A stretch of 64,000 nt of DNA, from positions 20,979,594 through 21,043,593 of the forward strand of contig NC_092563.1 of NCBI RefSeq assembly GCF_037975245.1, given 5' to 3'. A model generated the notes under the pieces. The model was given only the letters and a program-made list of their open reading frames with translations. It ran no database searches and was not told the DNA's origin. The DNA comes from Apostichopus japonicus. Lineage: Eukaryota > Echinodermata > Holothuroidea > Aspidochirotida > Stichopodidae. The translations under genes were made by a program, and so were the position numbers. Positions within the stretch are counted from its first letter, which is position 1; each line of letters starts with the position of its first letter. Below, in pieces: positions 1 through 64,000 of this stretch.

Positions 1-1156
1 AGATAAAGAATTTTAACCATTTTTTCCAACCAAAACGTGCTGTAACAACAAACTTGACTAGATTCCTCTACGCATGTAGAAATAACACAAGATCTTACCT
101 GTTCTGAGGGACTATAATTAGGTTCTCGTACTGTTTCTACTCTATCTAAAAAACTGTGAAAGAGAAAGAGAAGATAAAAGAAGTTAATGACGGTAATGTT
201 ATACAGTATTATAAAAATAAATATACACAATTTGCAAAATTTGCAAAAAAGCTCTAAAAATACCCAAGACTGACAGGTTTGGGTGTACTTTTTGTGAAGC
301 GCCAGAGCTAAACTGTTACCAGTGTTTGTAGGTAACGTAGGTACTGTAGATAGGATGGAGACAGGTAAAGAGAAAAGTGCAGCAAATCTATTTATATCTA
401 TAGATATCTTTAACATTACAACAATTACTGGTAGTTAAAACATATTGTATTTCAACCGCAGCTTTCAACCATAGCTTTCAACAAGCAGAACCTCAATACT
501 GCAAAATCCCCAGGTTCCAACATGAGAGTTCAATTCTGGGCTTTTCTTTTCTTTTTTGGCGTGGATGGGGTCAAACCTTTGAAGTAATTTGTACTATCTA
601 CTATTCTAACATGCTGCAGTTCTCATTCATTATAAGCAATGCAACTGTATACGTGATGTCTTACACAACTATGAAACCTCTCTGCTGGAGAGTTAAAGCA
701 AGATCGTCACAATTTGGTTATGGTATCGGATAAAAAGTACATTTTTGAATGAATCGCTTTAGCCTTTGGGTAGCCGTTTCAAAGGTTAACAAATTTTTGT
801 TCTTCATAAAATACTGACGACAATCGTCTTCGGTTCTATTTTAAAAATGGCTGCAACACATGTTTGCACAGATCTGTGTATGTATTATTTTGCCCATATT
901 GCATAGATATTTTACTATTCATTATTAATTATTCCCTGCATGCATTTATAGAAAGAACATGTATACATAATGCCCATAAAACACACAAAGTTCATTGCTC
1001 TTGGCTCACCAGACAAGGATCAGAAGTGCAACATTTAAAATTATCATTTTAACAGCCCGGGATAACTCAGTGTTCAAGTTTTGACATAGCAGTTCTGAAG
1101 GCTCTTACAATACTATGATTGCTGTGTACAGAAATCTTTGCACTTGTATACATGTA

Positions 1157-1222
1157 TAGCAGTTTGACCATTTTGCATAGCATTTTGACCATTTTGCATA
1201 GCAATTTGACCATTTTGCAAAA
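1157..1222 (+). repeat. 21-bp tandem repeat, three copies
   Basis: TTTGACCATTTTGCATAGCA recurs at 1163, 1184 and 1205 with a 21-bp period and single-base differences. It is short and intronic, with no visible function. Confidence 0.85.
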
Positions 1223-2380
1223 CTATATACAGGATAAAATTTTTCTCTGTTTTGTGTACACTAGTACTGCTTACTCTAAGCCAATGAGGCCAAGCACATG
1301 TATAGGTTATACCTCCATTTACTGCAAATTACTATATACAATATATGTATGAGTCTGCAGAGCGTCGTATATCAAATTCAATTTTTAACAAAAAATTATA
1401 TATATGAATAGCTGCCATTTGCGAGTCTTTGGAGAAGCCCTGGTTCTTGTAACCGTAATTCATATTAAATTATCACAAAGGGGTTTGTCAGTGTCTAACA
1501 ATGCATAATGAGAAATGCACTCCCGGATGATTAACTTGATTATAGTTGACCAGGTATAGTCCATATATACACAGACCGCAATATATAGACGTTCATATCG
1601 TGACATGACATTTTCGGCATCTGATAAAAAAAATCTAATTACATCAGCGAAGAAATATTCATGGATTCAAAATATTCGTTAAAGAGTTTAAAAATATCTC
1701 AGTATCATGAAAGTTGTAGATTGGTTATGCTGTACTTCTGGCCAGCTTTGCATAAACGAATCAGTGGGCAGGCTCGAAGCTGCATTGATCAAACAACTTT
1801 CACGAACCTTCTAAAACAGAAAGAAGATGGTGGGAGGGAGGAAGGTGGGAGAATGAGTGTTATTTAAGCTAATAAGTACACCACTTCCCCCATCCCTACT
1901 TTCATCCCCCTTCCTGTTAGCCACACAATACTCTCCATAGGTATATATCACATGAAAATTTTGTCAACAATATGATAATTGCGGACATCTTGCCTGTTGT
2001 GTGTTAGCTTCATAGTGCTGTTTTCGAAAGGATAGGATTTACAGGTAGGACCCATGGCAGTACAGTAGGTTCAACAGAATATGACCATTAGTCAAAGGTT
2101 ACAGATAACAAACTAATATTGCAGGTAAGGTCCAATACTCTGACGGACAAACAAACCAACAAAATGTATAGGGTACAAGTAACAATTTTTTTTTGGGGGG
2201 GGGGGGAGAGTTAATGTTGAGCAATCAATCCCAATTTTTACTATGATACCCTGGAAAGCTCCAATAAGATAATAAATAGGCTTTGTATACCTGTACTGCT
2301 ACATGACCAGGTATTATAACAGTATTTCAATATTTACAGTACGTCTCATGATGTAGTCCATTATAAACACAGTCTCATCA

Positions 2381-2445
2381 ATCCTTATAACTCTACAACT
2401 ATGTGGTTATATGATATAACCACATAGTTGTAGAGTTATAAGGAT
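2381..2445. repeat. perfect 31-bp inverted repeat with 3-bp loop
   Basis: The left arm 2381-2411 and right arm 2415-2445 are exact reverse complements around TGA (2412-2414). The arms begin ATCCTTATAACTCTAC. The match stops cleanly on both sides. It could form a hairpin in DNA or RNA. Confidence 0.95.
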
Positions 2446-2639
2446 ATAACTTATATCGACATGTCACATAAAGAGTTTATCCTGCCTCCTCCCTTCCCCT
2501 TACCCCATCCCTACCTCACCCCTCCCAGAGCATCTGAAATATGGATGTTGGAGTAGGCACACTGTGGAACACAGTCATGAATACTCCAGTGGTGGGTAAA
2601 GCTTGGAACTGAAATCAAATGAAGTAACTGAAATTTTAA

Positions 2640-2850
2640 GCGATATACCTGGAAAGATTCTAGGAGGCAGTCAACTGATGAGAAGCGGTGACCACCACTC
2701 CTTGTTACTCCAAAACTTACTGGTTTGGATATTTACAAGTGACAAGCTCACCTGTCTCCTCACAACCTTAGCACCCCGTTCTACCGTGCCTAGAATGTCA
2801 TGGTAACCTTTGAACACTGTGCGCCCTCTATGACTGGCGCCCTCTATAAC
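2640..2850 (+). repeat. dispersed repeat family, copy A
   Basis: The shared core runs: an AACTTACTGGTTTGGATATTT-like segment, then CTCACCTGTCTCCTCACAAC, TAGCAC, CTACCGTG, and TGGTAACCTTTGAACACTG. Related segments occur at 14019, 14176 (inverted), 34005, 37120 (inverted), 23935 (inverted, short) and 31880 (inverted, short). Ends and TSDs could not be fixed. It may be a MITE or SINE. Confidence 0.55.
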
Positions 2851-3649
2851 TGGCCTCCGGTTATACCTTCCTTCCTTCTCATTCTACCATTTTAAGGGCC
2901 TGCACACGTTTTCGCGATCGGAAGGTTGTGAGGCGATAGGTAAGCGAGGAGCAAAGTAACTATGAGTTATTAGCAGCTCAGTACAATGCAGACAAACTTT
3001 TTTTGTACACCACAATTTTAATGTAATGTTTTGGTTTCTCATAAAATGGAAACCTTTGAAGTTCAACATGCCTTATTTCATCATTACTCCTATTGCAATC
3101 GTGTTGTACTTTTAAGTACTCATATAATGTTGGTCAGGTACCATTTAGATCTCTCTCCTTTCAGGTCCAAGTCATGGATGGTAGCTAATTTATAGAAAGA
3201 ACAATTCAAACTGCAGCTTATAATTGACTTCATCAGACTGTACCATTACTCTACATGTTCCAAATCAAACAAGGGAAATTTGGTCAAATAAAGGCAATAA
3301 CCTAAATATCAAAACTGAAAGTTGACAAATTGACCAGGATGCTGCACAGGAAACCCACTAGTAATGTATACATACTGTATGGGAAGCTCAACAAGTGACC
3401 ACAGTATCTGAGCAATAATATCAACGACCTATAGATGGGATTGACATAAAATGCAAACCTATGCTATTCTTCTAATCCATAGCAGTTGAAATGTCTCACG
3501 CCATCCCGATATACAAATGCTACGTTATTTGAAATTAGCATGATCTCTGTTGCAAGTGTAGTGCAGCTCTAATTCGACTGGCTGGTGGCGAACTTAAATT
3601 CATCATCGTGAGTTGTTTAATTTATGTTGTGAATACTTGAACCCTTGTA

Positions 3650-3651
<2 letters not shown>

Positions 3652-3684
<33 letters not shown>

Positions 3685-3800
3685 CATATATCTATATATA
3701 TATACATATGTATATAGCTAGCATGCAAGGTCTTGGAGTTCGCTAAAATGTCTGAGTGCAGCCTGTGCACACACACATACACACACACACGTATAAATGT
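3652..3800. repeat. (TA)n and (CA)n microsatellites
   Basis: A TA-rich run spans about 3652-3712, and ACACAC-type repeats lie at about 3768-3791. Confidence 0.9.
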
Positions 3801-6800
3801 ATATATCTATATGCATGCACACATCACCTTAGCGCTGAGATGCGTACGGTGCTCTGCAATATCAGCCACCTCCTCACAGAGCTAACTCGCTGGTATTCAA
3901 CTAATAATGCCAGCGCTTGATGAATGATTCTACCCTGCGCTATTTTTAGAAATAATTAATTATTCATTTTTGGTACAGCAGCAACAGCATGCAGCGTGTA
4001 GAGGCAGAAGCCGCAACGGCAAAAAAAAAAAAAAAGACTCCCTTTTTTACTTCTTCACGATCGACTAGGAACGGCTCTCAATGTATCAGCATGGAAACAG
4101 ACGGGGTATAACAATCGCTGGGAAAAAATGTTTGATGTTATGTGCATGTGAAGAGGCACACACATTACATGCTCATGCAAGAAAATTTAGCCAGATGAAA
4201 TGGCAGCGAAGGGCACCGATCCGCACAAAAATCCAAACTACGATGCTACGTAACATTATTACGGTTTGAAATCTGGTTCATTCGGGGGGACGTGAGTCTT
4301 TGGGAGTAAGCTGCAAAGATGGTTTGCCAAAAAATAAACAAATGCAAATATAATTGAGGCTGCGTGAGAAGAGACAGTGATCAAATTGAGGACGATAGAA
4401 TCTTACAGATTTGATCACAATAATTGTTGGCTAGTTTAACCAATGAACAGACAGCATACTGCCTTAAAAAAAGTACTTCCAAAATTGGATGAGAGAGAGA
4501 GAGCATGAATTACTGAAAATTGGATACAAAACAAGCCGTAGCATATTCATCTGATCAGTGATATAAGGCAACTGCTACTTTTTTTTTTGCCCCCACCAAC
4601 TTAACACTACTGTATTTACCACGAATATACTACCATGATTTGGTATTTATTCAATCATTGGAGAACATGAAAACTTAAAAAATTTCAGCCAGTACAAACT
4701 GGAAGTTCTCGTCATTTCCATCTTTCTTTAGGGAGTGGAGTTAAAGTTGTTCGGGTCAGCCTCTAGAAAGTGCATGTTATACTCAAAAGATCACATTTCT
4801 CTCAGGAAATTATTGTAACACTTGATTGAATATTACGTATTTGAGGTTTCAGGAGGGTAGAGTGATTAACGAGGGACGGTGTACAAACTAGGTTGCTATT
4901 TTTATTTACTTGACTGCCCTTGTAAGAATCTTCCCAGGTACTGCTTCAAATTTCTGTTCCTTCATTGGATGTTCAATGTCAAACCTTTATTCACCACTGA
5001 AGCATGACTGAGTTTGAAAATTTCTTCTCTGTGTCAGGCTTGTCAGGATACAGTGTTTTAAAACCTTTACAAAGTCTGTAGATGTCAAGGTTATAGAAAT
5101 GAACAGAAAAAATGTTTCCAAATATTAATTGTGTTATAATATAATAATATTATTTAAATGTATCATATGTACCATCAAGTCTGAGCTGGCAAGATAATGA
5201 ATGAAATGATTAATTTGCTGAAAACTTCTGCTTCCAATTCAAATCCAAAACTTTAGATGACCGGCAATTACACAGGGAATGGAAACGTTACTATTAGACT
5301 ACCTGCGATGGACAAGATAAATACGACGGAAACAGACAACTGAACCAATCGACAAACACTTATCACATCCTTCGATTGACGATAGCCAGAAAAATCAATT
5401 TTCGAAAGCGGTCGGCCTTTGATACACAAACACTGCCACATTAACTATTATCCAAAGGGCTTCACAATAGGGTGTGGTCAATGGTCTGTCTCTAAGGGTA
5501 AGTCTTTACTGAAGTTTGAAGTGAAGCTGTTTATCCAGAACCGAATGAGACACCCTTGGAGTTCTAATGTATTTTCTTGACAATGCTTTTACTATCCAAG
5601 GAATGATCCTGGTTGCAGTTGATCCTAATTTGTACAGCTGGGTTTATTATCAACTCTAGAGTCTGGGACACCAGCCAAAGGAATTAGTGAGTTTAAAAAA
5701 CACTAGGACAAAATAAAGAAACTTAATAATGTATCTCAACTGTAGCTATATATATCTTTGAACAGAGCATCAAGACGATACCCATCTTAGAGATCATGTA
5801 TATGTGTAGGAGTAACTCAAGGCAGCTGAAGTATCCAGCACTGCAGGATTACTCTTATTCTGTATATTAGGCAAACCCGGCGAGCTTTATGCATGCATGT
5901 GTGGACGATGTTCAACTATATTTACAGTAGTACGGAACTCTGGCAGAGCTGTACTAGCAGCATTGTTAAATGTAACAGACTATAACACTTACAGTATGTC
6001 TGGACTGTGCAATCCTTCAATAAAAGGTACAATTATGTACTGACACAGCACCTAAAATCCCCCACTCCCCCACAAATTGTCTGGCCAAAAAGAATAATTA
6101 GTAAGTGATATAATAGCTTTTTAGTTCTTGCAAAAAATTATTTGCCAGATGAAATTGTCTGACCACAATGCGCGAAGTGCTGTCTCACGGTGTATCCGGA
6201 CAGATCATCTACAACAGAGTGCTCTTCAAAAACGATCTCTCGCATTTGGAATTTTCTTTCTTTGCTGGTATCATTGAATTAGCTGTAATCTCTGCATAAT
6301 TTGTCAGATATAAGGATATTAAGTCTTGGTCCTCAAAACAGCTGCATCTATAGACTGAAACAAGCATTATATTTATAATTTTATATACATGTACATATAT
6401 ATCCCATATAGTACAGTAATACAACAGCAAATTTAAAAGTTCACATGATGATGACGATGTGCACTGTTCCCCACAGTATCAGAACAGTTATTTACAAAGT
6501 TCTAAACAAACCTCAAACCAAACCTATAGTGCATGTTTTAATGCAATGCTCTAACTAAGAGCTAAAGCAAGGCAATTCCAGGCTATCTTTGGGTTATTAG
6601 TACACACAAATCAAACATGGATTGAATCTACTGGGGAATGGCCGACGTGATGAGCATGAAATTTTCTATTATAAGCAAACTGTCAAATTTACAAAATTTA
6701 TACAAACTATTTTGCAGGAAATAATCTTTTTTAACATTGTCACTTAAATAGAAAACAAGCTTTCTATATATAGACATAATGTATTCGGTTAGATGATGGA

Positions 6801-7374
6801 ATCATACCACATTACTGGAGTTTTTTTCTCTCCTTTCTACTAAATTTTATAAATTACCAAGATTTAAACTCTGGAGAAAATGGTAGAAACTTTCCCCGAA
6901 AATTTATTCAGTCAAAATTAAAGGTCGTCAATATTGTCCGCAAATTAAGCACGATCAAAACTGCTAGAAATTTTTCAAAGTGCATTCCTGACGACTCTGA
7001 TCCTCCTCTGAGTAAATTCCAGCCATTGAAGATCATAAAATGGGCAAGTCAGTATTTAAGTGTGGATCATTAGAGCGGTGCAGTAGAAGACTTGCTGAAA
7101 TTTGAAGCAAGGGTGACCAGTATCTATCTTTCTAGCATTTCAGGGGCCCCGATACTAATCACCTTTAACCGTCAACGACAAATGAACATCCTTGACAATT
7201 AGGCTCAAGAAAATCAGAAAGCAGAAGTTTTTGAAACAGATTCTGTAATTTGAAATATTTTCATTGACAGTCAAAACTGCTTTGAATAAAAGATCAAAAT
7301 TAAAATAAAACTATTAGCAAACTGCTTATCCACTAGACAGCCTGTGTAAGAAAATGTGTAATTTTAGTTGGCCT

Positions 7375-7404
7375 GACGTTTCGATCCAAGCAGGATCTCC
7401 TCCA
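7375..7404 (-). ncRNA. hammerhead-ribozyme-like motif, probably a degenerate Penelope-type relic
   Basis: On the minus strand the order is TGGAGGA (7404-7398), a 5-bp stem GATCC/GGATC (7397-7393 and 7387-7383) closed by the loop TGCTT, then GAAAC and GTC (7382-7375). A canonical hammerhead has CUGANGA, stem II, GAAA, and GUC at the cleavage site. GANGA, stem II, GAAA and GUC are all present, but the leading CU is replaced by TG. Hammerheads with very short stem III are known from Penelope-like retroelements. No reverse transcriptase was seen around it. Activity is doubtful. Confidence 0.4.
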
Positions 7405-7870
7405 AAGGCTAAATGACAAGTAACAGTACTTAACAGAAGGGACAAAAACACGCACAGAATACAGACAGGTTAATGAGCATGGTGAACACAAAGAGATGGA
7501 TGTAAGGGGATTAGTGGACAAGGGATGAGAGAAGAAAGAAAGAAACCAACAGAGGAAGAGGAGAGGTAGGAAATAAACAGCGGAGGGACAAAGAGAAGAT
7601 TAAGGGAAAGGGGTAGGGAATAAAAGATGAACACTACTGTAGCAATGAATGATGTAATTAACACATGAAACACTGACTGGATTTGCATATATTTTTAGAA
7701 AAGTTCAAAAGTTGCAAGATATTGAAGGAAGAGGGTGCAAGTTGGGGTCTCGCGTCTAGACTAGTCACATGCGAAGACAATGAGTGGGACTTGGGAAAGC
7801 AATATCTGGAGGACAATTGGTGGCAATGTTAGCACTAACTGTAGACTGTAGTGTACGTAACCCTTCCTCT

Positions 7871-8089
7871 TGCACAGGTCCACTATCCCTTCCCTAAAGT
7901 TGTACCATCTATCAAGTACATGTATATTGTCCTGCAGATTGGTACATACATCCAGTGGAGAGGGAATAAATTAATCTACTGCACAGGTCCACTATCCCTT
8001 CCCTCCAATTCTACCATCTATCAACTACATGTATATAGTCAGACTTCAGACTGATACATTCAGTAGAGAGGTAATAAATTTATCTACTA
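7871..8089 (+). repeat. 109-bp tandem duplication
   Basis: TGCACAGGTCCACTATCCCT starts at 7871 and again at 7980. Both copies continue through CTACCATCTATCAA-like and ACATGTATAT segments to AATAAATT.ATCTACT. Confidence 0.85.
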
Positions 8090-11000
8090 TCAGCATCCTA
8101 AAATACTATGCAAAATGGTCAAAACTCATGTACAAGTCTACAGATATGTGGCAGTTTTTGTTTTACACAGGAACCTACAGAACTGCTTCACAAAGATTAT
8201 AATACACTAAATTATACCCTGAGGAGGAGAGGCTAGCTGATTTGCATTGTCACTAGAAACACTATCTTCTCAAGCACACACAGTGTACTACTGTATTGTA
8301 TGTATACTGATGTACTGTACCTTAACCAAGATAAAATTTCTGAGGATATTAATCTATAATTTATAATGTATATTTGTGTGCATTTCCATCATTTTTCCTT
8401 TTCTTCTGCCTCTTCCTCTTCTGTAAAACATGAAACAACTGAAACAGAAGTGCAGAGTACACTAGCTAAAATCCACAGTAACAATTAGGTACCAGCAAAA
8501 TGAATTGTCAAATATTGAAGTTTTACAAGTTTACTATGGTGGAATGCTATACAGTCTAAATTTACTCTGTAATGACATTCAAGACAGAGACATACTGTAA
8601 GTAGTACAATCCAATGACAGGGTGAGTTTAAATAATGTAATATCTGTACCAGTGGAAAACTGATGAATTTATGGGCCTACAGTACACCAACATCATCTAA
8701 TTGTTTCTTGCATGTACTGTAATGTCAGCAAAACACAGCAACATGAGTTCATTTCTGCAACTGAAGTTCAATTTTTTAACTTTAAAATGAAACATTTTTT
8801 AGTAAAAAAACACTAAGCAGGTGGTGCTCTACGCAAGTGCACTCTCCAGCTACCATAGTTAACCAGCTATTTAGATCCTCTTTCTTGCATATTATTAAAA
8901 TACTCAAACAACAAAGATAAATGCACACAAAACAAATATGATAATATACACATGTTCCATAATTAAACAATTACCAAGTCATTTAATTTAGCTTTACAAT
9001 ATTCATGGTAACATCCCCTTAATATGATTACTTTTGATAAACTATATGCAGGATTAAACAGGCCTGTGATTGCGAGTTTTCATGTAGTCAAAAGAGCTTG
9101 GAGGTAGTTATTTCACCTTACACTTTGCATATCAACTTGGTACAACCTCATAGCTAGGAATTTGCATATTTTGGTAGGGGTTAATTCTGCATGCAAATGA
9201 TCAGTCTTTTCTGGAGAAACAAGGAAAGTTGATGGGGCAGGGAAGCAAAGAACAAACTACAGGTAGCCTAGTTGTCACATTCTGCCTCATAATGTTTATA
9301 TGCATATTTTGTTGGCTTCTTATTACAATGATAACTGCCTGTCTAGAGGACTGTAGCAATTACCAGTTACTAATTAAATTTATTAGTCCATGTACTACTG
9401 TACACTTCACTATCCTTTAACAACAGAAATAATCATATCCAATCACTAGTTTTCCTTCTTTCCATTAAGGTTACCTCAAGAGGATTCAATTCTCACATTA
9501 ACTAAACACAATTTAATTATTTGTTTGTCAGCGAAAACCCTGTCCAATTAAAGTTGCATTTCGAAGGGGAAAGCACTGTGAACTTTTAATTTAAATGCCT
9601 CCACAAAGGCACGGAAAGAAAAAAAATTCAAACTACTAAAAGATATATTTCATGACTGAATCAATTTCATATTTCTGCTTGACCTTTTTCACTCTTTTAT
9701 GTAGCCAGTAGGTTTCCTTTACTTCTGTAACTTTTTTGTCCTCCTTCATGCAAAGACCAGATAGTCTTAACACTCCTCCCAGTTATCATCGTTGAGGAGG
9801 AAAAGGCATGAGATTAACGTGTAGAAAATGGCTCGTATATATAAACCTATCCCTGTGCGGTGAGAGCTCTCTGTACAAATAGCTAATTCACTGCCATCCA
9901 CCCTTTCTATTATAACTTCCAACACACATGCCATTATTAACAGACAAACAGTTCCATCAATGGCCAACGGACAAAAATAGAACTGTCTGTTACTAAAAAT
10001 AGAATGCATTAAAGCTCTTCATCACTGGAACAACACAAGGTGTGGTCTGACTGTGAAAAGATGAGTTCTAGTGTGTTAACGTTGTGGTTAGTGTGGGTAA
10101 TACCATTAAGCTGTCTGTGTCACTATCCATTGTCACTTGGTGCAGTAGTTTCAGCACTAGTAGTATATATACATACTGCATATGGGTATTACCTGTGACT
10201 CACCATTGATAGTGAAGGTGTCAGATGTTTAAAAATGAATGAATGTTGGGAGGGGGAGGGGGTGGGGGACTTGTCTTCCAATAATGTTGTTATAGGAATG
10301 ATGTGAATGTCAAGGTGATGGGGTTACATATTATGTGACTCATCTTTCAAACAGTTTCTTTTTTCTAACTCATATAAATGGAGAACCCAGCATTTACTTT
10401 TCAAAAGAAATATCACTCAATATGTTGGCCTTCGAAATATTCCAGTGAATTTACCCTGTTTGATGTACCGAGGCTTCACTTATAGTTTGCATGGAAGAAC
10501 CATAAATGTAATGTTGTATTTTCATTATTACAAGAGGCTACTTTATAGCTTATTAATGGCTATCAGTATTGTCCACAAATATGCTAGAAATTTAGATTAT
10601 ATGGTTACTAATGAGTTACTGCCACTCTTCATGTAGAACTTCATCCAGTACAAACACTTCATAGTATATTTGAACATTCCTGAATGTCTGTGAATAAGTA
10701 CAAGAATCAGCACCTCCCGGAAAGTACTTTGAAAAATTCTGGCAATTTTAAGCGTGCTAATATTTGCGGCTAAAATATTGATGACCTTTGATGTTGCATT
10801 TTGCGTTGGTTTGAAACTTTACCATGATCTGACCAAGCAAGATATGATGATAATATTCATCACGACAAATCTTTGAGCGAGAGAGACATCTGGACATTAT
10901 GCCATTGCCAGATCGGATTATAAAATTTATCATAGTATTTAAGTTCCCAATTTATTAAAATCCTGTCAAATTTGACCAAACCCATTGATTTCCAAGGAAA

Positions 11001-11883
11001 ATTTGAATTTCAGAATCTGACCAAAAAATGGTAAAATTGTAAATTGGATCAGGGAAAGGGCAGTGACCCTGAGAGAGGATAAAGTGCAAGAATGTTGCCC
11101 GTTGTTATAGGCTACAGTAGGTAGATATGTAGGAGTGCAACCTGCACATATACAGTAGCAGGCAGATAAGAGACGAATGTAAATAATTTTAATGTATGTA
11201 TATGGCAAAACATGTGAATTTTCTTATAGGGTTTTGTTTTTTAATGGTAGATATATGACTTGTTCTCAACGTATGATCTTTCCATAGCAGGGTCACTGAA
11301 AACAATTGAGTTAAATTGCATAAAATATCAAACAACACTCCCACATGTTGTGTGTATTGAAAAATTGAACAGCTTTCCAAATTTCTCAAGCTTTCCCATT
11401 TGCCACCGCCCCCTCTCACCACTACCATTACCACCATTACCAACACCTCTCCCCCCCACGCCGCCCCCTGCCAGTATACCTACAACATGGAAGGCAGATG
11501 GATGACAAACAGACATAGCTCTAAACACGGCTACAAGCACTGTAATAACTACGTTCGGCAACGTACAGTGTAGCGTACACGTAATATATCTTGGTTCTTG
11601 CACTTTTTCCCCTCATCTTTTTATAAAGCCCAGCCTCCTATATTGTTTACCAATTTGTGAGCTATTTTACAGCTCCGTTGTTATTTTGTCGTGGGCTGTT
11701 TCCTGGTTTCCTAGCCAACCGCTGACTTTGTAAAGAAGGCTGTTAATTTGTTTGGGAGCAACATCTCACAGGAATATTGATTCCCCTAGTCTGTATAAGA
11801 GTAATGTCGTTTCTTGACATGCAAATGTGACATCTTCCAATTCATTGTATGGTTCATGGACAATAAAAAACAGTTTTTATGTA

Positions 11884-12182
11884 TTATATACATGTATATA
11901 TATATATATATATACATATAGATATATGTGTGTGTATATATAATACAGTACGTGGATACTGGTTTTGATTTAAATTTTGTTCCTCTCACATAAATGTAAA
12001 ACTATAGAAGGATATGATATATCTTTAAATATCAAGTAGCATACAGAAGAAATTTTAGTATGCTATGGAACTGGAACTGCTTTAGCTACATACCTACAAG
12101 TCCTGCATACATACGTACATACCTACCTACATATTACATACGTACGTATGTACGTACGTACATACTGTACATACATACAGTA
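11884..12182. repeat. (TA)n and (ACAT/GTAC)n microsatellites
   Basis: A TA/TG-rich run spans 11884-11945. A tetranucleotide ACAT/ACGT array spans about 12097-12182 and contains self-complementary GTACGTAC stretches. Confidence 0.85.
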
Positions 12183-12364
12183 GGCTAAAGAGAGACCAAT
12201 TTACACCTTAAATGCAAAGGAAGATACCTTTTGTAGTTTTTTGTTTTATCTTTTTGAGTTGTAAAGATGCAACCTAATAGGATACTTGGTCTGATACGTT
12301 TGAATCACATGATAAACTAAGATGCGTTCATGTTAGCTATCAAAACATTATAAATCCATGAAAT

Positions 12365-13060
12365 TATACATATCAATCCCTTGCCCTTCCCCACTTATGA
12401 CATACATATATTTCCCTTTATCCCCTCCCCCCTCTTATACAGTAGCATACTAACATAAATTGCATGTTCTCCCCTCCCCGACATACATACATTGCATTTG
12501 ATCCCCTCCCCCTTTTATGACATACATGCATTTTATCCTGTGTAGTACAGCCATTACATTGTCTGTTCTACCATAGTTACTGTACTGTAAATTGAACGTT
12601 ATCCCATGTAACATAGAATGATCAGTATGTATACTGTAGGAGAGACGACATACATATGTATGTTTGTTGAATAGAACAAGTAAGCTCTCGGCCAAAGAAA
12701 CTCAATGTTTTGCTATATTTCTGTCTCCAAAAGGATGGAGGGTGATACCAATTTATCATTTCACCTATTTTGGGGGTTTTTAGTGACTATGCTACCTGAA
12801 CTGTAATAACTGTCCACACGGAAAATAGGACGTCCAAGATAACTATTAAAAATTTGCCTGTGTTATCACGTATATATGTATCACATGCACACAATACTTT
12901 GTATGTTATTCCATGTGGAACAGGCAATACATTGCAGGTTGTCCCATGAAGTACAGACGGTAGGTAGTTTGTTATCCTATGTATACATTGATATATACTA
13001 CAGACAGTACATTACTATATTACATTATCACACGTTACACAGATATTTCATCAAAGCAAA
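12365..13060 (+). repeat. degenerate tandem array
   Basis: Recurring modules of the form TATCCC/CTCCCC, then TTATGACATACAT, then GCATTT, are spaced roughly 50-60 bp apart. They decay rightwards into units built on GTTATCCCATGTA and TACAGACAGTACATTA. Unit boundaries are vague. Confidence 0.5.
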
Positions 13061-14018
13061 ATATTTAATTGTTATACCAGAATTGACTGTTTAGACATAT
13101 TTTGAAATGAGGAGATCTGAAGGTAATTTTCCAGTTGACAAACAGTTTGTGACTATAAGTTAATATCTTTCCAGCCTTTATTAATATTTCTGCCATGTTG
13201 TTTGTCACCCACATATATATCAAAAGTTAACCGCATATCAAACTGCCCTTCTACTAAGCTGAGCTGTATGTAGTGCAGATATATAAGAATGTACACATTA
13301 TTGTATATGAACAGAGTGCTAGCCAATAAATACTATTAAGAAACAAATATGCTATGTCCATCAATCTTCATGATCAGCCATTCGGTAATACAACGTTACT
13401 TATGTATATAAATTCATCCTTGTAAAGGAACACAACTCCTGAAGCACCTGGTAGCATTGAACTACTATAAGATCACATGAAAGCCTCATGGTGCAACATT
13501 CAATCTCCACATTCATTTTTCTTTTCCCTTACTAATATTGTGTACTAGAGTAATCATCACACAATTATACACGACGAACCATTTTTTGTCGAAATTTTCG
13601 CCCATTCACAGAGGTCAAGTGAAGGAAACAATCAACCAGAATAATCACATCACGTGCCGGCTTTTATTTATACGGTCAAAACCAAAACATAAATCGTACA
13701 CTTGTGGTGGATGAATCAAATGACCATTTTGTTCATTTTTTACATTAGGCGTATATGCACAGTATATGCAGGCCACCACGGTTTAGGCAATTAATTAGTC
13801 ATGCAAAATGCAATGAAGGACACTGATCTAGTCTTGCCCAAATAGTTCTGCAACTGGCTGAAAATTAGATATGACATTTCTTTTAAACTCAGATATGCTA
13901 ATTATGCTGTCCTAATGTACACATTTGCTTTAAAGTATTGTTCAAGGCCTATTGGCCCTGATTACACTGGATTTGTATTGAGTACAACTAGCCATTAGGC
14001 AATCCCAACCTGCAGATC

Positions 14019-14280
14019 TGCTGTTTATTCCAAAACTTACCTGGTTTTTGGATATTTTGGAACACAAAACTTAGCTTTCTCCCCATAGCAAGTTCACTCT
14101 TGCTCTACCATGTCCACAACAGCTGGTAACCTTTTAGCACTGTCCTCTACAGGTGAATCACCCATTCTAGTAGAGGGTAGTGCAAAAAGGTCACCAGATG
14201 CTCGAGACACAGTACAGTGAGTGCTATTGTTGTGGGGAGACAGGTTAGTGAAGTAAATGACTTATCCTTTGTGCCCTGGT
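14019..14280. repeat. two inverted copies of the dispersed repeat family
   Basis: A plus-strand copy (14019-14160: CCAAAACTTACCTGG, CTACCATGTCCA, GCTGGTAACCTTTTAGCACTG) is followed immediately by a reverse copy (14161-14270: GTGCAAAAAGGTCACC...GGGGAGACAGGTTAGTGAAG). Together they resemble copy A at 2640 and copy C at 34005. Confidence 0.5.
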
Positions 14281-14399
14281 TACTACACTGGATCTATATT
14301 GAGTACAGTACTACTTGCCAATAGGTTATCCCTATGTGCGTATCTGTTCCCCACTTCAACCCCCCCCCCCCACCCCTGGTAGAACACTGGAGAGCTGCA

Positions 14400-14515
14400 G
14401 AGCCCTATTGGTATAGGCTAGGTAGATGCTAAGCCGTAAATAACAAGATTCCAGGGTTTGATTCCTACCTTCGCCTGATGAGTCCCAAAAGGAAAAAAAC
14501 ATTCGTGAAGTGGAA
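14400..14515 (+). repeat. SINE-like fragment with Pol III-type boxes and a hammerhead-like CTGATGAG segment
   Basis: TTGGTATAGGCTAGG resembles a tRNA A box and GGGTTTGATTCC, about 45 bases later, resembles a B box with one mismatch. This is followed by CTGATGAGTCCCAAAAGGA and then AAAAAAC, which matches hammerhead core 1 plus stem II, with GAAA decayed to AAAA. SINE-like repeats carrying hammerheads are known from schistosomes. No TSD was identified. Confidence 0.4.
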
Positions 14516-16559
14516 TTTTTTCTGGTGTGTTATTCTTTATTTATTTACTATATATCTGTCACACCACCTGCTACACATTCATTTCTTATACAATGGAAGA
14601 ATATCAGTATCACACTATACAAGGTAAATATTATCAATAGATTAAGATGGGATCTGAAGCCAGCTTGGGGTAATTCTAGGAAACAAGGGATACCTGAGGG
14701 GTGATAAGGGTAACACCACTCCAAGAGCGGATCTTTGAAAGGAAACATTTCACCACCTATGGTGGTCACCACTGGCAAAAGGTTTCGTCTACCACCATTT
14801 ATCATAAAAATTTCACAAAACTCAAATTGCCAAATTGGTTAAGTAGGGCTTGTAACCCACTAACTATGGAGCAACATTTTCATTGAGAGAGACAGAATTT
14901 GAGTTGAACTTTACAGGTGAGATTTATGGTCTAGCTCAAAAATGTAGCTCGGAGAGGTTACATTAATTATCAAAGATGTATTGTGAATATTCTACATAGA
15001 TTCAAGGTCATAATAATACCCTCTGTAATCTTGCTGGCCAGGAAAATAATATTGCTTCATTATATACATTAAGAGCATCACGGTGACGCGGTTTATAAAA
15101 TTAAGGGACGACAATGTAAATCGGTCTTTGGGATACTATCTAATACAGACCACTTTTAACGATTTCAGAACCAAAGGCATTTTTTCTTATTTTTGAGAAG
15201 CAGGCTGGCACACGTTAATGTTGTAGTATGGACTACCTAGTACTCTTCTATGACTTGGAATAATTGCTACCAACATAAATTACAAAGGAGTTTTGGTCCA
15301 TCAATGTGTCACAATTGGCAGACGACAGAATAATATCGAGCTGTGAATATAACACGACTTGGGCTCACCGATGGTGACTGACAATGTAGATTTACAGACT
15401 AGTCTCTTCAAGGATTGACAAAAAAAATACTGAGAAATGAACAGAGCTCTTCAGTAATGAAAATTCAGCCATTTTGTTGGTATTTTATCTAGATGTTACG
15501 ACCAACACTGCTGCACTTTTATGCAAGTTACAGAACAGTCTGATATCGCAAACTAATTATCCGAAACTACCAATGATATGTGATTTAACCTAGTTGTGAT
15601 TTGTCTGGTATCTTACAGAATAACCAGAAAAAATTGGTACATATTGGCAAAAGATAAAGATACTGGTATTGCCTTCATCACACAGTGATATATATCTCTA
15701 TATATATGCAGACATCTTCACTGCACCGTGTATATAGGTAGCCGCATATTTTTGCCGTTTCCATGATGACGAGATTAAAAAGCTGATCCAATCAATTACA
15801 CACTGTTTCTAAGCAATCACACTAAAACGCCAAAGTACTTACATCTGACACATTTCTAACGACCCAATCTTGTTTATAATGCACACAGCAGTGAAATGGC
15901 TACATTCTGTTCACCGCTACTGTACAAATCGTTAGCGCATGATCTACTGTTTACTAGTACACCACCTGACATGGGGAACTCTCTAGTGATCAGAAAGGTA
16001 TCAATTTGCCTTCTGTATGAGAATGATCTTGTGAGTACATTACAGAAAAGCTGGACAGTACACTGACACACGTGTAGCCTGTCAGTTGGGTCCGCCAGAA
16101 CCGCACTACCGGCGATGAAACTTAAGTCTTCAGTCTTGCCGATGAACATTCAACTGCGATGCATGTCTTTTAATTTGTGGAACACAAAAATTGTCTGCAT
16201 TGGGATGTACACAGTCTTTCACTATTTTTGGACAAATTTAGGCACGTAAGATGTCATAGTTTTAAAGAAAATATACATGATTTGAGTGTTAAATCAACCC
16301 AATATATATTTACACATTCTCGACAATCAGTACTAAGTAAGAAAACATTGTACTCGAGCAGAACATTTTGCCAAGATGACATCACCAATAACCTGTTGCT
16401 GTAGTAACATAATCTCTTTAAATGTAAGTACTGCATAGCTACAGTCAGGGCTCTATGCAAACCCTTCTGTATATAAAACTGTTGAAGACACCCCAACCCC
16501 CCACCAACCGACAAGAATCCTCCTCACTCAATACACAACTTAGGTTGGCTGCACTCTGC

Positions 16560-16880
16560 AACAACTGACTGTGCAACGACTCAACTGGAACGCCACGACC
16601 TAGTTTTCGATACCTAGTTTTCGATAGTCGTGGAGACTCGTAACTGTGTAAGAACTTTTTTGGATTATTCGTACAGTCGTAAGCATGCGCTCACTGCCGG
16701 ACAATCCATGATTTTCAACGGTAGGACAGCCAAGTCGGGTCACGTTCAGTTCGGTCGGGTACTGTGCAACCGGCTGACGAGAACAGAACGGTAACAGACT
16801 CAGCAAAACGACTGACTAAATATGTTCTGCAAAGACAATCGCGATCGCAGGTTGATCCTTTAACTGTAGTACTAAGAAAA
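16560..16880. other. CpG-richer island inside intron 4
   Basis: This segment has many CG dinucleotides (GTCGGGTCACG, CGGTCGGG, AATCGCGATCGCAGG) against an AT-rich, CpG-poor background. It could be an internal promoter, an enhancer or a recent insertion. A local duplication of CCTAGTTTTCGATA lies at its left end (16600-16626). No coding function is visible. Confidence 0.4.
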
Positions 16881-19015
16881 AAAACGAGAAACGACTGTGG
16901 ACAATATAAAGTAGTAAATACTCACTACTTTGCACTATCTATAAGCTGGTATTCATGTGACCTATCGTAACAACTTTGTACTCCACCATCATTCCATAAT
17001 ATAGACGTGTGATCCCAGAATTCCTGCAAAGAGAAGAAAAAGAAAAAGGTTGCTAGATTATTAGCGATCGAAACTGCTAGAAAACTTGAGACAGCGTAAC
17101 TAACCCCGGAACTGCGTCTTCGATGTAAACTGTAAAGAGCCGGTTTTCAGTAAAAACCTTTGCTGGTGGTCAATCGGACAAGCTGAAATTTTTTGGAATG
17201 GAAACATACTGTATATGTTGTTTAGCATTTTTTTATTTTATTTATTTTGAGCTAGCTATTGAAATGTGATACATACTATGGTTACACTTGATGATGAAAG
17301 AATGTACAGAATTTCTACTGGGCTTTTAGGGACGACTTTCAAGCACAAAACTATTTTTAACGTTTGTGGATCGCTAAAGACCACTGCTATCGGAAAAGAT
17401 ATATATTTCTAGACCACTCTTAATTGTTGATATGTGACCCTTAAAGCAGCTGCAGTTCATCAATTAAAGTGACTGGACTATAAAGTCTAATACATACAAC
17501 ATTGGGTCAGTTCCTTAAATGCAAATTTACAAAACCCAATAGGAATATACATGGGCTTCTATGGCCTCAAACGACACGCTTACTGTTTGTTACATAATTC
17601 TCAAGGACAAATTTTGTTGAATGTCATCCAAGTGTGCTCTGTTAGTTCAAAATAACATGGTTTGCTTGAGTTTATTAAAAATTTATTAACAATAGGTCAA
17701 CAGAACATTATAACACCTGCAATTAAGAGCCATCAACATCATCAATAAAGCCTTAAAGGAGCTTTCCAGAGATTAAATGCAGCATATTTTAAAGGTGAAT
17801 ATCTTGAAATTCTAAATAGCTACAGAAACATTTGTAAGCATTCACTTATTTTGCCTTGGACTATAACATATATCTAGACTAACATTCATAATTTACCTCC
17901 AAAACAGTCCCAACTATTCATATCAGTATATAACATAAAATGGAATTGACTATACCAATCATGCCACACAATGATAAATTTCAAAGTTTGAGATTCTAAA
18001 GAAGGACTTAAAGAGAAAGCACAAGCTGCATAATTAATGTTACATTGCAGACAGGTCTTCAAAGTCCTATCATGAGGTGCAGCTAATAGAGAAACACTAG
18101 ATGATAGACACTATAATTACAGAGTTGATGCTATATTTAGCTTTGCTGTTGAAATTGACCTATTCCCAAAGGTACACCTGTGTTCATAATATTTCCAGTT
18201 CAGTCTACACCTCTGACTCTGGTATCAAACTTCCAAACTGCTGACACAGATGTTTACCAAATTCCAATGTGCAAATATTTACAATGACTCAACTCATATA
18301 TTCAAATATATGTATTGTACTGTATTTGTGAAACATGCTATTTTTAGACATTTTTGCCAGCTTAATGCAAATACAGAAGCCAGACATTTTCTTTCCCTTT
18401 TTTGTCCCCTCTCTTCCTTCTAATATTTTCCCCTTGATTTGTCCCTTTCAGATTTTTTATTTTATTTCTTTTTTTCTTTTTTCGGTGGTGGCGGCTGGCA
18501 TTTCCTGTAAACATTCCACTAATATCGTTCAACACTACTGTAGACCCCAAGAGATAACAGGCCAGTCCTTCAAGCCCTGTCAGTACAGCCTGATGACCTC
18601 AGAAATCCCTGAACCTAGGGGTCAGCACAACAGCTAAAAATAGTAACAGAGAAACTGTAAAGGAGTCTGGTTTACCTCTTCCACCCACAGAGATACAATA
18701 ATGAAAGTGACAATAACTGACAGATACCTAGGCAAGTCACTGTTGGTATTCAATATCGGCCACTGTGTCTGAGACTAAGTCTAGCCACTGCCACAGTCAC
18801 CCACCCGCACTAGCGTTGTACCTGCCTATGGTAGGTTAGTATTGCAGTAGGCAGAGGCATCAGTATAAAATGTACATGTAACAGCAGACAGTTAGGCTAG
18901 CAATCAACTTTGTTACTTTTCCAGTGTTCCATTCAATACAAAGTACTGTATACTGTCCTTGCATGTACCTACCTACTGCATCTACTACTGTATGTATCTG
19001 AGAGTAAGTTAGTGT

Positions 19016-19090
19016 TCATAGTTTAGTGTATCAAGTTAGTGTTTCAAGTTAGTGTTTCAGGTTACTGTTTCAAGTAAGTGTTTAGACTTT
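19016..19090 (+). repeat. about 14-bp tandem repeat
   Basis: AAGTTAGTGTTTCA-like units repeat about five times with point changes. Confidence 0.75.
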
Positions 19091-21884
19091 GCAATGTAAA
19101 TTGCAAGATGGTCAGTTTGATTTACCATATAAACAAATAGGGCAAATAAGCGCCTTAAGGATTCACAAGCTGATATGATATGACACGTGAATCTTCTGTA
19201 GCAATTAGGCCATCTTGTCTAGCACTTTGCTCCTGTATTGTAACTTACATTAGCTGCATTCTCTCAAACTGCTATCGACCCACCTATAGACATTTTGTAT
19301 CTCTTTGAACACATTTGTGTGGAGCAAATTTCAGTGAATAAAGTATAACAAATTAAAAAGCTTGAAACATGACAATATTTATAAATTAATAATCATTTGC
19401 ACCAGCGCTAGCTGCTGAGGAATTTGAATGGCAATGGTTAGTCCAAAAGTCCAGAACAAACAAAAACATAAGGTGCCGTGATATTGGGTTTCTTGTGATT
19501 TTATGGAGGACATTTAAATTCAAACTCTAGGGGCTCTCACCATCAATGGCAGACACTGACGTACTTCATTTATACACATCCCAGGCAAGTTTAAATTTGC
19601 ATATTTTTGCTGTCTTTCTTGGGCGGGAGTGTGGGGGGGGTTAAGGTTTGTTATTACAATCAATCATGATTGTCTATGTGTGACTTTCTCAAAGCCAGTT
19701 GGCAACAATTCTTTGGATAAGAAAACACTCCAGAGACCAAAGGTTTGCATTACAGAGTCTAACTATGAACAAATGTTGGGTACCTGAACTCTCTATTTTA
19801 CCCTGATATAACAAACCTTGTACCCCTGCTTACTTGCTTTTCCATAATCATGTCCCATCTTCAAATTTTTAGTACTTGGGCTGACCAAACCTCCCCTATG
19901 ACTGTTTGGTACACGCATGTTCCCAACTAGGAGATTTTCTTAACCACACTGATGGCCATGAGCTACACGTATATACATGCCGAGCACTGCAAAATCTGTA
20001 TACACGTCACACATATCGATGTCCTATCCCTCTATCTATAAATCTTTATGGGTCACTAAACCCAGCATATAGCAGTGGCCCGTGGGACCACAGAACAACC
20101 CTTGGATTATTAAATATTTCATACAGGGAAACTTAGGTTTGTTTTATCTAACACACAGGATGGGTCATCACATTAAACTGAGGCACTGTCCTGTCTTGCA
20201 CGAGTATTTACGTTCATGACTTTGAGGAAACACTCCGTTTATAATACCAAATTCAAAAGGCTACCAACTTCGGGAGGATATTCATCAGAACTTGAACCAG
20301 GAAGTAATAATCATAGGAGGACATGCCACCTTTGAGTCGTGATCAACTACACAAAATAACTTCAAATACACTTGTTTGTATTTTTATAACAACATTTACA
20401 TACATGTTGACATAACTCGCCAAATTATCCTATCAAGAGATAACACACAACCTTTGAAGCAGTTGCCTTTGCTCAACTTATCACAAACTTTATATGTACT
20501 TCCAACAGACATAATGTCCCTCTTTGTTTTTGTTTTGTTTATTTAAAGCAGGATATCATGTTGGTATTTTACTTACAGTATTCCATATCTGAAATCTCAT
20601 CATATTTTTTTTATAAGTTTTTTCAAAATTTCAAGAAAAGAAAACATGAAAAAGATATGAATAAAAAACAATGATACTTTCTGCTTGTTTAAAATCAGTG
20701 ATCCAAGCTTTACGGTTAAAACGTTGCATATTCAGATAAGCTGAAAAGTGACCAGAACTTGGCACGGTCAGGAGCATTTCTAGGGTATTTCTCATTATTT
20801 GTCGACATTTCTGAGTGGACGTTACAACATACTACAAAATGTTCTAAACTTGAAAAACAATGTGGTGACCGATATTCATTAGATAGAACAGTCCAGATAC
20901 GGCAAAATATAAACCAAATTTGAACAGCTGCTCTCATAATCAGACTAAGCTATTTTTCATTTCATTATTTTTCAACATCACAAAACCGAGACATCAGGGG
21001 GGGGGGGGGGGATTGGATTCAATGAGCAAAAGCAAGTCTGGACCAGTTTTGCATTTTAAACTGTGCCTTTAGTACAAAAAATATCCAAACATGTTTCACC
21101 ATTTGACTTGGATAAGTCCAGAATTTTAATTGTTTCCATTTCTATTCTTTTCTATTTTTTTTTTATTTTTTGGGGGGGAGGGTTTCTCTTCAGGTTTTGT
21201 GGCAACTTGTATACCCTCACAAAGTGCAAGTTTTAAAAGATAAGGTAAATTATCTATAAAGTACAGTGTAGAGTTCTCCGTCATATTTTCTCGCAATTAG
21301 TTTTTGAAAGCAAAAATGAAACGACAAAAAAAAACAATCTGTGCGGCAGTGAGTTGACAACGCACTGCTGATAACGGTGATGATGACATCAGAACAAACC
21401 AAAACATTTTCTTTTTTGTTTAATAAAACTACAACTCCAAAATCAAATATTCTTCACAAATAACTTGATAAATAACTGTTAATGTCTTCAAGATTTGCTG
21501 GGGGTTTGTTTAATTTTTTTCTTTTGTTTTGCTTTTGGTTCTCTCCTTATGTGCAGCCTGTAGCCCTCCTTCAACAGACATCAACCACTTTACACATTGA
21601 AGGTTCGTTTCCATTTCAACGTTTACCCAAAGCTGGAAATAACTGCTCAGGGACTAAAAAGAAAAGACCGGAAGAAAAAGAAAAAAAAAAAACAAGTTGT
21701 GATTCATTCCCGATTCCTTTTCCTTCAGCATCCCACTATATAATACCTCAAATTTGCAACACAAGCCTTCTTCCAAAAACACGATGGAAAAAAAAAAACA
21801 CGAGACAACAAACCGAAAGAGAAAAAAAAACACTCGATGCTTGTTTAGAATTCAATGGTTATCATGGAAAATGATTTGAACACA

Positions 21885-22085
21885 CGGCAGAATTAACCCT
21901 GAATCCAGCCAGAGTGCTTCATCATAATCATCATCCGCATAAGACGGAGCCCATTACTGCAATCCTGCCCGTGCTATTAATGGAAACCTTCCTTACCCCT
22001 GCGATTCACCGGTAAAACGACAAGCTTGCCGTTTTGCCTGTGCGCACCGACAGTACCGTCAGCATCTGACGATATTCATTTCATT
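21885..22085. other. GC-richer, low-repeat island; candidate regulatory element
   Basis: About 200 bases of balanced composition with no simple repeats lie between AT-rich flanks and about 1.1 kb downstream of exon 4 in transcript sense. Short frames exist on both strands, but none matches the Gs-alpha residues expected after exon 4. Conservation would need to be measured. Confidence 0.3.
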
Positions 22086-23173
22086 AGTGTGCCGCCATGC
22101 TGACTGCATACATAACCTGCACACACACATCAAAAAACCTGAAATACTGTCCTGGGGAATAGTTGAGCACAGTGAGAGAGAGAGAGCATGAAGGAAAGGA
22201 AAGAGAAGTAGCTAAATACAGAGAGATTGAAGGATGGTCCAGGCCTCCCAGACTAAAAATAGATCTCTCCCACAAGCAGCTCTACGTACTTCGTCTTGTT
22301 TACTTGTTATTGCTGCATATGTAGTAGAGCCTAGCTCTTCCGATATACGCTGCTTGATGAAAAAAAGTAGAAGAGAACTTGTGTGCATTCAGACGCGGCA
22401 ACAGGAAGGACTGTGTGGAACAGACTGCGGTCTTGTGTGCAGGGTGGACGATGATGATAAGGTTATATAAGTCCATGGAATAAGATCTAAGTACTACTGA
22501 CTAATTATGATTCAAGAGGTTTTTTTTTATATATATTCTAAACAGTATAATCTGCTTGAAAGTAGCCAATAAAATGTAGATGGATAAAAGAAAGGAAAGT
22601 GTTAAAATGAGTAATATATAAATGACACCATTTCCACATTGAGAGTAAAACTGCAGCTTGAAAGTGACATGAATGATATGAAATGTTCAAACACGGCTGT
22701 CATTGATTCGCGTTTGCAGCGAATAGTAGATTCAGGAGAGGACAGTTACCTTAGAGAGTGTCAAGGTCAAATATACTGATATTCATTTTCTTTTTCCTGA
22801 GGAAAATTATAAAGTTGCTTTTCAATAAATTTATGGCTTACAATGTTGAGCTCTCACTCCTGACCTTTGAGAAAATTTGATACATTTTTTCAGGTTCAGT
22901 GATGGTCCAAAACTTCCAAACACTGATGAAACACAAGTTCTGCCTAACTTGGGTAATACACACACTGCATGACACATGTTTGACTCATTCTCTCCTCCCC
23001 GCCCCCCCCCCACCTCTTCCCCCTGCATATTCTTGATTGTGATACACAAAGACTGCAATAAGTGTACATTAATGTTCATACATATATCTCTCCTGCCACA
23101 GTTAAAAGAGTACGGGCATGGAGAGGGTATACTGTAAGATTGCCTAAAAACAAGCTCAGCACATATAACTTAC

Positions 23174-23293
23174 TTCTGTAAATTCAAAATCTGGTTGGCT
23201 GGAGACATCTTGTATGTAATCTAACCGAAACTGATTTTCAGGATTTGCTAGTTGGATAGGAGGTGACAATGTGCTCATGGCACCTGTTATTGT
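23174..23293 (-). CDS. GNAS: Gs-alpha, coding exon 4 (helical domain)
   Basis: Forty in-frame codons, residues 90-129, begin TITGAMSTLSPP and continue through LANPENQFRLDYIQDV to PDFEFTE. TITGAMSTL and LANPENQFR...DYI are diagnostic of the Gs-alpha helical domain. The acceptor TCTTCCACAG and donor GTAAGT are both strong. The expected next residues (FYEH...LW, then NEYQLIDCA) were looked for on the minus strand down to base 1 and not found, so the remaining roughly 250 residues, including switch regions I-III and the C-terminal receptor-contact helix, should lie beyond the left edge. The window therefore holds about one third of the protein. Confidence 0.95.
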
Positions 23294-23683
23294 CTGTGGA
23301 AGAGAAAGAAAACAAAAGAATTGGTTAAAGACACCTTTCGTACCTAGCCAAGTCAATCTTTCACCATTTTTTTTTTTTTCGCTATCTATAGTATCTAACT
23401 GTTAAACCTTAAAACTGCCATGAATTTGTAACAAGCTGGTGGTACCCAAATTTGTCCACTGCAGGAAAGATAAGGCACCTGTGTAATTACTCATTTACAT
23501 TTTGCCAGCATACTTTCACCTGGAAAACTTTTAAGGAAATGAAAAACTTTTTGGAAATGAGAAATAGAGCAAGCTGATTTTACCTAAGTTGCGAGACACT
23601 AAATGTTGTGTCAATTGGATCACAGTCAATATCTCTCTATTCGGGAGTATTCAAATAGTTTTAAGAGGGTAGCTCTCACAATA

Positions 23684-23842
23684 AGACTGATTGGTATTCA
23701 ATTAACTGATTGGTATTCAATCGACTGATTGGTATTCGGTATTTGGTATCGACTGATTGGTATGATCGACAAATCGATTGATTGGTATTTGGATTGGTAT
23801 TTGGTATTCAATCGACTGATTGGTATTCAATCGACAAAAGGA
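23684..23842 (+). repeat. minisatellite of about 18-19 bp
   Basis: ACTGATTGGTATTCAATCG-type units are repeated about six to eight times with internal deletions, alternating with ATTGGTATTTGG. Confidence 0.85.
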
Positions 23843-24699
23843 GAAGAAAGTGGACGGTGTCCCGAAAGAAAGAAAGAGGGGGCAAAGCGCTACAACGTCT
23901 CCAGTCATGTAGTCCAGATAGACAGGAAAGTGCATAAGTAGGTTGGAGACAGGTAAGACAGGAGCAAAGTAAACCAATGAATCACAAAACTGCTGCTTTA
24001 CACTCCACAGCCTGCTCTACATTACATCTAATGCATGTACATATGGCCAACGAAAATATCAGCTTCATATATAAAATTGTTTGCATGTAATTTAGTTACA
24101 TCCACATAAGATGATTCATTGCTATGCAAATGATGTAGCGAGGAAGAGCAATTGCATGCCTTCAGGGAGGGGCAAAAGATAAGTTTTCAAACTGAACAAG
24201 TCAGTGTCTCTCTTCAATGGGGGCACTAGCCAAGCTTTCTCTTTTAAAACAGAATAAAAGCTTAGGCTATAAACTAAATGATTCCAGTGTGGTACTACAA
24301 TACCAGTCAAACAGTATTTTGTACAGTTTTAGTAGTCTTTGCTTCAAAATAACAAATTCAGGTCTTTAAAGTAAAGTCCTCTGATGGTCATATAACACAA
24401 GCAGTCTATGAGGTGGCCCAACTTCTGACCATCTACTACTGTAGGTACCAGTTCTGCAAAACTGCACGCTTGAGACAGTTTGTGCTACTGCACTGTTACC
24501 AAGTCTGCTACTCATCTTGCTCAAAAAAGCTGGGGATACATAGGAAACTAATTACAGCATCAAATTTCCTTAGTAATTTATACAAACTTATGCATTTTCC
24601 AACTGTGTTTCCTTAATTTGTAGTCTTTTTTTAACGCAAAGATTAATAATGTCTTGTTCTGTACCACTTAAGTAAAAGGATTTTCCGTATGAAGACATT

Positions 24700-24845
24700 T
24701 ATCCCCTCCAATCTCTCCATTTTCCCACCTCCTACCCTACCCAACACTCCAGTCTCAATAAATTATCCCCCAGTCTCAATATATTATCCCCTCCAATCTC
24801 TCCTTTTCCCCACCTCCTACCCTACCCCAACCTTCCAGTCTCAAG
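24700..24845 (+). repeat. pyrimidine-rich tandem duplication
   Basis: ATCCCCTCCAATCTCTCC...CACCTCCTACCCTACCC...CAGTCTCAA occurs twice, at about 24702 and 24788, with a short extra CAGTCTCAATA module between. Confidence 0.8.
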
Positions 24846-24985
24846 GGAGTAAATTATCAAGGTGAACTGAAACTGCTGATACTGTACTACTGTACACCAA
24901 CAACTAATGCGGAGTAAGGAAATTTGGCCAAATGATACAATTTATACATATTTACAAGGTTTACATGAATAGTGTAAGATCTTAC

Positions 24986-25040
24986 CAAAATTGCATCTCG
25001 AATATTCCTTAAAATATCTTCTACTTTCTTCTTCCTTTCT
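24986..25040 (-). CDS. GNAS: Gs-alpha, coding exon 3 (linker to helical domain)
   Basis: This small exon has 55 bases. Its first base completes codon 71 (Glu), and the following 18 codons read ERKKKVEDILRNIRDAIL (residues 72-89), the start of helix alphaA of the helical domain. Insect Gs-alpha has a closely similar stretch here (KKQKIDDIKKNIRDAIL-type). The acceptor TTTTCCACAG and donor GTAAGA bound it. It corresponds to the constitutive vertebrate exon encoding KVQDIKNNLKEAI, not to the alternatively spliced 15-residue vertebrate cassette, which I do not find. It ends in phase 0, matching exon 4. Confidence 0.93.
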
Positions 25041-25354
25041 CTGTGGAAAATAAAATAAGACACAAGAAACGTGATTGAGATGGTGCGCTCCAAAGACGAA
25101 TAATTCAACGAGAAAAATATATAATGTATGGATAGATGAAAATCAACTTTACCAGTGACTGTCATTGATATTTAAGGAGTTTGTTTAGTGAAAAATGGGA
25201 TCTAATCGCTTCTGTTATATCATTTTTGGTCTTTGTATAGCCCAAAGCCTTGCCCTGTGATGAGCTTTAGTTTCTGTCATAGAGTACATGAAATGTTGGC
25301 CAGAAAATTTGTCCTGCCAGAAAATTCATATCTAACACTGATTTCGTCTTTACG

Positions 25355-25646
25355 TGACGTCATTGCGGCATATATTGGTCACAATCGGTCAGATCTCACT
25401 TTAAGCTTGGCCTTCATTCAATACACAGGAATGTGTACAGACTTCGCGTACGGCTGTGATTCCAAAAATCGAGTTAGGGAATTATGGAATGTTTTAACTC
25501 TTCAAAAGATTGCTAACTTGCAACTTGACCGAGAAATTTCCATCTAAATCGCTATTTAACTTTCAGAAATTTGAACTTTCCTCGCTACAGTGTAGCTTGC
25601 TAATGATAGCGTCCCTACAGCGAAATGAAGTACCGCGATGACGTCA
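25355..25646. promoter_or_regulatory. two cAMP-response-element palindromes (TGACGTCA)
   Basis: Full 8-bp CREs, the known CREB/ATF binding sequence, lie at 25355-25362 and 25639-25646 in a locally CpG-richer stretch of intron 2, about 0.3-0.6 kb upstream of exon 3 in transcript sense. Only the sites are seen; function is inferred. Confidence 0.4.
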
Positions 25647-27660
25647 CAGCGCTCATCATTTCTCCACTGTTCAAAATATATAGATTAAGTTGGGGCGAGG
25701 TATACATATATACCCAAAAGACTGCCACTAAAGAATTCCTTTATAAGTATGACTTCTTTCTTCAAACTTGGCAAGTTGCTATTGTGGATTATGCAAGAAA
25801 TAAAACTTGTATGTACCTATATTACACTATAATCCTACCCTGGGTACCCTACTGTGTCATTCTGGTCACACATATAACTGTATAGTCACCTTACATCAGG
25901 CAGGTAGAGGGGGGAGACCAGAAGAGTGATGCAAATTTTAAGCCTTACTGCACAGATGTTTAGGACTTTCAAAATAAGTTAATACTACAAAACATCAAAA
26001 GACACCACACTATAGTATCAGTGTCCACATTAAACACGTGTGACAAATACATGACATTGTACTAGACTGCCATTAAGGCCTTACTGCAATTGCTAATCCA
26101 GAAAATGATAGATTACTCATAGTCACAGTGTCCTCCCAATTGAAAGATTTCAGTACATTTTAATGTTCCTGTGTACATCATACATAAGACATGAAATGAA
26201 GACTTTTTGTATGTACAAGGGAAAATCCCTGACACAATATAAGATCGGGCCCACTGGAAGCATCCAATTAACTCAAAGATCAAAGTTGTCCGTTGCTGGC
26301 ATTTCATTATATTAACTCACTCTGCAGTGCAGTACATTTACCTAAGTCTGAAACCTTTGCAATGTGGCAATGTCTACCGAAGGGGGATTTACAGGGATTC
26401 CAGCAACCGTAGCTAAAACATCTCTACTCTGGCAGGCTCAAGCACTTACAGTAGTTCCCAAATAATTAAATGCTTTAGGCTGCTAACTACAGTACCTTGC
26501 CATTAGAAACGAGCCTTGTAAACTATGTCGATGACATATTCACAAAGAACACCTATGCACCTCTGTGTTCACACGTGAAATTTATTGTGCATATTTATAC
26601 AAACATTTATGAAAACCAATTTTGCTGCCAACATTAAATGGGGTCAAACTGAGCATTCCCCTTGATGGAACACTACTCTACATTCAAACACCACCGCATT
26701 TTGATAATGTGAAATACAATTTTCAGCTGCAAATGTCCGTCGTTGATGAGAAATTTTAAAGAAGGATTCATTTCTCATTTCAAATGGCTCACATTTTCAA
26801 CTCCAACAAGTGACATTAACGATCATTGAATTCAAGCCCACACAGTTCCCACACATTTCACGCCCGTCTGCCACTTTGAGGACTTCTCTCGCCAGTAGTA
26901 TGAACCTCTTCAGAAGTCAATTTTGAAGGCCTAAGTGTCCATATTCCACTACATTTGAAAAGTCTATATAGTTATCTGTCAAGTAGAATATGATAGACTT
27001 ACTTCTGTGTACATTTCAGCAATATAATAGCCTGTGACATGTTGACCTTTAATGACCCAGAAAGACTATGCAGTGCTCAATGCTGTAGACTACAGATATA
27101 TATTATTAGACAGATGTGCAGAAAAGTGCAATGGTTGAGTAAAGACAGATAAGAGAAGGGAACAGCTAAAATATGTTTAGCTGTTTTGTTAATTGTTAAA
27201 AAAATTTAAAATTACTTTTCTGGAGGTCCTCCCCCATTAAAATAACAGTCAACAAACTATTGACAGGACCCCCCCCCCCCCCCAAAATAAAAACAAGGTT
27301 CCTAGCAGGATTATTCCAGATACCTGAAAATCTTTCCATAGAACATCTAGTTCTTGGGGCTTGCTGACATCCATATTACATTGCTACTGTAGCTTAAACA
27401 TGCAATCTGAGCCTTGATTCTAAAGGCATGGCATTCTGTTTGGTCGTGTACCTAAACGTTCGCAGACTGCAGTATTTAATGTTACATTAAACTATAAAAT
27501 TTCTCAATTATTCAAATTGCTCTGAGGACAGCAATCAAATGTTTTCTTACCATATTGAGGAGCGGGTGGGAATTACTAATGACCTAAGACTTCAGTTTTG
27601 ATAGATCTATGTTACCTTCTTAGCAAAGCCTATATGCTTTAACATTCTCAAGGAAGGAAG

Positions 27661-27718
27661 GAGTGAAGGAGGGAAAGAAAGAAAGAAAGAAAGAAAAGGT
27701 TGTCTTTTTTCAAGCAAG

Positions 27719-27750
<32 letters not shown>

Positions 27751-27902
27751 CAACGTCGTGATGCAGAAACAAGTGTTCAAGATAAATGCTTGGATAAATG
27801 TAGACCTCCTTTAAGTCTCCTCCTCCACCTCCTCATCCTCTTCCTCTTCCTCCTCCTCCTCCTCTACAGAAATGTAAGATCCCTACAGGGAGGAGGAGGA
27901 GG
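27661..27902. repeat. (GAAA)n, (TCA)n and CCT/GGA microsatellite cluster
   Basis: GAAA repeats span about 27673-27696, TCATCA spans about 27720-27749, and CTCCTC followed by GGAGGAGGA spans about 27815-27902. Confidence 0.9.
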
Positions 27903-30900
27903 AGAAGCAGAGAGCATCATTTGTCAGCATCTGTTCAACAGCATACTGTAATACACCAGACAGAAACATGTTGGGCTCATCTTTCACGGGTTGTCGGGGC
28001 TAATCACTTAAGTTCTATATATCGTATTTCCAATTGGTAAAAGATGAATTTGTCTTTATCACTTCCTGTGTTTTCAATCTCCTCCTATCAGCTTATTTTC
28101 CTCCTTTTTTCTCCCTCGTCTCTTGCTTGCTCTGAGTGGAATGGCCTCTTATCTTACAAACCAGAATGACTCAGACCTCTGATGGTCTCTTACCGGGAAC
28201 TTGAGAGAGAGAAAATGTATTCGTTGCTGTTTAACCACACAAAAGCGGTATAGAGAGAGAATTTGTTGTAGCCAGCGAGTGCTTTGGCTAACCAAACGGC
28301 ATTTTAGTCCATTACAGAAACGCCAAGTCTGAAAATGTTTTTTGCCTTGGAAGTCATGACCAACAAAAGTGTGGAATCATTAATACTAGAAGGCAGATCC
28401 CTATGAAAGATGATGGTTGACGATAATAAAGAAAAAAAAACAAAATTGTAACGAAAACGATATGAGGCTTTTACAATGCTAAGGGGTGATTCCTTTATGA
28501 ATATTCCCAAAAGGCAATAAACCCAAATATTAAATACTGTGTCAATAATACTGTCAACAATCCACCCTTTTGGTTTAAAATTCATCTTCCAATGTAAAGC
28601 TGCCATAGGGGAAAGGACCCAATTATATTGCTTATTAAAGGAGCATGCAGGCTCTTTGACATTCAGAATTTAAAGAGCTACAGGTTAAAGTACTCATTTC
28701 AAGGATTTGCTTCACATTTTGGTAAAATTTTGAAATTTCCAAAGCAGCGCAGTCTATTACCATGACTAGTAAAAGTTCCTTACATAAGATATACGAGGGA
28801 GGAGGGGGTGGGAGGGAATCCTAATCTACCATCAGTTTCACATCTAATTAATGTTAAAATGAATCATTTTCTGGGTGCCAAAAGTTCAGGATGAAACAGA
28901 ATCCTTTCCAGGTTTAGGTTATCAACCAACATTCAATAGAAAAACAGAGAGAATGAATGACAATTCCAAAGTAAAGCTCATTTTATAGGGCTCTTCATAC
29001 TTCAAAACATATTTGGAATCAAAAACATTTCTTTCACATATGAAGATTGCTACCCTAGTCCAACAATGTCTTAATACTTCATATTGTACTGTGCATATCT
29101 TACCTTTATGTTATGATAAAGTTTAATACTGCATGTAACAGTAACTATTTCTGCAGTGGCTCACATGTTACTGTACTGAAAAACTTCGCAACTTTCTTAA
29201 GCCTCCCTCTCTTCTTCCAACCATCCCCCATCCCCCACCCGCCTCCCCTACCCAAAGTTCCACTCTTCCACATCCATCCAATACCACCCATTCATTGCAC
29301 AGTTAGATGATTACAGCCCAGCCCTACCCATAGCTAGTGTCTAGTTTGGCTGCTGTTATGTTTTCTATCACCGTTGAGATAGATCTTCTAAGGCATTTGC
29401 CAGTCTGTAACATGCTAAGCGACTAACACTGTAAATGGCACTTCCTGCTAAAACACTAGATACTGTAGTTCTAATAATAATACAGAATGTGCTAAAAATA
29501 AGCTAATTGGTTTTACCCCCTAAGTTCGGTTTACAATTATGTCCTATTCGAGGAAACAAGGTTTCAAACAGTATTCATTACAAGTGATCTCCTGTTTGGT
29601 TTTCCTTCCATCTGATGTTACAGATATCTAGGAACAACGAGTAGAATTCATCATCCGGGCAAGGAACACTTCATAGGTCGAAGACTGCAGAATAATAACT
29701 CAGGTACAGCATGGAGTGAATGGTTTTAACTTACTACATTAAAGATCTAAACTTGAACACATAGGTTCCCTTATTACTGATGATCAATTACAGCACTGAT
29801 GATTAAGATGTTTATTAGCAACTTTTCCATGGCACGTTTAATCGAATGGGACTGCCGAAGAATCCTTTTGATATATTTAACAGTGCAGTGTGTGAAGTTT
29901 CAATCGTCAGACAAAGCCACAGGGTCCACGCATGCCCAGAGAACATGGTAACCCACCAAAACTGGTATAGCCTTTTTAATCTTTGACCTCTATGGACCTC
30001 AAGTGACCTCTGGCGACCTCTCATGTCTATGGCCCAATTGGGTCAGTCAAGCATAGTACCTAATGTTACCAAGTTTTGGAGGTTACCTATCAAAGTCAAT
30101 ACATTGAATGAGAGACAGGTTGGAGAGCGATGTTCAAGTAATAAATTAACCTCCAATGACAGCTCTCTCCCAAAAGCAAGAACCATCTAGGTTAATAAAT
30201 ATTGCACAATACATACAGGACAGCTACGGGGGCATGAACTTCTATCAAGCTGCCATTCTTGGGACAATGTTGTCACTTCATACTACTACTAGTCTACTAG
30301 TCTACTGGCCACATAAGTGAAATTTTGACCTTTGTCAAAAACAATTGGTATCCACTTTCCGGAATTTTGCATGGGGTATGCACCAAGAGGTATGTCCACT
30401 GTGCTGTGTTACAGGTATACATTCAAAAACCTCTTCATCAAAACAGTTTGCCAACTTAAATGCTGGTACAGTATCTATTTTCTACCTTAGAGCAAGCAAC
30501 CCAAAAAAAATTTGCTACAATCCTTTTTCCTATGTCCATTCAAATATCTATTATTTAGATCAGCAGGTCAAACTGCCTCTTTCCATTTATAACAAACATT
30601 TTGGTGATTTTGAAATTAATTTTCTCAATTGTCAACATCTGCAAATTGCTGACAGAAACCACAATACATGTTATAAATGCTGTCCTTCAATGACTCGCAT
30701 ACAACAGACATTATGAGCTTTAAGCTTGCTGATAAGTTCATATTAAAAAGTATGCATCCGTCTAAAGAAGAGAAAGACAATCACAATTTTTGTTTTGCTT
30801 CAAAATTTAAATAAAAACAAACCAGAATAGAAAACAAAGCAATACTGAAAGGCCCACATTGCCAAGTTTCTCTCTCTATATATCTCTTCTCTATTTCTCT

Positions 30901-33694
30901 GATCAATTGAAAGAAAAAGAGATGAAAATAGCCAAAACTAGAATTATTTGGAAGAGTTGTCATGACAACCAAACAATATCAACAAATTGTTAGCTTTTAA
31001 TACTTAAGGAGTATTGATAGATGAAGCTGCAGGTTTCTATACAATCAAACACGAAGTTGATGAAAAAAGCTATTTTCGGACAAAGTAATATTGACGAGGC
31101 AGCGTTCAAATGTGTAGGTCATACTGGTTCTTTCAAGTGCACTGTATATCTTGCACTGTATATTATTGGCATGGGGATAGTCACCACGTACACTGAACGC
31201 TGTAGGTACGGATAAAAAACCTGACGAAAAATGTACAAGATTTTATGATGCCACTCACTAATCCCACAACGAGCAGCACTGTACCCTGAAAAAAAAATGT
31301 TTTTTAAATCTGGCCTGAATTACGAAAAAGTGCAACCACTTCATTACTGAGGCAATAAAGATGTTAACGCTGCATGTTAAGTGTACTGGTTACCTATCCA
31401 ACTGATCTACTGTACAGAATCCACTAGTCTACATGTCATACTGTGTGTCAAATCCTAAAATGTCACACAGCTTAAATGCAATCCTCGACCATCTTGATAA
31501 TCTGAAGGACATCCCTCTATTTCTCAATACACTCCCCCGCTCTTGTTACATTGCTTAAATTCCTTTGCTTACTATTCTTCTTAATTGGGCTTTTGTTAGC
31601 TACAAACCTATGCATATGAGACTTTGTGAACAAAAAGCGGTTTACTTTAAGAATGCAAGCATTAGATAGCCATACCGTGGTCTATCTTTACTTTATTACC
31701 CAATCCGTCACTAACATGAATACAGAACTCATCATCGTCCTTTGGTGACACATGGTAACACTACATTAGCTGTATAACCCCAGCATAAGATATTTGTATG
31801 GTACCAGGGGCTTGTTACCAAAATAAAATTCATTTTGATCAACAACTATCTCTACATGGAACCATTTCGTACAGTTTGGATGTCTGGAGTGCATAAACTA
31901 GAGACTGGAGACAGGTAAGAGAGGAATCAAGTAAATCAACATAGCTCATGAGCTCTGAAAAGTCAAGTTTCATTTCAAACGCCAAGACGAAAATGTCAAG
32001 GGAAATTTGGAAAAATTTCCAATTTTAAAACTTGTTTGGGAGGCAAAATGTATGGAATGGGAATACTTGCTAATTGATGCACACTTATTGATTAATCTGG
32101 GAGTTATATCAATTTAAAGGTTATGCTTTGAACAAGTTGTAATGTTTTTACCAATTACCTTCAAACTTGATTTTTAAATTTAGCCGAGTCCAGTTGTGTG
32201 ACACTTTACCAGATTGCAACTGGAACCCTTCCATATCACTCAGAACATATACCAGCTACTTTTACTGTACTTTCTAAAAACATCCAAGATGTAATACAGT
32301 TGTTTTTTAGCATCATCCATCTATCCATCTATCTATCCTAGTTTTGTTGCCAAAGACATAACCCATCTCAACTAGACCCTAAAATGTTAACAACCTCCCC
32401 TCTAAGTTAATGCTCTGTATGTCAGGGGTCATCCAGAAAGCATCAAGTTACTTTTAGTGAGGATGATTCCAGGCAGACAAGCCTGCAAATGTTTCCAGGG
32501 TCATATGTCTGGTTTTTTCTACAAGTCTATTTTTAGATTCATGCTTCCTTGTACTGTAGCTAGTAATAAATTTTAAGGTACAATACTAACTACCATGTAC
32601 ATACATCTACTGTATGCTAGGCAAACACATGTGCTGTGGATGTAGATAGAGGGTTGTGTGCTGGAGTGCTGTATCCAAACCAACACTACTTCTAATGGTT
32701 CGATCTCCTTTACCAGCGAATACAGGTGGGGTACAGTAAGGGAGGGGTTGAGGGAGTGGAAATGGAGGTAGGCAAGGGGAGGGGGGTCTATCGTGACTGT
32801 GGCAAGACCATTTTGGTCTTTTCCAATGTTATTTGCCTAATTTTTACCTACTTTCAAAAGAATAATTAAAACTTTTCCCTATCATAGCCTCCACGGCACG
32901 ATAAACTAGATAGATACCTGGATGCATAGCTCTGAAGAATGCTGCGTTGCATACATTACAATGTACAGTATAGTAAAGTGTGGGACCAAACATGCAAAGG
33001 CCTCCTAACGTTAGAAGTATGTGAGGAGTATCGTGCCGAGTGCACTACTCAAGGATGCCTTCCTGATATAATACTTAAATATATCTCACAGAGACATTGC
33101 ACGTACATCCAGTAAACCTACTTGCAGGCCCGGTGTTCCATGTCATTTGTATGTACTATTATATAGGGCATTTAACACTACTGTGTACAATGTATTTAAT
33201 GAGTGGGCATCACTATCCCATTACCAACATATTAGCTCAGCCAAATGTGCACAAAAGCCTCACACAGAAAGTCAGACCCTAAAAACATTCCACGTTTATT
33301 CCATGACTTTAAAGGTCATCAGTATCCGGTCCCAAGTTTTTATTTTAAGTTCTATTTTAGCATGCGAATAGCTGCCTCGATGCAGAAGCCTCCAAAAGTA
33401 CTTTCATGACGATTCTGCATCTCCCAATTATGTCCAGACCATTGAGGAGTGTTGAACTCTTGAAGATGATTAAATGATCGAAATAATGAATAATATTTTT
33501 GAAGACTGTGGTACTTGTAAAATGTTTGATGAATTTGGAAAATGAGTGACCAATATTTGACTTTCTAGCTTATTTTGGGGGCCAATACTGATTGCCTGTT
33601 AGTACCATCTCGTGGAGTCTAGTCACGACTTCGACCCAGTCGTTCCTCATCCAAATTACAAATATGATATCAATGTCTGGTCCCAGATACTTAC

Positions 33695-33767
33695 TCGGGT
33701 GAGAAACCATCCACGTGGAGAATTCTCATTTGTTTGACAATCGTACTTTTACCGGATTCACCAGCAC
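33695..33767 (-). CDS. GNAS: Gs-alpha, coding exon 2 (P-loop exon)
   Basis: The exon completes the glycine codon split at exon 1 and encodes [19 protein letters not shown] followed by DGFSP, residues 47-70. GAGESGKS (47-54) is the P-loop that binds the GTP phosphates; Lys53 and Ser54 are the phosphate- and magnesium-contacting residues by family knowledge. The acceptor is TTCCTCTTCTCAG and the donor is GTAAGT after CCCGA, so the exon is 73 bases and ends in phase 2 within codon 71. The DGFS wording after the P-loop resembles insect Gs-alpha; vertebrates have NGFNGE here. The identity is secure because the motif, both splice sites and both phases agree with exons 1 and 3. Confidence 0.96.
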
Positions 33768-34004
33768 CTGAGAAGAGGAAGAAGAGATGACGTAGGCTTA
33801 GAAATAGTTAAAATAGTTGAAATAGTTGAAATAGTTTAAAAGAAATAGAAAAAAGTCAAGGCAAACAAATCACACTTCTAAATATACATTTAAAGTGAGA
33901 AATTTTGTGTTTGATAACTCGCGAATTATTCTACCAAACGTAACATGCATTGTTCAAAGTAGGACGCTCCCAGTTCCCAGTTCTGTGAATGCCGACACTT
34001 AGCT

Positions 34005-34150
34005 GGTTTGATTATTTCACTGCGACAAACTTACCTGTCCCCTCATAACTACTGCACTCTGCTTCTACCGGGTCTAAAGTGACCTGATATATAAACCCTT
34101 TGACACTGACCTCACAGGGTGATCGGTCACCTCCGGTCAACCTACCTCCT
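34005..34150 (+). repeat. dispersed repeat family, copy C
   Basis: ACTTACCTGTCCCCTCATAAC, then GCACTCTGCTTCTACC, then a GGTCTAAAGTGACC block and AACCCTTTGACACTG, follow the same module order as copy A at 2640. Confidence 0.5.
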
Positions 34151-36183
34151 ATTCACGATCGATGCGGTGGGCACTTTCTACATGGCATGGCGTTTGTACT
34201 TAGCACATTGGGCCAAATCCTTATGTCGCGGGAAAACATGAATTTTTTTTACCAAGAATAAAAAATTCAGGTTTTCATTCAAAGCACAGATTGTACATAG
34301 TGAATGTGTATTTGTTAAACTTAGATTTTGAATGTGTCAAAGATTGGCTTGATCTAAGAATAGTTGTAATCGAAAAATAGGATATTCTACAGTGACCATG
34401 AAGAGTAATTTATTGGAAAAGTGACTCAGAACCCCAAATAAGCTTGACCGGTTACTTGACTGTGAAGCAATAGGCACACTCAGAGTAGGAGTCTAGTCAC
34501 TCGCCCAAGCAGGCTGAAACTTTCTGCTCTTTCATTTGACCCTGTAATGTAATTATTATATTTCCTTTTAAAGCGATAAGTACATCTATAAGGGTTATTG
34601 CCAGCAAACTGGGTACAAAACTTTACTTTAGCCCTCAAGATCCACTTCATACCCAACCCTGTTATACACAGTTAATGACCTTTGACATCCCCTGACAACT
34701 CACATATTCAACAAGCAAACAGCTGGGGAGACAAATAATTTGAGATGTTCAATTTCTCTATATAAATCAATGTAACAGTGTCCCTTTTTTTCTTTCTTTT
34801 TCTATTTTACATCACTGACTAGCATGCAAACCAATCAATCAAAGCATGGCTGATAAAGAGTCTCTCTTCCAAATCAATAAAATACAGCAGAAGAAAATGT
34901 CTTTATTTCTTCGCATTCAATAGCTTTTTTCATAATTCTTAGGTTTTACAGGGCCACGAATAAATATAAACTGGTTTTCCGTATGATACTGTTTTGTAAC
35001 ATGAAAAAAAAAAATTCCCTTCTTCATGTATCCTTGACTTTGTTCTTGTAAAGCCCAATAGTTGATTACAAAATTGCTGCTTTGAGAGAGAAGTATTCAA
35101 TATGTAACCACTGTACAGTGAATGAACTACTGTGTAATTAAAGTCAGAGAGGCAGTAGACACAATGGATTCATGAAGGACTTGAGAAAAGAACTTCTTTC
35201 TGGATTAAATCTGGGATTCAGGTTGATGATTCATCATCATCTAAGTACTTTAGCTCATTGGACTTACTTCAAGTCATTTTATTTTTTGTCTAGCAATTGC
35301 TATTCAGCCAGACCTTTGTAGTCATGACGACAGACCTGACTATGCAATATTTTCAATACAAAACAGAGCAATGTTTGGCCTGATTGTAGTTGGTAGATTT
35401 CCTTTGAAAAAATTAACCCTTTTGTGAATGTTACAATATACAAAGTGATATTTAAACAAATCCAATTTGTCTCTGCCTGTAACCTCGTAGACTTTAACTG
35501 TAACAGTATGATATCATGCAATGCATGTAACTTCCTGTTTAGTCTAAAAACTTTTCCAACAAATTGTGAATTCTCAACATTACAAGCTAAGTATAACTGT
35601 CAGTGCCACATCCATGGTTTCCAAATTTGGAACAAGTGGAGTATGCCAGCTTGTTTTCAAGACCAAGACACATTGTTTGGTTTACTATTACACACAGATG
35701 TGAACCTAATGTTAGGCTAGGTACAGTATATATCTAGAAAGCCTATTAGTTATAACGCTTGCAAACTATAGATGCTAACTTCATTTTGTTAATTTGTGGT
35801 GAGGAGGACGTTCAACGGGCCATGAACCCCAAACAGGACATGCTGTAGTCATAACTCTTCACAACAGTTTCATTTAGATTGCTAACTGTATCTACTGTAC
35901 ACTCCTCGCTAGCAGTAACTAAATATCATCTAAGACTTGTTCAAATCAGGAATTCACCTCACTTTACATGAATAAACTTCAGTAATCAAGGCCTTTCAAG
36001 ATCTAGAAAAGAAGGTTGTACTGCTCATCTTTCCTAACCACACTGTGTTTGAATTTTTGCAATTATCATAAAATATCTAAAGATGTTACACAAATGAATC
36101 TGTCATGGCTAAGTTTAACTTCTCAAATGCATTGTCAGGAATGATAAGTATATTATCTTTGACTTTCCATCTATTTTTTTGCT

Positions 36184-36560
36184 TTCTATTTCAACCACAC
36201 AATTCCAGATGATCATGTGAGTGGTATACAAGGAGTATGACAATAATTCCAGATTATCATGTGTGGTACATGCATGATGCTATACACTGAGTATGACAAT
36301 ATTTCCAGATGATCATGTGTGTGGTATGCTATACACTGAGTATGACAATAATTTCACATGAACATGTGTGTGGTACATGCTATACACTGAGTATGACAAT
36401 AATTCCACATGGTCATGTGTGTGGTATGCTATACACTGAGTATGACAATAATTCCAGATGATCATGTGTGTGGTAGGCTATACACTGAGTTTGACAATAA
36501 TTCAAGATGATAATGTGTGTGGTATGCTACTGTATATATACTGAGTATGACAATAATTCC
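36184..36560 (+). repeat. minisatellite of about 50 bp
   Basis: TATGACAATAATTCCAGATG, a variable A/G-TCATGTGTGTGGTA block and GCTATACACTGAG repeat about seven times at roughly 49-60 bp spacing with point changes and small indels. Confidence 0.9.
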
Positions 36561-37119
36561 ATAAACATTGCAACAAAATCTTAATACCCATATATGCTTG
36601 AGAAATATGGAAGGTCAGGTGGCTGCCATTTTGTCCAATGAATGTATGACATTATGAAAAGGAAAGTGCTAGGCTGCCGGCAAACCTTGTGTACTGTATA
36701 GGACTTCAAAGTTACATTCTTGTGCAGGTGTATCTCCAAAGCTCAGGCCTACTCAGTACTATATGTACTTTTCTTCTCAGATACTTTTCATATGTGTTCG
36801 TGCAAAAGTTCTACCTTGTAACTTCCGTGATGTTTCAATCCTGCATAGCAACCTACTATTATCCATTGTTTCTACCTACCTGGAAACCAGTTTGTGTAAA
36901 TGTATAGTAACACAGAAACTATTAGAGTGTGAAAATCCAGGTCTTATGTACAATACAGAATAAACTTCTGAAACCACTGGGACCTAAAAATACCTTCCTG
37001 AATGTACAGTGTCAATAATGAAGACTTATGTCAGATTACCAAACAAGGTCCTGATCACAACAGTTATGAGCGAATTGGGTTGAAAAGAAATCCAAGCACA
37101 AAAAGAATATTGGAGCCAC

Positions 37120-37240
37120 TGTTGGGTGGTAGAATTAGAAGGGAGTGTTCATAGGTTACCAGTTCACTCTAGACATGGAAGAAAGAGTGCTGAGGTTGTG
37201 AGGAGACAGGTAAACAGAGAGCGAATTAAATTTGTAGTAC
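37120..37240 (-). repeat. dispersed repeat family, copy D
   Basis: Reading the minus strand gives CTGTCTCCTCACAACCTCAGC, TCTTCCATGTCTAGAGTGAA and CTGGTAACCTATGAACACT, the same order as copy A. Confidence 0.5.
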
Positions 37241-37453
37241 GAGAATCCATGCTCGTACTCATTTCCCTGTCCTCATACCCATGGCTTTTGTACTCATACT
37301 GGCACACAACAAAATCAAAATCATACACTTGTGATCATAATCACAGCTTTGTACTCATACAGTAGCTGGGCCTTTGCATTCCTAATCCTCATTTTGTACT
37401 CGCAGTACAAGTCTGTTTACATGTACTGTACAATGGTATAATATTGGTACTCT

Positions 37454-37533
37454 GGTTTTGAGCGTGCTTAATTGAACTTCCGAAGTGTAATCGCGACTAC
37501 TGGCGATTAATCGATTACGACTATCAGCACTAG
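37454..37533 (+). mobile_element. hAT terminal fragment
   Basis: GGTTTTGAGCG followed by AACTTCCGAAGTGTAATCG, GACTACTGG and CTATCAGCACTA matches the right end of the element ending at 39339. No matching left end was found nearby. Confidence 0.6.
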
Positions 37534-38374
37534 TACGTTTACCCTTTCAATATTTTATGATGTACAAAATGTGTGGAACTCAGAATTGCTACCTGTATGT
37601 TAGAGATTTATATTTTGCTCTTGATCTGTCTCCTGCATACAGGTACATACTGTACCTTTTGTAGACCCTCCCACAAACTACTTCCAACCACTAAAGTCTT
37701 GTTTTGTAAATTTATTAGTGTTTCAGCAACATGTTTAGCCTGAATGACAAGTCCATATATTTTAACAACCTTTGAGGGTCATCCTCAACTAAATCATTGC
37801 ATACTGCACCTCCACTAAGCCTTACACTAAAATGAGAACTACAGTAGTACCATTTCCATATCAACAGTATAGGTACACAACTTTTTCAACTCCCAGTGAC
37901 CTCAAAAAAATTTGACCTACTTCAAGTTGTGATGTCATTCAATTTCCAATCTCATCTCAGGTAAAACATCTGACCACATTTCCAGCCCAACACTAGTTCA
38001 AAAAGCTGCCAGGGGCAGTTTTTCAAACCACTGAGGAAGCAGACAGCCATACAGACTGACAGACATTACTGACATAAATCTGCATACATACACGTACTGT
38101 ATATAATCATAATTGCAATAGACTGTTTAGCATATATCCTACCAAGTAGTTTACTATGATCCAATGTAGTGTAAAACACTGTACAGTACTAACCGACCAG
38201 CCTACCCAGCTTGTACAGTATAACCCTAACCCCCCTTACCCTAAGCCTCCTAACCCATAGATAGTACTTACTCTAACCTTCTAAAGGCAATTGTACTGTA
38301 CTGTGGCCATAGAGGATCATATCACAGAAAGCATTTACCATAGGGGATAGAGGTGTAGGGATGGGTGTCCTTAC

Positions 38375-39339
38375 TAGTGCTGAAAGTCGACTCTTTCTTT
38401 TATAGTTGATTAATCGCATAGCTCTTCTCGCGATTATTCGATGACAGTTATGAAGTCATCACTGTCATTTTTACATTGCAGATATACTGTACTGTACAGT
38501 CAACACAAATCTTTCCCCATTTTGTGCTGTCGGTATTTGTTCTTTCGTGTTTGAACATGCTGTGTCTAAATCATGTTAAAACATCTACCTAACAAAAACT
38601 GTGAGCAACTTTCAATCTACAACATTTCTTAAAATCCTTCATAGTATATCAAAAACTTTTGAATGAATCTACGAAGCTACTACAACCACTAGCACTAATG
38701 AACGCAAACGTGCAAACAATGAATAGATGTACCACTTTGTAGCAGTGTGATGATTTGTATGCAAGAGTTTTCTGTAGAAGGATGTTTAATTTTCAAAACT
38801 AGGCTCTAGCCTAGTTCAATAGCAAGCACATATTTTTCACATTGAAATTAAACTACACAGTAATCGACACAATCAGTCAGACATCAGATAAATGTGACCA
38901 GGCCAGTAATGAAGTAATTGTAAACATGTTTGAAGAAATGACAAATACTTTTGGCAATCGTAATATATTAATAACTTACGAATTTGCCATTATGTGCAAA
39001 TCAAACATTGCTAGGAATAAATGTTGCACTGCAGAACAATCGTATTACTGACAATTAAATGCATGAATCTATTAACCGGAACAGGTACTTGCCGATTTTT
39101 AACACAGCACAGTTCTAGTACATAGCATTGTGAGAAACTGTACTATTACGATTTTGCTGACAAACTGTCTTAGTGTTGTTTTTGATAGGTTCTAAGACTA
39201 TATTTCAAAATCAGATTATGTGCAGTGCTAGCTTGTAGTCGAGTTATCACAACCTACGTAGGTTTTGAGCGCGATTAATCAAACTTCCAAAGTGTAATCG
39301 TGACTACTGGCTATTGATCCATTACCACTATCAGCACTA
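38375..39339. mobile_element. non-autonomous hAT-like transposon, 965 bp
   Basis: The ends are TAGTGCTGA (38375) and TCAGCACTA (to 39339), with further complementarity in the GATTAATCG-type subterminal sequence. Flanks are GTCCTTAC (38367-38374) and ATCCTTAC (39340-39347), a 7-of-8 match to an 8-bp TSD. TAG/CAG-type ends with 8-bp TSDs are typical of hAT. No transposase frame is visible, so it would need an enzyme in trans. Confidence 0.7.
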
Positions 39340-42300
39340 ATCCTTACTACTGTATGCTTCCCAAGCTTTGACCTGTTTTTACTTGATTCTCATACTGTAC
39401 CTGTCTTCTTTCTTTTCTTCTTTTTTCTTTGTTCTTACAAAATTGAATTAACACGGAGTGTATTTTTGTCACCCAGACCAAAAGGATCGTTTGTACCCAA
39501 TAGCTTTCCTATTCATGCATCAATTACAAAATTGTTAATTTCTCTGTTCATTGTCAAAAAAAATTATGCACAAGTGTCAAAAAATAAACCACCAACTGAA
39601 AAAAGACTATTGTGACTGTGTACCTTCCAGGTCAAATCATCAACTCCTGAATATTTTAGGCACACACAGTATTTACCCTTGAATATTATATTTTTAGGTT
39701 GAGAATATTTCTAAATTAGTTGCTTGCGGGGTTTGAAGATGGCATTCAGAAAATGAAACAAAAATCAGTCTAAATGTCACGTCACTTTTCTGGTTTTTGA
39801 TAGCAAGTCATATATTTAATACCGTACAGGGCAACATTGGTTGAAATTAAAAACAGGGAAGTACAGTACTGCATCAATCAACGTCAATATTTTACATACA
39901 GTAGATTTTTCAAGTCAATTTTATAAGAGACTCTCTTTGAAAGCAGTTCCAACATTATGCAAGTTTCATTGTACAAAGTAAGATAATTACATCATTAGAG
40001 TAGAAGGGAGCCCTGACTCAAGTTTATGTTGAAATTTATACAGTTGGTTCCTCATACAACAAAGCTGTGGTTTTGTTGGCCATGTCAAGAACAAGACTAG
40101 AGTCTGCAGTGCTCTACATGGCTTTTACTGTAGTGAAGTTCAACCACAGATTTACTGCACACATGTCCTAAGAGTAGCTGTGCAGCTTTAGAAGGCATGT
40201 ATATTTGCGTACAGTATATTTTGCAGCACGGAAATAAGAGAAATATTAAAGATGATGCACAGTATTGCATTTGGAAAATCGATAATGCACTTTGTGCTTT
40301 GTGTAAAAAGTTATCAAATCAAAAAAATCTCAAAATCTATCTTTGATAATTAATATCTTAATTCAGCCATCCCACAGGTACTTTCATATACTGTACAGTA
40401 CTGGAGTTACTATATAAACAACTTGACAAGATATACCTAAAAACATAAATTTTTATCAGCCAAGTGTCCAACTATCTAAAGCAAAACGAGGTAAATGTCT
40501 TTGAAATCAGACAAGGACACATGAGCATATCCAAACTTACAGGCAGTTGACTATCAAAGCCTTGCTTTCATTATAACTGTAAGGATAGTCTACTGTGCAT
40601 AACAAACAAAATATAGCAAAATTACTGTTCACAGCAGTCCACAAAAGTGAAGCAGTCCACAAGGCCACTCATTTGTGACTACAGTACCTACTGTATATAG
40701 ATCAAAAGTTCTTTATTAAGCAATCAGATTAGCTTCATCTGGGACCCTTTCTTAGAAAAACCTAGTCCATGGGGAATCCTGAGATAATTATGTACCTGAT
40801 GTGGTTGGGGTTTAGCATAGATATCGGGCACTGCCTACTACACATGTTATTTAAGCATCATAGTCAGTAAGGTCCAGAATGAGTTGTAGGAAGCATGTCA
40901 ATGTTTGTCTTTGATAATATGATCATGGTACAGTAGCTTATCAAGTTAGTAATCTAGATATATAAACGGAAACTCATGAAAATCATCCATTCTACTGTAT
41001 AGTTACTTCAAGGAAGTCTACACTGCTATGTATACATTTGATTAGTACGTACTATAATCCAAACCAATGTTAGAATTGCAACATGTTTAATCCTATGTTT
41101 GTATTAAACCAAGGCTAGGTTCAAGTATGTATAGTACAGCCAATGTGACATGTACTAAAAATCATGCCCACAATCAGGAACTACTGTAGAATAAAAATAT
41201 TGTAAATGTTAAGTAACCAGTGGAATACAACCTACCTTTTTTTGCAGTTCCTAAAGGGACCCTCTTGTAAATGTAAGCAAAAGGGTAGGCACTACAGTAT
41301 ATGGATCTCACCGTTCTCACAGGCCCACATGGAAGTTTTGTACCCAACCCGTGGGCCAGAACACTTAATGATGTACCATTGCCCTGTACATACTCTGATA
41401 ATATGAGAATCTTAAATACTGTAATAACCTCAAATAAAAGATCAGAAAGTTTTGCAGCCCAATTGTCTATCTGTTACGTTGAAATATCCTATCACAAATA
41501 AGCCATGAGGGTCTCAAAAATCTTCTGAGTCCACCCTCCTCTGTGTTTAAACTATATCTTGTCAACATCTGAACAAACACAGTTTCCTGATCAACCGACT
41601 TAGAAACAAACCAACTTTTCACAGAGCAAAGTTACTGTAACACTGCACAGTACATCACAAGGGCCCTCACTTTTTTTAAACGGTTTGAAATGAAAATATT
41701 AAAGAATCTTGCCACAGTTTATGTTAACACTCTGAAGTTGCAGACATATGATGTTGAATTTTCATCTGATATCCATTTTGTAAGCTTTGATTAATGAAAC
41801 TGTCAAAAATATGACCTTTTCCTGTATATAACCAAACCTTATTTATATCAGAATGGCTGTACTGCTAGCTCTGTTTCTGCCAGTTTCCATGTACAAGGTA
41901 TGCAACCAGAACCCTCTTCAATTTGAGTCAGTTTACCATAATATCATTTTTAAACCAACGGCTGAGAACAGCAATGTTCGAGCTTTTGGCTAGAATGTGG
42001 ATTTGGGAAAGACAAGTCTGATATAAAACAATTGACTTACTGTACTGTTTAGTTATATTTTGGTGCTTTAAATTCTCTAGCCAGAGGAACTTTTTTTAAA
42101 TGCCTTGTTAACAATGTAATATTGCCCATGTAATCTCTATCAATTTGCAATTTACACAATTTTATGAACAGTCCAATAAACATGGCCTTCAAAATCTAAA
42201 AAGGTAATAGGCTGAATGTAGAAAAAGTTAAACAATCGCTTGACAAATTTCACTGTCTGAAATGATTTTGATTAGAGTGCTGGAACTCCTCACATTTGAA

Positions 42301-43841
42301 GGAACTGAATAAACTTTGATTGGTCAATTATAAATACTTACACTACAGACACAGTTTAATAAGAGACTGATGTAGCTCACTTTATGAATGAAGCAACCAT
42401 ATTTTGGGATGCATATATCCAAGCAAATATATAGAACTAAGACTGCAACTATTTCCACAACCACTTACTTTTGTTCAGGGCAATACGAACCATCTTTAAA
42501 TTCACATTTGTTTGGAATTTTCAAAAACTATTTGTTCAATGACACTGACAAGCTGGTACAGGAGTCTTATACAATATAAAATGGTACTTTACCAAGGTTT
42601 GCAAAAATTACCTATTCATGAGCAGCGATGGGAAGATAGATAGATAAACTCGACAAAGAAATGTAAAAGAAACTTGCTTGCTTGAAACCACCATTGAAAG
42701 GATTGTTTCTAGCATGCATGAGCAGTTGAACACAGTGAACAGAAAAAAAACAATTATTGCAGTTATAGTATATACCGCTTTTATTTGTGTATGTTATAAA
42801 TAACCTAGAACTTGGCATACAACAGATCCAGGTAATCAACCGAACTTAGCAAACAGGTATGCGGTAGTGATGGACAGTTTTGAAATATTCCTGTCATTGT
42901 GACTGTCGCATAGTGATCACGTAAGCAATGGTTAATATCAAGGGACTGACAAAAATTGGAATGAGTAGCTCAGTTGATATCTTGAGCAAAGACAATTGTT
43001 TCTGTCTAGAATGATCAAGAAACCAAGTTTCTATGGTCTTCATAGCTTTGCCTTACTACAAATGCTAAGTATACAGCCTAGGTTAACATAATTTGTAGGC
43101 TACCACTGCATCCTAAGTGTAGCAAGATTTTAACCTAACATACTGTCACAGTCACTGTTAGTTAATCTTAAGAGGTAGTTAGCTAACACTTTAGAGCTAC
43201 ATACAAACATTAGGCATACTGACATTAGCCTAACGATACCGTAGACCTGTAATACTTACTGTAATTGTAATGCTAGGCCAAGTGCTATAAGTACCTGTTT
43301 ATCAAGTTGGCAGATATATCAAGATATAAGTCAACCAAGTGTATGAACAGACCTGACTAAACTGAAATTTCTGGTTAATAAAAGCCAAGGATAAAAAGTC
43401 TAATTGAAGCAGATGTGGTGCCATGTAACTGTTTGTGGTCAAGTTAACCTTTGGCTTAGGCCTAGGCCTAGTTAGGTTTGGCCTCATCAAACAAAACAAA
43501 ACAGACCCTCTAGCCTAGTACACTAGGCACATTGGAATCAATTTAAATATTTCATTCAATTTAATTACATTTGTGTTTAAAATGATAGTTAATTGCAATA
43601 TTTAATGTGCAGCCATTGAAATTACCATTTAGCCCCACAGTTCTTGGAATTACGTACGGTAGTCATACATAATATCACATACTAACATAGGCTAGTGCAA
43701 GCACAGTTCCATCAGATATAGCCTACAGTACTCTTAGCCAGTACTATACCATAGGCTAGGTCTAAATTAGGCCTAAGTTAGGCATACTGACCACAAGCGA
43801 AGGAACAACCAAAATAAAAACTGTTTTACAATTCTACTAAC

Positions 43842-43980
43842 CCAATAACAATAGTCGATGGGTAGCCCTATATATCGCTTTGTCTTTCTGGAGTTGTTTT
43901 TCTATCTTCTTATTTGCTTCCTTTTTCTTTTTCTCCTCATCTCGATCCTCGTTTGTCAGTCCGTTCCCAAAACAACCCAT
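43842..43980 (-). CDS. GNAS: Gs-alpha (stimulatory G protein alpha subunit), coding exon 1
   Basis: This is the first coding exon of the G-protein alpha subunit that couples receptors to adenylyl cyclase at the inner face of the plasma membrane. Reading the minus strand from the ATG at 43980 gives 46 codons plus one base. The protein starts MGCFGN, with Gly2 and Cys3 as the lipidation site known for Gs-alpha, followed by a charged alphaN helix containing [14 protein letters not shown] and then [10 protein letters not shown], the beta1 strand. These match Gs-alpha rather than Gi, Gq or G12. The context GAAAATGG is a good start site. The exon ends in TTG-G followed by the donor GTTAGT, splitting the first glycine codon of the P-loop. 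As I recall it, human GNAS exon 1 has the same length and phase. The 5' UTR and transcription start were not located. Confidence 0.95.
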
Positions 43981-45595
43981 TTTCGGGCCCTGGCTGGCTT
44001 GTTTTCACGAGCCTCGCACCCAAAACAACCCTCTATTCCTACTTTAAAATCCACAGAAAGACACCACGGGTTCCTTAAAACAATACTCCACATGCAAATG
44101 TCCAAACAGGACTATCCAGATAATAATCCTGGGAATGAAAAACGTGCAAAACTGACTCCAAATAGAAAAGATTGGTAACCAGAGTGATAAGCCATTGAGC
44201 GTTGCACGGCATTAGCAGCATACATTAGGCCAGGGCGTATCAATAGCAGATAATCGATGCTGTCGATATCGTTTTCAATATCGGCTGTGTTCGTGCAAAA
44301 GAAAATTGCAAACTTTTCTCTAAACCAAGTCCTTCGTGCTGCAAAATTCTTTAAAATGTTGTAAATGGTTGGTAGGGATTTTCGCTATAAAAGAAAGCGA
44401 CTTCCCCAGCAACCTTGAATAAAATAAATATTGACGTAGGATTCGTTCAGAGCCTTTTCTGAAGCTCCGTGGAACGCCGACGAACCACAATATACGATGG
44501 TGTTGTTCTTTCATACGTTACTGTTGTTGTAACGTACGTTCATTCCCGTATTGATGACTTTGACAGCTGACAAAATATCGGTAAGTATCGATCGATAATG
44601 AAACTCACACTGCTAGCAACGGGTCGCCGAACAGGCCAGGGCGGGGTTGAAGCGTGATGCCAGATGCAATATTTGTGCGAAGACGTCTCCGCGTTATATA
44701 TTGGCATAGGACGTGCAGATAGCGCGGCTGTAGTACAGATTTTCTTATATAGGGGGAAAGGTTGTTGTTTGGAGGTAGATGAAGACATTCTCGCCGTAAT
44801 ATCGCTGTATATAGAGCAGCGTATGGAAATTGTTCAGTAAACCATTGCATCTATTTTTAGATTCATTCTATAAATAGACTAGCTCAGATTTTGCTTTTAC
44901 ATTAAATAGCTAAAATACGTTCACAGTTAACAAATTACGTTGAAATACAAATTTTAAACGAGGAATAACTAAGTTTAATTGATACATTTATTTTGAAGAT
45001 TTAGAATACGTGTTTTTATGAAAAATTAAAGATATGTGAAATGATTCGATCGCGAGCTCCATGGATCCACTATATCACGCGTTTAACACGCACATGTGAT
45101 TGCTGTTCTTACAGGAATGGAACTTAATTTGGATTATGTTTGTGGGAATATACACGTTTGATGGATATGAATTTTATCAGTTTTGCTGATTTGGTAAGGC
45201 TATGAAGAGTTCCGTGAGCTTGAAGGGAAAAAAAACATTCAAAATGATGTTTTCAGTTGGTTACCATTGAATGAAATGTGTACCACTGGAATGTGTAAGG
45301 TTCGAGGGCGCTCGTCTTTAGTTTAAAAATCGAGTCTCTTGTCTACAGGGAGAACGGCATTTAGTATCACTAACATTATCCTGCAGTGCAGATAACCGAT
45401 GGGCCCTAGAGGTTTGTCCAGGGGTTTGCCACAGGCTGTAAAAGAAAACCCCTTCAAAGGATGACTTACGGGCACAAGTTTATTCTTGGTGTCCAAGAAT
45501 TAATTTAAGGCTACTAATTCAATTAACTTATTTATTTTTATATTTATTTTTAGAAGTAAATATCACCATCCCTTCCTTTTAGACACTATAAAAGA
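43981..45595 (-). promoter_or_regulatory. GNAS: GNAS 5' flank: probable 5' UTR and promoter region
   Basis: The sequence directly upstream of the GNAS ATG is less AT-rich than the introns, and CpG-richer from about 44.44 to 44.73 kb (GAACGCCGACG, GACGTCTCCGCG, GATAGCGCGGC). A plus-oriented TATAAAAG lies at 44389. I cannot place the start site, and no other coding exon is supported here. From 44.85 kb outward the flank returns to AT-rich sequence up to the hAT element. Confidence 0.4.
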
Positions 45596-46074
45596 GTGAA
45601 ATGCAGTGGCGGAGCTAGGGGTATTGGTCAGAGGGGCGAGAATGGTCTGTAGGGGCGCTTTCGACACTATCTAAGCGGAGCGCCACCACAGGTTGGCGCG
45701 GAGCGTACATACATTTTTTGAGTCAAGATACTCCCTAGATCGCCGGAAATGACCCTTTCCGGGCCTTGCTAATTTGCAGATAAACGAAGAATAAATAGGT
45801 GTCATCGCCATTTGTGACAACAAGTTTACATGGGTGTTGAAAGTGCATGCGCTTCATCACAAGACCGCCGTTAGAGCATTTTGTCAGAAAATTACACCAA
45901 CAAAATGTGACAATGTCAATAAGTAGATGAGAGCGCAATAATAAAGTCAATAATCGAGAATAAGTTAAAAGTGGTAAAAAGCTGAAAAGGGCGCCAGCAG
46001 TCCATTTGAGTCCGTCAGGGGGGGGGGGGGGCATTCGTCCCTGACTGTATGGACGCTCCGCCACTGGTGAAATG
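45596..46074. mobile_element. non-autonomous hAT element, 463 bp, with 8-bp TSD
   Basis: The element spans 45604-46066, starting CAGTGGCGGAGC and ending GCTCCGCCACTG. The flanks are GTGAAATG on both sides (45596-45603 and 46067-46074), a perfect 8-bp TSD as expected for hAT. It carries a poly-G tract near the right end. The minus-strand 153-codon frame across it runs through the terminal repeat and shows no transposase features. Relatives are at 55769 and 57383. Confidence 0.88.
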
Positions 46075-46589
46075 TCACTAACAAGAAACGCACTTACACT
46101 TTTGATCAGCTTATTTACTTGATGTTGATCAATTTTTCTTTCGAGGGCCAATCCCGTGCAAATTAACATGTATAAGTAATTTGCTTGATTAGTCAATTTT
46201 CATTTTAAATAGTGAAGTTAAACTCAAGCATATTCAGTCGGGACTAAGTAATTCAGCCAGTTTGAACGATGGACCGTACAAGTACTATTATAGGGCAGCT
46301 CTTCTAAAGCAACGCAAGACTACATTGTTAACCCCCCCCCCCCCCGGCCCTCCCCCTCCTTCCTTCCCTCCCTCCCCGTCCGCCTACCCTTATAGTCCTC
46401 GTTAATTCCTTGTTTAGACACACATCATAAATAACGTTCCCTTCAGAACGAATTTAGGTATAGAATATTAGTCTTGCGATGCCATACCGCAAGAGAAAAG
46501 TATTGCTAGTATATACAATTATTTCAGTTTCAATGATATTCAGTTATAAAATAAACTATATAACCCGATTAAGGTTAAATAATTGACGA

Positions 46590-46597
46590 TGACGTCA
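46590..46597. promoter_or_regulatory. CRE palindrome TGACGTCA
   Basis: A full CRE lies 2.6 kb upstream of the GNAS start codon, outside the adjacent GATATC element. Function is inferred only. Confidence 0.35.
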
Positions 46598-46711
46598 GTT
46601 CCTCATTGCAGGTCTAAATGTTAACATTATTTCACTATTTTATACATTCTGATCACTCCCGTACTCGACAACAATGGTGTTCTTCGTGTTAATATTAATA
46701 GCATGCGGAGC

Positions 46712-48084
46712 TATGGCAAGCCGTTTTACTTTTTATTCAATATTTAATGATATCTTTAATTATTTGATGATATCATTAAATCAATTGTTGATATCAAGAA
46801 TTCGAATTGTTGATATCATTAAACTAATTAATGATATCATTAATTCAGTTCATTTCTTGATATCAATAATTCATTTAATGATATCATTAAATGAATAAGT
46901 GATATCAAGAAATGATTTAAAGATATCTTTAAATGTATTTGTGATATGTACATATCACTAATTCGAATTGGTGATATGTACATATCACTAATTCGATTTA
47001 TCAACAAATATGACGTCATATTTACTGATATCACTAATTCGAATTAGTGATATGTACATATCACAATTTACACGAATTACTGATATCATGAAATATGACG
47101 TCATATTTACTGATATCACTAAGTCGAATTAATGATATGTACATATCACTAATTCGATTTAATGATATCAACAATTATGACGTACTTATCAAGAATTCGG
47201 CCATATTTAATGATATCATTAAATATGGCTGCGATATGTCTGGTTATACGGCGTAGTCCCAGTAACTCATCCGTACATAGGCCTTATGGAACTAAGCTGG
47301 TTGTAGTTGGTATGGGTCTAGTGCAGTGCAGTATACATTAAATTAGTTATACGGTAGGCTCAATACGTAAAACTGCTCTTAATATGGCGGGGATTGAAGC
47401 TCACCCAGTTCTAGACAGAATATAATGCACTAACCGCACTGCACTGTACTTCCCGCCACATAATCCCAGGCGCTCAAACTGAGGGCGTAATTGATGATAT
47501 CATTAAATATGGCCGAATTCGTGATATGTACGTCATATTTGATGATATCATTAATTGGAATTTATGATATCATTAAATATGGCCGAATTCGTGATATGTA
47601 CGTCATACTTTTTGATATCATTAATTTAAATACAGATATCAAAAATTCTAATTAATGATATCGTGATATGTACGCCATATTTGATGATATCAATAATTGG
47701 AATTTATGATATCATTAAATATGGCCAAATTCGTGATATGTACGTCATACTTTTTGATATCATTAATTTAAATACAGATATCTGAAATTGAATTTATGAT
47801 ATCTTGAATTGAATTATTGATATCTATAATAGTTCATCTATTTTAAGATATCACAAATTCAATTCATGATATCAGAAAGTTTAATTATGATATCATCAAA
47901 TAAAATAATGATATCAATAATTTCCTTGCACCAATTAATGATGTCATCAAATATGACGTACATATCATTAAAACAATTTCAGATATCATGAAATAATTCA
48001 TGATATCGTTAAATAATTGTTGATATCATTAAATAATTGTTGATATCAATAAATACTGAATAAAAAATAAAATGGCTTGCCATA
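46712..48084. mobile_element. GATATC-array foldback-like element, 1373 bp
   Basis: Terminal inverted repeats begin TATGGCAAGCC and extend, with a few mismatches, through TTTTA-TTTTTATTCA to the first GATATC. The flanks carry the direct repeat CGGAGC (46706-46711 and 48085-48090). The interior is two arrays of roughly 21-bp units centred on the palindrome GATATC, commonly ATTTAATGATATCATTAAAT, with variants GATATGTACATATC and ATATGACGTCATAT. About thirty GATATC sites were counted. A unique 47231-47490 segment separates the arrays. No transposase was seen and the superfamily is not assigned; TA duplication is an alternative reading of the target site. Confidence 0.75.
47386..47457 (-). repeat. 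tRNA-like segment (SINE head or tRNA relic)
   Basis: The minus strand reads GGCGGGA at its start and CCCCGCC at its end, which pair in six of seven acceptor-stem positions over exactly 72 nt. A box-A-like GTGCAGTGCGGTTAGTGC and a box-B-like CTTCAATCCC sit at roughly the expected places, but the D and T arms are imperfect. It is more likely a tRNA-derived SINE head inside the GATATC element than a working tRNA. Confidence 0.45.
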
Positions 48085-48952
48085 CGGAGCACCCGTGATG
48101 GAGTTCAACATAACTTGCCACCGAAATATCTCTTATAAGCTTTATAAAACGCGTTATTTAAGACCATTTTGTCTCCAATCCTGAAAAGTGGTTCGCCCCT
48201 GGAAGAAAAACCCAACTATCATTGTGTCCGAGTTCGTGATATATGTTGACGTTGAAAAAAATCTCTCTAATCAGCAATGAACTTTTCTTTACTTTATTTT
48301 ATGAGGGAGCTAATTCCAGTGGCTTCAATTAGTTGCTTTTGTTAAATATACCCTTTACACTGGCACAAGAAAACAAAACAATACATGAGATTGCAGATCC
48401 ATTGTAAGATATGACCTCACCAATGAAAATATGCAATCTCATATAGAATTAAGTTTCAAACCGATGTCTGTCCCTTCCCTTTCCCCGCCACACAAGAAAA
48501 AAATACATCTCATAGAATAAGTTGAAAACTTATGTTTCTCCTTCCCCTTCCCCTCCACAAAGACAAAAAAACATATCATAGAAATAAGTTAAAAACTGAT
48601 ATTTCTCCCTCCCTCGCCGCTTGCCCTCCACAAGAAGAAAAAAAATAATTGAAATATAATCTGAGCTTTTGGAGTCTTTCCGTCACAAGTATCTCCATTA
48701 CATAAAATAACGATAAATGTTGGGTTAGTTTCGTGTAACACATACACACAGTAGGCTTGCATCATGGAAGTGTTATCCGTGATATTTACTTTCTTCTCTA
48801 CGTCACTGAGACCATTGACCGCTAGTAATAACGTTATGAAATGAGAAATTAATATTTTGGTCAGTCTTCTTGTCTGACAAGTTTCCCACATGGTCATTTT
48901 TGAAGGCGTTAACTTGGTCGGATTCAATTTCAAGAAATAAGGAGGTCACCAA

Positions 48953-48990
48953 TGACGTCATCGGTAAGCCAAGTGAGTTGAATGACGTCA
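48953..48990. promoter_or_regulatory. pair of CRE palindromes
   Basis: AATGACGTCAT occurs twice, with TGACGTCA at 48953-48960 and 48983-48990, 30 bp apart (about three helical turns), about 5 kb upstream of the GNAS start codon. Function is inferred only. Confidence 0.4.
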
Positions 48991-49289
48991 TAGCCTAACG
49001 ATCGACCACTGTAATAGCTATTCTAAATTGCATACTTAGTAAGAAACGCTTACGTATACCTTATATCATTTAAACAATTGATAGATAAAACTATAATCAA
49101 GTAACGTCTTGACCTTTTAAGGTCATTACCAATGAATATAGCACAAGGTATTTTATATAATCTGCATCGACCAATCGAGTGACTTAATTGTTGCTAATTG
49201 AAATAACGCTAATTTGTTTCTTCTCTAGACGATGTAGTTAGAACTGATACGTTTGCGAGAGTGGTGTATCACACACACATATAAATGTA

Positions 49290-49291
<2 letters not shown>

Positions 49292-49329
<38 letters not shown>
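49292..49329. repeat. (TA)n microsatellite
   Basis: An uninterrupted alternating TA run. Confidence 0.95.
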
Positions 49330-49330
<1 letters not shown>

Positions 49331-49559
49331 CACTGGATTGGTATTTACGTTTACTTCTCCAAGTTGGTGCTTAGGTTTACCTGAGGTGAAATGATTGGAT
49401 CAACTTGAAATTTTACATCAGCATACCTTACGGTACTAGGACTGCATATCAGTCGTTATAAGTTGCTACCTACTTTTTGGGTCATTTGGCAAGAAAAAAT
49501 CCAATTGGTCAAACCCTTACGGTAAACCTAAGTCTTGCTCTCAAAGTATATCCCCCAGT

Positions 49560-49894
49560 TGGTATATAAGTTCACCTGACGTACAGGCATCCGTAGTTTT
49601 CTTGACAGCGGCAGTAGCCTGTATTCAGTGTATACGCTCTACACTGTGTACACTGTATCCGCCAGGGCTAACGCTAAAGCATACCCGTAGGCTGCATTGC
49701 ATGCAACCCAATAACAGTTTCGGCTAATATAAGATGATGTGTAGTATCTGTTCCCTCTCGATGCAAGGGGACTGGGCTTGAGATCGGGTCAGTCGTTCGC
49801 CGGGTAGTTTGGTTTTCGTGCGCAGGTTCTTTCCTTGTTGACTTTTTCTTAAAAAAGTACCGTTAACAAGAAAACGTCTCACCAACAACTTCAG
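49560..49894 (+). other. candidate non-coding first exon of a plus-strand transcript
   Basis: A locally GC- and CpG-richer stretch (GATCGGGTCAGTCGTTCGCCGG) ends in ACTTCAG followed by GTAAGG, a strong splice donor at 49895. No long reading frame runs into the donor. Divergent transcription from the GNAS side is conceivable. The left boundary is arbitrary. Confidence 0.25.
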
Positions 49895-51604
49895 GTAAGG
49901 TCTATGAGATTAGTCAATAAAGTTTGGTGATATTAATAACGTTGATATTATAACGTTGTTGCATACAGCTTCACGTTATTTGTTCATACCCATATTTCAA
50001 TACTATAGTCTAGACTAGCTTCTAGCCTAAAACTTGTAAGGCCTAGCCTACGTTCGGCTGTAGCCTAGGGCCATAGTCCAAGTCCTAACACTACCTTAGC
50101 ATTGGGTCAAGGGTAAACTGGTCTGTAGTTTGAGCTACAAATTAATACCAACTGCCAGAGAAATTAGATTTCAAGTAGGTCAGCTTAACTTCTTAGCCTA
50201 CAGTACTGTGCATGTATGTATCATATATGGCCTTAGATTTTTCTGGACAATTATGTCACTGTACATTGCCCTAATCATGACCAGATACTGTAGCATGGTG
50301 GGCTTATAATTGACGCACTTAAGGATTTGATCAATGATATCTATCAAGGAAAAATCCAAATTACTCAACTGTATGTGTTTTTCATATGTGTAGTTCCTCA
50401 GAAATGTTCTCATCTCAAAATATTTAAGGTTCTGTGCCTATGCACCGTACAATTGAGCAGAATTTGACCACAAAATGTCTGCCGTGTCAAGTTCTTTCAT
50501 ACCCCTAAATTGACACATTCGTCGATAAGCTAACTGTAGTGTAGGCCTTAGTATACATCCATTGACTTTAGATGCTGTTTGCTATGCTCTGAGCCTCTAA
50601 GCTCTGACAGGTCATGTCCCAGAGAGTAGTGTTATCATATTGAGGTAATGTTGGGTATTTTAAGGTTGTTAAGATTTCCAAATGGCCAAAAAACGTGCAA
50701 AACTGGGGGAGGGTGTTAAAAGCTTAAAAAATACCACAATTTGGTCAGCAAATACCTCAAATGGATTCAAACTCATGAAATATGTAATTCTGTTTGACTG
50801 CAAAAAAGTTTAGGTGGCCTGCTGTATCGTTGCTAGTAATAATGTAAGGTGCGTCAATTACGGGGGTGTGTCAATTATGAAGCCTTTACTATACTGTACA
50901 GTAGCTATGCCTAGATTATTAGAGACTGAAGTCACCATGCAAATGTAACTTACAAGTACAGTAGCCTGTATTGAATAAGAGATGCTATAATTGCTACAAC
51001 TTTTCAAAAAGTTCTTGGAAGTCTTTACTCTCCAAAATATTCTCAGACATTCTAAACACCACAGTACTGTAAGATGTCTGAATATCCCAGTGAGGGTATC
51101 AATAAGAACAGTTAAAGGATATAATACTAGAAAATCCAGCCTCAAATTTGGGCCAATGCAGAATACCTTTAATCTAAGTCTCTCAAGTGATGCATTGTGT
51201 TTCAAGTGTCTGATTTATAACTAGCCAAAATTTGTACAAAATAACAATGCCATGCATCCAAAAGGTTATTGAGTCAGTACATTTCCATAATGTAACTATT
51301 ACAAAAGCTGAGTGCACCTAATTAAAAGTTAACATCCTCCAAAAATCTATATAACACAAAAATTTGATAAAGCCTTCTACAGTATCCCCTCCCTTGCATA
51401 TACTGTAAGTCATTTTGTTAAGCCTGTTTAGATCCATAAGTAATACCAAGTTGACTAAATGTGCAATATTCAGTGTTAAAGATCTGAGCTCTGTATTGGC
51501 CCAAAATATATTGGAGAGAAGTGTACAATAAAAATTGAAATAATGCACATCTACACTCTGACCATTTGATATTTATTTGATCGGCACTGTTAATGTTTTC
51601 TCAG
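49895..51604. other. AT-rich spacer or intron, no gene supported
   Basis: Apart from AGCCTA/TAGCCTA words near 50.0-50.1 kb I see no coding or structured element. Overlapping open frames at 50.86-51.22 kb show no domain. Confidence 0.5.
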
Positions 51605-51835
51605 ACAAATTTGATGATCAACATTCTCAATCTCAAGATGAATGACAACAGCCCACTATCCAAGGGAATAACACTGTACGATGTAGCTGCCATGCAGTAA
51701 AAAAGTCAATGTTGGAACGGTAGCAATCATAGCTAGAGCACAGATGCCGTGTGGGACAGACTGATGTGGTGACCTACTTCATCATTGACAGCAAAATGGA
51801 AGATATTTTCTGAATTAACCAAAAAGTAAGTTAAT
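51605..51835 (+). other. candidate plus-strand exon
   Basis: A good acceptor (TTAATGTTTTCTCAG) precedes 51605 and a donor GTAAGT follows 51835. The frame from the acceptor is open for 31 codons and includes MNDNSPLSKGITLYDVAAMQ before a TAA, so the segment could be a terminal coding piece or a UTR exon. No family is recognised. Confidence 0.2.
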
Positions 51836-54717
51836 ATTCTGTAGGTTCGACATCGCATAAACTTGATACCATACAGTAGGACTCTATTATCTCAAATACG
51901 AGTAACATCTGAGGTAATTTATTCCAAAGTTATGGAATGAAGAAAGAAACAATCAGAAGGGATGAAAACTTTTGTATGATCTGGTTAATGTGGTGGTATC
52001 TTTTCCTCTATGTCCATAGTATTTAACTACACTAGAGCTATATCCACTCTCTGGTTTTTAATCTTAAAGGTCAATGCAAGACAACACCAAATTGTCAGGC
52101 TAGGTCCACATAAAATGTACATGTATATTTAAATTTTGAAGTCTTTACAATTGGTAAAGCTTGAATGACTTGCAACTTTTAAAAGCACTTGATATGGTAG
52201 GGAGCTGTTTCAGCTCCAATTGAATGCATGGCTGCATAAATAAAATGTGTAATGTTGTATACAAGGCAAGATGAATCAAGAATTAATGGGCCCAAAATGG
52301 GATGGATAAACGAATTGAAATTTACAGTGAAAATAGTATATATGAAAGGTTGTGAGATGATTAAAATATTGGCTGAATTACGGGAGATTTAGTTTTGTAA
52401 AGCAGTTCATTGTTTTCTTCATTTGTAGAGTGTGAGGTCATGTGAGGTCTAATCGGTAATCGCAAAACATTCCAAGCTATATTGCGTGTGCTATAATTGG
52501 GACCAAATCAGCATATCTTTAAGAGAAAGCTTTTCTTTTTGTACCAACAGATGGATAGATCTACAGGCTAATACAGCAAAGGATATGCTCTAATTAGAAA
52601 TGCCAGGCAAGATTATCACACAGTTTACAGTGGGGTGAATACAATCATCAACCAAGCTTTTCATCATGCTGTACATAGTGGTATACAGTAGCTCCTTGTT
52701 GGGCTTATCAATTAAAAGCTTGCATAGAAGACGATGCCAAGCAAAGCAAAAGTATGTCCTGTAAATCGCAAAGTAGATTCACACATCTCATGTATATCCT
52801 CTGTTACACAGCACATCTTTCAATGGAGTTAGGAAGTTGCTGGGAATAGTTGTTGGATTGGCACAGTAATGTAGTATTTGCTTCACATAAATGCAGAGCA
52901 GTAACAGAAAACTAACTAGTTCCAGGATATGTTACACTGTTACACCATATAAAAGATAGAGGAAATTAATATTATAAGCTTCAAGCAGACAGAACCAAGA
53001 GAATGCAGACCAGTCTTCATGGGAAGTCTTCTACATATTTAACTGTATAAATGGACTCATTCTTTTGCAATGAACTTCTTGAAATATTTTAGTTTGGTGA
53101 CATTGTGGCACTACATGTTTTTGTAAGTATTAGGGAACATTTGCAGCTGCTTGTCAAGAACATGGAACTTGTTATACAACTGAAGTGGTCCTGATGCTTA
53201 AGTGTTGAGGTTACTGGATATTTTGCTGCCTTACCTTGCTTTAACTGTTCTTAAATGCATTTCTCATGTTTTAAGATGTTTTAATTTTGTATTCCAAGCA
53301 AGATCAGCAAGCCATAGTACAGTAATTTTTAACAACCACCACACAGATACTTGTGCAGGACTAAGGGTATTTGTTAAGCAGATTACTATTATAAAAATCT
53401 TTCAAACTTTTATCCCTCAAAATCTCCAGGGGTACACTGCATTGTTTCTGATCCACAGTTTCACAATTCTACAAGTGGGGTTCAGGGGTTATGCTATGGG
53501 AAAAGTTTACAATGTTAGGCCTGACTTAATTACTGAAAGCTTGTGGTCTTTTATTACACCAAGAACCTGATTATTCTTTAAACAAAATTAAATTATTTCC
53601 CCTCAAAATTGAGGGGCGTGAATACAGCAAAGGCACATGCAACTAGCACCAATGTCATGGAAACCTAGTGCAGCCCAATGAAACATACTGTAAAACCACA
53701 ACATTTGTAACTATAGGTATGAAATTGTGCAATCCAGGGGTATTGTGTATAATTTTGTCCCTACAAGCATGGAACTTCATGATATTGTGGTAATTTGCAT
53801 TGGTTACGGTATTAGATACAGCCTATACTGGTAAGTCTAGATAAATACTTGAGGTATAAGTTAGTTCCCAAAATGTTTCTCATGTATGAGAGAGGTCAGT
53901 AAATTGAGGTCATGAAATAGTGCAAGTATCCTGGTTTATGTGAAATAAATCTTGTGGAAAATATAAACTGGGATTGAAAATACAATCAACTGCTTGAATA
54001 TGATTGTACAATTTTTATTGTGTCTCGTCTTTTAATATCATGCTAATCTCCACTACTGTATGTGTTTGGTAATAAGCCAGATTTCTGGGTAGAAGTTTAA
54101 AAAAAACAAATCGTCAACAATTTTTGATGAATTTTAAGCAATCACATTCACTGCCTCTATCTCTGTTTATGTTTTGAGTCAGCGACACAGTATACTGTAC
54201 AGTAGTGTACAGAAAGGGACACTTTCTGTTGTATTCCTGATCAATTGAAAATTGTTTGTTGTTTGACTGTTTGTAGCAGAATTCCTCTGAGGAGTGAAAA
54301 AAAATAAACATACAGTGAACAGTTGCAACTGCGCATGCATTTATACATTACTTAAATTATGTTCTGATGCAATTCATGTAATATTCACTGTCGATTTTAG
54401 TTCAAAACTGCCAGTATACCATTAGTTCCTGAGCCATAATTTTTTTGCTTTAAAAATCTGGCTTTGAGGGTATAGTATTTTGTCAAAAACATAAAAGTGG
54501 AGGGGCTGCTTATCATCATTCCCTGAACAGGCTTTACCCAATTTGTTAACTATAATGGTAACATATCAAAATGTCTGGGGACTTGCCACAGTGCTGACAA
54601 TTTTCAAATATTTCCATGGTTCCACCAGGGATGCCAGAGATGGACAAACAACATTTGAGCTTTCTTTAACGTTTGTTTCGTGCCGACATTAATACTGTTT
54701 TTGGTCCAGTACTAATA
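51836..54717. other. intergenic or intronic, no gene supported
   Basis: AT-rich sequence without recognisable repeats. A 122-codon plus-strand frame at 53202-53570 lacks domain features and lies within the length expected by chance for this composition. Confidence 0.5.
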
Positions 54718-55606
54718 CCTAAATAGGGTGGTGACAGGACAAAATCCCCCTAGGACAAAATCCCCCAGAGCCAAAATCCCCTTGGACAAAATCCCCCTAG
54801 GACAAAATCCACCCAAGCCAAAATCTCCCCAAGGTATAAAAAATCCCATCAATTCTTTACAAAAATGCGTCATCCCGGTCCCCGGTATCGTCATCCAGTA
54901 CCGTCATCCGGTACCCTCACCAGTATTTCCATTGGTACTCTCAGTGGTTCCCGGACCAGTACTCCGACCATACCCCGACCGGTACCTTAATAGTGAGCCT
55001 GACAGCTACCCCCACCGGTACCCCTCCCTGACCAGTACCCCGGCCGGTACCTCGACCGGTATCCCAACTGGTATCCTGAAAGGCACCCTGACACATACTC
55101 TGAAACGTACCCTTACTAGTACTGGTACATTAAACAGTAATTTGACCAGTACCTTGACCGGTCACTTAAATGTCACACCATGGAGCTATATCCCATGGCC
55201 ACACTAACAGGTAGCCTCGCAATTACCCTCAATGATCTCCCGACCAGTCCCCTGACCAGTATCCGGACTGGTATCCTGACCAGTACCCTAACCAGTACAC
55301 TGAGTGGAACCCTGACTGGTAGAGTGACCAGTATGATGACCGGTACCCTGACCAGTACCTTGACCGGTACCCTCACAGGTACCCTAACAGGAGCCCTCAC
55401 AGTTACACTCGCCAGTACCCTCACTAGTACCCTGACCAGTCCCCTGACCAATCCCCTGAATGTTACCCTAACCAGTGCAATGTCCCATGCCTTGACTGTC
55501 ACACCTGGGCCATCCCTGGTTGTTGCAGGCAGGCTTTGTATGGGTCAGGGGGATATTGTCTGGGGGGATTTTGTCCGGGGGATTTTGTCCTAGAACCCCT
55601 AAATAG
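54718..55606. mobile_element. Mutator-like non-autonomous element with 9-bp TSD and internal minisatellite
   Basis: The element spans 54727-55597. Its termini GGTGGTGACAGGACAAAATC and, inverted, GGTTCTAGGACAAAATCCCC share AGGACAAAATCCCC; the module GGACAAAATCCCC is repeated several times inside each end. The flanks are CCTAAATAG on both sides (54718-54726 and 55598-55606). A 9-bp TSD with G-starting ends suits the Mutator superfamily; this assignment is inferred. No transposase is present. Confidence 0.75.
54880..55500 (+). repeat. 12-bp minisatellite, CCCTGACCAGTA/CCGGTA type
   Basis: Units of the form ACC-CTGACCAGT, ACC-TTGACCGGT and ACC-CTCACAGGT repeat some 45-50 times across the core of the Mutator-like element. 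The 12-bp period keeps long frames open on both strands (TLTS/TLTG and VRVP/VRVL repeats), which are composition artefacts rather than genes. Confidence 0.9.
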
Positions 55607-55768
55607 CACTCAAAACGGATAATGGTACCAGACGGTACCTGTACGTTGTCTGCTAGATTCATACGATGTCAAAAGGCTAGAACATGCACTATAATACTGT
55701 TATCAGTCGTCAGTAGGTATATACCACACTCATCTCATATCAGTATGTGTTTCTAATGTCATAAAAGG

Positions 55769-55935
55769 CAGTGGCGGAGCGTCCATACAGTCAGGCGGGG
55801 GGGGGGGGCGGACTCAAATGGGAAGCTGGCGCCCTTTTCAGCTATTCACCACTTTTTATTTATTCGCGATTATTTACTTTTTTATTGCGCTCTCATCTAC
55901 CTATTGACATTTGTCACATTTTGTTGGCGATGACA
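55769..55935 (+). mobile_element. truncated hAT element
   Basis: It begins CAGTGGCGGAGCGTCCATAC and matches the reverse of the right half of the 45604 element through GCGCTCTCATCTACCTATTG and TTTTGTTGGCGATGACACC, then stops. No right end or TSD was found. Confidence 0.75.
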
Positions 55936-56094
55936 CCTATACCTACTTCATTGATCCTTACTGAGTCTTTCAACTTAAAAGCATATTTTTTCCAAATAGA
56001 TTAGTGAAAGTTACACAGTTTAATAAATTAGAGGCATCTCCTTGTTAAAGAATTGTATTATCGGCGTATAGTCTTCCGATAAGCGTAACCGTTA

Positions 56095-56420
56095 GGGTTG
56101 AAAGAAATCAGTGACAGCAGGCATTAATGATATAAACTTACATATATATATATTTTCAAATCTGTTATTGAACGAATTATCAGCCCCCTGGTTACATCGT
56201 CATTTATCATCCCTTCCCCATCCTGCCCTACCCTTCTTCACCTCACACACTCCGCTCTATAGGGTTAAAAGAAATCAGCGAGAGCAGGCAGTAATGAAAT
56301 TTAATGAATTTTTTAAATCTCATTTAGGAAAAATTATTAGGTCCCCCTGGTTACATCATTTATCCCCCCCCCCCCATTCTCCCCTTCCCTTCCTTACAAT
56401 CACCGCTTCTCTTACACCTA
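56095..56420 (+). repeat. 167-bp tandem duplication
   Basis: GGGTTGAAAGAAATCAG (56095) and GGGTTAAAAGAAATCAG (56262) open two copies that share AGCAGGC-TTAATGA, CCCCCTGGTTACATC and a pyrimidine-rich end. A further diverged duplicate pair lies at 56440-56700 (TCTCATT-ATCTAA, GCATATT-CAA, AAAAGAG-TAC). Confidence 0.75.
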
Positions 56421-57382
56421 ATATATGAGATATCCTCGCAAAGCGTGCTGAACTAGGTCCCTCATTTATCTAATGCGTGGGAGGAACTCGAAACTTTCTT
56501 CCTTATCCGCATATTCCAAGCTTTCTCCAAGAAAAGAGTTACAGTACCTATTACCCAGATTTTTAAAAATAGCCTCCCTCCTCATAAAACGTGATGATCT
56601 ATGTCTCTCATTAATCTAAAGCATGGATGAACCACCAACTTTAAGCATATTACAAAGTTTTTCCACAAAAGAGCTACGGAACCTACTACACACAAATTAT
56701 GTAAATGTCGCTAAACAGCATCCGTAGGGACATCGTGTTTTTGGTCCACATTTGAGTTTCCATCATATCTTTTATCTGCTTTTCATACATATCTTTTACT
56801 GTGATTGTTATGATGACCACATCTAAGGACTTTTGAGTCGTATTATTGTATCCAGTGGAATTGTCTCGCTGAGATATAAAAGGATGAATTTTCCGTACGT
56901 TTTCACGGTAGGCCCCTCTGTTCAAGGTCAATGCACGACTATAACATTAGGTCCACTAAGTGCGGATATTGGTCTCCATTTGCCACTATTGCAGTAAACC
57001 CAACCGAGCAACGTGTCTACGGTGTCTCTTAAAAGACAATATTATTAACAAATTCGAAAAGAATTTTTAATCTCTTTGGTGTCATTTTAAAAGTATTTCT
57101 GATAACATTACGTACAGAATTCTTTTATATGAGAAAGGTACATATGAGAAACATGACAATGACCGTGATAAAACCAATTTCAAGATTACTAGCGATCAAT
57201 TCGCTCAATTTGTTTCAAAAAATGATTAAAAAGTGATATGAATTCCTCCTCATTCATTCTTTTTATTTGAGCATGTTGAACGCTTGCGATAACATGTCAT
57301 TACGAATCATTGCAGACGCTCACCCAAACCGTTAAAAAATACCGTCCCTCTCCCCCCTTCTTTTCTTACACTGAGCTCTCAA
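56421..57382. other. intergenic; possible decayed element
   Basis: The minus-strand frame 56686-56931 (81 codons, YRENVRKIHPFISQR) has coding-like composition and could be a relic of a retroelement, but no motif is diagnostic. Confidence 0.3.
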
Positions 57383-57758
57383 CAGTGGCGGACCGTCAAT
57401 ACAGTCAGGGGGCGGATGCCCCCCCCCCCAACGGACTCATATGGACTGCTGGCGCCCTTTTCAGCTATTTATCACTTTTTTTACTTATTGACTACGATTA
57501 TTGACTTTTTTATGGCGCTCTCATCTACCTATTGACATTTGCCACATTTTGTTGGCGATGACGCCTATTTATTCTTCGTTTATCTGCAAATTAGCATGGC
57601 CCGGAAAGGGTCATTTCCGGCCATATAGGGAGTATCTTTACTCAAAAGATTTCTGTACGCTCTGCGCCAACCTGTGGTGGCGCTCCGCTTAGATAAAGTC
57701 GAAAGCGCCCATACAGACCATTCTCACCCCCTCTTACCAATACCCCTAGCTCCGCCAC
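57383..57758 (+). mobile_element. hAT element related to 45604, about 376 bp
   Basis: It opens CAGTGGCGGACCGTCAATAC and closes CCTAGCTCCGCCAC. Along its whole length it is the reverse-complement relative of the 45604 element (GGCGCTCTCATCTACC, CGGAAAGGGTCATTTCCGG, CCAACCTGTGGTGGCGCTCC). The last bases of the right end are lost and no TSD is readable. Confidence 0.8.
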
Positions 57759-57951
57759 GATAACAGGAGTGACTTTCCATATGTTATTGGTAGGAAATTG
57801 CAGGAATTATTGGAATCCTCAATGAAAACTGTATACGTAGGTAGTCTTGTTTGCGTGGGGATTGAGTTGTGTAGGTGTTACACAAAAATGTAGATATGCT
57901 TTCTTTATTCTTGTGGAAAGCCGCTTTCACTTTGATATCAGATAAACCTGT

Positions 57952-58857
57952 GGTACATGCAGTGACGTAGCCAGGATTGTTCCAGTGGAGGGGGTGGGCC
58001 AGTGGCGTAGGAAGGTACTTTTGAGTGGGGGGGCTGAAGACTGATGGCCGGCCTGGGGGAGGGGTCTAAGGGAATTTTTTGCATTTCCAGGTAGCCTCAG
58101 ATGCAATTTGGTGCAATATAGCACACTTCAACACCCACTCCATTTTGTAAACTTAATTTTGTATTTTCACCATACCTTAGATGCAATTTGGTGCTCCAAA
58201 TGAGATTTTTTTTCTCATTTGGAAATGAAAAAGGGGTTTTCTGACTTGCGAAGCGGGGGGGCGGAATGATACTTCCGCCCCTCCACATTTTTCACTGGGG
58301 GGGCTGGCGCCCCCAGCTCCTACGCCCTTGGGGTGGGCGCTTGGGGGGGCCTTGACCAATTCCTGGGAGGGCGTCTTGTTACTACCTGAGTGGAGTGCCA
58401 CCATGGGTTGGCGCTCAGCGTACGGGAAATTTTCAGCTATAAAGACCTCCTAGATCGTTGGAAATAACACTTCCCAGACCTTGTAAGCTGCTCTAAAGTT
58501 TCACAACATCCTTTATTTTGAGATCCCCATGTCTTGATATGGTCATCAAATAGTTTAGAGAAATAGAAGAAAAAAGACAATCTGGTAAGTTGCTTTGAAA
58601 TATCATGACATATCTCGTCCTATGCGCTATGTCACGTCAGGTTTTTCAGCAACTATAGCCTACTGCCGGTCCGCGCTCGAAGGGTCGTTCATGAGTGGTC
58701 ATCATGGAGATTCGATACCATGCAGACCAATGAATGATATTTTCGCACATGTAATTTTTTCGACACCCAAAATCCCAGTGGGCGGGCGACAAGCTTTCAT
58801 GGGGCTGTCTCCCCCACCCCCTCCCCTCCCCCCCGTGGCTACGCCACTGGGTACATG
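57952..58857. mobile_element. outer hAT element, 890 bp, with 8-bp TSD
   Basis: The ends CAGTGACGTAGCCA (57960) and TGGCTACGCCACTG (to 58849) are inverted repeats. Both flanks are GGTACATG (57952-57959 and 58850-58857), an exact 8-bp TSD. It is interrupted at 58000-58330 by a second hAT element. A segment near 58385-58480 (GAGTGCCACCATGGGTTGGCGC) is a diverged relative of the interior of the 45604 element. No transposase is present. Confidence 0.88.
57992..58338. mobile_element. inner hAT element, 331 bp, nested, with 8-bp TSD
   Basis: The element spans 58000-58330, opening CAGTGGCGTAGGA and closing TCCTACGCCCTTG. It is flanked by GGGTGGGC on both sides (57992-57999 and 58331-58338). It inserted into the outer element and is therefore younger. 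Internally ATGCAATTTGGTGC recurs and there are G-rich tracts. Confidence 0.88.
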
Positions 58858-61766
58858 GTGCCGAAGCACATATCTTCAAAGTACTGTCTCCAATTTTCAA
58901 TTGTTTCAAGCTACTATGTGACCAAAAAGAAGTTCTCAAGATGAAGTTGCAGATCTGAAAGGACCAGTAATTTTACTAGGAAACCTTTCGACCACGTACA
59001 CCTTTGAAGTAGGATAGGATTACACAGTATTTGAATTCTTCATGGATCGGCTTGTATTAAATTAGCTGAAACTCTATAGACCAGTCTTGCAAGGTTTAAA
59101 GAAATGGCTCCTTACATAGTTGGCATGATTCAAATTCATCCAGTGCAAATTCATCCAGATGCAAATTCATCAATATAATTGGTCGAGAACTTGCTAGAAC
59201 AGTAAGCTGTCTGAATTAGCATCTTCAGATCGAATATGGGTTTGCTGAGTTTGGGAGCAATATGTTCGAAGTACAAGGACCAACCAATGAACCCAATTTT
59301 AACATAAGAGGCAGAGATAAGACACTATAGCAGAAATCATTATGTCTTTTTTCTGTTTATTACTGATAAATGCAAATATTTTCATTAAAAATCAATATGA
59401 AATTTCATGTTACTTTCAGAAATATATAAACAAAGCAACTTCTACAACTTCAGCTCATTCACATTCATGCTATCAGCTAGAAAATTGACCATGAGGCACA
59501 TTTTCTATGAGGCATTGATGTGAATACCACTGACATAACTTGTGCTATTCAAATGGATAAAGGGCTTGGTCAAGTCATGAATAAGGCTCTGCCCCATATA
59601 TTGCACATGTACAAAAAGGGTTACTGCTGTACATGCAATACTTTTTTTGATGGGGGAGAGGGGGGGGGGGAGATGTGGTAACATGTTGAAAAGACCACAT
59701 CTTTTAATTTGTCATTTTTCTTTTGAACATATGCAAATGCTAGAAATGAAAGCACTTGGAAATTTCTTAAAGAGATAGGCAGTTGTTGCCCTTGCACTGC
59801 TTTGAAGTCTGCACCACTGTAAATATTGTTGAAGGAGTGGAGTTCTGCGAATCTCTTGATAGTCAAGTAATAAATTTTTCTTTCACTGTTTGTTAAACAG
59901 CTCCTAGCAGTAATATGTATTTACACGACATTGTATCTGAGGTTCATTATGTAACCGGTGTTTTCTACATAATGTACAGTCAAATTAAAAACCAATGTTA
60001 AACTTGTTCCCCTGCAATGGTCTAAATTCAGAAAGTACATCAATATCATAACTCTTTTGCATGTTGTATAATGGTACTGAATTTGAAGTGGATTATATTT
60101 ATCAATGAATATAGCAATGTTTTGGGTAAAAGCAATTAAAGCATCCACTTGAACTTTATGTTTTCCTTGCATTGTTTGCTACTTCCTCCTATCTAGATTC
60201 CAAAGGGACATATAGATAAATGCTCAATACCTCAAACAACATTATTTAACCTTGTTTCCCACAAGAAAATGTTCTGTCCCAGTTTCTGTAAACTACTCGG
60301 GATAAATGGAGGGGTGGGGGGGGGGGGGAGTTGGACAGGTTGGGAAACTAAATATTTGACAGATGTTGTATTTGACAATAAAATTCACCTTCCCAAGGAA
60401 GTAATACAGTTCTTTAAGTGGCATTTTATGAAGGACATACAGTATGTAACGGTAGCAGAATTGGTTATTGCCTCCTGCTGAAATGTCCAATAAAGACTCG
60501 CAGTATTGGAATGTTCACAGATTCCTCATTTAGAGAAACATCTGTGTTTATTGAAACTTCCTAGGACGTTGCCAACAAGATGCAGTTGAAGTCTACTGTA
60601 CCTTGTTGTCAAAGGTGGAGCTCACAAAAAGTCCTATCAACTAGTCTTATTCAAGCAGTGGCAACATATGGGAAAAAAGAAAAGCAAAATATGGTACCAT
60701 TTTGGTAATATTATTTTGAACTATTTATCCCAACACCCTATCCTCCTTTTGCAAGCTTGTAAACCAGTTACAGCACTCATGCAACATGATATGACAAAGG
60801 TTCATTGCCAGAACATGAAACTAGCAATTTGGAGTAAATTTGTTAAAAGAATGATGAAGTTAATACACTGAAATATTGAATGGGGCTCAAAAGAGCTTAA
60901 GAAGTCTTTTGAGGTACATTACTTGGTCTGATAAATATATTAATTGCCCTAAGATTCAGCTATTAAAGCAGCTACTAGTAAGATACTAGATAGTATGGGA
61001 TCATGAAGGTTTTCAGATTTTACCTATATTGGCCTCAAATAACCTTTGACTTGGCTAAGAGCACTCAGCACATGATACACCTGCATACAAACTTCCATTC
61101 ATCATTCCAATATTGAACTATCATGTTAACATGGCTTTCAGTTTCAGATATCTAGTTATCTCACATGGGCTTCTGCTATACTGTACAAATTTATAGAATA
61201 GTACTCAATGTCAGAAACCTACATGCACTACATATGACTACCAACTTTTCCTTGTTGAGTTAGATGCTCTATGTTACTCTACTGACCTTGAGTAGCCTTT
61301 GACCCTCAATGAAGCCAACACCTACTGAAAATTCCAGTATAAATATAAAATTAATGAAATGATTCAGAAAATACTTTAACAGAAAGGAAAACTATTATAA
61401 ACACTTCTGTTCATACTGACCTCAGCGTAAACAATTTAGAGACCAAGAACATATGGTATAATAACTATTAGCTAACATTTCTTCCTTCTACTCTGCAATT
61501 TTGAGAGAACAATAAGCAAAATTGATACTGGCAAATGTAACATGGCAACAATAACAATAATTCACAAATGATGATGACATCAGAAAAAGTAGCAACCATG
61601 ACAATGATTATGATTTGAAAATCTTAATGAGCAATCCTAAATGTAACTAGAATATCACTTTTAGTAGAGCAGGGTTCTCACAAGCATGTTCTAACCTGGC
61701 GGTGGTCGTGGTTTGAATATGATTTTGCCTCTCCCTGCATGGTTTGAAAGTTGAGCGCCCGGGCTG
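58858..61766. other. intergenic, no gene supported
   Basis: AT-rich sequence with poly-G tracts near 59650 and 60310. The frames at 60269 and 60668 are short and unremarkable. TGCAAATTCATCCAG is duplicated at about 59145-59170. Confidence 0.5.
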
Positions 61767-63113
61767 AACATTTATGAACCAGGAAAAGCTTGCTGCCACT
61801 TATCTGGTCCGAAAAAATTATAGCATGAGGTAAATTTCCTCCTGGGTGAATAATTATCATAACAGTTCAAGAATTTTTACCAAAGGTGATCATATTTGAA
61901 TATCTGGAGTCGGCTCGGACTTGAAGGGTCTTGGATTTGGCTCATACCAAGTGGGCTCGGACTTGGCTCAGACTCTGGCTAATTGGACTCTACTACAGCT
62001 CTGCCATAAATATAAAAAGATAATGGATTGTTAATAATTTATTATATGATGTTGAGAAGGTAGAGACTTAGAAAGTTAACTCCTAAATGTAATGGATAGT
62101 ATTAAACTCTTCGTTTCACTAACAAAAGGATTCTCAAATACAGTACTAGCAACATTACAGCTGAAATAATGGATCACCAATACGATGCAGTGAAGAAAGG
62201 GAGTTTAATAAGAGCATCCCTCAATGTAATGACTAGGATAAAACTCTTAGTTGCACTAACAAAAGGATACCACATGCAGTACCAACAAGAGGGATGCCCA
62301 TTATATTGAGGGTCCACTAGACTTAAGGTTTGCTAGACCCAACACCCCATTGTGGAAAGCATTATTGAGCGTCTAGTTAGCATTTATTGGGTAACTGAAA
62401 GTATTGAAGGACCTTGGTGACTCCCCTCCCAGTAGTTTTATAACATTTATGAACCAGGAAGAGCTTGCTGCCACTTATCTGGTCCAAAAAAATTATAGCA
62501 TGAGGTAAATTTCCTCCTGGGTGCATAATTATCATAACAGTTCAAGAATTTTTACCAAAGGTGATCTTTGGTATCTGGAGTCGGCTCGGACTTGAAGGGT
62601 CTTGCATTTGGCTCAGACCAGATGGACTCGGACTTGGATCGGGCTCTGGCTAATTGGACTCGACTACAGCTCTGCCATAAATATAAAGAGATAATGGATT
62701 GTTAATAATTTATTATATGATGTTGAGAAGGTAGACACTTAGAGAGTACTCCTAAATGTACTGGATAGCATTAAACTCTTCGTTTCACTAACAAAAGGAT
62801 TCTCAAATACAGTACTAGCAACATTACAACTAGAATAGTTGATTACCAATACGCTGCAGTGAAGTAAGGGAGTTTAATAAAGAGCATCCCTCAATGTAAT
62901 GACTAGGATGAAACTCTTAGTTTCACTAACAAAAGTATACCACATGCAGTACCAACATGGGGGGGGGGGAGGATGCCCATTACATTGAGGGTCCACTAGA
63001 CTTAAGGTTTGCTAGACCCAACATCCCCATTGTGGGAAGCATTATTGAGCATCTAGTTAGCATTAATTGGGTAACTGAAGTATTAAAAGACCTTGGTGTC
63101 TCCCCTCCCAGCA
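61767..63113 (+). repeat. 675-bp tandem duplication with diverged third partial copy
   Basis: AACATTTATGAACCAGGAA at 61767 recurs at 62442, and the two units match closely through GGAGTCGGCTCGGACTTGAA, the ATGGATTGTTAATAATTTAT block and CTCCCCTCCCAG. Each unit contains shorter diverged internal repeats (ACTCTT-GTTTCACTAACAAAA). A weaker third copy of these submodules continues to about 63330, which explains the start of the long plus-strand frame there. Confidence 0.9.
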
Positions 63114-63455
63114 GTATAACAACTGGAATAATGGATTGGTGAAACAATGTTTTATTTGATACAGTACAGTGAAGTAAGGGAGTTACATGAATAATAGTTA
63201 ATGCAATGAATATGATTAAAATCTTTGTTTTACTAACGAAAATTATTCTCAAATACAGCAACATAAGAATTTGTATAAATGGATTATTAATAATGAATTT
63301 TATGATGCTGTGAAGGAAGAAAATTCATTAACAAATTTTAATTTGTATGCTGCATGTCATATACCTGTCCAGAAACTAAAAAGAAAAATTCAAACTCATA
63401 GAATGCACTGTACCTGGCTCCAAGCAATGACATATAAATCTAGTCCTCATTGTAT

Positions 63456-63603
63456 CTACAGAAGTTGTTTGTCCAATTTTAATCGAAAGCCTTTCCTTTC
63501 CTTGAAAATTTTGATCTTCAGTAAAAATATTCTTCTGTCTGTAGATTTTATTGATGACAGTACTTCCTTCTCTTGTGGAGAAATTCCACCAGCTCTTGTT
63601 AAC
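63456..63603 (-). CDS. candidate terminal coding exon of an unidentified gene
   Basis: On the minus strand an acceptor (TTTGGTTTGTTGTAG) is followed by one base and 48 codons starting LTRAGGISPQEKEVLSSIKS and ending with FRLKLDKQLL before a TAG. The lysine-rich, low-complexity-free composition looks coding, but I recognise no family. A donor-like GTAGAT overlaps the stop. The plus-strand 160-codon frame over the same bases begins inside repeat sequence and is judged a shadow. The rest of this gene would lie to the right of the window. Confidence 0.3.
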
Positions 63604-64000
63604 CTACAACAAACCAAAACAACATTTCAATCATATGTCAAAGTTTCACTGAAGTACATTCCATGTAAATGTTTTTTTAAAGCCTCACATTTTGATATTG
63701 ACATTGTTGCAAAAGGTACAAATAAACACATCATAATCAAGGTTAAAATGTGATGGTGTGTTAACACCTCGTCTTTGCTTCACAATCCTACGTACAATTC
63801 ATTCCAGCCTGCCAGATGGCAGATTTACAGTACATTTGGTTTTCAAAGACTACACATAAAGTCATTTCAATTCTGATAACATTCTATGATGGTGGAAGTA
63901 GCAAAGTAAAACAAAAGGTTTGGCAGTGGACTTGGTGGGAAGTGGAAAGCCTTTCTTACATTACTTTGTTAGCCGTTGCCTTAGATCGTTTACAGTTTTT
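63604..64000. other. no feature supported
   Basis: AT-rich sequence, possibly intron upstream of the candidate exon. I see no coding motif or repeat. Confidence 0.4.

Follow-up and report, generated by a model that had tools for sequence, protein, structure and literature searches.

The GATATC-rich feature of the window, that is, of the whole 64-kb stretch of Apostichopus japonicus DNA analysed here, is probably a deletion derivative of an IS3EU/GingerRoot transposon, whose palindromes are predicted to be recognised by the cognate transposase in dimeric form. Its placement in IS3EU/GingerRoot follows from the 6-bp target-site duplications (TSDs), the TATGG..CCATA ends and the rva_4 domain. 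According to the relevant parts of PMC10045372 and PMC12730594, the published features of this superfamily are a 6-bp TSD, TA..TA termini and an IS3-like core, the fungal IS3EU termini reading TAYGG..CCRTA. The window element resembles them in its 6-bp TSD and TATGG..CCATA ends, and its coding partner in the IS3-like integrase core. Membership of the superfamily is in itself ordinary. The preliminary description had seen here a foldback-type element belonging to no named family, and neither label is supported: a coding IS3EU partner is present, the TSD is 6 bp and the coding copy, too, has arrays as its subterminal regions, while the feature itself appears as an internally deleted IS3EU/GingerRoot element with a coding relative in the same genome.

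The mobile element extends from 46712 to 48084 and is delimited by inverted ends, a 6-bp target duplication and dense GATATC sites. Two exactly matching copies of the TSD, CGGAGC, flank it at 46706–46711 and 48085–48090. The left terminal inverted repeat (TIR; 46712–46748, plus strand) starts with TATGGCAAGCCGTTTTACTTTTTATTC, and its inverted copy forms the right TIR (48048–48084, minus strand); TATGGCAAGCC stands at 46712, its exact inverted copy ends at 48084, and TATGG..CCATA is found at both ends. The inverted repeats and the direct repeat that had been described as enclosing the array are thus all exact. Inside the TIRs lie two subterminal arrays. The left one (46749–47217) holds 14 GATATC dyads together with four GATATGTACATATC and two ATATGACGTCATAT units, the centre of its first dyad being 40 bp from the end; the right one (47496–48047) holds 20 GATATC dyads. 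No open frame of at least 150 aa overlaps the element, and this copy has no integrase of its own.

With 34 GATATC sites in 46706–48090, out of 48 across the whole 64-kb window, the density of the array is real: when the region was shuffled 1000 times with dinucleotides preserved, the mean was 1.38 sites and the maximum five. The regularity claimed for the array stood only in part. A spacing near 21 bp describes 20 of the 33 gaps (20–22 bp), but the array is discontinuous, twelve gaps measuring 26–105 bp and one, in the middle of the element, 284 bp. Likewise, the statement that each site sits within a longer palindrome was too strong, since symmetry extends past GATATC by at least 1 bp in 26 of the 34 sites, but by at least 2 bp in only 14 and by at least 7 bp in four. 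AATGATATCATT occurs three times, GATATGTACATATC four times and ATATGACGTCATAT twice. Elsewhere in the window, other tandem arrays are found at 36201–36561, 54736–55590 and 48443–48613, with periods of 49 bp, 31/12 bp and 67 bp, respectively.

The full-length relative with a transposase, which the preliminary description had proposed to look for, was found at C12:2785093–2802660. This 17.6-kb element, flanked by CGCGCG, carries the TATGGCAAGCC end at 2785093 and the inverted copy at 2802660, and between them HTH and rva_4 integrase exons, the latter at the rva_4 locus C12:2795255 (E 3.3e-71). It has the same TIR and arrays as the window copy. In what follows, L037 denotes the stretch with its 5′ end and L061 that with its 3′ end. 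Compared with the coding element, the outer part of the left array of the window is 89.5% identical to the 5′ end, and the right array 93.2% identical to the 3′ end over 529 bp. Between the arrays, three remnants can be recognised. The region 47218–47383 (plus strand) corresponds to the 5′ non-array region of the coding element (BLASTN to L037, 79% over approximately 46744–47421). It is followed at 47384–47422 (plus strand) by the first codons of the N-terminal exon of the transposase, identified by comparing a by-eye translation with the L037 ORF; 13 start codons remain, reading MAGIEAHPVLDRI and then a stop, and the L037 ORF contains MAGIEAQPVLDRI. The region 47423–47495 derives from the 3′ non-array region, the match to L061 being 96.8% over 189 bp. 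The end points of the BLASTN segments to L037 and L061 place the internal deletion junction at 47419–47421, where about 3 bp are common to both sides. Because MAGIEAHPVLDRI of the N-terminal exon is kept before the junction near 47420, the window copy is a deletion derivative; as judged from its sequence, it is an internally deleted, non-autonomous, MITE-like element with the ends of its coding partner and no coding capacity.

Other genomic copies bounded by the inverted repeats had likewise been suggested as a check, and they exist in number. Exact matches to the outer TIR, TATGGCAAGCCNTTTTA, mark 319 + 331 = 650 ends in the 671.6-Mb genome, where its reversed control has zero matches. Ends of the inner TIR type were counted genome-wide as well: 178 are of the GATATC type, which is that of the window, and the CTTAAG type accounts for 340 and a third, TATGGAAAGCC, for 286. 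When the element was used as the query, at least 204 matching pieces, not copies, were obtained on many contigs with 40 of 556 candidates scored; among the matches listed, the top-ranking other copy shows 94% identity along almost the entire element. A local satellite would look different, as TIR and TSD are present and matches to the element lie on many contigs. From the 100 outer-TIR places listed, 20 stretches were chosen and cut for inspection, and under the same outer TIR they contained GATATC arrays in eight cases and CTTAAG arrays in 12; L008, L010 and L011 have an array at one end only. The flanks of L010 and L011 are near-identical, and these two may represent one insertion that was duplicated. 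Two long elements proved not to be coding copies: the 9.5 kb from TIR to TIR in L003 belong to a 3.1-kb derivative with a LINE inside it, and not one of the 143 rva_4 rows falls within L004 (9.1 kb). The LINE occupies L003:2915–6912 within a 3.1-kb GATATC element and shows an endonuclease, a reverse transcriptase and, by eye, a zinc-knuckle-like ORF.

Twelve relatives from the element-query search were also cut, so that target sites could be read in a sample of 35 elements (the window, 32 cut copies and two long ones), of which 31 show an exact end on either side within the stretch cut. The 6-bp TSD is perfect in 24 of these 31 and within one mismatch in 28, whereas L009, L012 and L013 are without one. 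The claim that the feature is a mobile element is therefore borne out by 650 outer-TIR ends and by 6-bp TSDs around most of the copies cut. The 24 exact TSDs are 77% GC and have G at position 2 in 19 cases and C at position 5 in 21. Insertion sites thus appear GC-rich and symmetric, G at position 2 being combined with C at position 5 in 17 of the 24. An empty paralogous site was sought with 152 left-flank and 89 right-flank bases with a single TSD between them; not one of the 36 matches crosses the junction, and hence there is no empty-site evidence for the window insertion.

Across the genome, 143 Pfam matches to rva_4 (PF24764) merged into 81 loci. Their distribution is uneven: contig C17, which makes up 37.2 of the 671.6 Mb, holds 35 of the 81 merged loci, and 24 of 61 in a hand-picked list (binomial p 5e-15), an excess that perhaps reflects a repeat-rich or sex-linked region. 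A second coding element, C1:12260970–12283636, spans 22.7 kb and has matching TIRs, the TSD CGGCCG, CTTAAG arrays, an HTH and rva_4. Its HTH exon matches HTH_7 (E 1.9e-5) and is 47% identical to the HTH exon of the C12 element, which alone gives weak Pfam matches, the best being HTH_17 (8.6e-4), short of the curated cut-off. Four elements with rva_4 between matching TIRs span 17.6–26.0 kb. At 33 of the 81 rva_4 loci a HECT domain (PF00632) lies downstream, in convergent orientation, within 15 kb, as compared with 0.35 loci expected by chance, and a HECT within 15 kb in any other arrangement occurs at none of the 81. A HECT gene (E 1.4e-11) lies inside the 22.7-kb C1 element, and the C12 partner has no HECT match row. 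The HECT-domain (ubiquitin-ligase) gene is probably a resident of these transposons, considering L028 and the 33 loci. An ORF in L061 resembles, by eye, the start of a HECT gene.

Array type varies between relatives that have the TIR in common or nearly so. Twenty-two rva_4 loci, mostly high-scoring, were inspected upstream of the integrase core. At 13 of them a TATGG TIR is followed by an array; L074 has an 18-bp array and no exact TIR, L041 and L078 have a TIR-like site and no array, and at six (L038, L039, L040, L043, L045 and L076) both the TIR and such an array are absent from the stretch taken, the edge of which is reached by the gene at L039. Other tandem repeats, left out of the array count, are present at L038, L040, L043 and L045. 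The 13 arrays consist of CTTAAG in the C1 element and L030, of TGATATCA in L032, L033, L035 and L037, and of AGATATCT, together with TATGGAAAGCC, in L031. Further out, L034 has ATG-N4-CAT, mostly every 22 bp, and L036 four units of ACGCGT, both with TATGGTTGGCC; L077 combines two ACGCGT units with TATGGCAAGCC; and direct repeats accompany TATGGAACGCC in L042 (21 bp) and in L044 and L075 (18 bp). In L042 and L044, the HTH-like ORFs lack the GRP arm in the frames seen. Clade C, with these 18- or 21-bp direct repeats, falls outside the dimer model, which therefore does not hold for the superfamily as a whole.

In an integrase tree of 16 rows, the TGATATCA rows group together (91/93), are joined by AGATATCT (83/86) and then by CTTAAG (81/90); ATG-N4-CAT and ACGCGT form a group (96/98), and a further one unites the two direct-repeat rows with L053 (80/92). 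Three of these five groupings have bootstrap values of 80–83, only one of the five is starred, the outgroup row L060 drew a long-branch warning, and L077, with its ACGCGT array and TATGGCAAGCC end, was left out. Array type is in line with this tree. GATATC and CTTAAG arrays are also mutually exclusive: within the first 420 bp of 75 TATGG[C/A]AAGCC ends, 12 of whose source copies were picked for likeness to the window, the two never occur together. All 43 ends of the TTTTTATTC type are GATATC-led, and 22 of the 26 of the CATTTACC type are CTTAAG-led, the remaining four having no array in the first 420 bp.

What is shared between arrays of different sequence is their distance from the end. The first core starts at +37 in 62 of the 69 array-bearing TATGG[C/A]AAGCC ends, which places the centre of the first dyad 40 bp from the end, and at +57 in the other seven. 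The first centre is at 40 in the ATG-N4-CAT lineage and at 39 in the ACGCGT lineage, ACGCGT being found again at +36 in L077. As the copies are related, these offsets, like the conservation described below, rest on some six lineages and not on 69 independent ends. Between 14 and 27 array units were counted per end. In the mechanism that we propose, each transposase would recognise its own dyads through its HTH, in dimeric form. Such dimers would occupy the array one after another, about two helical turns apart, and the first site, 40 bp from the end, would keep the catalytic core in place over the generic TATGG terminus. The address, which determines the transposase that mobilises the element, would then be the palindrome, and the cleavage site the TIR, so that a copy consisting of ends and arrays only, such as that in the window, could move in trans. 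A broader and more tentative reading, which we consider quite possible, is that of a two-part code, in which a generic TATGG terminus for cleavage is combined with an exchangeable, lineage-specific dyad array as the address, giving orthogonal systems in one nucleus. On such a reading, the locking of the first dyad 39–40 bp from the end would imply that the geometry of the HTH dimer is conserved while the DNA word changes.

Alternatively, the palindromes may be recognised by a host regulator and drive the transposase gene as its promoter or enhancer. The exons of the transposase in both the C12 and C1 elements run inward from an array-bearing TIR, and TGACGTCA, which is identical to a CREB/ATF site, has four copies in the array of L037 and two in the window (47011 and 47096). 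This explanation is nevertheless rather improbable: the arrays stand at both ends and at a fixed distance from the end, they differ between transposase lineages residing in one host, they persist in gene-less copies, and the 3′ array of L061 is without TGACGTCA. The proposed mechanism does not account for the TGTACA and TGACGTCA units found in the window lineage; they may represent variants with a relaxed sequence or a regulatory role. Nor does a single site model accommodate the GATATGTACATATC and ATATGACGTCATAT units.

The symmetry of the units bears on whether they are binding sites or stems. In the window dyads, the pairing fraction is 1.00 at positions 1–3 and 0.76, 0.56, 0.29, 0.97, 0.85, 0.32 and 0.91 at positions 4–10, against a background of 0.30; the AA/TT at positions 7–8 is also conserved in the lineages with CTTAAG and AGATATCT. 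Dyad-symmetric units could also be explained if the palindromes were the hairpin stems of a foldback or cruciform element, and many inverted repeats indeed pair across the element. The mean symmetric extension beyond the core (1.82) also exceeds that obtained with flanks permuted among sites (1.37; p = 0.035), albeit only slightly. However, pairing over positions 4–10 jointly is no better than with permuted flanks in any of six array sets (p 0.38–0.955), and at positions 6 and 9, where a stem should pair, it is at or below expectation in most sets. Among 66 position-wise tests, uncorrected, position 5 pairs above permuted in the window (19/34, p = 0.023) and in the C12 element (21/37, p = 0.034), and below permuted in the L032/35 and L031 sets. 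In the same uncorrected series, positions 11–14, which overlap the start of the neighbouring unit, pair above permuted in four of the six sets, namely at position 14 in the window (p 0.006) and the C12 element (p < 0.001), at positions 11–13 in L032/35 (p 0.002–0.02) and at position 11 in L031 (p 0.026). As position 5 and positions 11–14 exceed permuted in part of the sets, some excess pairing stays unexplained. On balance, the pattern favours a gapped dimer-binding site over a hairpin, although some structural role is possible; hairpin stems as the nature of the palindromes appear highly improbable to us, and homodimer sites would be the best reading of them.

Comparison between copies gives a similar picture. 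Among 15 copies, variation is 0.018 in motif columns as against 0.044 in the free columns of the same units (p = 6e-4, the motif classes having been chosen after the array profile was seen), 0.027 in linkers and 0.031 at the dyad centre; position 7 alone, at 0.026, varies as much as the linkers. This is relevant to the view that slippage and gene conversion have expanded the arrays passively at the transposon ends, much as in a satellite, and that they play no part in mobility. The array does contain tandem 20–21 bp units with higher-order periods of 42, 43, 68, 70 and 142 bp. Moreover, transposon-related satellites exist, and tandem repeats linked to IS3EU are already on record, since two oyster satellites are similar to it (in the part of PMC8268682 concerned). 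Passive expansion is unlikely all the same, given that the +37 offset is constant across lineages with different cores, that conservation is dyad-symmetric with free positions between the conserved ones, that motif columns vary less between copies and that the deletion derivative in the window has kept its arrays at both ends.

Several known systems resemble parts of this arrangement. The En/Spm (CACTA) element, with its 3-bp TSD, has many repeated transposase-binding motifs, 12-bp TnpA motifs in mixed orientation, in both subterminal regions; its transposase is unrelated. Foldback (FB) elements of Drosophila have long inverted ends made of short repeats and a 9-bp TSD, while the present element has a 6-bp TSD and a coding IS3EU partner. 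A protein with GRP arm and HTH, acting as a dimer on an inverted-repeat site, is exemplified by Hin-type resolvases on hix; Hin is, however, a serine recombinase, whereas here the HTH precedes a DDE integrase. The hAT element Hermes has an 8-bp TSD. In the portion of PMC10368747 that deals with its left end, quasi-palindromic subterminal repeats inside the TIR bind paired BED domains cooperatively, and cleavage suffers severely when their distance from the TIR is changed by 1 bp. To that extent, Hermes is a precedent for subterminal repeats at an exact distance from the TIR; it differs in belonging to another superfamily, in using a BED zinc finger, in having few sites as compared with 14–27 units per end and in lacking a series of lineage-specific cores. 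What would distinguish the present elements from described IS3EU/GingerRoot members are the dyad arrays, the element sizes of 17.6–26.0 kb and the convergent HECT at 33 of 81 rva_4 loci. The words ‘subterminal’ and ‘HECT’ are absent from the available text of PMC10045372, and the accessible parts of IS3EU accounts mention no dyad-symmetric subterminal array. None of the listed titles and openings of abstracts mentions dyad arrays, lineage-specific cores or a 40-bp distance.

These elements bear on the question of how a transposase lineage can acquire a new DNA specificity and yet keep the ends that belong to it. A single genome contains at least five related lineages with a common or similar terminus, a 39–40 bp geometry and different palindromes; predicted partner sites can therefore be read from the sequence and tested in pairs. 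If the proposed reading is true, these lineages would constitute a natural record of change in transposase specificity, with orthogonal transposition systems operating in one nucleus. It would also explain why gene-less copies with arrays persist in numbers. The A. japonicus elements thus offer candidate orthogonal, integrase-based transposon systems.
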